Below are positions 1 through 64,000 of a stretch of 64,000 bases of DNA, piece after piece; position 1 is the first letter of the stretch; each line of letters begins with the position of its first letter. The DNA comes from Vibrio palustris (GTDB lineage Bacteria > Pseudomonadota > Gammaproteobacteria > Enterobacterales > Vibrionaceae), in assembly GCF_024346995.1 (NCBI RefSeq), contig NZ_AP024887.1, positions 2,294,001 through 2,358,000 of the forward strand, in the 5' to 3' direction. The position numbers were made by a program, and so were the translations under genes. Under the pieces are notes generated by a model. The model saw only the letters and a program-made list of their open reading frames with translations, searched no databases and had not been told where the DNA came from.

Positions 1-24
1 CTTTATCGCTTAGCCATAGCAAAC

Positions 25-56
25 AAAAATCCGCTCCCTTGGGAGCGGATTTTTTT
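25..56. terminator. Bidirectional intrinsic terminator after pmbA
   Basis: GC-rich hairpin (arms at about 31-37 and 42-48, tiny loop), flanked by A-run and T-run so that a U-tract forms on both strands. It ends pmbA on the minus strand and probably a plus-strand gene lying left of the window. Confidence 0.85.
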
Positions 57-84
57 CATTGAGTTTGCACATCAGATAACCAGG

Positions 85-1428
85 TTATTCACCTGCCACT
101 TTCATGTTCTCAACCAATAATGACCCCATTTGGATCTGCGAGCGCGTCTCAATATCCGCCCCTACTGCGACGGTCTTTTGGAAAATTTCTTGCAGATTAC
201 CAGCAATGGTAAACCCTGATACAGGATATTGAATAATCCCATTTTCAACCCAAAAACCAGCAGCGCCACGTGAATAGTCACCCGTGACAATATTCACACC
301 TTGACCCATAACTTCGGTCACTAGTATGCCAGTCCCCAGAGTTTGAAGCATTTGCTGAAAGTCTTGTCCTGTTGATTTGACAAACCAGTTATGGATTCCA
401 CCCGCATGTCCAGTTGGCGTCATATTCATCTTACGAGCCGCATAGCTAGTTAATAAATACGTCGCAAGCTTACCATCGGTAATAATCTCTGTATCTTGCG
501 TTGCCACGCCTTCACTATCAAACGGACTTGACGCTAAACCACGCTGAATATGTGGACGCTCAGAAATATTAAACCACTCAGGTAAAATTTGTTCGCCGAG
601 TTTATCGACTAAAAAAGATGACTTACGATAAAGATTACCACCGCTTATCGCCATGACTAAGTGCCCCATCAAGCCTGTCGCGACATCGCGCTCAAACAAA
701 ATAGGGTAAGTTCCTGTTTTCAATGCGCGAGCATCGAGGCGGCGAACCGTTTTTTCAGCGGCTTGTAAACCAATTTTTTCAGGCTCCCACAAATCATCCT
801 TATGGCGAGCGAGTGTATAGCTATAATCTCGCTCCATTTCACCATTTTCACCCAAACCAATCACGCTACAACTCGTGCTATGACGGCTTGACGCATAACT
901 GGCGAGTAAACCATGACTATTACCATAAACGCGCACACCGTAGTGGCTATCGTAGCTTGCGCCATCGCTTTGCTTAATTTTATCGCTATATTCAAGCGCC
1001 GCGCGCTCAGCACGAATCGCAATCTCAGCCGCTTTGTCTGGATCCGGTTCATCAGGGTGAAATAAATCTAAGTCAGGAATATTTTTTACCATAAGCTCAG
1101 CGGGAGCTGGGCCTGAATATGGGTCTTCTGATGTATAGCGAGCGATATCTAAGGCGGCTTTTACTGTCTCATGAATAGCTTTTTCACTTAAATCAGACGT
1201 CGAAGCACTGCCTTTTTTATTTTTACTATATACGGTGATGCCCAACGCACCATCGCTATTAAACTCAACGTTCTCTACTTCACACATACGAGTCGAGACA
1301 CTAAGGCCTGTGCTTTTGTTAATGGCGACTTCTGCGGCGTCAGCGCCGTGCGCAGCCATCTCCAGCGCTTTGGCAACGGCGGCTTCTAAATCGGCTCTTT
1401 GTTGAGCGACTTGCTGTTTCACATCCAT
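85..1428 (-). CDS. pmbA: Metalloprotease subunit TldE/PmbA
   Basis: This is the TldE (PmbA) half of the cytosolic TldD-TldE protease, which in E. coli cleaves unfolded peptides, matures microcin B17 and helps degrade the CcdA antitoxin. The 447 residues match the usual length. A helical N-terminus (about residues 1-30) leads into the family core, and the Gly-rich stretch [15 protein letters not shown] near residue 385 is typical of the C-terminal domain. I see no HExxxH zinc motif, as expected, because the metal site sits in TldD, which is not in this window. The gene diverges from darP across about 100 bases and is closed by the terminator at 25-56. Confidence 0.95.
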
Positions 1429-1537
1429 ACTTTATCCATCTTCTTCGGCATTTGTTTCAATAGGATAACAAGAATTTCGCTTTCTCCCCACGATTCTTGC
1501 TAAAATAGCAGATATAAATAACTTATTAGTGATGAAA

Positions 1538-2065
1538 ATGGCTCGTAAAAATCAAAAAGCTCCTTGGGAAGAAGAAGAAGAAATCATTTGGGTGAGTAAA
1601 ACTGAACTCAAAAACGATATGACAGAACTGCAAAAACTGGGAGAAGATCTCGTTAATTTAAAACCTGCAGTGTTAGCCAAGTTTCCACTACCGGAAGACT
1701 TAGCCGAAGCCATTGCCGACGCTCAGCGCTTTAAAACAGAAGCTCGCCGTCGCCAGTTACAATATATTGGTAAGCTCATGCGTCAAATTGATCATGAACC
1801 AATCCAAGCCGCCTTGGATAAGTTTAATAACAAGCACTCGCAGTCAACAGCTGCTCTGCATAAGTTAGAAGACTTACGCGATCGCATTATTACTGATGGT
1901 GATAAAGCCATTGATGAAGCCATGGCACAATATCCAGACCTTGACCGTCAGCGTCTACGCCATCTTTCTCGTCAAGCACGTAAAGAGAAAGCAGCGCAGA
2001 AAAGTCCGAAAGCATCTCGTGAAATCTTTCAGATGCTAAAAGCGCTGAGCGATGAAGAGTTTTAA
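1538..2065 (+). CDS. darP: Ribosome-associated protein YjgA (DarP)
   Basis: DUF615 family protein that associates with late 50S ribosomal precursors and aids large-subunit assembly. About 175 residues, highly charged and mostly helical, with an acidic cluster followed by the conserved [10 protein letters not shown] near the N-terminus and the motif [12 protein letters not shown] near residue 70. Three in-frame starts lie together (GTG 1529, ATG 1532, ATG 1538). I chose 1538 because family members in Vibrio, as I recall them, begin MARKNQ; no strong ribosome-binding site decides it. The gene is separate from pmbA here, though the two are also neighbours in E. coli. Confidence 0.93.
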
Positions 2066-2091
2066 TGAATTATCATCATCATTCATTAGTC

Positions 2092-2120
2092 AAAGCCAGA
2101 GTCTATCTCTGGCTTTTTTA
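2092..2120 (+). terminator. Intrinsic terminator after darP
   Basis: A 10-bp perfect stem (2092-2101 with 2107-2116, loop TCTAT) is followed by a T-run. It lies between the convergent darP and thiQ genes and is stronger on the plus strand. Confidence 0.85.
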
Positions 2121-2123
2121 TCG

Positions 2124-2828
2124 CTAACTTCCCGCTCGTACAAACGCCGCCAGCTCAGGGTCAGGATGATCACTACGTAATTCACTGATTGGCGCAACCC
2201 GTTGCACCGTACCTCTCGCCATAAAAGCAAACTCTGTCGCAATGGTTCTCGCATCAGAAATATGATGTGTCACCATCAATACGCTCGCCTCTCGCTCTTG
2301 CGCTAATCGCTGCACTAACGCCAGCATATCTTCTCTTAGGACAGGATCTAGCGCCGAGAACGGTTCGTCTAATAACCAAATAGGATTAGATTGGACAAAA
2401 CAACGTGCTAACGCCACTCGTTGACGCTGTCCACCAGAAAGATGCTCTGGATAACGGTCTAACACTTCACTAAGCCCAACTTGCTTAGCCGCATCCACCA
2501 CTTTCGCTTGCTGCGCAGTGGTGAGTTTTAGTCCGGGGTGTAAACCTAAACCAATATTTTTTCTCACCGAAAGGTGGGCAAATAGGTTGTACTCTTGAAA
2601 TAACATTGAAAACGGACGCTGATAAGGTGATAAACCGATAAGGGATTGATCCTGAAAACGAATATCCCCCATGTTGGGATCAATAAAGCCCGCCACCAAG
2701 CTTAGTAGCGTTGATTTACCAGAACCACTCGGCCCCATTAAGGCTAAGATCGTGCCTTTTTTTAAAGTAACATCAAAAGCAAACCAATCGCTTTGATATT
2801 CATAGTGTACTTGGTCTACGACTAACAT
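2124..2828 (-). CDS. thiQ: Thiamine ABC transporter, ATPase ThiQ
   Basis: ATP-binding subunit of the ThiBPQ importer, which brings thiamine and its phosphates across the inner membrane. 234 residues with Walker A GPSGSGKST at 32-40, a Q-loop near residue 78, signature LSGGQ at 130-134 and Walker B ending in D154-E155. It lacks the C-terminal regulatory extension of MalK-type ATPases. Its start overlaps the end of thiP by 7 bases, which suggests translational coupling. It is the last gene of the thiB-thiP-thiQ operon governed by the TPP riboswitch at 5512-5627. Confidence 0.95.
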   Translation of the reverse strand: MLVVDQVHYEYQSDWFAFDVTLKKGTILALMGPSGSGKSTLLSLVAGFIDPNMGDIRFQDQSLIGLSPYQRPFSMLFQEYNLFAHLSVRKNIGLGLHPGLKLTTAQQAKVVDAAKQVGLSEVLDRYPEHLSGGQRQRVALARCFVQSNPIWLLDEPFSALDPVLREDMLALVQRLAQEREASVLMVTHHISDARTIATEFAFMARGTVQRVAPISELRSDHPDPELAAFVRAGS

Positions 2829-4417
2829 TTTTCACTCCGACCTGACCAGCTAAAGGCTTTTTCAACAAAATAAAACACGGCCATGCTAAACAACAGCAAA
2901 ATTAACGAAACCACAGCCGCTGCATCTGTTTGGTAAGATCCTAATAATTGATAAAGATATAACGGTAAGGTGCGAAAATCTTGGCTACCAAACAAAGCAA
3001 TTGCACTTAAATCGCCCAGCGATAATAGAAAACTTAAACTCAATGCTTGCGCTATGGGAGCTTTCAAAGCCCCAAGCTCTACCCACTTAAAACGTTGCCA
3101 ACCACGCATGCCTAAACTGGCACACAAAAACTGGTATTGCTGCTCAATGTGCAATAGTGGCTGACTCAAGGTTTTTATCACATAAGGTAATGCCATCAGG
3201 GCATTGACAAGTACCACCACCCAATAAGCATGACTAAAAACATCTACCCATTGGCGCAGCAGTAAAAATAACCCCGTACTGATCACAAGCCCCGGAGTTA
3301 CTAAGATAATCGTTCCAATCAACTCCAATCCATTGGCTTGTGTATTTCTCTCACGTAGCCGCAGGTGTCGGCTTGAGAGTAATATCGTGATACCAATCAT
3401 ACACGCGAGCACACTGGCAACCACGGCGACCCGGACAGAAGTACTCAAGGCGTGCCAAAATGCGGGATTGGTCAATACACTTAATAACGAGTGATTGAGG
3501 CCACTAATTACCACCATAACAAGCGGGGGTAAGGTGAATATCACAATAAAAGCAATCCACGTTTTATCCCATACTCGGCTGAAACGCGTATCTTGGAACC
3601 ACTGCTGAGCAGAAGTCAGTGAGCCATTCTCTATCGGGATAACCCGAGAAAAGTAATGGAGGATAAAATACAAAGAGGAACACAATAGCATCTGCCAAAT
3701 CGCTAAAAGCGCGCCCGTTTGTAGATCAAAGTCATATTTGATTGCTTGATAGATAGCGAGCTCCACTGTCGTGGATTTAGGGCCACCTCCTAACGCCATT
3801 ACCGTCGCAAAGCTGGTAAAACATAACATAAAGATCAATCCCCCAACATGAGGGATCTGCTGGCGTAACCGTGGCCATTCAACTAAACGAAACTTCTGCC
3901 ATCCGGTCATACCGAGATGAGCACAAAGCTTATGCTGATCTTCAGGGATTTCTTGCAAGGTTTGTAATAATAAACGGCTGGCGTAAGGCAAATTAAAAAA
4001 CACATGTGCTAATAAAATGCCTCCCAACCCATAAATATTAAACGGCAGGGATAACCCTACTTGCTGCAATAATGCAGCAAGCCACCCACTATGCCCATAG
4101 ATGGATAACAAACCAAAAACAGCCACTAGGACGGGCATCACTAAAGTCATGGAAAATAATTTTACCAGTAAGTGACGACCTTTAAATTGCCGGCGATGAA
4201 CTGCTCGCGCAATGGGCACTGCGCAGGCTAAACTGATCAATGTCGAGAGACTCGATTGATAGAAACTAAACCAAGTAATATGGAGATAGTAAGGATCCAG
4301 CCAAACCGTACTCAGCGCAAGCGATGATGTTTGCAACAATAGAGCACCAACGGCACAAAACACAAAGGCGATCACAAGGATCGCCATTGATAGCCCTATT
4401 TTAGGTATTTTGTTCAA
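2822..4417 (-). CDS. thiP: Thiamine ABC transporter, permease ThiP
   Basis: Inner-membrane permease of the thiamine importer. The 531 residues form two fused binding-protein-dependent permease halves (about residues 1-270 and 285-531), giving about twelve hydrophobic segments. Each half carries a cytoplasmic coupling-helix region of the EAA type, followed by a Gly-containing stretch, where it meets ThiQ. The first residues are a membrane anchor. The gap to thiB is only 9 bases. Confidence 0.94.
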   Translation of the reverse strand: MNKIPKIGLSMAILVIAFVFCAVGALLLQTSSLALSTVWLDPYYLHITWFSFYQSSLSTLISLACAVPIARAVHRRQFKGRHLLVKLFSMTLVMPVLVAVFGLLSIYGHSGWLAALLQQVGLSLPFNIYGLGGILLAHVFFNLPYASRLLLQTLQEIPEDQHKLCAHLGMTGWQKFRLVEWPRLRQQIPHVGGLIFMLCFTSFATVMALGGGPKSTTVELAIYQAIKYDFDLQTGALLAIWQMLLCSSLYFILHYFSRVIPIENGSLTSAQQWFQDTRFSRVWDKTWIAFIVIFTLPPLVMVVISGLNHSLLSVLTNPAFWHALSTSVRVAVVASVLACMIGITILLSSRHLRLRERNTQANGLELIGTIILVTPGLVISTGLFLLLRQWVDVFSHAYWVVVLVNALMALPYVIKTLSQPLLHIEQQYQFLCASLGMRGWQRFKWVELGALKAPIAQALSLSFLLSLGDLSAIALFGSQDFRTLPLYLYQLLGSYQTDAAAVVSLILLLFSMAVFYFVEKAFSWSGRSEKC

Positions 4418-4426
4418 GAGTACACC

Positions 4427-5428
4427 TTAATATGCGACCGCATGTTGCCACTCACGTATCCAAGTACGACGATGTTGTGCAACTTGCTGGGGTGGAAGCT
4501 GTAATGCATGATTAGGAACAGTTAATTGCTCGTAACCTTTTGGCATTGTTACTTTCGTCGCGGGGTACATCCAATTCGTGGTTGGTATCACCGATTGGAA
4601 TGCCGGTGTCAGCATAAATTTGAGAAATTGGTTGGCGAGCTTAGGGTGTGACGTACTTTTTACTTTAGCCGCGACTTCTACCTGTAAATAGTTACCTTCC
4701 GTAAAGTTAGCCGCCGCATACTGATGCTTATTTTCCGCGATAATGTGGTAAGCCGGGGAGCTGGTATAAGATAGCACCATATCGGCTTCCCCTTTTAAAA
4801 ACATCGAATACGCTTCAGACCATCCTTTTGTCACCGTGACGGTTTTTTTTGCCAATTGACGCCAAGCTTGGCTCGCGTTATCACCATAGACTGATTTCAT
4901 CCATAATAATAACCCTTGTCCTGGGGTCGATGTCCGTGGATCTTCATAAATAATTCGAAGATCGGGATGTTTTTCTACCAGATCTTTAAGGCTTTTCGGA
5001 GGAGTGGGCAATTTGTTTTTATTATAAACAAACGCGAAATAACCGTAGTCAAAAGGAATAAAGGTATGATCTTGCCACCCATTGGGCACATTGACCTGCG
5101 ATAACGATACTGGGCTTGGTGAAAATAGTCCTGTTTTCTTGGCTTCGACCATTAAGTTATTATCAAGCCCCAATACAACATCAGCTTTAGTATGATCACC
5201 TTCTAAACGAACGCGATTTAGAATAGAGACACCATCATCCAAAGGCACATACTGTAATGTGCAATGACATTGTGCTTCAAAGGCGGTTTTTACCTGTGGT
5301 CCTGGACCCCATTCAGACGTAAACGAATCATAGGTATAGACGGTTAACGTGGGCTTTTTCGCCCAGACAGGCGCAGAAGATAAAAGGACGACACTCGTCG
5401 CCAAAGTGGTTAATATCGGGTATTTCAA
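4427..5428 (-). CDS. thiB: Thiamine-binding periplasmic protein ThiB
   Basis: Periplasmic solute-binding protein that delivers thiamine, TMP and TPP to ThiPQ. I start it at a TTG (5426-5428), giving 333 residues: a GGAGAG ribosome-binding site sits 5-10 bases upstream and the product opens with a clean signal peptide, about 25 residues ending SAPVWA. The longer open frame to 5512 runs into the riboswitch and is not credible. The mature part contains TVYTYDSFTSEWGPGP, typical of thiamine-binding proteins. A TTG start would keep translation modest and make it sensitive to sequestration of the ribosome-binding site. Confidence 0.93.
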   Translation of the reverse strand: MKYPILTTLATSVVLLSSAPVWAKKPTLTVYTYDSFTSEWGPGPQVKTAFEAQCHCTLQYVPLDDGVSILNRVRLEGDHTKADVVLGLDNNLMVEAKKTGLFSPSPVSLSQVNVPNGWQDHTFIPFDYGYFAFVYNKNKLPTPPKSLKDLVEKHPDLRIIYEDPRTSTPGQGLLLWMKSVYGDNASQAWRQLAKKTVTVTKGWSEAYSMFLKGEADMVLSYTSSPAYHIIAENKHQYAAANFTEGNYLQVEVAAKVKSTSHPKLANQFLKFMLTPAFQSVIPTTNWMYPATKVTMPKGYEQLTVPNHALQLPPQQVAQHRRTWIREWQHAVAY

Positions 5429-5511
5429 GGCTCGCTCTCCATTGATGTAGTGAGCGGCACAGGCTTGAGGGGATGTGAGAATCACAATATCGATTTTTAC
5501 AACCGCACTCA

Positions 5512-5627
5512 ATTCCTACGCCAGCATTATCTGGTTCAGGTGTTTAATCATCCTGTGATTAACGGGTTCTGGGCTATGCCCAATCTCAGCGTCACATACA
5601 TGATGTGGTGTGCTCCCCGATGAGTAC
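5512..5627 (-). ncRNA. TPP riboswitch (THI element)
   Basis: The minus strand reads GGGGAGC, CTGAGA, then an ACCCG arm, CACCTGAACCAGATAATGCTGG and CGTAGGAA in the order of the TPP aptamer. This is the classic thi-box and it heads thiBPQ, so thiamine pyrophosphate should shut the importer down. The expression platform is about 80 bases long. In it, GAGCG (5452-5456) and CGCTC (5433-5437) can pair across the thiB ribosome-binding site, which suggests translational control; I see no terminator with a U-tract. It starts about 30 bases after the ubiX stop. Confidence 0.95.
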
Positions 5628-5657
5628 GCAAATTGTAAAGGTAAACAGAAAATTTAG

Positions 5658-6287
5658 CTACTCTGGTATTTTATTCCCATATCCCCAACGTTTAGCTAAA
5701 TGATGCTCAACCCCTAGGTGATCTAAAATACGCGCAACCATGAAATCCACTAAATCCTCTATAGATTGAGGCTGATGATAAAAACCCGGCGCGGCTGGCA
5801 TAATGGTCACGCCCATTTGCGAGAGTTTGTGCATATTTTCCAAATGAATGGTCGAAAATGGCGTCTCTCTTACCACCAGCAGCAGCTGCCCCCTTTCTTT
5901 TATAACAACATCCGCCGCACGTTCAATCAGGTTATCCGACATGCCGTAGGCAATCGAGGCAACACTACTAGCCGAGCAAGGACAGACCACCATTTGTTTT
6001 GGTGCCGCCGATCCTGATGCCACAGGCGAGAACCAATCTTCTTTACCACACACCACCAGCTGATGCGCCTCACATTGGAAATACTCAACCAATATTTTAT
6101 GAGCAGCATCTGGCCCTGCGGGTAACTTTAAACCATGTTCAGTGGCTAACACCACTCGCGCCGCGGAGGAAATGAGCAAGTACACTTGGAACTCTTGAGC
6201 TAATAAGCATTCAAGTAATTTTAATCCGTAAGGTGCACCTGATGCCCCAGTCCAAGCTAACGTTATTTTTTTTTCATACTGCATCAT
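5658..6287 (-). CDS. ubiX: Flavin prenyltransferase UbiX
   Basis: Makes prenylated FMN, the cofactor of the decarboxylase UbiD in ubiquinone synthesis. 209 residues; the Rossmann-like flavoprotein fold begins with [14 protein letters not shown] near residue 8, and the conserved [13 protein letters not shown] (about residue 102) and later Met/Pro-rich segment [11 protein letters not shown] bind the flavin and dimethylallyl phosphate. It overlaps the end of mpl by 14 bases, so the two are probably co-transcribed. UbiD is not encoded here. Confidence 0.94.
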
Positions 6288-7659
6288 GAGATGTCACCTC
6301 TATTGAGCGCTGACGTAACTCTGCCAACAGCTTGTCATGAATACCACCAAATCCGCCATTGCTCATCACTAACACTTGATCACCAGGCTGAGCGTGTTCA
6401 ACAATTGAAATCATCAGGTCATTAATATCATCAAAAGTATAAGCAGACTGATGGCAATGATCGGCAATATCTTGTACTTGCCAAGCAATGTTACTTGGCT
6501 GGAATAGAAACACTTCATCGGCTTGTGCTAATGCCGACGCGATGGCTTCCTTATGGACGCCAAGTTTCATTGTCGCAGAGCGCGGTTCTAACACGGCGAG
6601 AATACGCTGTTGCCCCACTTTATTACGCAACCCTTCAAGGGTTAATTGAATTGCTGTCGGGTGATGAGCAAAATCGTCATACACCGTGACGTTATTTTCT
6701 TCGCCTTTCCATTCTAAACGGCGTTTGGTATTAACAAATTGTGCCAGCGCTTCACAAGCCACATCAGGTGTCACTCCGACATGTCGGGCCGCACTAATCG
6801 CCATAAGACCATTTTGCATATTATGATCGCCGACCAAATCCCATGTCACTTCACCCACACATTCGCCGTCAAAGTAAACTTGAAAATGGCTAGCATCGGG
6901 TGTTTGTTTTACCGCTTGCCACTGGGCACCGGTACCAGACATTTCTTGCTCGCTCCAACAACCACGCTGTAAGACATCTTGCAACGCAAGATCATCTTGA
7001 GGAGTAAAGATACGACCATTGCCAGGCACTGTTCGCACTAAATGATGAAACTGTCGTTTAATTGCTTCAAGATCATCAAAGATATCAGCATGATCAAATT
7101 CTAAATTATTAAGGATCAGTGTTCTTGGATGGTAATGCACAAATTTAGAGCGTTTATCAAAAAAGGCGCTATCATATTCATCGGCTTCAACCACAAAAAA
7201 CATGCTGTCACCCAAGCGAGAAGAAACGCCAAAGTTACCGAGCACTCCACCAACCAGAAAGCCGGGCTGATAACCACAATAATCCAGAATCCATGTCAGC
7301 ATACTCGACGTGGTGGTTTTACCATGAGTCCCCGCAACGGCTAATACCCAGCGCTCAGACAATAAGTGATCGTGCAACCATTGCGGGCCAGAGGTATAAC
7401 GCAAATTACGATTGAGAACATACTCAACACAAGGATTCCCTCGACTTAATGCATTACCAATAATCACCAAATCGGGATGAGGCTTCAACTGCTCGGGATC
7501 AAAACCTGAAATGATCTCGATACCTTGGTCTTCTAGCATAGAACTCATGGGAGGATAAACATTGGCATCACAACCTGTTACATGATGACCTTGTTGCTTT
7601 GCTAACACGGCAAGCCCTCCCATAAAGGTACCGCAGATGCCTAGAATATGAATATGCAT
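6274..7659 (-). CDS. mpl: Murein tripeptide ligase Mpl
   Basis: UDP-N-acetylmuramate:L-alanyl-gamma-D-glutamyl-meso-diaminopimelate ligase, which re-uses the tripeptide released during peptidoglycan turnover. It is a Mur ligase of about 461 residues: N-terminal [16 protein letters not shown]-loop GTHGKTTT at 110-117, and the [15 protein letters not shown] region that holds metal ligands. I chose ATG 7659 because it begins the conserved N-terminus, with GAGG 11 bases upstream; an ATG at 7701 would add 14 residues. It diverges from fbp. Confidence 0.93.
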
Positions 7660-7889
7660 AATTTTTTGAGCCTCACAAGCCACTGTTACTTCTGTATTCA
7701 TTATCCTGATCCACTCGATAATTGCGAGGAAAGGTTTTTCAAGACTCTGTCATTTCATTGAAGGGAAGTCGTAAAGTGAGAGATAAATAACGCACTTTCT
7801 TCATGAACTCATGTCTAATACCCTGCATTTACTTTTATTATTAGGTGACCATCCGTCACATTTATCGACTCATCATTTAGGGATATGCC

Positions 7890-8903
7890 ATGTCAAAATT
7901 GAGAACACTAGGTGAATTTATTGTTGAAAAACAGCAGGATTTCCCTCATGCAAGTGGTGAACTCTCTTCACTACTGTCATCAATTAGTCTTGCGGCAAAA
8001 ATTGTTAACCGAGAAATTAATAAAGCCGGACTTGTCGATATTACTGGCGCAACAGGTGTTGATAATATCCAAGGAGAAGAACAGCAAAAGCTTGATGCTT
8101 ATGCCAATGAACAATTTAAGGCTGCGCTCGAGGCTCGTGATCAGGTATGTGGCGTGGGCAGTGAAGAAGAAGATGAAGCGGTAATCTTTACCCAACAATT
8201 GAATCAACATGCCAAGTATGTTGTCTTAATGGATCCGCTGGATGGCTCGAGTAATATTGACGTCAATGTCTCAGTCGGTACTATCTTCTGTATTTACGAG
8301 CGTCTTTCCCCCATTGGAACGCCACCTACTGATGCCGACTTCTTGCAACCTGGTCATCGTCAAGTTGCGGCGGGTTATGTCGTCTATGGCTCTTCCACTA
8401 TCTTAGTTTATACGACAGGTAATGGCGTCAATGGCTTTACTTACGATCCATCGATTGGCACTTTCTGTCTTTCTCATGAAAATATGACCATTCCTAAAGA
8501 TGGTAAGATTTACTCAATCAATGAAGGAAATTATATTCGTTTTCCTCAAGGCGTTAAGCAATACATTAAATACTGCCAAGAAAGTGTTCCGGCGGAACAT
8601 CGTCCTTATACATCGCGCTATATTGGCTCTCTCGCCTCAGACTTCCACCGTAATTTAATTAAAGGTGGTATTTATCTATACCCGAGTACAGAAAGCCACC
8701 CTCAGGGTAAGTTACGCTTATTATATGAATGTAACCCGATGGCCTTTATTGTCGAACAAGCGGGGGGGATTGCAACCGATGGTAATACACGAATCCTCGA
8801 CATTGTTCCCGATGAACTGCACCAGCGAGCTCCACTATTTCTGGGCTCAACCAATATGGTTAACACAGCCCATGATTTTCTAAAAGCTCATCCTGATAAG
8901 TAA
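7890..8903 (+). CDS. fbp: Fructose-1,6-bisphosphatase class 1
   Basis: Gluconeogenic enzyme that hydrolyses fructose-1,6-bisphosphate to fructose-6-phosphate. 337 residues, the standard class I length. Metal and substrate ligands are visible: acidic run SEEEDE at about 91-96, DPLDGSSN at 115-122, and the C-terminal [13 protein letters not shown]. An AGGGA-type ribosome-binding site precedes the ATG. In the leader, GTGAC (7845-7849) and GTCAC (7855-7859) form a small inverted repeat of unknown meaning. The gene is closed by the terminator at 8915-8952. Confidence 0.96.
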
Positions 8904-8914
8904 ACACATCTCAA

Positions 8915-8952
8915 AAAAGCCCCCATTATGCTAAGCACAGTGGGGGCTTTTT
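8915..8952. terminator. Terminator between convergent fbp and ytfP
   Basis: An 11-bp stem (8915-8925 with 8941-8951) with C5/G5 core; the loop contains a further TGCT-A-AGCA mini-stem. A-runs and T-runs on both sides make it usable in both directions. Confidence 0.9.
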
Positions 8953-8971
8953 ATCGACAACAGATTGAGCA

Positions 8972-9328
8972 TTAGCGTCGCTGTAACCAATCTCCAGAGG
9001 CAATTTCATGCTGAAGTGCTGCATTTTCTTGATATAAATAAATCCAAGCTATACCAAAACAGGTCTCTATTTGCTCGCGCCGGTATTCCACTGGCACATC
9101 TTCTAATATATCGAGCTGAGCTAAGGTGGCGTCCTCAATCACATAGACTTCACCAGCAATCGTATTATGGCCTTCCACTAACCCTGGATATTCACCTAAA
9201 TCATACAAGGTATATTCTGGCTTAGTATCAAAAGTACCTAAACACTGACAGTTGGCCAAATACTCATGATGAGCTTCACCACGGCGTAGCGTGCCATAGA
9301 CAAACACTAAATGCTGCTGCATGGTCAC
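8972..9328 (-). CDS. ytfP: Gamma-glutamylcyclotransferase-family protein YtfP
   Basis: Small cytosolic protein of the AIG2/GGCT-like fold, 118 residues. The family signature VFVYGTLRRGEAHHEYL is at residues 8-24, and the acidic residue in the ILEDVPVEYRRE region fits the proposed catalytic Glu. The substrate is not known for YtfP; cyclotransferase chemistry is inferred from the fold. It follows tamB by 3 bases and is the last gene of tamA-tamB-ytfP, the same order as in E. coli. Confidence 0.9.
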   Translation of the reverse strand: MTMQQHLVFVYGTLRRGEAHHEYLANCQCLGTFDTKPEYTLYDLGEYPGLVEGHNTIAGEVYVIEDATLAQLDILEDVPVEYRREQIETCFGIAWIYLYQENAALQHEIASGDWLQRR

Positions 9329-9331
9329 TCC

Positions 9332-12300
9332 TTAATTAAATTCAAATTGATACAGTACATCAACGGCACTACTCAAGCCTGACACTGCCTCGATATATAA
9401 ATCCTTCATTAAGCGATAGCGAATCGTAAACTCACCCACTGAGTTAAAAATACCGACTCCATACTTCACTTGCAAACCCGGTAGAATGTAGCCACTAACG
9501 GTAACTTGTGAATCATCCCCAGCGCCTTTAGTATCTAACTGTAAATCACGTACACCCACCGCGTTGCCAATTTCACCGACTAATTTACCGCTTTGGGCAA
9601 GGCTGAGCCCGATTAAGGTCGTCGTCATAGGATCGCCGCCATCTTCACCATCAATATTCTGCCCACGTAGCAAGTAGGATAATGCATTCGCTTGAGGCAT
9701 GGCGGGCTCAGAGAATACGGTTACTTTAGGCGCATCAACAGAGCCCGTCACCTTAATCCCTGCCGTAACATCATCTTCCGTATTATCTGGGTTACGAATC
9801 GCGGTAATAGAAAGATACGGTTTGTTAATCGGTCCATTGAGCATCACCTTGCCTTCTTTGATGATCAAGTCTTGACCAAATGAGCGATAAGTACCATCCG
9901 TTAAGTTGACCTCTCCACTAACAAACGGCCCTTTATCATTCTGAGTCACTTTGAGGCGACCATTGAGGCCCGCCTGAAGACCGAAGGCATCCAAATTAAA
10001 ATCATTGCCAATATCCACAAATATTGATGTTTCTACTTTGAATGGCAGGTTTTGCTGCGGATCGATAGGCTGCATTTTTTTGTCTAACAGCACTTGATCT
10101 TTGGACACATTAATCGCACTTGGTGGCAGTTTTTCAACCTTAACGTTACCGCTTGGCAAGCTAACATTACCGGTAATCTTAGCTTCACCAGGATGCAGGG
10201 CTAACGTCAGATCAGGCACGATTTCAGCGGTAAGTATGGGCTGCATCGTCACTTTTAAACTCCCTTGAGCCCCAACATGTGCATTGACCGCCCAATTTGA
10301 CATATCGCGCCAATCTGCGTCACCACTCATGGTTAAGTCGCCTTCCTTGGTGGAGGCGTTGGCATTTAATTGCGCCGTATAGCCATTAAAGTCAACCGCA
10401 ACTTTTCCGCTATTCACATCCACAGGTGAAATATCCCCATGCACTTCAATATCATTGACCGCTAGTTGTCCATTAACCTTAGGATGCAATACATCACCAG
10501 AAAATGATAAATCGGTTTCAATCGACGAAGCAACGCGGCTATATTCGCCAAACTGACTGGCTAAGAAATCCAAATTAAATGGCGTCAATTTCAGATGTCC
10601 CTGCATGGTTTTATCTGTTTGCGTGACATCTGGAATCGTGATATCTCCAGTTAATTTACCGTTGTCAGTCACATCCACCAGCCAGTTTGCGGTCAGTTTA
10701 TTCTCTGAAAGATCGGCTTTAATATTGACCTTATTCCAACCTAATGTCATCGGCTTATTAAGCTGTTGGACGACTTTACCTGCCGTCAGATCCACATTGG
10801 CCGTTACTTGAGGTGCTTGATTAGGACTCCACGTTGCTTGGAGGTTAGCTTGTGCTTGACCTTGCAATTGTGTCGTTTTGGGTAAAAATTCACTCAATTC
10901 AGCAAAGTTCACCCCATTAATTGACACATCAACATGCCCCTTTTTACCCAAGGTGGCATCTTTATTTAAACAAATAGAAGCATCGCTTTGACGCCAACAA
11001 TGTGCATCAACGGCAACAGTCTGCTGCTGACCATTCACCTTTAAAGGTAATGGCTTACTCAAACGCCAAATACTTGAGTGAGCTTGAATATCCCAGCGAG
11101 CAACCTCGCCTTGCCACACCATGTCATCTCTGTCTTGCAATGACCCAGATACCGCTAAATGCGTTTGCATTTGTGGTTTATCAGCAACCACATCCAATGT
11201 CACTAAATGGTGCTTTTCGGTCCCAGAGGCCGAGAGATCAATCGTTGAAATATGCTGTTGCTGATACGTTAATCCCGTCGCGTTGACATTAAGATCGATC
11301 TTTGGAGCCACTAAAGGCGCAACAGTTCCAGAAATAGACACCTTATCTAATGATGCCAATTGTTCCCATGCCAGCGATTTTCCTTTTAACGCCAACTGAA
11401 CATTGGGCTGCTTCATTACGCCTTGCAGGTACAATTTCCCCGTAATCGCGCCTTGAGCTTGCTTAAGGGATTGATTAAGGTCAGGCATATTCAACGTCAC
11501 CGCCATATCCCACCGATCACTCAACGATCCTTTAACTTCAGCATGATTAGGACCGTGAGAAAGATCTAATCCACTCGTAGCCACATACACAGCGCCATTG
11601 CCTTCGGTATCGCGAGCTTCTAGTTCGCCCTGCACGTTCAACGGTGATTGACGTAACTGACCCGTTAATGACAACTTAGGAACACTGACTTGCCAACCAC
11701 CTTGCTGGGTTAAATGACCTGATGTTTGCAGCTGACCTTGGAGCTTTCCTGGCACATCTGGCCATTGCACACCGGGTTGAATATTCTTGAGTGCAATATG
11801 ACCTTGCCATTGTACGGTGTCTTTCCAGCTCGCTGATGCATCGGCGGACACTTGCCCTTTCAATGTCTCCATCAACATATGCTTAATATCGATGTGGTAT
11901 AAGCTGCCCATCCCCTGCATAGCTACCTGAGTATCAGGAATTGTCTTACCGCTAATACCACTCTTTAAGCTAAATTTGTACTTGGATAAATCGCCGTTAA
12001 TCGTCAAATTAGAGGGTTGCACTTTATAATCAGCAACGCCGTCTAGAGGCCATTGACCCTGAGTGTTGGTCAGATTAAGTTCAAACGGCATGGCTGAGGT
12101 CATCAGTGCTACCTTGCCTTGTATTTGGCTGCTCAATGGGCCCTGTAGCTGCGCCTGTAATTGTAACTTAGCTAAACTGCCCGATGCTTTCACATCAAAA
12201 GCTTGGCCATCTAAAGGCTGACCTTGGGTCGCGCCTTTTAACGAGATATCTAATGGGTAGTTACCAGCCAATTGCGCGTGACCACTTAACTGTGCGTGAC

Positions 12301-13096
12301 CCTGTGGGCTTTTTACTGCCAACGTCTCGATCTTCACTCGATCGTTGACGGCCTCTCCCTTTAACCCTAAGTGATCAATCACCAGCGGCGTCGATGATAA
12401 CCATTGAAAATCATACACATCGAACTGCTTTACATACACATTGAGAGGCAGGGTTATTTTCGCCAGTGCTAACTGAATATCTTGCGCTTTTACCGGCTTA
12501 GAGGAGGCTTGCGATTGTGTTGCTGGCTGCGTTTTCGGTACGCTTAAACGAATCTTTTTCCAGACTGATTTATCTAAATGTAGCGCATTGCCACGCATAA
12601 ACGCACGCAGTGCTAAATGCTGCCATTGCAACTTAGTGCCCATAATATCGAGATCAGTATTGTCAGCGTTGATCCCACCAATATAAATAGGGATTGGCGT
12701 GGCAATGCTGACAGGACCGGTGTCTTGCGGTGGTGGAGCGTCCTGCTTGGTCTGCGTCAGTGTCAAAGTAACACCTTGTGTATTGAGATGCTTAATACAC
12801 ACCGCTGCATCCATAAAGCAGTCAGCTTTTAATCCTAATTGTATATCTTGAGCTTTAAAATCAACGCCCAGCTTTTTATCGACATAACGAACATCATGTA
12901 ACGTAAAATCGGGGAATAGAGCGCCGTCGGTTTTCCCGACTTTGAGTTGTGGTACAAACTTCTGCGCACCATACAAAGCGGTTTCCAATCCCGTATTAGT
13001 AAGAAAAAGACCTGCAATCAAACACACCATAATAAGCAGCAAAATAGCGGTAAAAATAGAGAAGATCTTGGTCCATTTTAATGCAACATGGATCAT
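9332..13096 (-). CDS. tamB: Translocation and assembly module protein TamB
   Basis: Very long inner-membrane-anchored AsmA-like protein (1254 residues) that spans the periplasm. It works with TamA in assembling some outer-membrane proteins and in moving phospholipids to the outer membrane. A single N-terminal membrane anchor lies at about residues 12-32; the rest is repetitive beta-rich sequence, ending in the conserved TamB (DUF490) domain over about the last 340 residues, with the terminal FTIRYRLMKDLYIEA and an aromatic beta-strand. Its start overlaps the tamA stop by 4 bases, so the pair is translationally coupled. Confidence 0.95.
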   Translation of the reverse strand: MIHVALKWTKIFSIFTAILLLIMVCLIAGLFLTNTGLETALYGAQKFVPQLKVGKTDGALFPDFTLHDVRYVDKKLGVDFKAQDIQLGLKADCFMDAAVCIKHLNTQGVTLTLTQTKQDAPPPQDTGPVSIATPIPIYIGGINADNTDLDIMGTKLQWQHLALRAFMRGNALHLDKSVWKKIRLSVPKTQPATQSQASSKPVKAQDIQLALAKITLPLNVYVKQFDVYDFQWLSSTPLVIDHLGLKGEAVNDRVKIETLAVKSPQGHAQLSGHAQLAGNYPLDISLKGATQGQPLDGQAFDVKASGSLAKLQLQAQLQGPLSSQIQGKVALMTSAMPFELNLTNTQGQWPLDGVADYKVQPSNLTINGDLSKYKFSLKSGISGKTIPDTQVAMQGMGSLYHIDIKHMLMETLKGQVSADASASWKDTVQWQGHIALKNIQPGVQWPDVPGKLQGQLQTSGHLTQQGGWQVSVPKLSLTGQLRQSPLNVQGELEARDTEGNGAVYVATSGLDLSHGPNHAEVKGSLSDRWDMAVTLNMPDLNQSLKQAQGAITGKLYLQGVMKQPNVQLALKGKSLAWEQLASLDKVSISGTVAPLVAPKIDLNVNATGLTYQQQHISTIDLSASGTEKHHLVTLDVVADKPQMQTHLAVSGSLQDRDDMVWQGEVARWDIQAHSSIWRLSKPLPLKVNGQQQTVAVDAHCWRQSDASICLNKDATLGKKGHVDVSINGVNFAELSEFLPKTTQLQGQAQANLQATWSPNQAPQVTANVDLTAGKVVQQLNKPMTLGWNKVNIKADLSENKLTANWLVDVTDNGKLTGDITIPDVTQTDKTMQGHLKLTPFNLDFLASQFGEYSRVASSIETDLSFSGDVLHPKVNGQLAVNDIEVHGDISPVDVNSGKVAVDFNGYTAQLNANASTKEGDLTMSGDADWRDMSNWAVNAHVGAQGSLKVTMQPILTAEIVPDLTLALHPGEAKITGNVSLPSGNVKVEKLPPSAINVSKDQVLLDKKMQPIDPQQNLPFKVETSIFVDIGNDFNLDAFGLQAGLNGRLKVTQNDKGPFVSGEVNLTDGTYRSFGQDLIIKEGKVMLNGPINKPYLSITAIRNPDNTEDDVTAGIKVTGSVDAPKVTVFSEPAMPQANALSYLLRGQNIDGEDGGDPMTTTLIGLSLAQSGKLVGEIGNAVGVRDLQLDTKGAGDDSQVTVSGYILPGLQVKYGVGIFNSVGEFTIRYRLMKDLYIEAVSGLSSAVDVLYQFEFN

Positions 13097-14808
13097 AGCT
13101 CAGGTCCTAAAGTAAAGTGAATGCGGAACTGATCGCCTGGATCTTCATCCAAGCCCCAAGCAAAATCTAAACGTAGTGGGCCAACTGGTGATACCCAACG
13201 CACACCAAAACCCGTGCCAGTTTTCCAGTCAGGAGTCGTGTCAAAAGCATCGCCGGTATCCACAAACACAGCGCCCCACCAATCTCCGGTAATCCGATAT
13301 TGATATTCTAAACTGCTGGTCACCATATACTTAGCGCCCGCTAATGCCCCTGTGGAATCACGAGGTGAAATGGATTCGTACCCATAACCCCGGATACTAC
13401 TATCACCACCAGCAAAGAAACGCAGTGAAGGCGCAACACGAGCAAAGTTTTCTGCAAAGTTAGCGCCACCATTGACTCTTAACAAACCACGATGATTACT
13501 ACCATAAGTACGAATCCAAGAGGTGCCAGCTAAAACTCGTAAAATTTGAGTTTCAGAAAATAAAGCCGGATCACCATACTCAAGCGTAATGCTCTGTTTA
13601 TCTCCCCAAGTAATCAACGAATCGGTGACACGAGTACGTGTGCGAGTAAACGTCATACCAGGTAAAACAAAGTGGCCCACATCATCTAATTCTCCTTGTT
13701 GATAATTTTCAATAAGGTAGCGAGTAAATAAAGTTCTATGCCAACCATCATCTAATCGCCAATGACGTTCAACAGATAAATTCGATTCAATACTTTTCGT
13801 ATCACGATCATCAACATGTTTCATCCCGTAAGATAAACGATAATATTGATGCAATACATCTTCTAAAGGAATGTTATATCCTAAGGTTACCGCCTGTTCT
13901 GGACCTGAAATGGAAAAACGACTGTCAAAGCTATGGCCGTACTTATTCACCCAAGGCTGCTTCCAGCTTAATGTCATACGTGGGCCAACATCAGTCGAGT
14001 AGCCCAATCCTGTTTCAATCTGATTACGCGCTTGCGGAGCCAGAGACACTTTGACAGGTAAATCTCGCTCTGAATCTAAATGTGATAAATCGGGTTCTAC
14101 AAGAACAGAAGAAAACCATTCCGTACTAGAGAGGGTTTGATTAAAACGCCCTACTTTACGAACATCATAGGGTTCGCCTTCATGATAAGGCTGCAAAGAG
14201 GCCACCCGTTGCATTTCAATCTGACTGCCTTCGATGGTCGTCTTGCCAAAGTTATACCGGATCCCACTATCAAAATGTAAAGTAATCGCCGCTTCATTTA
14301 ATTCAGGAGAAACGCCTAAACGACTGGTATCATAGTGACCATTAAAGTAGCCTTTTTGTAAAGCTAAGCTGCTAATATCACTTTTCAGATTGTCATACTG
14401 GCTATGATTTAACGCTTCGCCAACTTTCAAACCACTATTTTTGATAAGGTTAAGAAAGTCTTTGTCATCTTGAGCTTCACCAGAAATATCAATATCTAAT
14501 TGCTTGATCGTCGTGACAGGCCCAGCACTCACATGGATAACGAGTTCGTCTTGATCATCAGACACGGAAAAGCGTACGGTAGGATGATAATACCCTAACG
14601 CATTAAGCGCTTGCACAACCTCTTTTTTGACGCGAGACTGAAACCTGAGAGTTGTTGAATAGTCTTTTTCAGGAATTGCGGCAAGGTAACTATTGACGTT
14701 TTTTTTTAATGGTCCAGCTAAACCTTGCAGATCCAGATCTACATCAGCGAGAGAGGGGGCAGAAAAAAACGTTAGCAAGATTAACGCTGGTAAAGAAGGA
14801 CTTCTCAT
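13093..14808 (-). CDS. tamA: Outer-membrane translocation protein TamA
   Basis: Omp85-family outer-membrane protein, 571 residues. Signal peptide (about 1-21, ending SAPSLA), then three POTRA domains (about 22-260) and a 16-stranded barrel whose conserved strand contains the RFFAGGDSSIRGYGYE motif near residue 465, as in BamA-like proteins. It ends DQFRIHFTLGPEL with a near-terminal aromatic residue. It pairs with TamB encoded immediately downstream. It diverges from msrA over about 150 bases that must hold both promoters. Confidence 0.95.
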   Translation of the reverse strand: MRSPSLPALILLTFFSAPSLADVDLDLQGLAGPLKKNVNSYLAAIPEKDYSTTLRFQSRVKKEVVQALNALGYYHPTVRFSVSDDQDELVIHVSAGPVTTIKQLDIDISGEAQDDKDFLNLIKNSGLKVGEALNHSQYDNLKSDISSLALQKGYFNGHYDTSRLGVSPELNEAAITLHFDSGIRYNFGKTTIEGSQIEMQRVASLQPYHEGEPYDVRKVGRFNQTLSSTEWFSSVLVEPDLSHLDSERDLPVKVSLAPQARNQIETGLGYSTDVGPRMTLSWKQPWVNKYGHSFDSRFSISGPEQAVTLGYNIPLEDVLHQYYRLSYGMKHVDDRDTKSIESNLSVERHWRLDDGWHRTLFTRYLIENYQQGELDDVGHFVLPGMTFTRTRTRVTDSLITWGDKQSITLEYGDPALFSETQILRVLAGTSWIRTYGSNHRGLLRVNGGANFAENFARVAPSLRFFAGGDSSIRGYGYESISPRDSTGALAGAKYMVTSSLEYQYRITGDWWGAVFVDTGDAFDTTPDWKTGTGFGVRWVSPVGPLRLDFAWGLDEDPGDQFRIHFTLGPEL

Positions 14809-14959
14809 GCTTAATTAAGGGCACCGTAATTTATTGGGTTCCAGAGACTAGTTTACATCATACCGATAAACATCAAGTCAGTCTGTATGAGAACAGTCAA
14901 TAATCTACTTTAATACAATATAAAACGTCGATAATCGTCAACCACTAAGGATAGAGCAA

Positions 14960-15598
14960 ATGCTAGCAAAACAAGTGATGATCACGGCTGATAATGCGCT
15001 TCCTGGGCGTACCACACCTTTAGCCTTGAACGATACACATTTTGTCAATCAAACCCAGCTAACCGCACAGCCATCAAACGACCAAGAGGTCATAATCCTT
15101 GGCATGGGGTGCTTTTGGGGAGCAGAACGTCTGTTTTGGCAATTAGAGGGCGTCATTTCCACTTCTGTCGGGTATGCAGGCGGCTTTACTCCCAACCCAA
15201 CCTATCAGGAAGTCTGCTCTGGAGAAACCGGGCATACAGAGGTGGTACGTGTCATTTACGATAGCAACCTTTTATCAACCCAGCGGCTTTTGAATTACTT
15301 TTGGGAAAATCATAATCCGACACAAGGCATGCGGCAAGGTAACGATATTGGCACACAATACCGCTCAGCGATTTATTATGTTAATGACGAGCAAAAAGCG
15401 GTGGCAGAACAAACCAAGCAAGCCTATCAAGATTTACTTTCTCATAATGACTATGATGCGATTACAACCACGATTGAGCCTGCAGGCCATTATTACTATG
15501 CAGAAAATGCTCATCAACAATACTTAGCAAAAAATCCCCAAGGATACTGCGGTATTGGTGGCACTGGTCTCTGTTTTCCACCCAGCTTACAGGACTAA
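14960..15598 (+). CDS. msrA: Peptide methionine (S)-S-oxide reductase MsrA
   Basis: Repairs the S-epimer of oxidised methionine in proteins. 212 residues with the catalytic Cys51 in GCFWGAE, and resolving cysteines at 197 and 205 in the C-terminal [11 protein letters not shown], which are then reduced by thioredoxin. No signal peptide, so cytosolic. This is the longer E. coli-type form with about 40 residues before the catalytic core. A GGATAG-type ribosome-binding site precedes the ATG. Confidence 0.95.
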
Positions 15599-15609
15599 CT
15601 CATCACACA

Positions 15610-15634
15610 CCTTGCTGGAACTCTTTCAGCAAGG
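15610..15634 (+). promoter_or_regulatory. Hairpin overlapping the ytfJ ribosome-binding site
   Basis: CCTTGCTG (15610-15617) pairs with CAGCAAGG (15627-15634), loop of 9. There is no U-tract, so it is a weak terminator for msrA. The 3' arm contains AAGG (15631-15634), nine bases before the ytfJ ATG, so the stem would hide that gene's ribosome-binding site. Confidence 0.5.
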
Positions 15635-15643
15635 TATTGACTA

Positions 15644-16264
15644 ATGATCATTGCTCCCCTACACAAACTGATTATTCTCGTGTTTACTTGGCTCAATTGC
15701 TGTGCAACTTTCTTACGCTACTTACTGACGGTAGCAACAATACTCTTCTCTAGTCTGGGGTATACTCAAACGATGGCTATCGGTGATGAAATACCATCGG
15801 TTTCGGTTCAGCACTTAGGTGAGATCCACTTACAACAGAAACAAGTCGTCTTTTCACCATGGTCTAGCCGCGCTTTACTCGGTAAAGTCCGTATTATCCA
15901 ATTAGTTCCCGGCAAAGCGGATGCGCGAACATTAAACCAGCACCTTATACACGCGATTTCACGCGCAGAGTTTGATACAACACAGTACCAAACCACGACG
16001 ATTATCAATGCAAATGATGCATTTTGGGGGACAGAGATGTTTGTCAAATCATCGGCAATGGCGCTCAAAAAACAATACTCATGGATGATGGTAATTTTTG
16101 ATGAAAATGGTCAAGTCGCTCAGCGCTGGCACTTAACTCACCATGAGCAGTCCACACTCGTCGTCGATAGGAAAGGGAAGATAAAATTTATAAAACGTGG
16201 TCGTCTTGATGATCATACGATTAATACATTGATACACATAACGAGCGATCTGATTCATCACTAA
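15644..16264 (+). CDS. ytfJ: YtfJ family periplasmic protein
   Basis: Matches E. coli YtfJ over its full mature length, including the motifs LLGKVRIIQLVPG and YQTTTIINANDA (about residues 73 and 110). The fold is thioredoxin-like but I see no CxxC, and its function is not established. The hydrophobic N-terminus (about 8-42) is longer than a normal signal peptide and holds two hydrophobic runs; the true start could be the GTG about 13 codons in. No ATG was found closer to the predicted cleavage near GYTQT. It follows msrA by 45 bases. Confidence 0.85.
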   Translation: MIIAPLHKLIILVFTWLNCCATFLRYLLTVATILFSSLGYTQTMAIGDEIPSVSVQHLGEIHLQQKQVVFSPWSSRALLGKVRIIQLVPGKADARTLNQHLIHAISRAEFDTTQYQTTTIINANDAFWGTEMFVKSSAMALKKQYSWMMVIFDENGQVAQRWHLTHHEQSTLVVDRKGKIKFIKRGRLDDHTINTLIHITSDLIHH

Positions 16265-16302
16265 AATTTCAAAGCTTTTATATATTAGACTATCAAAAAA
16301 TA

Positions 16303-16318
16303 GTAAGTAATTACTTAC
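16303..16318. promoter_or_regulatory. 16-bp perfect palindrome, candidate operator
   Basis: GTAAGTAATTACTTAC is its own reverse complement over all 16 bases. It lies 40 bases after ytfJ, in the 418-base space before the TIGR03899 gene. Its layout (GTxAGT, four A/T bases, ACTxAC) resembles SlmA nucleoid-occlusion sites, but the third base is A. There is no U-tract, so it is more likely a protein-binding site than a terminator. Confidence 0.4.
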
Positions 16319-16435
16319 ATTGTAAGAGCCTTATCTCTATACCAGCACTATAGTGCGGTAACCAACACCTCATTAGTCTATAGGAAGGCAAAAGAACAGA
16401 GTGTGGAGACGTCAGTCGTGTCGACGGATGACGTT

Positions 16436-16534
16436 CTAATAGAGATAGCTCGATAAATAAATTAATACCGCTATATACGACACAAAAATCATCCCTATCG
16501 ATAGATGCTTTCGCGCTTTAAGCTCATTCCTCAT
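16436..16534 (-). CDS. Unannotated 32-residue single-pass membrane microprotein
   Basis: Reads MRNELKARKHLSIGMIFVSY, then a further hydrophobic stretch ending SSYLY and a TAG stop. The first ten residues are basic (two Arg, two Lys, one His) and residues 11-32 form one hydrophobic helix, a layout that predicts N-in orientation in the inner membrane. A perfect GGAGG stands 5 bases before the ATG, better than most genes in the window. It diverges from the TIGR03899 gene by about 150 bases. I do not recognise the family and give no function; the ribosome-binding site and membrane design make it more than a chance frame. Confidence 0.55.
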   Translation of the reverse strand: MRNELKARKHLSIGMIFVSYIAVLIYLSSYLY

Positions 16535-16682
16535 ACTGGCCTCCAAAATGTTTAACAATTTTAACAAACTGTTATCATTTAAGGTAGCGAAATTTATCGC
16601 ACCTGCGGGAGAGTTTTACTGGCTCCTAGGATAATAAACGAGTACATTTTATACATATATATATCTGCTTTCAGGGAAGTCT

Positions 16683-17594
16683 ATGTCAACGTCTAAACCG
16701 CCTGTTGTTATCGATAACGCCGCTCCTGTTGCGGGCGATACCACACCGCAAAACGAAAAAAAGCACGCTAAGAGTAAAGACAGCGCGAGTAGAATTATCC
16801 ATATTGCTCAGCAGCAAGGATTAGACGCTCTATTGGCAGACGAAAAACCAGAAACAACATTAATACAACGAGCGCTAAAACGAGAACGTCAACGTAAAGA
16901 AGTTCGCCAGCGTAATTTAGAAAAAATAATGAAACTGGCATTTGGTGCTTGTCACAATGAATTAGCTGGCGAGCCAGATCAAGATTGGTTACATCGGTTT
17001 TTCGATATGGCCCAAGATATTCATAACTCCTCAATGCAGCGCTTATGGGCACAAGTGCTCAAACGAGAAGTGACCAATCCTGGCTTTACTTCGATGAAAG
17101 CCTTGAAAGTCTTGCAAGACATGACTCCAAAAGAAGCACAAACCATGCAAAGAGCAGCAGCGTTGGCATGCAGCTATGGCAGTGATCATAGCCTTAAACT
17201 GTTGTTTGGCTTAAAAATGCAAAATGGCAGTATTTTCCGCTTTGGCAAACGCAATATGACGGCAACCATTAATATTGGGAATTTCCATCTGCCCTACTCA
17301 AGTTTGTTAGTTCTGATTGAGCTAGGTTTATTGCATGGATCAGAATTAGAATCTGGGGAAATTGAACCAGAGCCGCCATTGACATTGGATTATCAAGGTA
17401 AGCATTTGTCACTGCAAACTCATACCCGGGGAGTGCGCTTATTATACTACCGCTTTACTCCCACAGGGCATGAATTATGTCGATTACTCGGTAATAAGCC
17501 GAACATGACTTATTATGATCAACTTATCGCCTTACTTGGCCAACGGTTTACGGTGCAAACTGACGCAACCAGCAGTATGCACCATACCGTTTAA
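16683..17594 (+). CDS. TIGR03899 family protein of unknown function
   Basis: 303 residues, no signal peptide or membrane segment, so probably cytosolic. The N-terminal 30 residues are low-complexity; a strongly basic helical segment follows (about 62-82, rich in Arg, Lys and Gln), and then a conserved part with FDMAQDIHNSSMQRLWAQVL (about 107-126). I match it from memory to TIGR03899, seen mostly in Vibrio and Shewanella. An AGGGA ribosome-binding site lies 6 bases before the ATG. It is convergent with cysC, only 7 bases apart, without an obvious terminator. Nothing supports a specific role. Confidence 0.8.
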   Translation: MSTSKPPVVIDNAAPVAGDTTPQNEKKHAKSKDSASRIIHIAQQQGLDALLADEKPETTLIQRALKRERQRKEVRQRNLEKIMKLAFGACHNELAGEPDQDWLHRFFDMAQDIHNSSMQRLWAQVLKREVTNPGFTSMKALKVLQDMTPKEAQTMQRAAALACSYGSDHSLKLLFGLKMQNGSIFRFGKRNMTATINIGNFHLPYSSLLVLIELGLLHGSELESGEIEPEPPLTLDYQGKHLSLQTHTRGVRLLYYRFTPTGHELCRLLGNKPNMTYYDQLIALLGQRFTVQTDATSSMHHTV

Positions 17595-17601
17595 ATCATG
17601 A

Positions 17602-18207
17602 CTATTTCGCCACAATACCTCGATTTTGTAAGACATCTAGGCAATGTTGTACTAATTCATCCAGTGTCGCATCTCCCGCTGGCAGATCAATATCTGGATG
17701 TAAGGGCGCTTCATAAGCTGAATCGATCCCCGTAAATTGAGTAATCTCACCTCGTCGGGCTCTCTCATAGAGCCCTTTAGGGTCTCGCTTTTCACACACG
17801 GCTAAGTCGGTATTGACAAACACTTCGATAAATTCAGTCTCTGGAAGCATTTGGCGAACCATATCTCGCTCACTCCGATGCGGCGAAATAAAAGCGGTAA
17901 GCACAATTAAACCAGCATCGACCATTAAAGCGGCTAACTCACCAATACGGCGAATATTTTCACGACGATCTTGTTGAGAAAAACCCAAATCACGGCATAG
18001 CCCATGACGAACATTATCACCATCTAATAAATAAGTGTGATAGCCGAGCTCAGCCAGTTTTACTTCTAGTGCACCCGCAATGGTCGACTTTCCCGCGCCT
18101 GATAACCCAGTAAACCACAAAACGGCAGGTTTTTGTTGTTTCAGGGCCGCCCGTGATGTTTTTGTCACCGAGTGTTGATGCCACACTATCGCCTCTTGTT
18201 CACTCAC
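17602..18207 (-). CDS. cysC: Adenylyl-sulfate (APS) kinase CysC
   Basis: Phosphorylates APS to PAPS, the second step of sulfate activation. 201 residues with P-loop GLSGAGKST at 34-42, the [17 protein letters not shown] substrate region near residue 60, and FISPHRSER, which holds the Ser used in the phospho-enzyme form. The start is GTG with GGAGGG six bases upstream. It follows cysN by 13 bases as the last gene of cobA-cysD-cysN-cysC. Confidence 0.95.
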
Positions 18208-18220
18208 TAGAGACCCTCCA

Positions 18221-19645
18221 TCATTTGATAAGCGTGCGTAGATCTTTTATTTCCCAATGAGGGAAATGACGACGCATCAGATCATTTAACTCTAATTCAA
18301 ACGAACTAAACTCCTGAGACGGTTGACGGGTTTCTAATGGTTCACGAATCAACCCAGCTCCCACAGTCACGTTAGTTAGGCGATCGATAATAATAAACCC
18401 ACCGGTATCGGCACAAGCACGATAGACATCAATCGGTAAGTTGCTTGTAAGTGACCACTCACACATTGCAATGCCATTTAACGGTAATTGCTCTGAACTA
18501 AAGGTTTCTAGTGTATTAATATCATATTGATAGCGGATATTTTCGACTCGCCCGATGGTTTTCTTTTCAGCAATTTTAAGATCGTAATCACGTAATGGAT
18601 CCAGAGGCGTTTCCCCCATCCATACGACATCTGCTAAAAACTGGCTAGTATGCGCAATATAAGCTTCCGCCTTGGTCAGCAAATCCCCGCGACTAATATC
18701 AATTTCATCAGCCAGTGTCAGTGTCACCGCTTGACCCGTTTGAGCTCGCTCTAAATCACCATCAAATGTGACGATACGAGTCACAGTGGAAGACTTACCC
18801 GATGGGTGAGCAACGATAGTGTCACCTACCGAGATTTGACCAGCCGAAACCGTTCCTGCAAATCCGCGAAAATCAAGATGAGGTCTATTCACGTACTGGA
18901 CCGGAAAGCGAAATTCTCCGCTGCCTTTCAGTGCATCAATTTCGGCATCTTCCAAAATCTCTAACAATGCTGGACCTTGGTACCATGACATATTTTTACT
19001 TGCGTCTACGACATTATCCCCTTCTAACGCAGATAAAGGGACTAACGTGATCGTAATATCGTCATCTAGGTGCTTCGAAAACTCTAAATACTGCTGCTTA
19101 ATTTGTTGAAAACTTAATTCAGAATAATCGACTAAATCCATTTTATTGATCGCGACAACAAAATGTTTAATACCGAGCAAATTCGCAATAAAAGAATGAC
19201 GCCGTGTTTGATCCAACACCCCTTTACGAGCATCAATCAAAATCACCGCCAAATCACACGTAGAGGCGCCTGTCGCCATATTACGAGTGTACTGCTCATG
19301 CCCTGGAGTATCTGCAATGATGAATTTGCGTTTTTTTGTGGAAAAATATCGATATGCAACATCGATAGTAATCCCTTGCTCGCGCTCTGCTTGCAAACCA
19401 TCCACTAATAAAGCGAGATCTGGCCTTTCACCTGTTGTACCCACTTTTTGGCTATCCGTATGGACTGCGGCCAATTGATCTTCATAAATCTGCTGAGAAT
19501 CATGCAGTAAACGCCCTATTAACGTACTTTTACCGTCATCCACCGAACCACAAGTTAACAATCTTAATAGTGACTTATGCTGATGCTGATGCAAATACCC
19601 TTCAATTCCTAGCTCTTCGAGTTGAGCTTGTACTGCGCTATTCAT
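18221..19645 (-). CDS. cysN: Sulfate adenylyltransferase subunit 1 (GTPase) CysN
   Basis: GTPase subunit of ATP sulfurylase; GTP hydrolysis drives formation of APS by CysD. 474 residues of the EF-Tu-like translation-factor fold: G1 GSVDDGKS at 33-40, G3 DTPG at 112-115, G4 NKMD at 167-170, then two beta-barrel domains. It is not fused to an APS kinase domain; that activity is the separate cysC next door. The gap to cysD is 15 bases. Confidence 0.96.
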
Positions 19646-19660
19646 ACGATGCCTTGCTCC

Positions 19661-20569
19661 CTAAAAGTACCCTTGACGTTTCTTCATTTCCATCGATCCG
19701 GACTGATCACGGTCGATCGCTCGTCCTTGCCTTTCACTCGATGTCGTCACTAACATTTCTTCAATGATTTCTGGCAATGTTTGCGCTTGTGATTCGATAG
19801 CCCCCGTCAGTGGATAACATCCGAGCGTACGAAAACGTACTTTGCGATGCTCCAATGTTTCACCTTCAAGTAATTCCATCCTGTCGTCATCTTTCATGAT
19901 CAACATGCCGTCACGCTCAATAACAGGACGTTCTTGGGCAAAATACAATGGAACAATATCGATATTTTCTAGATAGATATATTGCCAAATATCTAATTCA
20001 GTCCAATTTGATAATGGGAAAACCCGAATACTTTCGCCTTTATCGACCTGACCATTGTAGGTGTGCCATAACTCTGGCCGTTGATTTTTAGGATCCCAGC
20101 CATGATGACGATCGCGAAATGAATACACACGTTCTTTAGCACGAGACTTTTCTTCGTCTCGTCTTGCCCCACCGAAAGCGGCATCAAAACCATGTTGGTT
20201 CAGTGCTTGCTTCAAGCTTTGCGTTTTCATGATATCGGTATGCTTGGCCGAACCATGTTCAAAAGGACTGATCCCCATCGCCAATCCCTCTGGATTTTTA
20301 TGAACAATCAGATCCAGATCGTATTTTTTGGCCGTATCATCACGAAAACGGATCATTTCCTGAAATTTCCAATTGGTATCCACATGTAACAGCGGAAATG
20401 GAATCTTGCCTGGATAAAAGGCCTTACGGGCGAGGTGTAACATCACAGAAGAATCTTTACCGATCGAGTACATCATGACAGGATTCGAAAACTCTGCAGC
20501 CACCTCCCGAATAATGTGAATACTTTCAGCTTCAAGCTGTTGTAAGTGAGTTAAGCGTTGTTGATCCAT
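19661..20569 (-). CDS. cysD: Sulfate adenylyltransferase subunit 2 CysD
   Basis: Catalytic subunit of ATP sulfurylase, making APS from sulfate and ATP. 302 residues of the adenine-nucleotide alpha-hydrolase fold, with PP-loop SIGKDSS at 35-41, the [15 protein letters not shown] segment near residue 134, and the family C-terminus [10 protein letters not shown]. It forms a complex with CysN, encoded next. Expression is likely CysB-dependent by analogy; I could not identify a CysB site. Confidence 0.96.
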
Positions 20570-20616
20570 ATCATCACGTCCTTTCGTTGTTCAATAGCGG
20601 CGTTCACTTAACGTCG

Positions 20617-21501
20617 TTATGCTGTACGATAATGTTGAGAATTCTGGGGATTAGTAGAAAACCATTGAAGTTTATCTGCCAATTGCACGACCTCACCAAC
20701 GACAATTAACGCGGGAGATTGTGCATGTGCGGTAATGACAGGAAGCTTATCTAAAGTGCTGACACTCACTTGCTGAGATGATTGCGTACCTCGCTCAATC
20801 ACCGCCACAGGCGTGGTAGAACTGCGCCCGTGGGCAATCAATTCATCACAAATAGTTTGCGCATTCATCAACCCCATATAAATAACTAAGGTCTGGTTCG
20901 CCCGAGCCAGCGTCTGCCAGTCCTGTACCTGACTACCCGACTTACAGTGGCCAGTTACAAATAATGCCGATTGTGCATAATCACGATGTGTGAGAGGAAT
21001 CCCAGCATAGGCCGTTGCACCAGCGGCAGCGGTGATACCGGGAATCACTTGAAACGATACACCGGCTTGAAATAATACTTCTAACTCTTCACCACCACGG
21101 CCAAACATAAATGGATCGCCACCTTTGATGCGAACCACCCGATGCCCTTGCTTGGCAAAATCGACCAGCAACTGATTGGTTTTTTCTTGTGGTACGCTAT
21201 GGTGGCCTGCTCGTTTACCGACACAAACACAAATAGTGTCGTCGGGCACTAACGCCATAATGTCTTCAGAGACTAAATAGTCGAACAGCACCACATCGGC
21301 TTGTAATAAAAAGCTTAGTGCTTTCATCGTCAGTAACTCCGGATCGCCCGGCCCAGCACCAACTAACGCAACTTGTCCTGGCAGCAAAGAGGATGGGTTC
21401 ATCGTGGTAAAAACATGCTGAATATTCTTATCACTATATGGAGACGAATTTGTCGTACCGCGGCGATAGGCGAGTTTAGCCACATCGATTACATCAGCCA
21501 T
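20617..21501 (-). CDS. cobA: Uroporphyrinogen-III C-methyltransferase (SUMT)
   Basis: Methylates uroporphyrinogen III twice to precorrin-2, towards siroheme, the cofactor of sulfite reductase, which explains its place ahead of cysDNC. The SAM-binding core holds [11 protein letters not shown] at 47-57, then [16 protein letters not shown] and [20 protein letters not shown]. It lacks the CysG dehydrogenase/ferrochelatase half. About 40 extra residues precede the core. I keep ATG 21501 because AAGGGA lies 8 bases upstream, while the next internal ATG (21402) has no ribosome-binding site. The name cysG is also used. Confidence 0.92.
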
Positions 21502-21858
21502 GAGTGTTGTCCCTTACATTCGTTCATGGCTGCATTATGGAGAGTCGCAAATATTACCTGAAATTCTATAATTTCATTTTTTATGCGAAAAACTGATAAG
21601 CAATAACGGTAATCAACAATATAAAATCAAACCCAAACTAACCTTATGAAAAAATTGATTTTTTCTTATTGAAGCCATTCATTTACCGACATAAGAAGAT
21701 GTCAGTGCTCGTGATTTTATGGAGCTATAGTTAGGTGATATATCCAATTGTTATATTTAGTCAGTAAGTTCGGGGGGAATAAAGAGAAAAATGTGCGACC
21801 TTACACCTGTGATTTTCCATGTTATGATTTCTATTTACTCACAGCAGGATAGAACTAC
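21502..21858. other. 357-base divergent intergenic region cobA/elaA
   Basis: A/T-rich space holding the cobA-cys promoter on the minus strand and the elaA promoter on the plus strand. I found no open frame with a ribosome-binding site and no strong hairpin. A CysB site would be expected near 21510-21600, but its loose consensus cannot be judged by eye. Confidence 0.6.
21800..21828 (+). promoter_or_regulatory. Candidate sigma-70 promoter of elaA
   Basis: CTTACA (21800-21805), 17-base spacer, TATGAT (21823-21828): 4/6 and 5/6 matches to the consensus. The start point would be about 21835, leaving a leader of about 24 bases with AGGA before the ATG. Confidence 0.45.
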
Positions 21859-22314
21859 ATGGATATTCAATGGCTTTGTTTAGACTTTACGCAGCTTTCT
21901 ACTCATCAGCTCTATGATGTCGTAAAACTCCGAGTAGACGTATTTGTCGTAGAGCAAAATTGTGCTTATGAAGAATTAGATAATAAAGACCGCATGCAAG
22001 GTGTAAAACATTTGCTGGGATATGTGGGTGATGAGCTCGTCGCGTATGCACGCTTATTGCCACCAGGGAGTAGTGTTGCTAATTGTAGCAGTATTGGTCG
22101 AGTATTAATTAAATCTATCGTCCGTAAAAAAGGGGTTGGCGATCAATTAATTAAGATGGCGATACAATATAATCAGCATTATTGGTTAGGTAAAAAAATC
22201 AGTATTGAAGCACAAACACATCTTGAACGCTTTTATCAAAAGCATGGATTTGCAACACAATCGCTACCTTTTGATCTTGATGGTATTTCTCATATTGAGA
22301 TGACCTTGGCATAA
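21859..22314 (+). CDS. elaA: ElaA family GNAT N-acetyltransferase
   Basis: Acyl-CoA-dependent N-acetyltransferase of the ElaA branch, 151 residues. The ElaA signature LRVDVFVVEQNCAYEELD is at residues 26-43. The acetyl-CoA loop is SIGRVLIKSIVRKKGVGDQL near residue 75, and FYQKHGFATQS at the end is the usual GNAT strand. The substrate is unknown. It is convergent with oapA; a GGGACG/CGTCCC hairpin (22315-22333) lies between the stops. Confidence 0.92.
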   Translation: MDIQWLCLDFTQLSTHQLYDVVKLRVDVFVVEQNCAYEELDNKDRMQGVKHLLGYVGDELVAYARLLPPGSSVANCSSIGRVLIKSIVRKKGVGDQLIKMAIQYNQHYWLGKKISIEAQTHLERFYQKHGFATQSLPFDLDGISHIEMTLA

Positions 22315-22346
22315 GGGACGGCTCATGCGTCCCTGATGGTATCAAT

Positions 22347-22910
22347 TTACTCGCTTCGCCCAAACGAGCCATCCGCCATGCGGAAAAACATGACTGACTT
22401 ATCACTTTTTTCTAGCTGAAGAATATCTAATTGCTGTTTATCCGTTAGTTTATAACGGATAAGCTGACCTTTCTTTATCCGACTCAATGGCTTACCAGCT
22501 CCTTCGACCTTAACTAGCTCGTGCAAGTCAGCTAATGACAGGTCATTTTCGCGAAATACAGCGGCTAACGTATCCCCTTGTTTAACGATGTATTGGTGCC
22601 AAACTTTAGGAGCTTGTGGTGAGCGCCCATCGTCACTGATTTGACGACTCAAACCAATACTATTCACGTCAACTTGAGTCTGTTGTGGCGGTTGCGGCTC
22701 ATTATCACTTTTAGGGACAGGCACTAAAGCAATCAAGATAACGACCGGTGTCAAGATAGTGAGCCATAAGCGATGTTTGGTAGGCATTGCCCGCCATTCA
22801 TGTTGCACACGAGCAAGCAAGCTGGACCAATTAATAGCGGATAATCGTTGCTGGCAGCGCTCTATCAAATCACTTTCAGGTTTAGTTTTTTTACGTCTGC
22901 GGTGATTCAT
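22347..22910 (-). CDS. OapA/YtfB-like cell-envelope protein with LysM-like domain
   Basis: Single-pass inner-membrane protein: basic cytoplasmic N-terminus (RRRKKTKPESD), one membrane helix at about residues 51-67 (LWLTILTPVVILIALVPVP), and a periplasmic part ending in the OapA LysM-like domain (about 105-187), containing IVKQGDTLAAVFRENDLSLA. E. coli YtfB, which has the same domain, binds glycans and localises to the division site. Its pairing with fklB in divergent orientation matches ytfB-fklB. I use ATG 22910; a TTG at 22922 would add four residues. Confidence 0.87.
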   Translation of the reverse strand: MNHRRRKKTKPESDLIERCQQRLSAINWSSLLARVQHEWRAMPTKHRLWLTILTPVVILIALVPVPKSDNEPQPPQQTQVDVNSIGLSRQISDDGRSPQAPKVWHQYIVKQGDTLAAVFRENDLSLADLHELVKVEGAGKPLSRIKKGQLIRYKLTDKQQLDILQLEKSDKSVMFFRMADGSFGRSE

Positions 22911-23045
22911 ATTCCTGTCCAATACCTACGCTAATCTCAAAAAATGACTGTCTTTATTGTATAAGAAATTATCACTATATCTGATTATTATTAATAATTT
23001 TCAAGCCATTGTCTCATCATTGCCTGTAATTGATCACACCTTAAC

Positions 23046-23059
23046 ACCTTTATAAAGGT
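23046..23059. promoter_or_regulatory. 14-bp perfect palindrome between oapA and fklB
   Basis: ACCTTTATAAAGGT is self-complementary over 14 bases. It sits about 80 bases before fklB and 136 before oapA, between the divergent genes, so it is a plausible operator for one or both. No regulator is identified. Confidence 0.35.
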
Positions 23060-23138
23060 ATTTACTACGAGCCGTTTCATCACTAGCTCGAAACTGGTAT
23101 GCTTTTGGCTTTATAATTGACGCGAAAGAGTAACGTTT

Positions 23139-23759
23139 ATGTCTGAAGTAACATTCGAAACAGTAGAGCAAAAAGCAAGCTACGGTATTGGTATTCAAAT
23201 GGGTCAACAACTTGCTGGTAGCGGGTTAGAAGGCCTAAACGTCGATGCAATCGCTGCAGGTATCGCAACTGCACTAAAAGGTGAAGAACCAGCCGTTGCT
23301 ATCGATGACATCAACCAAGCACTACAAGCTATTCACCAACGCGCGGAAGAAGCTCGTAACGAACTAGCAAAAGTAGCAGCAGCTGAAGGCGAAGCGTTTC
23401 TAAAAGACAACGCACTACGTCCTGAAGTTAACGTTCTAGAATCTGGCCTACAGTACGAAATCATCACTGAAGGTACAGGTGAAGTTCCAACTTCAGATAA
23501 AACTGTACGTGTGCACTACCATGGCCAATTGACTGACGGAAGTGTCTTCGATAGCTCTGTTCAACGTGGCGAACCTGTTGAATTCCCAGTAACGGGTGTT
23601 ATTCAAGGTTGGGTTGAAGCTCTACAAATGATGCCAGCTGGTTCTAAATGGAAACTTTACGTTCCTCAAGAACTTGCATACGGTGAGCGCGGAGCAGGTG
23701 CGGCTATTCCACCATTTGCAGCTCTAGTATTTGAAGTAGAACTACTCGATATTCTGTAA
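23139..23759 (+). CDS. fklB: FKBP-type peptidyl-prolyl isomerase FklB
   Basis: Cis-trans prolyl isomerase of the FkpA/FklB/Mip family, 206 residues. An N-terminal helical dimerisation domain (about 10-90, FKBP_N) is followed by the FKBP domain (about 110-206), with [18 protein letters not shown] and the active-site strand [18 protein letters not shown]. There is no signal peptide, so it should be cytosolic, unlike FkpA or Mip. Its codon use is that of a well-expressed gene. It ends in the terminator at 23784-23809. Confidence 0.95.
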
Positions 23760-23783
23760 GAAAACTAGCAAACATTTAACTTC

Positions 23784-23809
23784 AAGCGGCGCAATGCGCC
23801 GCTTTTTTT
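23784..23809 (+). terminator. Intrinsic terminator of fklB
   Basis: A 9-bp GC-rich stem (23784-23792 with 23796-23804), 3-base loop, directly followed by seven T. Confidence 0.93.
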
Positions 23810-23853
23810 GATCTACAGTAGAGGGGAACACGATAACGACTCGAGGATAAACT

Positions 23854-24348
23854 ATGATGAAACGCTCCCTACTCAGCGTACTGGCTCTCAGTGCCACTAT
23901 CATCAGCACACCAAGCTACGCATTTCTCAATTTTGGAAAAGATAACGATAATATCGCCAATACGTTAAATGGTGCATTCAACCAAGTCAAAAGTACAACT
24001 AAACTCACTTCTGATATAAGCCAACAACTTAACGTAAAGCCAAGCCAAGCCGCCAGTGGTGCTGGTGCTTTACTCGCCCTCGCCAAAAATCAACTCAGTT
24101 CTCAAAATACCCAAGAATTAAATCATCTCATTCCAGGTATAAGTCAGCTTACTAACCTTAATTTAAGCGGGGGTTCTAAGTTGAGTTCGAGCATCAACTC
24201 TTTAGGCCAAGTCAATCAAGTATTTACTAAATTAGGATTGGATCCAGCCATGATAAGCCAATTTGCGCCTATTGTTCTGAAGTATTTAGGAGAGCGTAAC
24301 GCGAGTAGTGGGTTAATCAATTCTCTGAGCGAATTATGGAAAGCGTAA
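23854..24348 (+). CDS. DUF2780 family secreted protein
   Basis: 164 residues with a clear signal peptide (about 1-23, MMKRSLLSVLALSATIISTP then SYA) and a mature alpha-helical domain rich in Ser, Leu and Asn, containing SQAASGAGALLALAKNQL. I assign it to DUF2780 on overall pattern. Its role is unknown and no catalytic residues are evident. The export signal points to the periplasm or outside. It stands alone between fklB and the ribosomal cluster, with its own terminator shared with rplQ. Confidence 0.82.
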   Translation: MMKRSLLSVLALSATIISTPSYAFLNFGKDNDNIANTLNGAFNQVKSTTKLTSDISQQLNVKPSQAASGAGALLALAKNQLSSQNTQELNHLIPGISQLTNLNLSGGSKLSSSINSLGQVNQVFTKLGLDPAMISQFAPIVLKYLGERNASSGLINSLSELWKA

Positions 24349-24377
24349 ATAAGGAAACGTAGATGTTATAGACACAA

Positions 24378-24407
24378 AAAAACCGAGCATTTTCATGCTC
24401 GGTTTTT
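24378..24407. terminator. Bidirectional terminator, DUF2780 gene and alpha operon
   Basis: A 13-bp stem (24378-24390 with 24395-24407, loop TTTC) flanked by A5 and T5. It ends the alpha operon (minus) and the DUF2780 gene (plus). Confidence 0.93.
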
Positions 24408-24424
24408 CTCATATTTCGAACTGT

Positions 24425-24808
<384 letters not shown>

Positions 24809-24831
24809 CTAATCCTTCTAACTAGTATCGA

Positions 24832-25824
24832 TTAATCTTCTGCAATCGACGCTGGTGGCCAGTTCTCTAGGCGCATGCCAAGAGAAAGACCGCGTGATGC
24901 AAGAACGTCTTTAATCTCTGTAAGAGATTTTTTACCCAAGTTCGGCGTTTTCAGAAGCTCAACTTCGGTACGTTGCACAAGATCACCGATGTAGTGAATC
25001 GCTTCTGCTTTTAGACAGTTAGCAGAGCGAACTGTTAGTTCAAGATCGTCTACAGGACGGAGTAGGATAGGATCGAATTCCGGCTTCTCTTCTTTCTCTT
25101 CAGGAACACGCACATCACGAAGATCTACGAATGCATCCAATTGCTCAGCAAGAATTGTTGCTGCGCGACGGATAGCTTCCTCAGGTTCAAGAGTCCCGTT
25201 AGTTTCCATATCGATGACTAGCTTGTCCAAGTCAGTACGCTGTTCAACACGCGCTGCAGCCACTGAGTAGGCAATTTTGTCTACTGGACTGTAAGTTGCG
25301 TCGACTAGCAAACGACCGATAGGACGCTCATCTTCATCAGTATGAATACGGGCTGAAGCTGGAACATAACCACGACCACGTTGAACTTTGATACGCATAG
25401 CGATCTCAGAGCTATCATCGGTAAGATGACAAATAACGTGCTCAGGGTTTACGATCTCCACATCACCATCATGGGTGATGTCACCTGCAACCACAGGGCC
25501 CGAGCCTGATTTGTTCAGTGTAATGAACACTTCATCTTTACCGTCAGCAACGCGAACAGCTAAACCTTTCAGGTTAAGAAGAATCTCTAAGATATCTTCC
25601 TGAACACCCTCTTTGGTGCTGTATTCGTGAAGTACGCCTTCAATCTCTACTTCCGTGACTGCACAGCCAGGCATAGAAGATAGAAGAATACGGCGAAGTG
25701 CATTACCCAGAGTGTGGCCAAAACCACGCTCTAACGGCTCAAGAGTTACTTTTGCGTGTGTCTCATTGATCTGTTCGATGTCAACTAGACGTGGCTTAAG
25801 AAATTCTGTTACAGAACCCTGCAT
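24832..25824 (-). CDS. rpoA: RNA polymerase alpha subunit
   Basis: 330 residues: N-terminal dimerisation domain (about 1-235), which nucleates core assembly, a flexible linker rich in Glu and Lys, and the C-terminal domain (about 250-330) that binds UP elements and activators. The RSANCLKAE motif carries the DNA-contacting Arg (about 266; Arg265 in E. coli). This domain is the partner for CRP, encoded at 56995. It is fourth in rpsM-rpsK-rpsD-rpoA-rplQ. Confidence 0.98.
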
Positions 25825-25848
25825 TGTGTCCTCTCTTTAGTTTAAACC

Positions 25849-26469
25849 TTACTTAGAGTAAAGCTCGACGATCAATTGTTCGTTGATGTCAGCTGACAGA
25901 TCTGAACGTTCAGGCAAACGCTTGAATGTTCCTTCCATCTTGCTACCATCTACTTCAATCCAAGTTGGTTTTTCGCGTTGTTCAGCAACTTCTAGAGCCG
26001 CTGTGATGCGAGATTGCTTTTGAGCTTTCTCACGGATAGCAACAACGTCGGTTGCCGCAACTTTGAAAGAAGGAACGTTAACAACTTTACCGTTAACTAG
26101 GATAGCTTTGTGGCTAACTAGCTGACGTGCTTCTGCGCGAGTTGCGCCAAAGCCCATGCGGTAAACTACGTTATCTAGACGACCTTCTAGAAGCTGAAGT
26201 AAGTTCTCACCAGTGTTACCTTTAAGGCGAGCGGCTTCTTTGTAGTAGTTACGGAATTGTTTTTCTAGAACGCCATACATACGACGAACTTTTTGCTTCT
26301 CGCGAAGCTGAACGCCATATTCAGACAGACGGCCGCGACGTGCGCCGTGTACACCTGGGGCGTTATCGATTTTACACTTGGTATCAATCGCGCGAACACC
26401 TGACTTAAGGAATAAGTCGGTACCTTCGCGGCGACTAAGCTTCAGCTTAGGACCCAAATATCTTGCCAT
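25849..26469 (-). CDS. rpsD: 30S ribosomal protein S4
   Basis: 206 residues, [16 protein letters not shown] start. It is a primary 16S rRNA-binding protein that initiates 30S assembly, with an S4 RNA-binding domain at about 95-160. In E. coli it also represses translation of this operon by binding the pseudoknot leader ahead of rpsM; the same leader is seen here at 27250-27330. It is the zinc-free form, without an N-terminal Cys cluster. Confidence 0.98.
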
Positions 26470-26496
26470 GATCTTTCTCCAATGTTCCCAGAAACG

Positions 26497-26886
26497 TTAA
26501 ACGCGACGTTTCTTAGGTGGACGACAACCGTTATGAGGGATTGGTGTCGCATCAACGATGTTTGTGATACGGAAACCAGCGGCGTTAAGTGCGCGAACTG
26601 TAGATTCACGACCTGGACCAGGACCCTTAACCATAACTTCCAAGTTCTTTAGGCCATATTCTTTAGCCATCTCTGCACAACGTTCTGCTGCAACCTGTGC
26701 TGCGAACGGTGTAGATTTACGAGAACCACGGAAACCTGAACCACCTGCAGTAGCCCATGCTAGAGCGTTACCTTGGCGATCAGAAATGGTCACGATTGTG
26801 TTATTGAAAGATGCGTGGATATGCGCTATACCATCTGCAATTTGCTTGCGGACGCGCTTACGTGCGCGACTTGGTTGTTTTGCCAT
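26497..26886 (-). CDS. rpsK: 30S ribosomal protein S11
   Basis: 129 residues, typical length. It contains the [20 protein letters not shown] core and the basic C-terminus [12 protein letters not shown]. It forms part of the 30S platform at the mRNA exit site and contacts S7 and S18. Confidence 0.98.
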
Positions 26887-26905
26887 TGTACTCTACCCTT
26901 CCCGA

Positions 26906-27262
26906 CTATTTCTTGATCGGCTTGCTCGGACCCTTACGGGTACGTGCGTTGGTTTTAGTACGCTGTCCACGTAGTGGTAGACTGCGACGATGACGAAGAC
27001 CACGGTAACAGCCAAGGTCCATTAGACGCTTGATGTTCATGGAAACTTCACGACGTAGATCACCTTCTACAGTGTACTTAGCTACACCATCACGCAGTAG
27101 ATTGATCTGCTCTTCAGTTAGTTCACTGATCTTAACATTTTCAGCAATACCCACTTCAGCCAAAATTGACTGAGAACGAGTTTTACCAACGCCGTAGATT
27201 GATGTTAAAGCAATCACAGCATGTTTTTGATCAGGAATGTTAATGCCTGCTATACGGGCCAC
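26906..27262 (-). CDS. rpsM: 30S ribosomal protein S13
   Basis: 118 residues of the 30S head protein, with a helix-two-turn-helix at the N-terminus and an extended basic tail ending [10 protein letters not shown] that reaches the P-site tRNA. The start is GTG with AGGAG upstream, as in E. coli. The first codons (GTG GCC CGT) form the 3' half of the leader pseudoknot, so initiation here is the point where S4 controls the operon. Confidence 0.97.
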
Positions 27263-27330
27263 TATTCACTCCTAGGTACTTTATATAAAGAATTACCCGC
27301 AGCAGAGCCCGTTGAGGATACGCTGCGGTA
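27250..27330 (-). ncRNA. Alpha-operon leader pseudoknot (S4 target)
   Basis: On the minus strand, CCGCAGC and GCTGCGG (arms at 27322-27328 and 27297-27303) enclose GTATCCT and ACGGGCT. The latter (27306-27312) can pair with GCCCGT in the first codons of rpsM. The E. coli alpha leader, as I recall it, has the same GTATCCT, ACGGGCT and GGAGTGxATAGTGGCCC elements. Feedback by S4 on translation of rpsM-rplQ is inferred. Confidence 0.8.
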
Positions 27331-27351
27331 TACTACTTCTTTTGCACGCAA

Positions 27352-27385
27352 AAGGTAGGTCGAGAAATATACTCGACACTACCTT
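27352..27385 (-). terminator. Hairpin between spc and alpha operons
   Basis: AAGGTAGGTCGAG (27352-27364) pairs with 27372-27385 (13 bp with one bulged base; 7-base loop), followed on the minus strand by a short U-tract (CCTTTTG). It probably ends part of the spc transcripts after rpmJ. The loop holds the alpha promoter -10 box. Confidence 0.6.
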
Positions 27386-27394
27386 ATTTTTCAA
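27366..27394 (-). promoter_or_regulatory. Candidate alpha-operon promoter
   Basis: TTGAAA (27389-27394), exactly 17 bases, TATATT (27366-27371): 5/6 matches in each hexamer. The start would be about 27359, giving a leader of about 97 bases that includes the pseudoknot. The -10 box lies within the loop of the terminator-like hairpin. Confidence 0.7.
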
Positions 27395-27411
27395 GTAAAA
27401 ATTTCTGCTTA

Positions 27412-27525
27412 TTAGCCTTGGCGCTGCTTGTGCTTTGGCTCACTACAAATTACGCGCACAACACCGTTGCGTTTGATAACTTTGCAGTTACGGCAGATTT
27501 TTTTAACGGAAGCACGAACTTTCAT
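27412..27525 (-). CDS. rpmJ: 50S ribosomal protein L36 (zinc form)
   Basis: A 37-residue protein starting [20 protein letters not shown]. Cys11, Cys14, Cys27 and His32 form the zinc site of the C+ type, so this is the primary, zinc-dependent L36 rather than the zinc-starvation paralogue. It directly follows secY as the last gene of the spc operon. Confidence 0.97.
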
Positions 27526-27567
27526 TGCTAAACTCCGTAAAATCAATCAGAACGGTATGGAAGTCTA

Positions 27568-28899
27568 TTAACGACCATAACCTTTAAGATTAGCCTTTTT
27601 CAACACAGACTCATATTGATTTGACATCATATGGGTCTGTACCTGTGCCATAAAGTCCATGATTACAACTACTACGATAAGTAGTGAGGTGCCGCCAAAA
27701 TAGAACCTTACGTTCCATGCTGACATCATGAACTGGGGAATCAGACAAATAAAGGTAATATATAACGCTCCTGCCAATGTAAGGCGGGTCATTACCTTGT
27801 CGATATACATCGCTGTCTGTTCACCTGGGCGGATACCGGGTACGAACGCACCTGACTTCTTCAAGTTGTCTGCTGTTTCACGTGGGTTAAATACCAACGC
27901 TGTATAAAAGAAACAGAAGAAAATAATCGCAACTGCATACAGTATAACATAAAGCGGCTGTCCCGGGCTTAGTGCCAATGAGACATCGGTCAACCAGCTG
28001 AATGCTGGGTTACCGCTCTTACCAAACCACTGAGCTAATGTGCCAGGGAATAGGATTATACTCGAAGCAAAAATCGCAGGGATTACACCAGCCATATTAA
28101 TTTTCAACGGCAAGTGAGTACTCTGCGCTGCAAATACCTTACGACCTTGTTGACGCTTCGCATAGTTAACGACGATACGACGTTGACCACGCTCCATGAA
28201 AACAACAAAGTAGATGGTGGCAAAAGCAATGACTGCAATAAACAACAAGAGAAGAATATGCAATTCACCTTGACGCGCTTGCTCGATAGTTTGTCCGATT
28301 GCCTTAGGCAATCCAGCAACAATACCTGCAAAAATTAGTAATGATATACCATTACCAATACCTCGCTCTGTAATCTGTTCACCTAACCACATCAAAAACA
28401 TGGTGCCGGTTACTAAACTTACGGTCGCAATTAGCGTAAACATGGTTTGGTCGATAACGACCAGATTAGGGACCATGTTTGGTAAGCCGGTTGCGATACC
28501 AATGGCTTGGAATATTGCAAGTACAAGCGTGCCGTAGCGCGTATATTGGCTGATTTTTCTTCGGCCTGCCTCACCCTCTTTCTTGAGTTCGGCTAACGCG
28601 GGATGAACCACAGTCAACAACTGAACAACAATTGATGCCGATATATACGGCATGATGCCCAGTGCGAATATAGATGCACGCGAAAGTGCACCACCAGAGA
28701 ACATATTAAACATTTCAATGATGGTGCCTTTCTGCTGTTCGAACAAATCGGCGAGTACAGCAGCGTCAATCCCAGGAATAGGCACAAAGGAGCCCGCTCG
28801 GAATACTAAAAGTGCACATATTACGAATAATAGGCGCGATCTTAGCTCACTTAAGCCGCCTTGAGCACTACGAAAATCTTGTCCTGGTTTCTTAGCCAT
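27568..28899 (-). CDS. secY: Protein translocase channel SecY
   Basis: Core of the SecYEG channel for export and membrane insertion. 443 residues, ten membrane helices; N-terminal [20 protein letters not shown], plug-forming region after the second helix (about 60-75), and the large cytoplasmic loops near 250-260 and 355 that bind SecA and ribosomes. Its place in the spc operon links translocon supply to ribosome supply. Confidence 0.98.
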
Positions 28900-28919
28900 C
28901 TGTACCTCAATCCTCGAGA

Positions 28920-29354
28920 TTATTCCTCGATTTTACCGCCTGCAGCTTCGATCGCAGCTTTAGCGCCTTTCGACACGCGTAGACCTTTTACAGTCACTGC
29001 TTTGTTGATCTCGCCAGAAAGAACAACTTTAACATTTTCGATGTTCTTCGCAACAACGTTTGCTGCTTTAAGGCTATTTAAATCAACAACTTCGCCAGTT
29101 ACTTTTGCGAATTCGCTTAAGCGAACTTCAGCAGATACAAATCCTTTACGAGATTTGAAGCCGAATTTTGGCAAACGTTGTTTCAATGGCATTTGACCGC
29201 CTTCAAAACCTGGACGAACTGAACCGCCTGAACGCGATTTTTGGCCTTTGTGACCACGGCCACCTGTTTTACCAAGCCCCGAACCGATACCACGGCCTAC
29301 ACGCTTCTTAGAAGGTTTAGATCCTGTAGCCGGTGATAGAGTATTCAAACGCAT
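28920..29354 (-). CDS. rplO: 50S ribosomal protein L15
   Basis: 144 residues. The N-terminal third is Gly/Lys/Arg-rich ([20 protein letters not shown]) and threads into 23S rRNA; the globular C-terminus follows. It is a late-assembly 50S protein. The gap to rpmD is 5 bases. Confidence 0.98.
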
Positions 29355-29359
29355 TCTGA

Positions 29360-29536
29360 TTACTCCTCAATTTTAACCATATAGTGAACTTTATTGACCA
29401 TACCACGAATACATGGTGTGTCCTGAAGTTCAACCGTATGGTTGATGCGACGAAGGCCTAGTCCACGCAAAGTAGCTTTATGCTTAGGTAGGCGACCAAT
29501 TGAGCTTTTAGTTTGAGTTACTTTAATAGTTGCCAT
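29360..29536 (-). CDS. rpmD: 50S ribosomal protein L30
   Basis: 58 residues starting [15 protein letters not shown], the usual bacterial length. A longer in-frame start (29563) would add nine residues reaching back over the rpsE stop and is not expected. The ferredoxin-like fold lies on the 50S surface. Confidence 0.97.
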
Positions 29537-29543
29537 GGTGTTC

Positions 29544-30044
29544 TTACTCCGAAATAGATTCAACAGTCAGACCACGTTTAGCAGCAACCATTTCAGGTGA
29601 CTTCATGCTACCCAATGCATCGATTGTTGCACGAACAACGTTGATTGGGTTAGTTGAACCATACGCTTTTGATAGTACGTTATGTACACCAGCTACTTCT
29701 AGTACAGCACGCATTGCGCCACCGGCGATAACACCTGTACCTTCTGCAGCAGGCTGCATGTAAACCTTAGAACCCGAGTGGCGACCTTTCACGTGATGGT
29801 GAAGAGTGCCTTCGTTAAGTGCGATAGTAACCATGTTACGACGCGCTTTTTCCATTGCTTTTTGAATCGCTGCAGGTACTTCACGGGCTTTACCGTATCC
29901 GAAACCTACACGACCATTACCGTCACCAACGACTGTTAGTGCAGTGAAGCTCATGATTCGACCACCTTTAACCGTTTTAGAAACACGATTAACGGCGATT
30001 AGCTTTTCTTGCAAATCATTAGCTTGTTGTTGTTCTTTAGCCAT
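29544..30044 (-). CDS. rpsE: 30S ribosomal protein S5
   Basis: 166 residues with an N-terminal double-stranded RNA-binding domain (about 10-75) containing [20 protein letters not shown], and a C-terminal S5 fold. It is important for decoding fidelity and mRNA helicase activity at the entry channel; changes in the V-SKTVKGGR loop near residue 20 cause spectinomycin resistance in E. coli. The loop here looks wild type. Confidence 0.98.
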
Positions 30045-30058
30045 CTTCCAACCCTACC

Positions 30059-30412
30059 TTAGAATTTCAGACCAGCTTCGCGAGCAGTCTCTGCTAGCGC
30101 CGCTACTCGACCGTGGTATTGGAAACCAGAACGATCAAATGCAACTGCAGTCACGCCTTTTTCAAGCGCACGCTCAGCAATAGCTTTACCTACTGCTTGT
30201 GCAGCATCGATGTTACCGGTGTTTTTAACCTGCTCACGGATCGCTTTTTCTACAGTAGAAGCTGCTGCGATAACCTCAGAGCCGTTAGCTGCAATCACCT
30301 GTGCGTACACGTGACGAGGAGTACGGTGTACTACTAGGCGAGTTGCACCCAGTTCTGCAATCTTACGACGTGCACGAAGGGCACGACGGATGCGAGATGC
30401 TTTCTTATCCAT
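30059..30412 (-). CDS. rplR: 50S ribosomal protein L18
   Basis: 117 residues. It binds 5S rRNA together with L5 and anchors the central protuberance. Basic N-terminus ([16 protein letters not shown]) and conserved C-terminal [20 protein letters not shown]. Confidence 0.98.
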
Positions 30413-30421
30413 AGCGTTACC

Positions 30422-30958
30422 TTACTTCTTCTTAGCTTCTTTAGTACGCACATTTTCATCTGCGTAACGAACACCTTTACCTTTATAAGGTTCAGGTTCA
30501 CGGTAAGAACGAATATCTGCCGCAACTTGACCGACTAGTTGCTTATCACAACCAGATACTACGATCTCAGTTTGGCTAGGACACTCAGCCTTAATACCTG
30601 CAGGCAATTCATGCTCAACAGGGTGAGAGAAGCCTAGAGTTAGAGCTACAGCATTGCCTTTAATAGCAGCACGGTAACCGACACCTTTCAAAGTTAGCTT
30701 CTTAGAGAAGCCTTCAGTAACACCAAGAATCATGTTGTTCACTAGTGCACGAGCAGTACCTGCTTGAGCCCAAGAGTGAGTAACACGTTCGTTGACTGGA
30801 CCGAAAGTAAGGGAATTTTCTTCTTGTGCAATAGCAACTAGGTTGTTAAGCACGCGAGTCATTTCACCTTTAGCACCTTTTACGGTGATCTCTTGGCCGT
30901 TTAGTTTCACCTCTACGCCAGCTGGAATAGCGACAGGTGCTTTAGCAACACGAGACAT
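30422..30958 (-). CDS. rplF: 50S ribosomal protein L6
   Basis: 178 residues with two repeated L6 folds. The C-terminal half carries the [13 protein letters not shown] motif near the sarcin-ricin loop, the factor-binding site. The gap to rplR is 9 bases. Confidence 0.98.
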
Positions 30959-30973
30959 ATCCTACTCCTTAAA

Positions 30974-31366
30974 TTACGCTACGTAGCAAATGATTTCACC
31001 ACCAAGACCGGCTTTACGCGCGGCACGGTCTGACATCAGACCCTTGGAAGTAGAAACTACGGCAACACCCAGACCGCCCATCACTGATGGAAGCTCGTCT
31101 TTTTTCTTGTAGACGCGCAGACCAGGACGTGAAACACGTTGGATTTGCTCAATTACTGGTTTAGCTTGGAAGTACTTAAGAGTAACTTCTAGCTCAGGTT
31201 TAACTTCGCTGTTTACCGCGAAGTCTACGATGTAACCTTCAGCTTTAAGTAGTGCAGCAATTGCAACTTTAAGCTTTGAAGAAGGCATTGTAACAGCAAC
31301 TTTTTGTGCTGCCTGACCGTTACGAATACGGGTCAGCATATCCGAAATCGGATCTTGCATGCTCAT
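30974..31366 (-). CDS. rpsH: 30S ribosomal protein S8
   Basis: 130 residues, [18 protein letters not shown] start. It binds the central domain of 16S rRNA, and in E. coli is the translational repressor of the spc operon through a 16S-like hairpin at the rplE start. The [20 protein letters not shown] segment near the C-terminus is the main RNA-binding part. Confidence 0.98.
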
Positions 31367-31395
31367 AAACTTTACTCCAAATGATTAAGTGGCAA

Positions 31396-31701
31396 TTACC
31401 AGCTCGCCTTACGAAGTCCAGGAATCTCGCCTTTCATGCAAGCTTCACGAACTTTGATACGGCTTAGACCGAATTTACGTAGGTAACCGTGTGGACGACC
31501 AGTTTGGTTGCAACGGTTGCGCTGACGTGATGCACTTGAATCACGTGGAAGAGTTTGCAGTTTAAGAACTGCATTCCAACGATCTTCTTCTGATGCGTTT
31601 ACATCGCTGATGATAGCTTTAAGCGCGGCACGCTTTTCTGCGTACTGTGCTACTAGCTTGGCACGTTTAACGTCACGTGCTTTCATTGATTGTTTAGCCA
31701 T
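31396..31701 (-). CDS. rpsN: 30S ribosomal protein S14 (zinc-free form)
   Basis: 101 residues, the long C-minus form: the CxxC zinc pairs of short S14 are absent and a helical insert (about 30-60) is present. It belongs to the 30S head. In the same operon, L36 is the zinc-binding form, so the two genes differ in zinc dependence. Confidence 0.98.
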
Positions 31702-31718
31702 AACAGTAACCCTTCACC

Positions 31719-32258
31719 TTACTTACGGAATGGGAAGTTAAAGGCAGCCAGCAGAGCATGGCCTTCCTCATCGGTAGCACCTGTAGTCGTGATAGTGATA
31801 TCAAGACCGCGTACTCGATCGACTTTATCGTAGTCGATTTCCGGGAAGATGATTTGCTCGCGAACGCCCATGCTGTAGTTACCGCGTCCGTCAAAAGACT
31901 TAGCGCTAACACCGCGGAAATCGCGTACACGTGGTAGAGCGATAGAAATCAAACGCTCAAAGAAATCCCACATGCGCTCGCCACGCAAGGTTACTTTACA
32001 ACCAATTGGGTAGCCTTCACGAATTTTGAAACCTGCAACAGATTTACGAGCTTTAGTGATTAAAGGTTTCTGACCTGAAATCGTAGCCATATCAGATGCT
32101 GCATTTTCTAATAGTTTCTTATCGTTGATTGCTTCACCAACGCCCATATTGAGGGTGATCTTCTCAATTCTAGGGACTTGCATGACGCTTGTGTAACCGA
32201 ACTGTTTGGTCAGTTCAGCGACTACAGACGACTTGTAGTAATCATGCAGTTTCGCCAT
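31719..32258 (-). CDS. rplE: 50S ribosomal protein L5
   Basis: 179 residues; binds 5S rRNA with L18 and contacts P-site tRNA through the loop around residue 75. The first bases of the gene (ATGGCGAAACTGCATGATTA) equal the start of E. coli rplE as I remember it, which there folds with the preceding gap into the S8-binding hairpin that shuts off the operon; S8 feedback is therefore likely here. Confidence 0.98.
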
Positions 32259-32272
32259 AGTAGAACTCCAAA

Positions 32273-32587
32273 TTACTTAATTGTTTCACCGTTAGACTTG
32301 AAGAAACGCACTTTAGCGCCATCTTCAAAACGGAAACCTACACGGTCCGCTTTACCAGTAGCTTCATTGAAGAGAGCCACGTTAGATACATCGATTGCTG
32401 CTTCTTGCTCAACAATACCACCTTGGGTACCTAGAGCTGGAACAGGTTTCTGATGTTTCTTAACTAGGTTGATACCTTCAACGATAACTTTACCAGTTTC
32501 AAGAACCTTGCTTACTTTACCTTTCTTGCCTTTATCTTTACCAGCAAGAACGATTACTTCGTCGTTACGACGGATTTTAGCTGCCAT
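32273..32587 (-). CDS. rplX: 50S ribosomal protein L24
   Basis: 104 residues with a KOW motif near the N-terminus ([20 protein letters not shown], about residues 9-28). It starts 50S assembly by binding 23S rRNA domain I. It is followed by rplE after 14 bases. Confidence 0.98.
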
Positions 32588-32600
32588 TGTTTGCCGCTCC

Positions 32601-32972
32601 TTACAGAACTTCTGGAGCCAGTGAAACTAATTTCATGAATTTCGCATTGCGAAGTTCACGAGTCACTGGACCAAAGATACGTGTACCGATTAGTTGCTCA
32701 GTATTATTGTTTAACAACACACAAGCATTACGGTCGAAGCGAATGACAGAACCGTCCTGACGACGTACGCCTTTACGGGTGCGAACTACCACTGCCTTCA
32801 TTACATCACCTTTTTTTACTTTACCGCGAGGAATTGCTTCCTTAACAGTAACTTTGATGATGTCGCCCACATGAGCGTAACGGCGGTGAGAGCCACCCAG
32901 AACCTTAATACACATTACGCTGCGAGCGCCTGAGTTATCAGCTGCGTCCAGCATACTTTGCATTTGGATCAT
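32601..32972 (-). CDS. rplN: 50S ribosomal protein L14
   Basis: 123 residues, [18 protein letters not shown] start. It lies at the subunit interface, contacts 16S rRNA and is the docking site of the silencing factor RsfS. It is the first gene of the spc operon, preceded by GGAG 8 bases before the ATG. Confidence 0.98.
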
Positions 32973-32993
32973 GTTAGTGCTCCGCTAAATATA

Positions 32994-33017
32994 AAAAAAC
33001 TAGACCCATCTCGGGTC
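32994..33017 (-). promoter_or_regulatory. Attenuator-like hairpin in the spc leader
   Basis: On the minus strand, GACCC-GAGAT-GGGTC (33017-33003) is followed three bases later by seven T, then rplN. The stem is only 5 bp but GC-rich. It may act as a partial terminator in the leader, or simply be a leader stem. Confidence 0.4.
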
Positions 33018-33043
33018 GGGCTGCCTCTTTAAAAGGGACGCGA

Positions 33044-33052
33044 ATTGTACCA
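33044..33052 (-). promoter_or_regulatory. Candidate spc promoter (extended -10)
   Basis: TGGTACAAT on the minus strand is an extended -10 element (TGn plus TACAAT, 33049-33044). No good -35 lies at 16-18 bases; a TTGACT is 22 bases away. The start would be near 33037, about 65 bases before rplN. It immediately follows the S10-operon terminator, where E. coli also has the spc promoter. Confidence 0.5.
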
Positions 33053-33075
33053 CCCTTTTTTTAGAAAAGGTAGTC

Positions 33076-33113
33076 AAAAAACAAGCGGCTCGAAAATTTT
33101 CCCGTAGCCGCTT
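33076..33113 (-). terminator. Intrinsic terminator of the S10 operon
   Basis: AAGCGGCT (33083-33090) pairs with AGCCGCTT (33106-33113); on the minus strand the stem is followed by G and six T. It begins 23 bases after the rpsQ stop and separates the S10 and spc transcription units. Confidence 0.85.
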
Positions 33114-33136
33114 ATTTTAACTATAGAAAATTGAAA

Positions 33137-33391
33137 TTAAACTTTCGCTTTTTCTACAATTTTAACCAATGTCCAAGACTTAGTCTTAGACAGTGGACGA
33201 CACTCTTTGATTTCAACGATATCGCCTTGGCTACATTCGTTGTTTTCATCGTGAGCGTGCAGTTTTGTGGTGCGTTTCATGAACTTGCCGTAAATTGGGT
33301 GTTTTACGAAACGTTCAATGATAACAACAATAGACTTGTCCATTTTGTTGCTAACAACGCGACCTTGTTGAGTACGAATTTTGTCGCTCAT
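33137..33391 (-). CDS. rpsQ: 30S ribosomal protein S17
   Basis: 84 residues of OB fold; primary binder of the 16S 5' domain, with the [20 protein letters not shown] core. Its ATG overlaps the rpmC stop by one base (TAATG), so translation is coupled. It is the last gene of the S10 operon. Confidence 0.98.
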
Positions 33392-33582
33392 TATGCGCCT
33401 GCCTTCTCAGTCAAAACAGTTTTCACACGTGCGATATCACGGCGTACAGCTTTTAGAGTGTGAGTTTGTTGTAGCTGACCAGTAGCAGCTTGCATACGCA
33501 AGTTGAACTGTTCTTTCAACAAATTCAGTAGCTCAGCATTAAGCTCTTCAACGCTTTTCTCGCGTAGATCAAGTGCTTTCAT
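33391..33582 (-). CDS. rpmC: 50S ribosomal protein L29
   Basis: 63 residues forming a long helical hairpin at the exit tunnel, where it helps form the docking site for SRP and trigger factor. I use ATG 33582, which shares one base with the rplP stop (TGATG); the GTG one codon earlier lies inside rplP. Confidence 0.97.
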
Positions 33583-33992
33583 CACATCACCTGCTTAGTT
33601 ACAAATGTGGTTTTGAATGGCAGTTTACGAGCCGCTAGGCGGAACGCTTCACGTGCCAACTCTTCAGGTACACCATCAACTTCGTACATAACCTTTCCAG
33701 GTTGGATTTGGGCTACCCAGTACTCAACGTTACCTTTACCCTTACCTTGACGAACTTCAAGTGGTTTTTCTGTGATAGGTTTGTCTGGGAACACACGGAT
33801 CCAGATTTGCCCTTGACGCTTAATGTGACGTGTCATTGCACGACGTGCCGCTTCGATTTGACGAGCAGTCAGACGACCACGGCCAACAGCTTTTAAACCG
33901 AAAGTACCGAATGATACTTCAGTACCTTTAGCTAGACCACGGTTACGACCAGTCTGAACCTTACGGAATTTAGTACGTTTAGGTTGTAGCAT
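33582..33992 (-). CDS. rplP: 50S ribosomal protein L16
   Basis: 136 residues, [20 protein letters not shown] start. It shapes the A-site tRNA and factor-binding region near the peptidyl transferase centre. The Arg in the [16 protein letters not shown] segment near residue 80, target of the oxygenase RoxA in E. coli, falls within the conserved [20 protein letters not shown]. Confidence 0.98.
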
Positions 33993-34003
33993 CTGTCGAC
34001 TCC

Positions 34004-34693
34004 TTACTTACGGCCTTTACGCTGCTTCTTAGGCTTTTCACTCTTAGGTTCAGCAACTGGCATACCGCCTAGAATCTCACCTTTGAAGATCCAAACTTTA
34101 ACGCCAATCACACCATATTGAGTGTGAGCAGAAGAAGTCGCGTAATCAATGTCTGCACGCAGAGTATGTAGAGGCACACGGCCTTCACGATACCATTCTG
34201 TACGTGCGATTTCAGCGCCGCCTAGACGACCACTTACTTCAACTTTGATACCCTTCGCACCTAGACGCATTGCGTTTTGTACCGCGCGCTTCATAGCACG
34301 ACGGAACATCACACGACGCTCTAGCTGAGAAGCGATGCCATCAGCAACTAGTTGACCGTCTAATTCAGGCTTACGTACTTCAGCGATGTTAATTTGTGCT
34401 GGTACACCTGCAATTTTAGCTACAGCTGCACGTAGCTTCTCAACGTCTTCGCCTTTCTTACCGATAACAACACCTGGACGAGCTGTGTGAATAGTCACAC
34501 GAATGCTCTTCGCAGGACGCTCGATAACGATGCGCGCTACAGACGCTTTTACCAATTCCTTATTGAGGAATTGACGTACCTTGAAGTCGCCGTCTAGGTT
34601 GTCAGCGAACTCATTGGTATTAGCAAACCATGTAGCATTCCAAGGCTTAACGATGCCTAGACGAATACCATTTGGATGTACTTTCTGACCCAT
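34004..34693 (-). CDS. rpsC: 30S ribosomal protein S3
   Basis: 229 residues; the KH domain (about 40-110) carries the GXXG loop in [15 protein letters not shown]. With S4 and S5 it surrounds the mRNA entry tunnel. The C-terminus is a lysine-rich tail. Confidence 0.98.
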
Positions 34694-34712
34694 TGCTTAC
34701 TCTCCTAGTCTC

Positions 34713-35045
34713 TTAGCGATCTGCGACAACCACAGTAATGTGGCTTGAACGCTTCAAGATACGATCCGCACGACCTTTAGCACGAGGCATAATACGCTTC
34801 ATGATCGGGCCCTCATCTACGAAGATTTTAGCGACACGTAGATCGTCAATGTCAGCACCTTCGTTGTGTTCCGCGTTAGCGATTGCTGACTCTAGAACTT
34901 TTTTCACTAATTCAGCAGCTTTTTTGTTGCTGAAAGTTAGCGTTTCTAGAGCCTGATCTACGCTTTTACCACGAATAAGATCTGCTACTAAGCGAGCTTT
35001 CTGAGGAGAAATGCGAGCAAAGTTATGTTTAGCTAAAGCTTCCAT
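34713..35045 (-). CDS. rplV: 50S ribosomal protein L22
   Basis: 110 residues with a long beta-hairpin (about 80-100) that lines the nascent peptide tunnel; the sequence [13 protein letters not shown] there is the usual macrolide-sensitive form, with no insertion or deletion visible. Confidence 0.98.
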
Positions 35046-35055
35046 TATTTACTCC

Positions 35056-35337
<282 letters not shown>

Positions 35338-35354
35338 TTATCCTCTTTAATAGA

Positions 35355-36179
35355 TTACTTATTACGACGACGTACGATGTACTTGTCAGTGCGTTTGTTC
35401 TTACGGGTCTTGAAGCCTTTAGTAGGAACACCCCATGGAGATACTGGATGACGGCCACCAGAAGTACGACCTTCACCACCACCGTGTGGGTGATCAACAG
35501 GGTTCATTACCACACCGCGAACGGTAGGACGAACACCGCGCCAGCGACTAGCACCAGCTTTACCAAGTTCACGAAGCATGTGTTCGTGGTTGCCTACTTC
35601 ACCGATAGTTGCACGGCATTCAGACAGAACTTTACGCATTTCGCCAGAACGTAGACGAAGTGTTACATACGCACCGTCGCGAGCGACGATTTGTACATAG
35701 GCACCAGCTGAACGTGCGATCTGTGCACCTTTACCAGGTTTTAGTTCAACGTTGTGTACAGTTGAACCTACTGGGATGTTGCGCATTGGCAAAGCGTTAC
35801 CCGCTTTGATTGCTGCATCAACGCCAGATTGAACTTGGTCACCAGCTTTTACGCCTTTAGGTGCAATGATGTAACGACGTTCACCGTCTTTATATAGTAC
35901 TAGAGCGATGTTCGCACTACGGTTTGGATCGTATTCAATACGCTCAACCGTTGCAGGGATACCATCTTTAGTACGTTTAAAATCAATCACACGGTAATGT
36001 TGCTTGTGACCACCACCGATGTGACGAACTGTAATTCGACCGTTGTTGTTACGACCACCGTGCTTAGAGTTTTTCTCTAAAAGCGGTGCGTAAGGCTTAC
36101 CTTTATAAAGGTCAGCATTTACGATTTTAACAACGTGACGACGACCAGCCGAAGTCGGCTTACATTTAACAATAGCCAT
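35355..36179 (-). CDS. rplB: 50S ribosomal protein L2
   Basis: 274 residues. It is among the most conserved ribosomal proteins and is needed for subunit association and peptidyl transfer. The C-terminal region includes the signature [20 protein letters not shown] with the His implicated in the active centre. Confidence 0.98.
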
Positions 36180-36195
36180 TTTTCAACTACTCCTG

Positions 36196-36498
36196 TTATT
36201 CCGCGCCGCCAACAAAGTCAAGATCTTGACCTTCGTTCAAAGTAACGTACGCTTTTTTAACGTCGCTACGGCGACCTTGGCGTAGACCTTGACGTTTGGT
36301 CTTACCCTTAGTGATAAGAGTATTTACAGACTTAACTTCAACTTCAAATAGTTTTTCTACAGCAGCTTTGATTTCTTTTTTAGTAGAGTCAATTGCAACT
36401 GTGAAAACAATAGTGTTCGCTTTCTCTGCAGCCATAGTAGCTTTTTCAGAGATGTGCGGAGCACGCAAAACTTTTAGTAGACGCTCTTCACGAATCAT
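36196..36498 (-). CDS. rplW: 50S ribosomal protein L23
   Basis: 100 residues; forms the tunnel-exit docking site for trigger factor and SRP, where the conserved Glu in the region [11 protein letters not shown] is expected. It overlaps the end of rplD by 4 bases (ATGA). Confidence 0.98.
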
Positions 36499-37097
36499 GC
36501 CAGCATCTCCTCAACTTGCTTAACTGCAGAAGCAGTCATAAGAACCTTGTTAAATGCGATTAGGCTTACTGGGTCGATACCAGAAACATCACGCACATCA
36601 ACTTTGTAAAGGTTACGAGCAGCTAAGAATAGATTCTCGTCTACTTCGCCAGTAACGACAAGAACGTCGTTAAGCTCATGTTCTTTAAGCTTAGCTACTA
36701 GCTCTTTAGTTTTTGGAGCTTCAACTGTGAAGTTATCAACAACGATTAAACGCTCTTGACGAACTAGCTCAGAAAGAATGCTCTTCATAGCACCGCGGTA
36801 CATTTTTTTGTTTACTTTTTGGCTGTGATCTTGTGGTTTCGCAGCAAAAGTAACACCACCTGTACGCCAGATCGGGCTACGGATTGTACCAGCACGAGCA
36901 CGGCCAGTACCTTTTTGACGCCATGGCTTAGCGCCGCCGCCAGAAACTTCTGAACGTGTCTTTTGAGCACGAGTACCTTGACGAGCACCTGCTGCATACG
37001 CAACAACTACTTGGTGTACAAGAGCTTCGTTGAACTCACGTCCGAAAGTAGTTTCGGAAACAGTTAGTGCATCAGCACCTTTAACCATCAATTCCAT
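36495..37097 (-). CDS. rplD: 50S ribosomal protein L4
   Basis: 200 residues. It lines the tunnel constriction through its extended loop (about 45-95, with [19 protein letters not shown]). In E. coli it also represses its own S10 operon by stalling transcription and blocking translation through the leader RNA; the long leader at 38070-38325 fits this. Confidence 0.98.
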
Positions 37098-37113
37098 TAC
37101 TTACTCCTAGACG

Positions 37114-37743
37114 TTATGATTTTACAGCTGGTTTTACGATCACGTTACCGCCTGTTGAGCCTGGAACTGCACCTCTAATAAGAAGTAAGTTACGCTCAGC
37201 GTCAACACGTACGATCTCTAGGTTTTGAGTCGTTACACGCTCGTTACCCATTTGACCTGCCATTTTCTTGCCTTTAAATACGCGACCTGGAGTCTGACAT
37301 TGACCAATAGAACCAGGAGCACGGTGAGACAAGGAGTTACCGTGAGTCATATCTTGAGTACGGAAGTTCCAACGCTTAACAGCGCCTTGGAAACCTTTAC
37401 CTTTAGATGAACCAGTAACGTCTACTTTTTTAATTTCATTGAACAATTCAACAGTTAGTTCAGCACCAACTTCAAATTCTTCACCGTTTTCTAAACGGAA
37501 TTCCCAAAGACCGCGGCCAGCTTCAACACCTGCTTTCGCAAAGTGACCAGCTTCAGGCTTCGATACACGGCTAGCTTTCTTATCACCAGCAGTAATTTGG
37601 ATTGCTGCGTAACCATCTGTATCAAGTGATTTCACTTGAGTTACACGGTTCGCTTCAACCTCAACTACTGTTACAGGGATAGAAACGCCTTCTTCGGTAA
37701 ATACGCGGGTCATACCCACTTTACGTCCGACTAGACCAATCAT
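37114..37743 (-). CDS. rplC: 50S ribosomal protein L3
   Basis: 209 residues, early assembly protein. The long loop reaching the peptidyl transferase centre contains [20 protein letters not shown]; the Gln in GQCQTPG is the site methylated by PrmB in E. coli. Confidence 0.98.
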
Positions 37744-37757
37744 TATTCTAACTCCCC

Positions 37758-38325
<568 letters not shown>

Positions 38326-38331
38326 CGGTGC

Positions 38332-38359
38332 ATTATACAGATATAGATCGGGCTTGCAA
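38332..38359 (-). promoter_or_regulatory. Promoter of the S10 operon
   Basis: TTGCAA (38354-38359), 16 bases, TATAAT (38332-38337): a 4/6 -35 box and a perfect -10 box. The start should fall at about 38325, followed by a long leader. Confidence 0.8.
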
Positions 38360-38408
38360 GTAGTGCGTGAAAAATATACGACGTTTATTGTCCGTTCTAC
38401 TTAAGTAC

Positions 38409-38437
38409 AAACAGCGTGATGAATTATCACGCTGTTT
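38409..38437. terminator. Hairpin after rlmB
   Basis: A perfect 12-bp inverted repeat (38409-38420 with 38426-38437, loop of 5) lies 25 bases after the rlmB stop. It ends in TTT on either strand but has no longer U-tract. It probably terminates rlmB just before the S10 promoter. Confidence 0.65.
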
Positions 38438-38461
38438 GGCGATACTCGCAGACCATGTGGA

Positions 38462-39199
38462 CTATGCGGTGCGTTGGCGTACCGCTTCAAATAAACAGAC
38501 ACCTGTCGCAACTGAGACATTCAAGCTCGACACTGTTCCGGCCATGGGTATTTTGATGAGATCGTCACAGGTTTCCCGTGTTAAACGACGCATACCGTCA
38601 CCTTCCGCTCCCATCACGATAGCCAATGAACCTTTCAGATTTGTCTGAAACACATCATGAGTCGCTTCACCGGCGGTGCCGACAAACCAAACGCCTTGCT
38701 CTTGAAGTGCGCGCATCGTACGAGCAAGATTGGTCACCCGAATCAGTGGCACCGTTTCTGCTGCGCCACAAGCCACTTTGCTGACAGTCGCATTCAATGG
38801 TGCTGATTTATCTTTAGGAACAATGACAGCTACAACACCTGCTGCATCTGCATTACGCAGACATGCCCCAAGGTTATGCGGATCGGTAACACCATCCAAC
38901 ACTAATAACAATGGTGTTTCTTGTTTAGCAAGAATATCATCCAAGTCGTTTTCATTAAGAACCTTAGCGGCCTTAACTTTAGCCATTACGCCTTGATGAT
39001 TCGCCCCTTTCGCTCTGTCATCCAATGTTTTTCGGTTCATTTCTTGAATCGAAATTCCCATACTCGCCAGCTCATTTAGCACGGGTAATAGACGATCATC
39101 CTGACGGCCTTTTAAGACATATGCTTCAATAAAACGGGCGGGGTCACGCTCTAATACCGCTTTAATAGCATGGATACCATAAATCAGTTCACTACTCAT
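38462..39199 (-). CDS. rlmB: 23S rRNA 2'-O-methyltransferase RlmB
   Basis: Methylates the ribose of G2251 in the P-loop of 23S rRNA. 245 residues: an N-terminal RNA-binding domain (about 1-75) and a SPOUT knotted domain with the three SpoU motifs: [13 protein letters not shown] (about 126), [13 protein letters not shown] (about 197) and [15 protein letters not shown] (about 217). It follows rnr by 7 bases; the rnr-rlmB pair is conserved in enterobacteria. Confidence 0.96.
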
Positions 39200-39206
39200 C
39201 GTTTAC

Positions 39207-41639
39207 CTATTTCTTTTCTTGCTTGGCCGGCTTACTGCGGGCTTTATTTTTACGAGCTTTAGACGCTTTCGTTTTTTTGCGCTTACGATCAGCGGCTTCA
39301 TCATCTGGTCGCTTGGGTGGTTCCACAGCTGGAACCGCTTTACCTTTTGAAGCTACCTTTTTACTTTTGGCTTTAGCTTTGGCTTCTGCAACGCGTTTTT
39401 TCGCTGTTTTACCCTCACCTCGCGCTTTACGTTCCGTGCCTTCTAGCGCAAAGTCGATTTGACGGTCATCAAGATTAACCGCTTGCACTTTGACTTTTAC
39501 GCTATCACCCAAACGGTAAATAGCGCCAAAGGACTCCCCTTTCAAGCGTTGACCTACTGGGTCAAAGTGGTAGTAATCATTCGCCAATGATGAAATATGG
39601 ACTAAACCATCAATGTGCAGTTCCGATAATCGGACAAAGAAACCAAAACCAGTCACATTGGCAATTACACCATCAAGCACTTCACCGACGTGATCTTGCA
39701 TGTATTCACATTTGAGCCAATCAGAGACATCACGAGTAGCATCATCAGCACGGCGCTCTGTGGTGGAACACTGCTCACCGTAGAAGTCCATATCATCAAA
39801 TGAATAATGATAGCCGCCTGTTGGAGTCCAGCGATCCTGATTTTGTCCCTTTTCTTTAGCAATAAGGTACTTAATTGCACGGTGCAATAATAAATCAGGG
39901 TAACGACGGATTGGAGAAGTAAAGTGCGCGTAGCGCTTCAATGCAAGGCCAAAGTGACCACAATTGTCCGCATTGTATACCGCCTGTTTCATTGAACGCA
40001 GCAGCATCGTTTGAATCAATTCTTTATCTGGGCGATCACCAATTTGATGCATTAAGTCGGCATAATCCGTTGGAGACGGTTCAAGCCCACCAGTCAGATT
40101 TAGGCCTAACTCGCTTAGGAAATCACGGAAACCAACTAAGCGTTGCTCGCCTGGGGCTTCATGAACACGATATAACGCGGGTTCCTTAGCCTTTTCCACG
40201 TAAGACGCAGACGCTACGTTGGCTAAAATCATACATTCTTCAATGATTTTATGAGCATCGTTACGTACCACAGGCTCAATTCTGTCGATTTTACGCTCAG
40301 CATTGAAAATGAATTTCGTTTCAACCGTTTCAAACTCAATCGCGCCACGTTGATCACGCGTTTTCTTCAGCACTTTATACATGCGATGAAGTTCTTCTAA
40401 ATGAGGGACATTCGCTTGATAACGTTCGCGTAAATCTTCATCACCTTGAAGGATATGAGACACTTTGTTGTAGGTAAGCCGTGCATGGGAGTTCATGACA
40501 GCTTCATAGTGCTTGTAGCCTGATAGCTTACCCGCTTCTGAAATGGTCATCTCACACACCATACATAGGCGATCCACTTGAGGATTCAACGAACACAATC
40601 CGTTAGACAGCACTTCCGGTAGCATAGGCACAACTTGTGATGGGAAGTAAACCGAGTTACCACGGTTAATTGCTTCTTTATCCAAGGCACTGCCAGGGCG
40701 AACGTAATAGCTCACATCAGCAATCGCTACCCAAAGACGCCAACCGCCACCTTTCTTCGCTTCACAATATACGGCGTCATCAAAGTCGCGTGCATCTTCA
40801 CCATCAATCGTCACTAATGGTAGGTCACGTAAATCTACACGACCTTGCTTTGCGTCTTCAGGAACGTCTTCACCAAGATGTTCAATTTGCTTGGTCACCT
40901 CTTCAGGCCACTCACACGGCAGCTGGTGAGTATGGATAGCAATTTGTGTTTCCATTCCCGGAGCCATATTTTCGCCAAGGACTTCCACGACTTTTCCCAT
41001 CATGCTGCGGTTACGCGCACCACGATCAGTGATCTCAATCACCACCACATTGCCCATACGCGCACCGAAACGGTGTTCATCGGGGATCAGAATATCTTGA
41101 TGAATACGAGAGTCATCAGGCACGACATATGAGCAGCCTTGTTCGAAGAAGAAACGTCCAACAATTTGTCCATTTCTCGCTTCCAAAATTCGAATCAAGC
41201 GGCCTTCTTTACGCCCTCTTTTGTCAGTACCTGACGGCTGCACCAACACGTAATCACCATGAATAATCGTTTTCATTTGGTGATGCGGTAACAGGATGTC
41301 GTTGTCTTTGCCAAGGCTACCTTCTGGGCGGACCCAACCAAACCCATCACGGTGTCCAATGACATACCCTTTTATGAGCTCGAGTTTTTCTGGCAAGACA
41401 TAACACTGCCGGCGAGTGAATACTAGCTGTCCATCACGCTCCATGGCTCTTAAGCGACGGCGTAAGCCTTCATAATGATCTTCACCTTGCAATTCTAATG
41501 CGGCAAATAAATCATTGCGGTTCATGGGAACATTCGCTGTTCTCAGAAACTCGAGAATGTATTCTCGGCTCGGAATAGGGTTCTCGTAATTCTGCGATTC
41601 ACGCTCAGCAAATGGGTCTTGATTGGTCTTCTCTGACAT
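39207..41639 (-). CDS. rnr: Ribonuclease R
   Basis: 3'-to-5' exoribonuclease that degrades structured RNA and acts in rRNA quality control and cold shock. 810 residues: helix-turn-helix start (about 25-75), two cold-shock domains, RNB catalytic domain with Asp279, Asp285, Asp287 and Asp288 for two metals, an S1 domain (about 645-730), and a Lys/Arg-rich tail of about 75 residues. In E. coli the tail binds tmRNA-SmpB and controls stability. The E. coli neighbour nsrR is not present upstream. Confidence 0.96.
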
Positions 41640-41729
41640 AGATTGGCCTAATTGTGCTTGATAGGAAGGAAGCTGTTGTTAGTATATCTGAGTCAATGCC
41701 TAAGCTACAGTTACTGATAGAAAAACCTG

Positions 41730-41741
41730 ATACAGCTGTAT
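41730..41741. promoter_or_regulatory. 12-bp palindrome between rnr and mdlA
   Basis: ATACAGCTGTAT is self-complementary. It sits in the 265-base divergent region, 91 bases before rnr and 164 before mdlA. It is a possible operator; the rest of this gap shows no reading frame or hairpin that I can support. Confidence 0.3.
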
Positions 41742-41904
41742 AAAAAATGTTACTCTAACTAGCATACCATAGTCACTAAATTGCTTATGTCATCAGTGTC
41801 GAACCATGACGTTGTTACCCGTGGGCGAATACTCAAATTCATATCTATGGTGGTGCTATATCTAACTGTCTACAATAACATCTTATCAAAGGAATGGACA
41901 CCTT

Positions 41905-43653
41905 ATGCTGCTTTTCCGACGCCTAGGCTGGTTTTTCCGGCGCTATTGGTATACCTATTCACTGGCTCTGACTATGTTATTTATAGTCGGCTTATTAAAT
42001 ATGGCAATCCCTTGGGTTATCGGACGCTCTGTCGACCAAATACTTGCGACTCATAGCATGGATAATACCCAACACTACCTTCTGATATTACTCTTTTGTG
42101 GGATCGCGATTTATCTCTTACGTTATGGCTGGAGACGCCTGTTATTTGGCACTTCTTTCCATTTAGCGAACCTTTTTCGTCGTCAGTTTTATCAACGCCT
42201 CACCAAACAAGGCCAAGCTTTCTACAGTGCTCACTCTACGGGTGACTTAATGGCGCGAGCAACCAATGATATAGATGCGGTAGAATCTGCCGCCGGAGAA
42301 GGTATTTTATCCGGTTTTGACGGTATGAGTACGTTTCTTCTCGTGGTCGTAATGATGTTTGTGTTCATTGACTGGCGTCTAGCCGCCGTTGCCTTGATTC
42401 CTTTCCCATTTATGGGGCTGTTCTTTTATCGTTTATCCAGTACCATTCACCATCAGTTTCGCGATACATTAGATAAATTCTCGACGCTAAATGAGCAAAC
42501 TCAACAAGCGATTGTCGGCGTAAGAATGATTAAAGCCATGGGGCGAGAAGCAATTGAAAAACAGCAGTTTGATAACATTGCAGAACAAGCGGCACAAAGT
42601 AATTATCATGTTGAACGCTCAGAAGCTAAATTTGATCCCGTTATTCAAATTAGCTTAGGGTCTTCTATGCTCCTCACCTTATTGATGGGTGGGTGGCTCA
42701 TACATAAAGAGCAATTGACGGTTGGCCAGCTCACCAGCTTTAGTTTGTATTTATCACAACTGATTTGGCCGATGTTTGCGTTTGGCTGGCTCATGAATAT
42801 TTTACAACGTGGTAATGCTGCGATTGGCCGTTTATATGAATTACTGTCTTTACCGGACACGATTGAAGATTCAGGCGAAAACGTCCCTCATAGTCATGAG
42901 GTGACGATTGATTCTTTAACGTTTACTTACCCGAACAGCCAACAGCCAAGCTTGAGCAATATCGACCTACACTTACCAGAGCAAAGTGTACTCGGCATTG
43001 CCGGGCCTACCGGGGCGGGAAAATCAACGTTACTTCAATTATTAATGCGCTACTGGGACATCGATACTGGCGAGATAAAGCTGAGTGGCATGCCTTTGCA
43101 AGACATTTCCTTACACGCTTTGCGAGAACAGTTTGCCTATGTCCCACAAGATGCGTTTTTATTTAGTACCTCAATTTTAGAAAACATTCGCATGGGTAAG
43201 CCCAACGCCAGTGATGAAGATATTTACGAAGCCGCACGCTTAGCCGCTATTCATGATGATATTGTGCAGTTTCCGGAAGGCTATCAAACCTTAGTGGGTG
43301 AGCGTGGCGTGACATTATCAGGCGGTCAACGACAGCGTGTCTCGATTGCTCGAGCGCTCATTAGCGAAGCGCCCATTCTCATACTGGATGATGCGCTATC
43401 GGCAGTGGATGTCGGCACCGAACAGACCATTATTAACCATTTACGTGCTAGAGAATCACAGAGTGTCATCATTATCACGCACCGACTCTCTGCGATTGAG
43501 CACGCGAATGAAATTATCGTGCTATCCCATGGGAGAATTACCGAACGCGGCACCCATCAGCAACTGAGTCAAAATAGCGGGTGGTATTCTCAAATGGTCG
43601 CCTATCAACAAATGGAGCAAGCGTTAGATAAGGACTATCATGACGAAGACTAA
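41905..43653 (+). CDS. mdlA: ABC exporter half-transporter, MdlA type
   Basis: Inner-membrane ABC exporter subunit of 582 residues: six-helix membrane domain (about 1-315) and ATPase domain with Walker A GPTGAGKST at 367-375 and signature LSGGQ at 471-475. Walker B ends Asp495-Asp496, with Asp where the catalytic Glu normally stands. This is the mark of the degenerate half of heterodimeric exporters such as MdlAB or TM287/288. Substrate unknown; the multidrug name is by similarity. AAGGA lies about 11 bases before the ATG. Its end overlaps mdlB by 14 bases. Confidence 0.9.
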   Translation: MLLFRRLGWFFRRYWYTYSLALTMLFIVGLLNMAIPWVIGRSVDQILATHSMDNTQHYLLILLFCGIAIYLLRYGWRRLLFGTSFHLANLFRRQFYQRLTKQGQAFYSAHSTGDLMARATNDIDAVESAAGEGILSGFDGMSTFLLVVVMMFVFIDWRLAAVALIPFPFMGLFFYRLSSTIHHQFRDTLDKFSTLNEQTQQAIVGVRMIKAMGREAIEKQQFDNIAEQAAQSNYHVERSEAKFDPVIQISLGSSMLLTLLMGGWLIHKEQLTVGQLTSFSLYLSQLIWPMFAFGWLMNILQRGNAAIGRLYELLSLPDTIEDSGENVPHSHEVTIDSLTFTYPNSQQPSLSNIDLHLPEQSVLGIAGPTGAGKSTLLQLLMRYWDIDTGEIKLSGMPLQDISLHALREQFAYVPQDAFLFSTSILENIRMGKPNASDEDIYEAARLAAIHDDIVQFPEGYQTLVGERGVTLSGGQRQRVSIARALISEAPILILDDALSAVDVGTEQTIINHLRARESQSVIIITHRLSAIEHANEIIVLSHGRITERGTHQQLSQNSGWYSQMVAYQQMEQALDKDYHDED

Positions 43654-45421
43654 ATCAGCCAAACATACTGCTGGGGCATTTAACCTACTCATTGGTTATG
43701 TGTTTCAAGACCGCCCACTACTTTATAAAGCGTTATCTCTCGTCGTATTTGCCACTGCGCTCGATGTCATTGGACCGATGATTTCGAAAGTTTTTATTGA
43801 TAATTTCATCATCCCAGATACGTATCCTAAATGGCCAGTGATTGGGATTACTCTACTCTATGTGGTGAGTATTCTTCTTTCTACGATTTTGAAGTATCAA
43901 CAAACGCTCAAGTTTGTCGACCTTGCACTCAATGCGGTTTTAGATATTCGTAAACGTGCTTTTCATCACGTATTAAATTTACCCATGGCCTATTTCGATT
44001 ATGCCCGTACCGGACAACTGGTCAGTCGCATCACCAATGATACGGAATCTATCAAAGACGTTTATGTGCAATTTTTATCGAATGTCGTTTCTAACGTCAT
44101 AATGTTGTTCGGTATTTTAATTGCGATGGCGATTTTAGACCTGCAATTAATGCTGATTGCGTTAGCGTTAATGCCAGCCGTTGCCATTATTATCTATATT
44201 TACCAGAAACTTAGTGGCAGCGTGGTCGCTGAAAGCCGTCAGCTACGCTCCGATATCAATGCCACAATCAGTGAATCGATTGGTGGTATGGCAGTCATTC
44301 AATCGACTAATCAACAGGAATCAAAGCTCAATCAGTTTAATCGTATCAACAACCGCCACTATCGTACTCGCTTAAAAACAATGACCATGGCTAGCTTATT
44401 ACTGCGGCCTGCCATCAATTTAATGAGTGTCGTGGTCACTGCGGCGATCGTGTGGTTTTTTGGTATAAAAGTGGTGCAAGGCGTGACAGAGATTGGGGTT
44501 TTATATGCCTATCTTAATTATTTAGGGCGTTTCACCCAACCTTTAATGGAAATTGCGCAGCAATTTAGCCTTTACCAACAAGCTATGGTCGCGGGGAGTC
44601 GCGTCAACACGTTACTCAGTGAGACCGCTTTAGCGGATACCCCGCATACCAACGCGCAGCTTAGCGATGGACATATCAGCATTAATCATGTTGTCTTTGG
44701 TTACAACCCTGACAAACCAGTGCTTAAAAATATCAATATCGACATTCCTGCAGGGCGCTTCTTTGCGGTCATCGGCCATACAGGCAGCGGGAAAAGTACC
44801 TTATTAAGCCTGCTACTAAATTTCTACCAGCCACAATCAGGCAGTATCCAAGTCGATAAGCACAACTTAAGCGAGTTTAGCCATGACATGTTAAGGCAAG
44901 GTATTGGATTCATTCCTCAAGAACCTTTCATTTTGGCTTCAAGTATTTTTGACAATATTGCAATGGGTCGAGAACTCACGGCACAGCAAGTTGAGATTGC
45001 CGCACAAGATGCCCACTTACACGAGGTCATCATGGAGATGCCTGATGGCTATCAAACGCACCTTGGTGAAGGCGGCTCGCGTTTATCTACCGGGCAACGG
45101 CAACAATTAATCATTGCTCGTGCATTGGCTGGCTCACCTAAAATATTACTACTCGACGAGGCGACGGCCAATGTCGACAGTGAAACCGAACAGGTGGTAC
45201 AAAAAGCGTTAGCGAATTTATATGGAAAAGTCACCATGATAGTCGTCGCTCACCGCTTATCCACCATACGTAATGCTGACACTATTTTGGTATTAGATGA
45301 CGGGGAGTTGATCGAAGAAGGCAATCATCAGTCATTGATGAATATCGAACAGGGTCGATATCGTGCGATGTATGAACTGCAAAAACAGGAACAGAAAGTC
45401 GCATTAGCAGCGAGACAATAG
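43640..45421 (+). CDS. mdlB: ABC exporter half-transporter, MdlB type
   Basis: Partner of MdlA, 593 residues: membrane domain (about 20-325), Walker A GHTGSGKST at 379-387, and an intact catalytic Glu507 after Asp506. The signature is LSTGQ (482-486) instead of LSGGQ. The degenerate ATP site would therefore pair the MdlA Walker motifs with this altered signature, and the active site would pair the MdlB Walker motifs with the perfect LSGGQ of MdlA. It is convergent with motX, and a CAGCAGGG/CCCTGCTG inverted repeat (45440-45460) lies between the stops. Confidence 0.9.
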   Translation: MTKTKSAKHTAGAFNLLIGYVFQDRPLLYKALSLVVFATALDVIGPMISKVFIDNFIIPDTYPKWPVIGITLLYVVSILLSTILKYQQTLKFVDLALNAVLDIRKRAFHHVLNLPMAYFDYARTGQLVSRITNDTESIKDVYVQFLSNVVSNVIMLFGILIAMAILDLQLMLIALALMPAVAIIIYIYQKLSGSVVAESRQLRSDINATISESIGGMAVIQSTNQQESKLNQFNRINNRHYRTRLKTMTMASLLLRPAINLMSVVVTAAIVWFFGIKVVQGVTEIGVLYAYLNYLGRFTQPLMEIAQQFSLYQQAMVAGSRVNTLLSETALADTPHTNAQLSDGHISINHVVFGYNPDKPVLKNINIDIPAGRFFAVIGHTGSGKSTLLSLLLNFYQPQSGSIQVDKHNLSEFSHDMLRQGIGFIPQEPFILASSIFDNIAMGRELTAQQVEIAAQDAHLHEVIMEMPDGYQTHLGEGGSRLSTGQRQQLIIARALAGSPKILLLDEATANVDSETEQVVQKALANLYGKVTMIVVAHRLSTIRNADTILVLDDGELIEEGNHQSLMNIEQGRYRAMYELQKQEQKVALAARQ

Positions 45422-45461
45422 CCGTATCGTATGTCTCATCAGCAGGGCTCGTCCCTGCTGG

Positions 45462-46106
45462 TTACCAATACGTTTCTTTACGTTTAGCGCGCGCAATAAT
45501 ATTTTGCGGCATACGCTGCTCTAGTCCTTCACGTAGCAGGGCAATGCGTTTGTGTTGGCGCTGACTATCAGTGACTGAGTTATATAGCCAACGATAAGCG
45601 TCTTCATAATCAAGTGGACTCCCATAATCACGCAATAACAGCTCAGCTAACTGAATTCGCGCATTCAGATCGCCCATACCGGCGGCTTCTCTTAAATATG
45701 GGATGGCGCGTTCACGATCTTGTTGGACAAAGGTGCCATGTGCGTAATAACTCCCCATCCGTTCTAAAGCCGATGGCAAGCCTTGATGAGCCGCACTTTT
45801 AATATAATACAACCCAAGCTCAATATCTTTATCAACACATACCCCCCAAGACAGCATATCGCCGTACAGGAACTCATAAGATGGCAAATTAATCCGCGTG
45901 GCACGAGCAATAATGTCCTCGACCAATTGGCACTTGTCCGCCTTAACACGCTGTAAGTGTTTATTTTGCTCAATCAACCTGATGAGCTCAGACTCGCTGT
46001 AGATTGGCACCGGCTTGCCAACATCACCCATTTCGTTCGCTTTCGCAACGGGAAGTGATGCACATAGGCCCAACATCAGCGAAGCCGCGACAAATCGTAG
46101 CTTCAT
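45462..46106 (-). CDS. motX: Sodium-driven flagellar motor protein MotX
   Basis: Periplasmic protein of the T-ring, which with MotY holds the PomA/PomB stators of the polar flagellum in Vibrio. 214 residues: signal peptide (about 1-23), then Sel1-like repeats (about 75-170) including YGDMLSWGVCVDKDIELGLY, and Cys pairs that fit the disulfide of the family. The region YEDAYRWLYNSVTDSQRQHK is characteristic. Its neighbour purA is the same in V. cholerae as I recall. Transcription probably depends on the flagellar sigma factor at 46179-46205. Confidence 0.95.
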   Translation of the reverse strand: MKLRFVAASLMLGLCASLPVAKANEMGDVGKPVPIYSESELIRLIEQNKHLQRVKADKCQLVEDIIARATRINLPSYEFLYGDMLSWGVCVDKDIELGLYYIKSAAHQGLPSALERMGSYYAHGTFVQQDRERAIPYLREAAGMGDLNARIQLAELLLRDYGSPLDYEDAYRWLYNSVTDSQRQHKRIALLREGLEQRMPQNIIARAKRKETYW

Positions 46107-46178
46107 TGCTGCACTCTTAGTTCATAACTTAGCCATTAATTTAAAGTATACGGGGGCATACTGGCTAATCTGTTACTT

Positions 46179-46205
46179 TTATCGACCAAGCCTGTTATCT
46201 CTTTA
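46179..46205 (-). promoter_or_regulatory. Sigma-28 (FliA) type promoter of motX
   Basis: On the minus strand, TAAAGAGA (46205-46198), exactly 11 bases, GTCGATAA (46186-46179). The consensus is TAAAGTTT-N11-GCCGATAA, so this gives 5/8 and 7/8 with exact spacing. The start would be about 65 bases before motX. motX is known to be a late, FliA-dependent gene in Vibrio. Confidence 0.75.
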
Positions 46206-46270
46206 GGCAAAACTTGTCGATCAGCGGCAATTTTTTGCCATTGAGAATGTATACGACTAAGTATAGATAC

Positions 46271-46300
46271 AAAAAAACCGACTCGTAAGTCGGTTTTTTT
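46271..46300. terminator. Terminator of purA
   Basis: A 13-bp stem (46271-46283 with 46288-46300, loop CGTA) with A7 and T8 flanks, 15 bases after the purA stop on the minus strand. Confidence 0.95.
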
Positions 46301-46315
46301 TAAACGAACATGTCA

Positions 46316-47647
<1,332 letters not shown>

Positions 47648-47690
47648 CTAGCACTGATCGATGGGCGATGCAGTCACTTTTTAAGCAAGA

Positions 47691-47723
47691 AAAAGTAATA
47701 AAAAAACCCTCTTTATTACTTTT
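47691..47723 (-). terminator. Weak A/T-rich hairpin after iaaA
   Basis: A 12-bp inverted repeat (47691-47702 with 47712-47723) lies 17 bases after the iaaA stop. The arms contain a single G-C pair each, so the stem is weak despite its length. Confidence 0.4.
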
Positions 47724-47740
47724 AGATCTTTATATATAAC

Positions 47741-48685
47741 TTATTCATCTGAATAGATTTTTACAGTCAAGTTTCCAACGGTATCGATTGCGCCACGATA
47801 CATCCCCGAACTATTCATCGAAAAGTGGGCTTGACCTTGTGCATCCATCGCGACTAAACCACCTTCACCACCGATACGTTTCAGCTCTCCTTGAATAATG
47901 GTGTCGCACGCAGTTGCGATATCTTCTTGTAAATAACGCATACGAGCCGCAACATCTCCAGCAACCATTTTACGAATAAAAAACTCCCCCATTCCAGTAC
48001 AAGAGACTGCAACATTGCCGTTTTCCGCGTAGGTTCCTGCACCAATAATCGGCGAGTCACCGACACGGCCATATTGCTTATTAGTGACCCCGCCCGTACT
48101 GGTTGCAGCTGCCAGGTTGCCCTGCTGATCAAGTGCAACCGCGCCCACGGTGCCATGTTTATCGTCATCAGGGTATTCAGACTCTGAAAGTGCAAAACCT
48201 TGTGCTTGTTTCATTCTCAGTAATTGCTCGTAGCGACGCTCCGTAAAGAAGTAGTCTTGCTCGGTAAACGCATAACCGTTATCAAATGCAAATGCTTCTG
48301 CCCCTTCACCAATCAAAAATACATGCTCACTGTCTTGCATCACTTGCCGGGCCAGATGAATCGGGTTTTTAATATGCTGCACTCCGGCAATCGCACCCAC
48401 ATTGTGATCTTGACCATCCATGATAGACGCATCCATTTCTACCATTTCTTTACTGGTCATTACCGCACCTTTGCCGGCATTAAATAGTGGTGAATCTTCC
48501 ATTACCGTGACCGCACTGACCACTGCGTCTACCGCACTGCCACCTTGGGCTAATACCTTATGCCCTGCACGCAGTGACTTTTCGAGTTGATGTAAAAATT
48601 CATCTTGTAATTCTTGGGTCATTTTTTCACGTAAGATGGTTCCTGCACCACCGTGAATCGCAATCGAAAATGGCTTTGACATCAT
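47741..48685 (-). CDS. iaaA: Isoaspartyl peptidase / L-asparaginase
   Basis: Plant-type (class 3) asparaginase, an N-terminal nucleophile hydrolase that cleaves beta-aspartyl dipeptides from damaged proteins and also asparagine. 314 residues. Self-cleavage before Thr179 (KHG-TVGAVA) yields alpha and beta subunits with Thr179 as nucleophile; the later TSTGG and RVGDSPIIGAGTYA segments complete the site. No signal peptide. It is flanked upstream by the slyD terminator, so it is probably transcribed alone. Confidence 0.94.
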   Translation of the reverse strand: MMSKPFSIAIHGGAGTILREKMTQELQDEFLHQLEKSLRAGHKVLAQGGSAVDAVVSAVTVMEDSPLFNAGKGAVMTSKEMVEMDASIMDGQDHNVGAIAGVQHIKNPIHLARQVMQDSEHVFLIGEGAEAFAFDNGYAFTEQDYFFTERRYEQLLRMKQAQGFALSESEYPDDDKHGTVGAVALDQQGNLAAATSTGGVTNKQYGRVGDSPIIGAGTYAENGNVAVSCTGMGEFFIRKMVAGDVAARMRYLQEDIATACDTIIQGELKRIGGEGGLVAMDAQGQAHFSMNSSGMYRGAIDTVGNLTVKIYSDE

Positions 48686-48716
48686 GACTTCCTGTTAATC
48701 CGTTCGTATCTAATCA

Positions 48717-48754
48717 ATAAAAAAAGCGCAAACCGAATGGATCAGTTTGCGCTT
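48717..48754 (-). terminator. Intrinsic terminator of slyD
   Basis: AAGCGCAAAC (48724-48733) pairs with GTTTGCGCTT (48745-48754), followed on the minus strand by a run of T. It lies 57 bases after the slyD stop. Confidence 0.9.
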
Positions 48755-48810
48755 ACTGAGCAACTTATTCACTGAATAACGCCCCACATATGGGCGTTGG
48801 TATCAATGAA

Positions 48811-49311
48811 TTAGTGAGAACAGTTTTCATCGTGTACATGGCCATCATCTTGATGTGTATGACCATGTTCAAGTTCTTCTGCTGTCGCAGCGCGTACGGC
48901 AACTACTTCTACGTCAAACGTCAACGTTTTGCCTGCTAGCATGTGGTTACCATCAACCACAACTTCGTCGCCGTCTACTTCAGTGATTTCAACTGGCACA
49001 GGACCTTGGTCTGTGTCAGCTAGAAAACGCATACCGACTTCGATCTCATCAACGCCTTGGAATACATCAGCTGGAACACGTTGTACTAACATATCGCTGT
49101 GTTCGCCGTATGCATCATCTGGAGACACAGTAACAGAGAATGCATCGCCAGCTTCTTTACCTTCAAGTTCACGTTCTAGACCAACAATTAGGTTGCCTTT
49201 ACCGTGTAGGTAATCTAGTGGAGCTTCAGTTGTTGACTGATCAACAACCACACCGTCTTCTAGTTTTACTTGGTACGCGAGACTTGCTACCACATCATTT
49301 TCAATTTTCAT
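48811..49311 (-). CDS. slyD: FKBP-type isomerase and metallochaperone SlyD
   Basis: Cytosolic prolyl isomerase and chaperone, 166 residues. The FKBP domain (about 1-70 and 125-145) is split by the inserted flap domain (about 70-125, with VEITEVDGDEVVVDGNH). The C-terminal tail HGHTHQDDGHVHDENCSH is His-rich with one Cys, suited to nickel or zinc binding as in hydrogenase maturation. The tail is shorter than that of E. coli SlyD (196 residues). Confidence 0.96.
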   Translation of the reverse strand: MKIENDVVASLAYQVKLEDGVVVDQSTTEAPLDYLHGKGNLIVGLERELEGKEAGDAFSVTVSPDDAYGEHSDMLVQRVPADVFQGVDEIEVGMRFLADTDQGPVPVEITEVDGDEVVVDGNHMLAGKTLTFDVEVVAVRAATAEELEHGHTHQDDGHVHDENCSH

Positions 49312-49405
49312 AACAGCTCCAAAGAGTCGAGTTTGTTTAGCTTTATATTTAGCTAAAGCATATATTAGATACAGTGTATTATGAAGATCCTCACAAGAAT
49401 CTCAA

Positions 49406-49606
49406 TTATTCTGGCTTAAAAATACCAATCATGTGCTCTTGAGTGTGTTTCGAGCTCTGTGCTTCCTTTGGAACTCGCTGATCTGTGTGCTGACATTCCA
49501 CACATTCGACCATCTCGATATTATTTTCAATCCACCAGCGCAGTGTATCCTGAGCATGACAACTCGGACAATTTGCACCAGCAATAAAACGTTTTTTGAT
49601 TGTCAT
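49406..49606 (-). CDS. yheV: YheV family zinc-ribbon protein
   Basis: 66 residues with Cys13, Cys16, Cys35 and Cys38 in two CxxC pairs, a zinc ribbon; the conserved start MTIKKRFIAGANCPSC and end MIGIFKPE match E. coli YheV. Function unknown. I use ATG 49606 because the longer open frame lies wholly inside kefB. It starts 7 bases after the kefB stop, so it belongs to kefG-kefB-yheV as in E. coli. Confidence 0.93.
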   Translation of the reverse strand: MTIKKRFIAGANCPSCHAQDTLRWWIENNIEMVECVECQHTDQRVPKEAQSSKHTQEHMIGIFKPE

Positions 49607-49613
49607 GGTCTTG

Positions 49614-51419
49614 TTACTCCTCATCCCATTGACCAAAAGCGCGGCGATCACTTTCCATTTCTCGCCCAAAAATTTCTTCCAATTCCTTGCGTGCTTCTTT
49701 AGCTCGTAATGACAGTTTTTTATCTTCGCCTTGCTGTGGCAATAACTGCGTGAGCATTGCCGTATCCAAGCGTTCAAAATGATTTTCTGCTCGCCTTGCT
49801 TGATATGGATGCATACCCAGCGCCACTAGCGCTTTACGACCTAAATCTAACGCACCTAAAAAGGTTTCTCGCGAGTAGCCCGACACATCCAAATTAATCA
49901 ATTGATATGCCTCTACTCGGCTGCGTGCCCGTGCCAGTATTTTTAAGTTCGGAAAATGTTGTTGGCATAAATTCACGATATTCAGTACTTCTTGTGGCAC
50001 ATCCGTACAAATAACAATCGCTTCGGCTTTATCAGCTCCTGCCGCTCGTAACAGTTCTAAACTCGATGCATCACCATAAAACACCTTATAACCAAACTTA
50101 CGTAGCAACTTTATCTGGCTGGCATCGCTTTCCAAAACGGTCAATTTAATTTTATTCGCATACAATAACCGGCCAATCACCTGACCAAATCGGCCGAAAC
50201 CGGCAATAATAACCCGAGGTTCTTTATCTTCTACATCATGCGATAAGTCTTCTCTATCTTGCTGGTTAAGTTGACGAGATAAGCAGTATTGCTGAGCTTT
50301 TAAAATCAAGGGTGTCGTCACCATCGATAAACTCACGATCACAAGCAAATAATCGACTTGATCTTGCGACAATAATTTATCCGCTTGGGCCGCGGTAAAA
50401 ATGACAAACGCAAATTCGCCACCTTGGCTTAAAATAGCGGCCATTTTACTTCTTGAACCCGAACCAATACCGGCCACCCGAGCCAATAGATATAAAATGC
50501 CTCCCTTAATCGCTACCAGAGCAATAACACAACCAAGAATCATCCAAGGGTGTACCAGTAACAATCCAAGATCCACGGACATACCAACGGCGATAAAGAA
50601 CAGACCCAGTAATAACCCTTTAAAAGGCTCAATCGCCACTTCTAACTCGTGGCGAAATTCACTTTCCGCGAGCAACACACCAGCAATGAATGCCCCGAGC
50701 GCCATGGATAGACCAATTTGCTCCATCATTAACGCAATGCCGATCACCAACAATAAGGACGCCACCGTGAATAGCTCACGTACTCCAGTCAGTATGATGT
50801 AACGAAAAATGGGGTTTAATAAATAATGTCCACCCACCATAAGGCCAACAATGCCCAAGATCATCCACAAACCATCTATCCAACTCCCTCCGGTTACTCC
50901 GGCTAGAGCAGGCATCAGCGCCAACATCGGAATCACGGCAATATCTTGGAACAACAAAACAGAAAAACCCGTTTGCCCGGCTTCCGTGCGTGAAAGATCT
51001 TGCTCATCAATCACGCGAAGTGCAATGGCCGTCGATGATAATGCGAGCCCCATCCCAATCACTAAACTGGTTCGCCAATCCAGACCTAAGGTATAAGTCA
51101 GACTCGAGAGTATGCCGGTGGTTATCACGACTTGCGCTCCGCCGACTCCCAAAATCGGAATCCGCATTCGCCAAAGTTGTTTAGGATTGAGCTCTAATCC
51201 GATTAAAAACAATAACAACACCACGCCAAACTCGGCGAAATGCAAAATAGCTTGAACATCTCTAATTAAACCTAAGCCCCAAGGACCAATCGCGACACCT
51301 GCTAATAAATAGCCGATAACTGATCCTAGCCCTAATCGCTGCGCCAACGGCACCGCAACCACAGCAGCAGCTAAGAAAATCGAGCCACTTTGTAACAACT
51401 CGGTTGTTGATGTTGCCAT
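49614..51419 (-). CDS. kefB: Glutathione-gated potassium/proton antiporter KefB
   Basis: Potassium efflux system held shut by glutathione and opened by glutathione adducts of electrophiles; the efflux acidifies the cytoplasm and protects DNA. 601 residues: CPA2 antiporter membrane domain with about twelve helices (1-380), with the ion-binding Asp near 159 (LLFQDIAVIP), then a regulatory KTN (TrkA-N) domain opening GFGRFG at 407-412. The C-terminal tail is acidic and Lys-rich. It is activated by KefG, encoded 8 bases upstream. Confidence 0.95.
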   Translation of the reverse strand: MATSTTELLQSGSIFLAAAVVAVPLAQRLGLGSVIGYLLAGVAIGPWGLGLIRDVQAILHFAEFGVVLLLFLIGLELNPKQLWRMRIPILGVGGAQVVITTGILSSLTYTLGLDWRTSLVIGMGLALSSTAIALRVIDEQDLSRTEAGQTGFSVLLFQDIAVIPMLALMPALAGVTGGSWIDGLWMILGIVGLMVGGHYLLNPIFRYIILTGVRELFTVASLLLVIGIALMMEQIGLSMALGAFIAGVLLAESEFRHELEVAIEPFKGLLLGLFFIAVGMSVDLGLLLVHPWMILGCVIALVAIKGGILYLLARVAGIGSGSRSKMAAILSQGGEFAFVIFTAAQADKLLSQDQVDYLLVIVSLSMVTTPLILKAQQYCLSRQLNQQDREDLSHDVEDKEPRVIIAGFGRFGQVIGRLLYANKIKLTVLESDASQIKLLRKFGYKVFYGDASSLELLRAAGADKAEAIVICTDVPQEVLNIVNLCQQHFPNLKILARARSRVEAYQLINLDVSGYSRETFLGALDLGRKALVALGMHPYQARRAENHFERLDTAMLTQLLPQQGEDKKLSLRAKEARKELEEIFGREMESDRRAFGQWDEE

Positions 51420-51427
51420 ACGTTCTC

Positions 51428-51988
51428 CTAACTCAATTCTGGATTATCTAGCCATTGCTTATAATGTTCTGCTTGGTGATAACGCTCAAGGTCCGAAACA
51501 TTGCGGGCCCAATATAAAACTAAAGGCTCAACCCAATGGGTTTGACACAACGCCGACGTAATTTCAAAAGGTCGTAATAAGTCATGAATGGTAAAGCGGT
51601 TATAACCCCGAGTACTAAACGCATCTTCTCGTCCCCCCGTGGTAATGACATGTCGCCAATATTTACCTTTGAGTGCACTATAGTCGCCAAAAGCAAATCC
51701 CTTACCTAGCACACAATCAATCCATTCTTTAAGTAATGAGGGACATGAATACATATACAAGGGGTGCTGAAAAACAATCACATCATGAGATAACAGCCGC
51801 TGATGCTCAGCGTGGACATCAATAAAAAAATCTGGATATGTGGCGTACAAGTCCACAATGGTGACATGTTCTAACTGACGAGCCTTACGGATTAGTACCT
51901 TATTCGCTACCGACTGATCTGGATCTGGATGCGCATATATGATCAGTATTTTTGGTAAGGGTTTTGTCGATAAATGTGGGTCGTTCAT
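51428..51988 (-). CDS. kefG: KefB ancillary quinone reductase KefG
   Basis: Flavodoxin-like NAD(P)H oxidoreductase of 186 residues required for full KefB activity. Motifs: ILIIYAHPDPDQS (FMN loop, about 14-26), FQHPLYMYSCPSLLKEWID (about 73-91) and the VITTGGRED loop. It is named kefG rather than kefF because its partner is KefB. It diverges from yheS across 126 bases. Confidence 0.93.
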   Translation of the reverse strand: MNDPHLSTKPLPKILIIYAHPDPDQSVANKVLIRKARQLEHVTIVDLYATYPDFFIDVHAEHQRLLSHDVIVFQHPLYMYSCPSLLKEWIDCVLGKGFAFGDYSALKGKYWRHVITTGGREDAFSTRGYNRFTIHDLLRPFEITSALCQTHWVEPLVLYWARNVSDLERYHQAEHYKQWLDNPELS

Positions 51989-52114
51989 ATCTGACTCCCT
52001 CTCCAGACGTGTTTTCTAAAGTCTTTAGTATCATAACCCAATTTGTATAATGATCGACATTTATCCTGATAACCCCTACTATTCCTTGCGCAATTTCGAG
52101 GAAAAGCAACCTAT

Positions 52115-54040
52115 ATGATTATCTTCTCAGACATACAGTTACTCCGTGGCGGTAAACCGCTGCTAGACGGTGCATCCGCAACGATTCACCCTGGCGACAA
52201 GGTCGGCCTTGTTGGCAAAAACGGCTGTGGTAAATCCACACTATTTGCATTACTCAAAGATGAATTAACCCTCGATGGTGGCAGCTTAAGCCAGCCGACT
52301 CAGTGGGAACTCGCTTGGGTTGCACAAGAAACCCCGGCATTAGAGCGTACCGCCCTCGATTATGTGATTGATGGTGACCGCGAGTACCGTCGACTTGAGA
52401 AAGATCTCGAACAAGCAAACCTCGAAGATAATGGCAATCTTGTCGCTGAGTTGCATGGCAAGATGGAAACTATCGGAGGCTATAGCATCAATGCGCGTGC
52501 TGCCGAGTTATTGGATGGCCTCGGCTTTACCCAAGAAAAAATGCAATGGCATCTCACCCAGTTCTCTGGGGGGTGGCGTATGCGTTTAAACTTAGCACAA
52601 GCTCTACTGTGTCGCTCCGATCTACTGCTGCTCGATGAGCCGACCAACCACTTGGATTTAGATGCTGTCATGTGGTTAGAACGCTGGTTACAAAACTACC
52701 CAGGCACACTGATCATTATTTCTCACGACCGAGATTTTCTCGACCCGATAGTGAACCGTATCGTGCAGATTGAGAATCACCAACTCAACGAATACACGGG
52801 TAACTATTCATCGTTTGAAACTCAACGTGCTCAAAAGCTGCTGCTACAACAAGCCTCATTTGAAAAGCAGCAGAAACAAATGTCGCATATGCAAAGCTAT
52901 ATTGATCGCTTCCGCTATAAAGCATCTAAAGCTCGCCAAGCGCAAAGTCGAATCAAAGCTCTCGAAAAAATGGAAAAAGTGTTACCGGCACAATTTGATA
53001 ACCCATTTACCTTCGAATTCCGTGAACCACATGCGTTACCAAACCCAATCATTATGATGGATGAAGTTCATGCAGGGTATGGCGATAAACTCATTCTGAA
53101 AAATATCCGCTTTAACTTAGTACCCGGAAGTCGCATTGGGCTACTTGGACGTAACGGCGCAGGTAAATCAACCCTCATCAAACTATTATCCGATGATTTA
53201 TCTCCGCAAGCCGGTAAGCTGAGCTACTCGCAAGGCGTAAAAATTGGTTACTTTGCCCAGCATCAGTTAGAAACGCTTCACCCAGAAGAAACCCCACTAC
53301 AGCACCTAATGCAAGTGGCGAGTCATCACACAGAACAACAACTGCGTGACTACCTGGGTAGCTTTGGCTTCCAAGGCGAAAAAGCACTCGATCCGGTAGG
53401 CCCATTCTCTGGTGGCGAAAAAGCTCGCTTGGTTCTCGCGTTGTTAGTTTGGCAAAAACCCAACTTATTATTACTTGATGAACCAACCAACCACCTTGAT
53501 TTAGATATGCGCCAAGCTTTAACTATGGCCCTACAAAGTTATGAAGGGGCAATGGTGATTGTCAGCCACGATCGCTACTTACTACGTGCTACGACCGATG
53601 ATCTTTACCTCGTTCATGATCAGCAAGTCGTGCCATTTGATGGCGATTTAAATGATTACTACAAATGGTTGACCGAACAGCAGAAAATTGATCGCAAAGA
53701 AGTGTCAGAAGCGAATAGCACTCCAGATAAAGATACAGGCAACAGCGCTGCGGCCAAAAAAGAGCAAAAGCGCCGCGATGCAGAATTTCGCAAACAAACT
53801 GGACCAATTCGCAAAAAGCTGACACAACTCGAAACTAAGCTCGATAAATTGAATGCTCAAATTGCCGCAGCCGAAGAATCGCTTTCAGATGCGCAATTAT
53901 ATGAAGCACAAAATAAAGCCAAACTCACTGATATTCTCGCCAAGCAAGCCACCAGTAAATCCGAACTGGAACAAGTCGAGATGGAGTGGATGATGGAGCA
54001 AGAAACCCTCGAAGCGATGGAGCAGGAATATAACCAGTAA
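52115..54040 (+). CDS. yheS: ABC-F family ribosome-associated ATPase YheS
   Basis: Soluble protein with two ATPase domains and no membrane part, 641 residues. First site GKNGCGKST at 34-42 with FSGGWRMRLNLAQ and LLLLDEPTNHLDLD; second site GRNGAGKST near residue 345 with FSGGEKARLVLAL and a second DEPTNHLD. A linker (about 230-300) and a C-terminal coiled coil (about 550-641, rich in Glu, Lys and Gln) follow. ABC-F proteins act at the ribosomal E-site to rescue stalled translation; YheS is a housekeeping member. A candidate -10 TATAAT lies at 52046-52051. The next gene starts at its stop (1-base overlap). Confidence 0.95.
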   Translation: MIIFSDIQLLRGGKPLLDGASATIHPGDKVGLVGKNGCGKSTLFALLKDELTLDGGSLSQPTQWELAWVAQETPALERTALDYVIDGDREYRRLEKDLEQANLEDNGNLVAELHGKMETIGGYSINARAAELLDGLGFTQEKMQWHLTQFSGGWRMRLNLAQALLCRSDLLLLDEPTNHLDLDAVMWLERWLQNYPGTLIIISHDRDFLDPIVNRIVQIENHQLNEYTGNYSSFETQRAQKLLLQQASFEKQQKQMSHMQSYIDRFRYKASKARQAQSRIKALEKMEKVLPAQFDNPFTFEFREPHALPNPIIMMDEVHAGYGDKLILKNIRFNLVPGSRIGLLGRNGAGKSTLIKLLSDDLSPQAGKLSYSQGVKIGYFAQHQLETLHPEETPLQHLMQVASHHTEQQLRDYLGSFGFQGEKALDPVGPFSGGEKARLVLALLVWQKPNLLLLDEPTNHLDLDMRQALTMALQSYEGAMVIVSHDRYLLRATTDDLYLVHDQQVVPFDGDLNDYYKWLTEQQKIDRKEVSEANSTPDKDTGNSAAAKKEQKRRDAEFRKQTGPIRKKLTQLETKLDKLNAQIAAAEESLSDAQLYEAQNKAKLTDILAKQATSKSELEQVEMEWMMEQETLEAMEQEYNQ

Positions 54041-54519
54041 TGAGTCAACATGCCCGTTTGCCCTTAACACTTGACCAACTTTGGCAATTTAGTTTGCAAT
54101 ACTATAGTGCGCGAGAAATAAAAGAGGCATGTTTACACTTACAAAACCATTTCCATGGTAACGTCAACTTACTTCTTATGCTGAAATGGCTCGATGAAGC
54201 CAAGTTGACGTTTGCGCCGCAGGATTGGAGCAAAATAACCCAAAGTTTGGGTAATATAGAGTCGTTGTTACGCGATTACCGCGAACTAAGACGTAAACTC
54301 AAAGTACACGTTAGCGACTCTTTATACAAAGAAACCCTGCACTTTGAGCTACAACTTGAAAAACAGCAGCAGACTGCATTGGTGAACTGCATTAATTCGC
54401 TCACCCTTACCGATTGTGAACATCCACACCTGGTCGAACAATATTGCCTACAATTGGGAGCAGAACGCTTAGTACGTATTTTTATTCAGCCTGTCTCGTC
54501 TCAATCACACAATTTATAA
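54040..54519 (+). CDS. TIGR02444 family protein
   Basis: 159 residues, helical, no signal peptide or membrane segment. It fits the TIGR02444 (DUF2390) family of unknown function, recognised by LDQLWQFSLQYYSAREIKEACL at the N-terminus. It overlaps the yheS stop by one base and is followed 18 bases later by yheT, so it is part of the yheS-yheT-yheU unit. Nothing in the sequence suggests catalysis. Confidence 0.85.
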   Translation: MSQHARLPLTLDQLWQFSLQYYSAREIKEACLHLQNHFHGNVNLLLMLKWLDEAKLTFAPQDWSKITQSLGNIESLLRDYRELRRKLKVHVSDSLYKETLHFELQLEKQQQTALVNCINSLTLTDCEHPHLVEQYCLQLGAERLVRIFIQPVSSQSHNL

Positions 54520-54537
54520 CGCAAGGTACTCAATACC

Positions 54538-55524
54538 ATGGATGTTTTTACTCCTGCGATCGGAATGACCAATCCTCATTTGCAAACCATATTACCGCGT
54601 TTTTTCCGTCGTAAGCCTTTGTTTACTCCCTACAGAGAAACCATTGATACGCCAGATGCCGATTTTCTCGACCTCGCTTGGAGTGTGGACTATCGCGCTG
54701 TCAAACATTCAAAAAAGCCAGTTTTCGTTTTATTCCACGGCCTTGAAGGCAGTTTTGAAAGCCCGTATGCCAATGGTCTCATGCATGCCTTTAAGCAGCA
54801 GGGATGGATAGCCGTACTGATGCACTTTCGCGGATGTAGCGGACGACCTAATCGACAAGCCCGCGCTTATCACTCTGGAGAAACCGACGATGCCCGCTTA
54901 ACTCTGGAGCATGTCAAACGCTTATGTCCTAACCGGCCTATTATTGCAGCTGGCGTCTCTTTGGGCGGCAATATGCTGACAAATTATCTGGCACGCTTTA
55001 ATCATGATCCTATCGTAAGTGCAGCAACGATTATTTCAGCCCCTCTGGATCTCGCAGCTTGTTCTGAGCGTATTGAACAAGGTGTTTCACGAGTGTATCG
55101 CCGCTATTTAATGGACTCATTAAAACGCAATGCATTGCTCAAAATACACTTACTTAAACCGCTTTTAGGTATTGAGAAAAACGACATCAAACAACTACGC
55201 CGTTTATCAGATTTTGATGAGCTGATTACCGCCCCGTTGCACGGGTTTGCCAGCGCTAACGACTATTATCAACAATGCTCTGGTATGCAACGTTTAAACG
55301 ACATCACGGTACCGACGCGTTTTATTCAAGCGAAAGATGACCCATTTATGAATGAATCTGTCATTCCCACGTTTACGCTTCCTAGTCATATCCATTATTG
55401 TTTGACAGAGCATGGTGGTCACGTGGGATTTGTCAGTGGTAACTGGCGACAACCTCATTATTGGTTAGAAGAAAGTTTACCTGCCTATTATGCGCACTAC
55501 CTCCATGAAGAGACATCATCGTAG
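54538..55524 (+). CDS. yheT: Alpha/beta hydrolase YheT
   Basis: 328 residues of the alpha/beta hydrolase fold (ABHD1/3-related). The nucleophile is Ser141 in GVSLGGNM, the oxyanion region is FHGLEGSFESPYANG at about 67-81, and the acid and base would be Asp in KDDPFM and His in TEHGGHVGF near the C-terminus. Substrate unknown; family relatives are esterases or lipases. Cytosolic. The conserved start HLQTILPRFFRR matches E. coli YheT. Confidence 0.93.
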   Translation: MDVFTPAIGMTNPHLQTILPRFFRRKPLFTPYRETIDTPDADFLDLAWSVDYRAVKHSKKPVFVLFHGLEGSFESPYANGLMHAFKQQGWIAVLMHFRGCSGRPNRQARAYHSGETDDARLTLEHVKRLCPNRPIIAAGVSLGGNMLTNYLARFNHDPIVSAATIISAPLDLAACSERIEQGVSRVYRRYLMDSLKRNALLKIHLLKPLLGIEKNDIKQLRRLSDFDELITAPLHGFASANDYYQQCSGMQRLNDITVPTRFIQAKDDPFMNESVIPTFTLPSHIHYCLTEHGGHVGFVSGNWRQPHYWLEESLPAYYAHYLHEETSS

Positions 55525-55582
55525 ACTGGAAAAATCCTAACAGCATGACATACTGGCGCGAAACTATTTCAATGAGGATATT

Positions 55583-55789
55583 ATGATCATCCCTTGGCAA
55601 CAAATTGATGCCGACACACTCGACAATCTCATTCGTGAATTTGTCCTTCGTGAAGGCACAGATTACGGCTCACAAGAAGTAACGTTAGATCAAAAGGTAC
55701 AACAAGTTAAACAGCAGATTCAATCCGGTGACGCCATGGTGGTGTACTCGGAGTTACATGAAACAGTCGATATAAAACGCGACCTGTAA
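55583..55789 (+). CDS. yheU: YheU family protein
   Basis: 68 residues of the UPF0270 family. It begins [20 protein letters not shown] and carries [16 protein letters not shown], the family signature. Acidic and helical, function unknown. GAGGATATT precedes the ATG. It keeps its place between yheT and prkB as in E. coli. Confidence 0.93.
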
Positions 55790-55881
55790 ATCAGGCTCAA
55801 GGACAGAGCGTTATTCCGTGCTATAGTAAATCCACCACGACTCATTCGTTTTAGTCAGGAATCATTAAGACAAGGTTTGTC

Positions 55882-56751
55882 ATGTCAGCGAAACATCCCA
55901 TTATTGCAGTCACTGGCTCCTCTGGAGCTGGAACTACCACCACATCAGAAGCATTTCGTAAAATGTTTAATATGATGTCGGTCAAACCCGCTTGGGTCGA
56001 AGGCGACAGTTTTCATCGTTATACCCGACCAGAAATGGATGTGGCGATCCGTAAAGCACGAGAGCAAGGGCGTCATATTAGTTATTTTGGCCCACAAGCT
56101 AATGACTTTGCTTCACTCGGCGAGTTTTTCCGTCAATATGGCAAAGATGGTTCGGGGAAAATTCGTCGCTACCTACACAGCTTTGATGAAGCCGTCCCTT
56201 ATAACCAAATGCCAGGTACATTCACTCCATGGCAAGACATACCAGAGCAAACCGATGTCCTATTTTATGAGGGCTTACATGGTGGTGTTGTCGATGGCGA
56301 TATTAATGTTGCCCAGCATGTCGATTTTCTGATCGGTATGGTTCCGATAGTGAACTTGGAATGGATTCAAAAATACGTCCGAGACACTCGTGACCGTGGC
56401 CATTCGCGCGAAGCAGTCATGGACTCCATCGTTCGCTCTATGGACGATTACCTCAACTATATTACGCCACAGTTTTCTCGCACTCACATCAACTTTCAAC
56501 GCGTCCCCACCGTTGATACTTCCAACCCGCTCAATGCCAAAGGGATTCCGAGTTTAGATGAAAGTTTTGTGGTGATTCGTCTGCGTGGTATCAAAAATGT
56601 CGACTTTCCATATCTACTTTCTATGATTGATGGTTCATTTATGTCTAGGCATAATACGATTGTTGTTCCAGGTGGAAAAATGAGTTTCGCAATGGAGCTA
56701 ATTGTGCGTCCAATCCTGCAACAACTCATCGAAAGCGGAAAAATTGGGTAA
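55882..56751 (+). CDS. prkB: Phosphoribulokinase-family kinase PrkB
   Basis: 289 residues of the phosphoribulokinase/uridine kinase fold with P-loop GSSGAGTTTTS at 12-22 and the Arg/Lys-rich substrate region near residue 50. There is no RuBisCO or Calvin-cycle gene in the window and none is expected in Vibrio, so its substrate is probably not ribulose-5-phosphate; PrkB of heterotrophs has no settled role. It lies upstream of crp, separated by 243 bases. Confidence 0.93.
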   Translation: MSAKHPIIAVTGSSGAGTTTTSEAFRKMFNMMSVKPAWVEGDSFHRYTRPEMDVAIRKAREQGRHISYFGPQANDFASLGEFFRQYGKDGSGKIRRYLHSFDEAVPYNQMPGTFTPWQDIPEQTDVLFYEGLHGGVVDGDINVAQHVDFLIGMVPIVNLEWIQKYVRDTRDRGHSREAVMDSIVRSMDDYLNYITPQFSRTHINFQRVPTVDTSNPLNAKGIPSLDESFVVIRLRGIKNVDFPYLLSMIDGSFMSRHNTIVVPGGKMSFAMELIVRPILQQLIESGKIG

Positions 56752-56785
56752 TTGATTACACGTAAATGTCGCTTACTTTTCATAC

Positions 56786-56801
56786 CGTGATCATAAGCAC
56801 A
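56786..56801 (+). promoter_or_regulatory. Candidate CRP-binding site upstream of crp
   Basis: CGTGA-TCATAA-GCACA matches TGTGA-N6-TCACA at 8 of 10 positions with exact spacing. It lies about 195 bases before the crp ATG, in a 243-base gap. E. coli crp is autoregulated, so a site here is plausible; a by-eye match of this quality is not proof. Confidence 0.4.
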
Positions 56802-56994
56802 TTTTTGCGCAGTAAATCCCTCTTTGTAAGCGATTTAAATCAAGAAATTCCGCGTGAAAAAGGATACTATTTCATAACGGAAACAAAGAAAACTTGCGGT
56901 GAATCCAAACTCTTCTTATTCTGGGAAGTCATGAGGCTTCGCTAAATTAAATATGGATAGCGGCAAGCGTACCCTGCAGAGGAAGTGAGATATT

Positions 56995-57627
56995 ATGGTT
57001 CTAGGTAAACCTCAAACCGACCCAACTTTAGAGTGGTTTCTTTCACATTGTCACATTCATAAGTACCCTTCTAAAAGCACGCTAATTCATGCGGGCGAGA
57101 AGGCTGAAACATTGTACTACATTGTGAAAGGCTCAGTGGCGGTATTGATTAAAGATGAAGAAGGCAAGGAGATGATCCTTTCCTACTTGAACCAAGGTGA
57201 CTTTATTGGTGAACTTGGTCTTTTTGAGGAAGGACAGGAACGTACCGCTTGGGTTCGTGCTAAGTCACCTTGTGAAGTGGCTGAAATTTCATTCAAGAAA
57301 TTCCGTCAGTTAATTCAGGTTAACCCTGATATTCTGATGCGTCTCTCTGGTCAAATGGCAAGTCGTCTTCAAGTTACAAGTCAAAAGGTCGGTGATCTTG
57401 CCTTCCTAGACGTGACGGGTCGTATTGCTCAAACGCTATTAAACCTAGCGAAACAACCAGATGCAATGACTCACCCAGACGGTATGCAAATCAAGATTAC
57501 GCGCCAAGAGATCGGCCAAATCGTTGGTTGCTCTCGCGAAACAGTGGGCCGTATATTAAAAATGCTAGAAGAGCAGAACTTGATTTCTGCCCACGGTAAA
57601 ACCATTGTTGTTTACGGTACACGTTAA
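56995..57627 (+). CDS. crp: cAMP receptor protein CRP
   Basis: Global regulator of carbon metabolism, competence and flagellar genes in Vibrio. 210 residues: cyclic-nucleotide domain (about 1-130) with [20 protein letters not shown], where Glu73, Arg83 and Thr84 bind cAMP (Thr replaces the Ser of E. coli at this place), a long dimer helix, and a winged helix-turn-helix with recognition helix [13 protein letters not shown] (about 179-191). GAGGAAG stands upstream. Terminated at 57652-57679. Confidence 0.98.
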
Positions 57628-57651
57628 GTTTTAACGTCGTTCGTATCTCCC

Positions 57652-57681
57652 AAAACCACCGCACCTACACGGTGGTTTTTT
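57652..57681. terminator. Terminator between crp and the DUF1338 gene
   Basis: A 10-bp stem (57652-57661 with 57670-57679, 8-base loop) followed by T6 on the plus strand. It separates convergent genes and can also serve the minus strand. Confidence 0.9.
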
Positions 57682-57696
57682 ATGCCTAATCCATGG

Positions 57697-58494
57697 CTAT
57701 TGTTGTCTATCCGTACTTTCAAATATTTTATCGGCATTCGCCGCAACGAAACCTTGATAAAGCTCACCATCTTGTTGCGGATAACGTTTAGCAAACTCAT
57801 AAAACCCACCGGGGATGGTCGCGTCCATATCCGCAAAGATGACGGCTACGTCATCGGCCATGGTGGAGGACTGCTCAAGTAAAACTTGTGGTGTCCCTTT
57901 AACCACGCCTCCCGCCTCATTGAGTATAAAACCGGATTGTTTGAGATATTCATTGACCGCTTCCACACTCGTGAAGCGCTTAAGCTGATTAACACTTACC
58001 GTAAAGTGATTGGCACCGTAACCATGGGCGGCCACCCATGCGGCGTACTCACTCTCTTGCGCAAGCTCAAAATATTCAGAATAGGTCACATCCCACGGCC
58101 GACCTTGCCACAACAGATCAGGAGTCGACCACGGTAGGTCATCAATCTGTCGAATTAACTTGGCGACAATGTTTTGCAGCGCAGGACTGCATTCCTCAAC
58201 CAGTAATTCACTAATAAACACTTTAGGACGTGTGGGATCAGGATGACGTAGATACTTCGCATACAGATGCTTAGATTCAAAATGGTACTCACCTTCTGCT
58301 TGATAACCTAATTGAATAAAAGGCTGTGCTAATACATCTAACCCAATATCACGATACGCAAACGTACGTAGCGCAATATGATCGTTAATTAATTGCGAAT
58401 CTTCCTGCAGCAATGCATGCACTTTTGATGCTGAAGGACATAATCGCTCAGTATAATCTTTCCATAGCGCCTCAAATACGTCATGAATATGCAT
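57697..58494 (-). CDS. DUF1338 / HglS-like 2-oxoadipate dioxygenase family protein
   Basis: 265 residues of the VOC-like metalloenzyme family to which HglS belongs (2-oxoadipate to D-2-hydroxyglutarate, in lysine breakdown). Metal ligands probably include the His in NDHIALRTFAYRD near residue 38, GANHFTVSV near 160 and a Glu near the C-terminus (PGGFYEFAKRY). The short form here is a close homologue only by fold memory. It follows astD by 45 bases, so it may act on a 2-oxo acid from the arginine or lysine side of metabolism; that is inference. Confidence 0.85.
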   Translation of the reverse strand: MHIHDVFEALWKDYTERLCPSASKVHALLQEDSQLINDHIALRTFAYRDIGLDVLAQPFIQLGYQAEGEYHFESKHLYAKYLRHPDPTRPKVFISELLVEECSPALQNIVAKLIRQIDDLPWSTPDLLWQGRPWDVTYSEYFELAQESEYAAWVAAHGYGANHFTVSVNQLKRFTSVEAVNEYLKQSGFILNEAGGVVKGTPQVLLEQSSTMADDVAVIFADMDATIPGGFYEFAKRYPQQDGELYQGFVAANADKIFESTDRQQ

Positions 58495-58539
58495 GATGCT
58501 TTCTCCTCTTCATATCAACTTATTAAATCGATACTGGTA

Positions 58540-60003
58540 TTAATCACTAAAATGTAAGCCAGGACTCAGTTGTTCCGGTAGTAAAGTGTGAGTCCCTTCC
58601 ATCGATGCCATCGGGTAAGCACAATAATCGGCGGCATAGTAAGCACTTGGCCGTAGGTTACCCGAATCACCAGGACCACCAAATGGCGCATCACTGCTGG
58701 CCCCCGTCAATGGACGGTTACGGTTCACAATCCCCGCACGAATATGGTCAATAAAGTATGCCCATTCGCTATCATCGGTAGAGATTAAACCTGCAGATAA
58801 ACCAAACCGAGTGTCATTAGCTAGCTCAACGGCTTGTTCAAAGGTTTGATAACGAATAACTTGTAGAAGAGGACCAAAATATTCTTCATCCGGTAAATCA
58901 GCAATCACGCTGACATCAATAATTCCCGGAGAAACAAAAGCATGCTGGCCCTGTTGGGCTTCAAGTAATGAGTAGCCACCCAAAGATTGCAAATGAGCTT
59001 GTGCTTGTAGAATACACTTAGCGGCAGATTCGGAGATCAGCGTCCCCATAAATGGGGCGGGCTCAGCGAAAGGTGTCCCCATTACAATACGTTGTGTAAT
59101 ATCAACTAACCGCTCTAACAAACGGTCGCCTTGCTCTCCTTCAGGAATCAACAGCCGACGCGCACAGGTACAACGCTGACCTGCACTCAAAAATGCTGAT
59201 TGGACAATGGTATATACGCTAGCATCGAGATCGCCATACTGTTCAGAGACGACTAAAGGATTATTCCCCCCCATTTCTAGAGCTAACATTTTTCCTGGCT
59301 GCCCAGCAAACTGCTGATGTAATAATTGCCCGGTCTGGGCACTTCCAGTAAATAAGAGTCCATCAATCTCTTTCGATTGCGACAGTGCTATACCGGTGTC
59401 CTTAGCCCCCTGCACAAGATTGAGAACCCCTTCAGGTAAGCCAGCTTGCTGCCATAAACGCACCATGACTTCACCACTTAAGGGAGTTTGCTCGGAAGGT
59501 TTAAATACAACGGTGTTACCTGCTAATAACGCAGGAATAATATGACCATTCGGTAAGTGACAAGGGAAATTATACGGACCAAATACCGCCATAACGCCAA
59601 GTGGTCTATGACGTAATACAACCTGACTGCCATTCACTGACCGCGCTCGCTCTCCTGTCCTTTCATGAAACGCCTGCGCGGAGATTGAGGCTTTACCGAT
59701 CATGGCTGCCACTTCAGTGCGAGTTTCCCAGATGGGCTTACCTGTTTCTTTTGCAATCGTTTCGGCGATCCGTTCTTTATTACGCTTAACTTCTTCAATA
59801 AACGCACTGACATATGCCTCACGCTGAGCAAACGTGTATTGTCGCCACTCCAGCAACGCCAAACGTGCCGCTTTAACGGCTGACTCCACTTGCTGGGTAG
59901 TCGCGCTGCTGCCTTGCCATAATAGGCTCGCATCATAAGGTGTCATCGAGCACAATGCGTCTCCTTTCCCTTTTACCCATACTCCTGCAATCCAATGTGT
60001 CAT
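58540..60003 (-). CDS. astD: Succinylglutamate-semialdehyde dehydrogenase AstD
   Basis: NAD-dependent aldehyde dehydrogenase of 487 residues, fourth step of the arginine succinyltransferase pathway. Catalytic Cys278 in AGQRCTC, general base Glu243 in ALEMGG, and the NAD site [14 protein letters not shown] at about 140-153. It is 19 bases from astA. Confidence 0.95.
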
Positions 60004-60022
60004 GGTGTCATTCCTTATTGAG

Positions 60023-61045
60023 CTAACATGCCAATATGCGCACCCGATCCCCCGTAGTCACGAGCAATGCCTGAGCAACATCAGGCGCGATAATGACGCT
60101 TTGGTTCTCTACATTGACAGCCGCTTTGGCCGCTGTCGCTCGAAAACATTGAAATTCCGTATTAGTCAGCAAGTAATCCCGACAACTGGTATGGTCAGCT
60201 ATTTCTACCGAGTAGCACTGCGATAGCCGCACTGACTCTATATGGTCACGATCACACTCGACCGTTGGGCCGCCATCAAAAATATCGATATAGTTTCGAC
60301 ATACAAACCCTTCTTGCTCTAATAAGCGTAATGCAGGCTTTGTATTCTCATGAACCTTACCAATGACCGCTTGTGCTTCGGGACTCAATAAATTGACGTA
60401 GATAGGGAGCTTGGGCATGAGATCGGCAATAAAACCTTTTTTACCTGTGCCGGTAAGATAATCAGCCATGGTGAAATCAATAGAAAAGAAGTGCTGCTGT
60501 AGCCACTGCCAAAATGGTGAATGCCCATCAGCATTTGAAACACCACGCATTTCCGCAAAAATAGTACGCGAAAAGCGTTCAGGATGTTCTGCCAACATCA
60601 GTAATCGGCATTTAGATAATAGACGACCATTCAAGCCGCCACGAAATTGAGGACGCAGAAATAACGTACATATTTCAGAACACCCAGTATAATTATTCCC
60701 AAAAGTTAGCAATTTAACGATATTTTTTACGTTTAAGCGCCGTGAAGAATGCACAATGGTGCTGATATGATAAGAGTAAAAAGGCACATCCCAACCAACT
60801 GCTGCTTCAATGCCTGTCGTACCAGCGACTTCTCCCGTTACCGAGTCAACACCAACCATCAGATATCCTTCATCGCCGGGCTCATTAACCGACGCTTTAG
60901 CGAAACTGTTTTCAGAGTGTTGAATACGATTTTTTAGCAAAACTTCATTAACTGGCAGTGAGGTAAAACCATGACCTGACTCAACCGCACACCGATGGAG
61001 TGCTTCATAATCTGACATTGCGATAGGGCGAATCACTAGCATCAA
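60023..61045 (-). CDS. astA: Arginine N-succinyltransferase AstA
   Basis: First step of the pathway: transfers succinyl from succinyl-CoA to arginine. 340 residues, AstA fold. Motifs typical of the family include [15 protein letters not shown] at the start, [20 protein letters not shown] (about 127-146) and [16 protein letters not shown] (about 175-190). There is no AstB or AstE in the window, so the middle and last steps must be encoded elsewhere. Confidence 0.95.
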
Positions 61046-61063
61046 CTTTCCCTCCAGATGCTA

Positions 61064-61082
61064 AGGGCCCATATCGGGCCCT
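61064..61082 (-). promoter_or_regulatory. GC-rich hairpin between argD/astC and astA
   Basis: AGGGCCC (61064-61070), loop ATATC, GGGCCCT (61076-61082). There is no U-tract. Within the 96-base gap it could protect the upstream message end, or set the ratio of argD/astC to astA. Confidence 0.5.
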
Positions 61083-61141
61083 ACTGCGTTTATCACCACA
61101 CACTCTGCACATTGCGCATTTTACGAGGTGGTAATACCCAC

Positions 61142-62752
<1,611 letters not shown>

Positions 62753-63343
62753 CTAGCGATCTAAAAAGTTTTGCAACAACTCATGTCCTTGCTGAGTTTT
62801 AATTGACTCAGGATGAAACTGTACCGCCTCAACGGCTAACGTTCGATGTTGGAATCCCATAATTTCATCACACTCCCCACTGTTACTTTCAGTCCAAGCG
62901 GTTAACTCAAAGCACTCGGGTAGCGATGTTTTATCCACTATCAGTGAGTGATAGCGTGTCACAGTCAATGGATTGGCTAAGCCACGAAATACACTGGTTG
63001 CGTTGTGACGAATCGGCGATGTCTTACCATGCATTACCGCTTTAGCCCGTACCACATGACCACCAAAAGCCTGCGCTATCGCTTGATGCCCCAAACACAC
63101 GCCTAATATCGGAATTCGCCCTGAAAAATGCTCAATCACTTGTAGCGAAATACCAGCATCGTTTGGCGTGCCAGGACCAGGCGAAATGACCAAATGCGTC
63201 GGTGACAAGGCCTCTATGTCATCAAGAGTCACTGCATCATTGCGTTTGACTTGAACGTCTACACCCAACTCGCAAAAGTACTGATAAAGGTTATAAGTAA
63301 AAGAGTCATAGTTATCGATAATTAACAGCACTGGTTTTTCCAT
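62753..63343 (-). CDS. pabA: Glutamine amidotransferase, aminodeoxychorismate synthase PabA
   Basis: Class I glutamine amidotransferase, 196 residues, which supplies ammonia to PabB for folate synthesis. Catalytic triad Cys83 (GVCLGHQA), His177 and Glu179 (QFHPES); the oxyanion motif is PGPGTP near 55. It could also serve anthranilate synthase (TrpG); its place away from trp genes favours PabA. Confidence 0.92.
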
Positions 63344-63384
63344 GATGGCTATATTGTCATTGCGAGTATTGTGCCGCAGACAAT

Positions 63385-63415
63385 AAGAAAGGCAAGCCTA
63401 TGACTTGCCTTTCTT
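63385..63415. terminator. Terminator between the nuclease gene and pabA
   Basis: A perfect 12-bp inverted repeat (63385-63396 with 63404-63415, 7-base loop) ends in TTTCTT on both strands. It ends the nuclease gene on the minus strand. Confidence 0.85.
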
Positions 63416-63443
63416 TATTCTGAGAGTGGCCTTCTGATACAGA

Positions 63444-64000
63444 CTACTCTTGGAAACGTAACTCCAGCACGGCAGGGTTATGATCCGAGGCGCGGAACTG
63501 GTCACCATAATGAGGAAAGTCATCTGCTTTATTGTCATCGGTATAATCAAATAACGTCGATTCGTCCGCATTAATATGCCATTCATTCGCTCCAACAACC
63601 CGAGATTTTAAGTCAGGACTAATCAGTATGTGATCCAGCGTACCCACAGTATTGTTATAGGAATAGCTCCAACTTTTCGGATGATACATCGGCACGGCGT
63701 TCAAGTATCCATAACTGTGAGTAATCGTTGCACCTGCATCACCAAATTGCTGCTGGCCAGCAATGTAAGTATTACGTGCGGCATGAATCTTTTTATCATA
63801 CTTGTCTTGTGAGTAGTCGGTTAAAACTAAAATTGGGTCCTCTTTCGCATAAGAGTTCATATCGCCCAAAACGACTTTGTAGCCATCTATGTTTTGCAAA
63901 GCATCACCCAGTGCTACCGCTGCCGCTACGCGAAAATTCTCACAGGAACCTTGTTGATCCGGATCGCTCCCCGCTTGACCACCGTCACTCACGGGAGCAT
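63444..64000 (-). CDS. ExeM/NucH-type extracellular nuclease, C-terminal part
   Basis: The open frame runs off the window at 64000 with no start inside it, so only the last 185 or so residues are seen. These are the endonuclease/exonuclease/phosphatase domain end: catalytic GDMNSYAKEDP, SYSYNNTVGTLDHIL and SDHNP (Asp, Asn and His residues). The DPDQQGSC Cys-containing segment fits the ExeM/NucH/Xds group of secreted DNases. No GlyGly-CTERM tail follows. In V. cholerae the Xds gene lies by pabA as I recall, which supports this. Confidence 0.88.
   Translation of the reverse strand, partial: APVSDGGQAGSDPDQQGSCENFRVAAAVALGDALQNIDGYKVVLGDMNSYAKEDPILVLTDYSQDKYDKKIHAARNTYIAGQQQFGDAGATITHSYGYLNAVPMYHPKSWSYSYNNTVGTLDHILISPDLKSRVVGANEWHINADESTLFDYTDDNKADDFPHYGDQFRASDHNPAVLELRFQE

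Follow-up and report, generated by a model that had tools for sequence, protein, structure and literature searches.

The window analysed here, a stretch of 64,000 nucleotides of the Vibrio palustris contig NZ_AP024887.1, carries the gene order ytfJ, a short microprotein frame, TIGR03899 and cysC, with the following features at and around the short frame:

15644..16264, plus strand: ytfJ (YtfJ_HI0045), convergent neighbour of the microprotein gene
16436..16534, minus strand: 32-residue putative single-pass membrane microprotein (from the ORF translation, relatives and dN/dS)
16540..16544, minus strand: Shine-Dalgarno GGAGG, 5 nt before the ATG
16554..16577, minus strand: conserved upstream element TGATAACAGTTTGTTAAAATTGTT (from a comparison of upstream regions)
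16566-16558, minus strand: extended -10-like TGTTAAAAT within the upstream element, read as a putative promoter of the microprotein's own
16683..17594, plus strand: uncharacterised TIGR03899/DUF2806 protein (TIGR03899 E 4.4e-100; Pfam DUF2806), divergent neighbour of the microprotein gene
17602..18207, minus strand: cysC, APS kinase (Pfam APS_kinase E 2.3e-68), convergent with TIGR03899

The short frame runs on the minus strand from an ATG at 16534 to a stop TAG at 16438-16436 and translates as MRNELKARKHLSIGMIFVSYIAVLIYLSSYLY. An ORF check returned exactly the coordinates and the length given in the original prediction, and the remaining features it had described are likewise present: the N-terminus is basic (R2, K6, R8, K9) and is followed by one hydrophobic stretch with a best 19-residue Kyte-Doolittle mean of 2.0, the GGAGG at 16544-16540 ends five bases before the ATG, and the gene next door, in divergent orientation, encodes a TIGR03899 protein. 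A longer frame that opens with TTG (16436-16567, 43 aa) was set aside in favour of the ATG, which fits the conserved start of the relatives; an ATG occupies that start in 132 of the 133 scored loci, where the script favours ATG if a choice exists and where, from an initial 140 loci, four were without a match and three (L085, L098, L102) were dropped by the script's start rule. Family members are about 26-37 residues long, and the window copy, two residues shorter than most of them, keeps the start, the ribosome site and the upstream element.

The original prediction had proposed a search of the peptide against Vibrionaceae, and this search establishes that the frame is conserved. Searched alone at E <= 10, the peptide matched 33 of 61 genomes, that of the window counted among them, and a TIGR03899 gene diverges from the match in all 30 fetched loci, which yield 27 distinct peptides; 23 of these form the alignment A1, four near-identical ones being left out. 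With the A1 profile at E <= 1e-3 a relative is found in 199 of the 227 genus genomes, six more with matches only at E 0.012-0.08 being scored as lacking it, while the synteny check was confined to the fetched loci; at E <= 0.1 the profile matches 273 of the 329 family genomes. A second set, comprising the 80 best loci out of 127 retrieved via TIGR03899, contains the frame in 76 cases and always on the divergent strand, the four misses being a truncated locus (L111) and three loci without a match (L114, L117 and L137, which belong to the genomes G276, G028 and G013). The 30-locus and the 80-locus sets overlap. At E <= 1e-3 the genus tally amounts to 199 genomes with both genes, five with TIGR03899 only, none with the microprotein only and 23 with neither. 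Four vibrios (G013, G028, G187, G233) have TIGR03899 but yielded no microprotein frame, which indicates that the microprotein can be lost; the fifth (G276, locus L195) holds a diverged candidate frame. Across nine other Vibrionaceae genera, a Vibrio-only profile recovers the frame, in the corresponding position, in 22 of 24 loci at E <= 0.2 (with E below 0.01 for 20), these loci having been chosen from 102 genomes, many for having a weak match; of the remaining two, L183 shows a candidate on visual inspection, whereas L187 shows no frame.

All 23 members of A1 possess the hydrophobic stretch, and in 72 distinct 34-residue peptides the positions M1, K/R8, K11, L13, L18, Y22, L26, Y28, L29 and S/A30 are fixed or nearly so. 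The recurrent core of the family is Y-x3-L-x2-L, which is not absolute, as the candidates L179, L183 and L189 deviate from it. Conservation along the helix peaks at 95-100 degrees with a permutation p of 0.10, so that the idea of a single conserved helix face is put forward as a suggestion, a weak claim. The 34-residue members display a basic K8-x-K10-K11 before the helix and little positive charge after it; as positive residues precede the helix and few follow, an N-in topology is predicted, that is, a single inner-membrane helix with its N-terminus in the cytoplasm.

The original prediction had also held that chance frames seldom combine a strong ribosome-binding site with a membrane-insertion profile, an argument that carries less weight than supposed. 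The window has 644 ATG frames 20-60 aa long, and the microprotein alone among them combines a strict Shine-Dalgarno with a TM profile; ten first-order Markov shuffles of the window nevertheless contain 0-2 such frames each (mean 0.6), and the observed count is therefore near the chance expectation. Because this combination is weak by itself, the case for a gene rests on conservation. Given that the searches yielded nothing very closely related to the window's species, the best matches being about 50-60% identical, selection was measured on the family and not on the window's lineage, using the 34-codon members instead of the 32-codon copy in the window. Pooled dN/dS is 0.28 over 40 disjoint close pairs drawn from 93 distinct 34-codon sequences, versus 1.01 and 1.67 for the two shifted frames counted in the same manner, which bears out the anticipated purifying selection in this frame, with changes mostly synonymous per site. 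The median over 548 close pairs, which are not independent, is 0.088 with no value above 1, and the codon-position entropies (0.83, 0.58 and 1.52) are highest at the third position. Loss of the frame or of the ribosome site in relatives, named beforehand as a sign against the gene, was looked for, and both persist in relatives at most 50-60% identical, a Shine-Dalgarno-complement match of at least 4 nt at usable spacing occurring in 98 of 103 distinct coding sequences.

That a mere chance frame overlies a conserved promoter or RNA element is a reading favoured by the expectation of about 0.6 frames with Shine-Dalgarno and helix per window, and also by the strong conservation of the upstream DNA itself; however, a dN/dS of 0.28 is confined to the microprotein frame, and the A1 peptides, which are 34-58% identical to that of the window, retain the same residue pattern. 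The frame-specific substitution pattern would appear largely to refute this reading, which we regard as extremely improbable, and the frame is almost certainly a genuine protein-coding gene.

The upstream element is a further conserved feature of the locus. Its core, TTGTTAAAATTGTT, is matched at 12 or more of 14 positions in 88 of 99 distinct upstream regions versus 3 of 495 mononucleotide shuffles, and the element ends 19-21 nt before the ATG in 85 of the 99. Across the 94 regions with a match of at least 11/14 and a sufficiently long flank, TGTTAA never varies and the TGATAA upstream of it hardly does. When five genomes were scanned with up to three mismatches, the element appeared once or twice in each, the microprotein locus being the best, as opposed to one occurrence of a reversed control pattern in all five together. 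Of the four loci in which TIGR03899 is present and the frame was not found, three (L192, L193, L194) are without the element and one (L191) retains TTGTTAA alone, thereby tying the element to the microprotein. Within it, TGTTAAAAT reads as a putative extended -10 site and may thus be the promoter of the microprotein gene; the promoter scanner did not report it, since this program requires a -35 hexamer. The scanner also gave no terminator-like site in 16250-16750, and none of the Fur, ArcA or LuxR-type consensus sequences could be fitted to the element by eye. A leader-peptide function was rejected because the next gene downstream of the microprotein in the window, ytfJ, is convergent.

Outside Vibrionaceae, TIGR03899 occurs in 97 genomes of the order sample, and we examined 60 of its upstream regions together with 11 further loci of family f6. 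When the family-wide profile is run on the 60 regions, nine divergent frames rank first and the first frame of the control strand comes tenth (E 0.082). By criteria set after a first look at this ranking, the frame is present on the divergent strand in 19 of the 60 loci and on the control strand in none, and the 41 loci counted as lacking it include L246 and L248, whose candidate frames fall below the criteria. Its occurrence depends on the family: 10 of 11 loci in f10, 4 of 4 in f13, 1 of 2 in f11 and 4 of 9 in f25, the last split between genus g25 (4/4) and genus g47 (0/5), as opposed to none in f2 (0/3), f6 (0/3), f7 (0/17), f16 (0/5) and f21 (0/6); the 11 further f6 loci hold no convincing frame. 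Two further alignments, built from other families, show the Y-x3-L-x2-L core again, and their profile-profile scores (P 2e-6 and 3.2e-5) each beat all 200 column shuffles.

The original prediction could name no match for the microprotein, and indeed no Pfam or NCBIfam family matches it at E <= 10. Its 23 relatives reach no curated cut-off, the best E values being 0.021 for Pfam and 0.0014 for NCBIfam. Seven of the 23 give a weak profile match to NF006906 (SecE; best E 0.0014) and one of the 23 to NF041476 (small membrane protein YldA; best E 0.0059), neither of which matches the window's own protein; the weak matches are read as general hydrophobic-helix likeness. A PDB sequence search with A1 returned four weak matches (best E 0.45), PADLOC returned none for the microprotein, its PHROGs match was disregarded as weak (E 0.42), and a protein database search with an f10 relative produced no candidate. 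No Rfam model reaches its gathering score in 16200-16750; the one sub-threshold match, to a plant miRNA model, scores 19 bits where the gathering score is 72, and was rejected. The microprotein is thus placed by sequence in an unnamed conserved family of tiny, predicted one-helix membrane proteins. Its description as overlooked holds insofar as the family has no name, but must be qualified in that 13 of 41 homologous clusters had been named by their source, the names shown being hypothetical or uncharacterized. A relative (P0032) occurs in Vibrio natriegens, a laboratory strain. Among the matches listed for the vibrio small-protein literature, titles and abstract openings held nothing on the microprotein gene.

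Small single-pass proteins are familiar from E. coli, CydX among them. The cited passages further describe AcrZ and MgrB as small single-helix membrane proteins of E. coli (PMC7267776, PMC8404706), YohP as a 27-residue small membrane protein of the same organism (PMC7549839, PMC12719787), and 27 small membrane proteins of V. cholerae designated as ORFs (PMC10903887), a set that may include a relative. As far as those passages go, AcrZ and MgrB share with the microprotein a small one-helix build of a few dozen residues, whereas family-model matches are here weak at most and the N-in topology is only predicted; YohP resembles it in size and one-helix build.

The TIGR03899 gene is usually co-inherited with the microprotein gene, and each is also found without the other. 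The expectation that the microprotein never occurs without TIGR03899 failed, as both genomes of genus g36 that lack TIGR03899 keep the microprotein; TIGR03899 is hence not an obligatory partner and can at best be regarded as a functional neighbour. In the order, TIGR03899/DUF2806 is common, 116 of the 295 sampled genomes carrying it, and its C-terminal part weakly resembles winged-helix regulators. Second, diverged TIGR03899-like matches below the family cut-off lie at G074:C2:820237-820935, G042:C41:85736-86077, G493:C1:1179662-1179982 and G462:C1:2176468-2176773. Foldseek with the TIGR03899 model found no PDB structure at E <= 0.001, PHROGs gave no match, a PADLOC match to GajB was disregarded as weak (E 0.0033), and a literature search by the name TIGR03899 found no paper, the name DUF2806 occurring in two. 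One published gene list gives as a pseudogene VC2557, which may or may not be the TIGR03899 gene.

The wider neighbourhood varies. Families f10, f11 and f2 each contribute one locus with ytfJ next to TIGR03899: the f11 locus (L299) repeats the window's order with one extra gene before cysC, which we take to be cysQ-like; the f10 locus (L296) has ytfJ in common with the window, cysC not being next door; and the f2 locus (L302) has ytfJ and TIGR03899 with the microprotein absent. A DUF3299 gene replaces ytfJ in the four vibrio loci viewed. In genus g36 (G160 and G161, both of its genomes), a cysC-like gene, so named by sequence likeness, directly adjoins the microprotein, nothing of TIGR03899 being left between them, the profile matches lying at L202 1526-1579 (minus strand) and L203 1581-1634 (plus strand). 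A 67-residue DUF1107 protein, presumably YtfK-like, is encoded nearby (L202 917-1120), a parallel to ytfK near ytfJ in E. coli. The E. coli K-12 region comprises cysQ, ytfI, ytfJ and ytfK, where the annotation gives no small frame, and ytfI, the gene in the syntenic place, was rejected as a TIGR03899 equivalent, YtfI having no likeness to TIGR03899.

By analogy with known small membrane proteins, we lean slightly toward the view that the microprotein is an accessory protein that spans the inner membrane once and packs its helix on a larger membrane partner. The gene would probably be transcribed alone from its own conserved extended -10 promoter, and the product would insert as a single N-in helix; the helix face with Y22, L26 and L29 (then S/A in vibrios) may pack on a larger inner-membrane protein and adjust the activity or stability of this partner, as AcrZ and MgrB do according to the passages cited above. 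CydX likewise acts on a larger inner-membrane partner. This accessory-protein reading is weakened by the fact that no small-subunit family is matched beyond the weak cases above.

The partner might instead be TIGR03899 itself, the microprotein serving as its membrane tether or modulator, with the basic tail binding the cytoplasmic TIGR03899 product and the two divergent genes forming one unit. The two are divergent neighbours at the examined loci that hold both, their pairing recurs in four further families, and the genus tally, in which all 23 genomes without TIGR03899 are also without the microprotein at E <= 1e-3, would taken alone fit such a partnership. Yet a single deletion can remove adjacent genes and the Fisher test is uncorrected for phylogeny; moreover, g36 retains the microprotein, four vibrios retain TIGR03899 alone, and the 41 loci outside Vibrionaceae mentioned above have TIGR03899 without a qualifying frame, all of which leads us to consider the tether unlikely. 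That the TIGR03899 protein binds DNA and regulates the promoter of the microprotein, with the membrane protein as its target gene, strikes us as distinctly doubtful. Peptide toxins are small, with a single helix and a cluster of basic residues, and the microprotein resembles known ones in these respects; a toxic membrane peptide of the type I toxin-antitoxin kind is nonetheless highly improbable in view of the same chromosomal place at examined loci, the wide family occurrence, the purifying selection and the lack of a gathering-score Rfam match in 16200-16750. A long shot is that the microprotein links periplasmic, redoxin-like YtfJ to cytoplasmic, possibly winged-helix TIGR03899 across the membrane in an ancient gammaproteobacterial signalling module; were this true, the module would report the periplasmic state to gene control.

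The gene occurs in 199 of 227 genus genomes, has relatives in four other families and is under purifying selection, with no model or described function found for it. These findings make the microprotein a testable example of a small membrane protein with wide conservation, for which the genomes that have lost either it or TIGR03899 offer natural comparisons for finding its partner.
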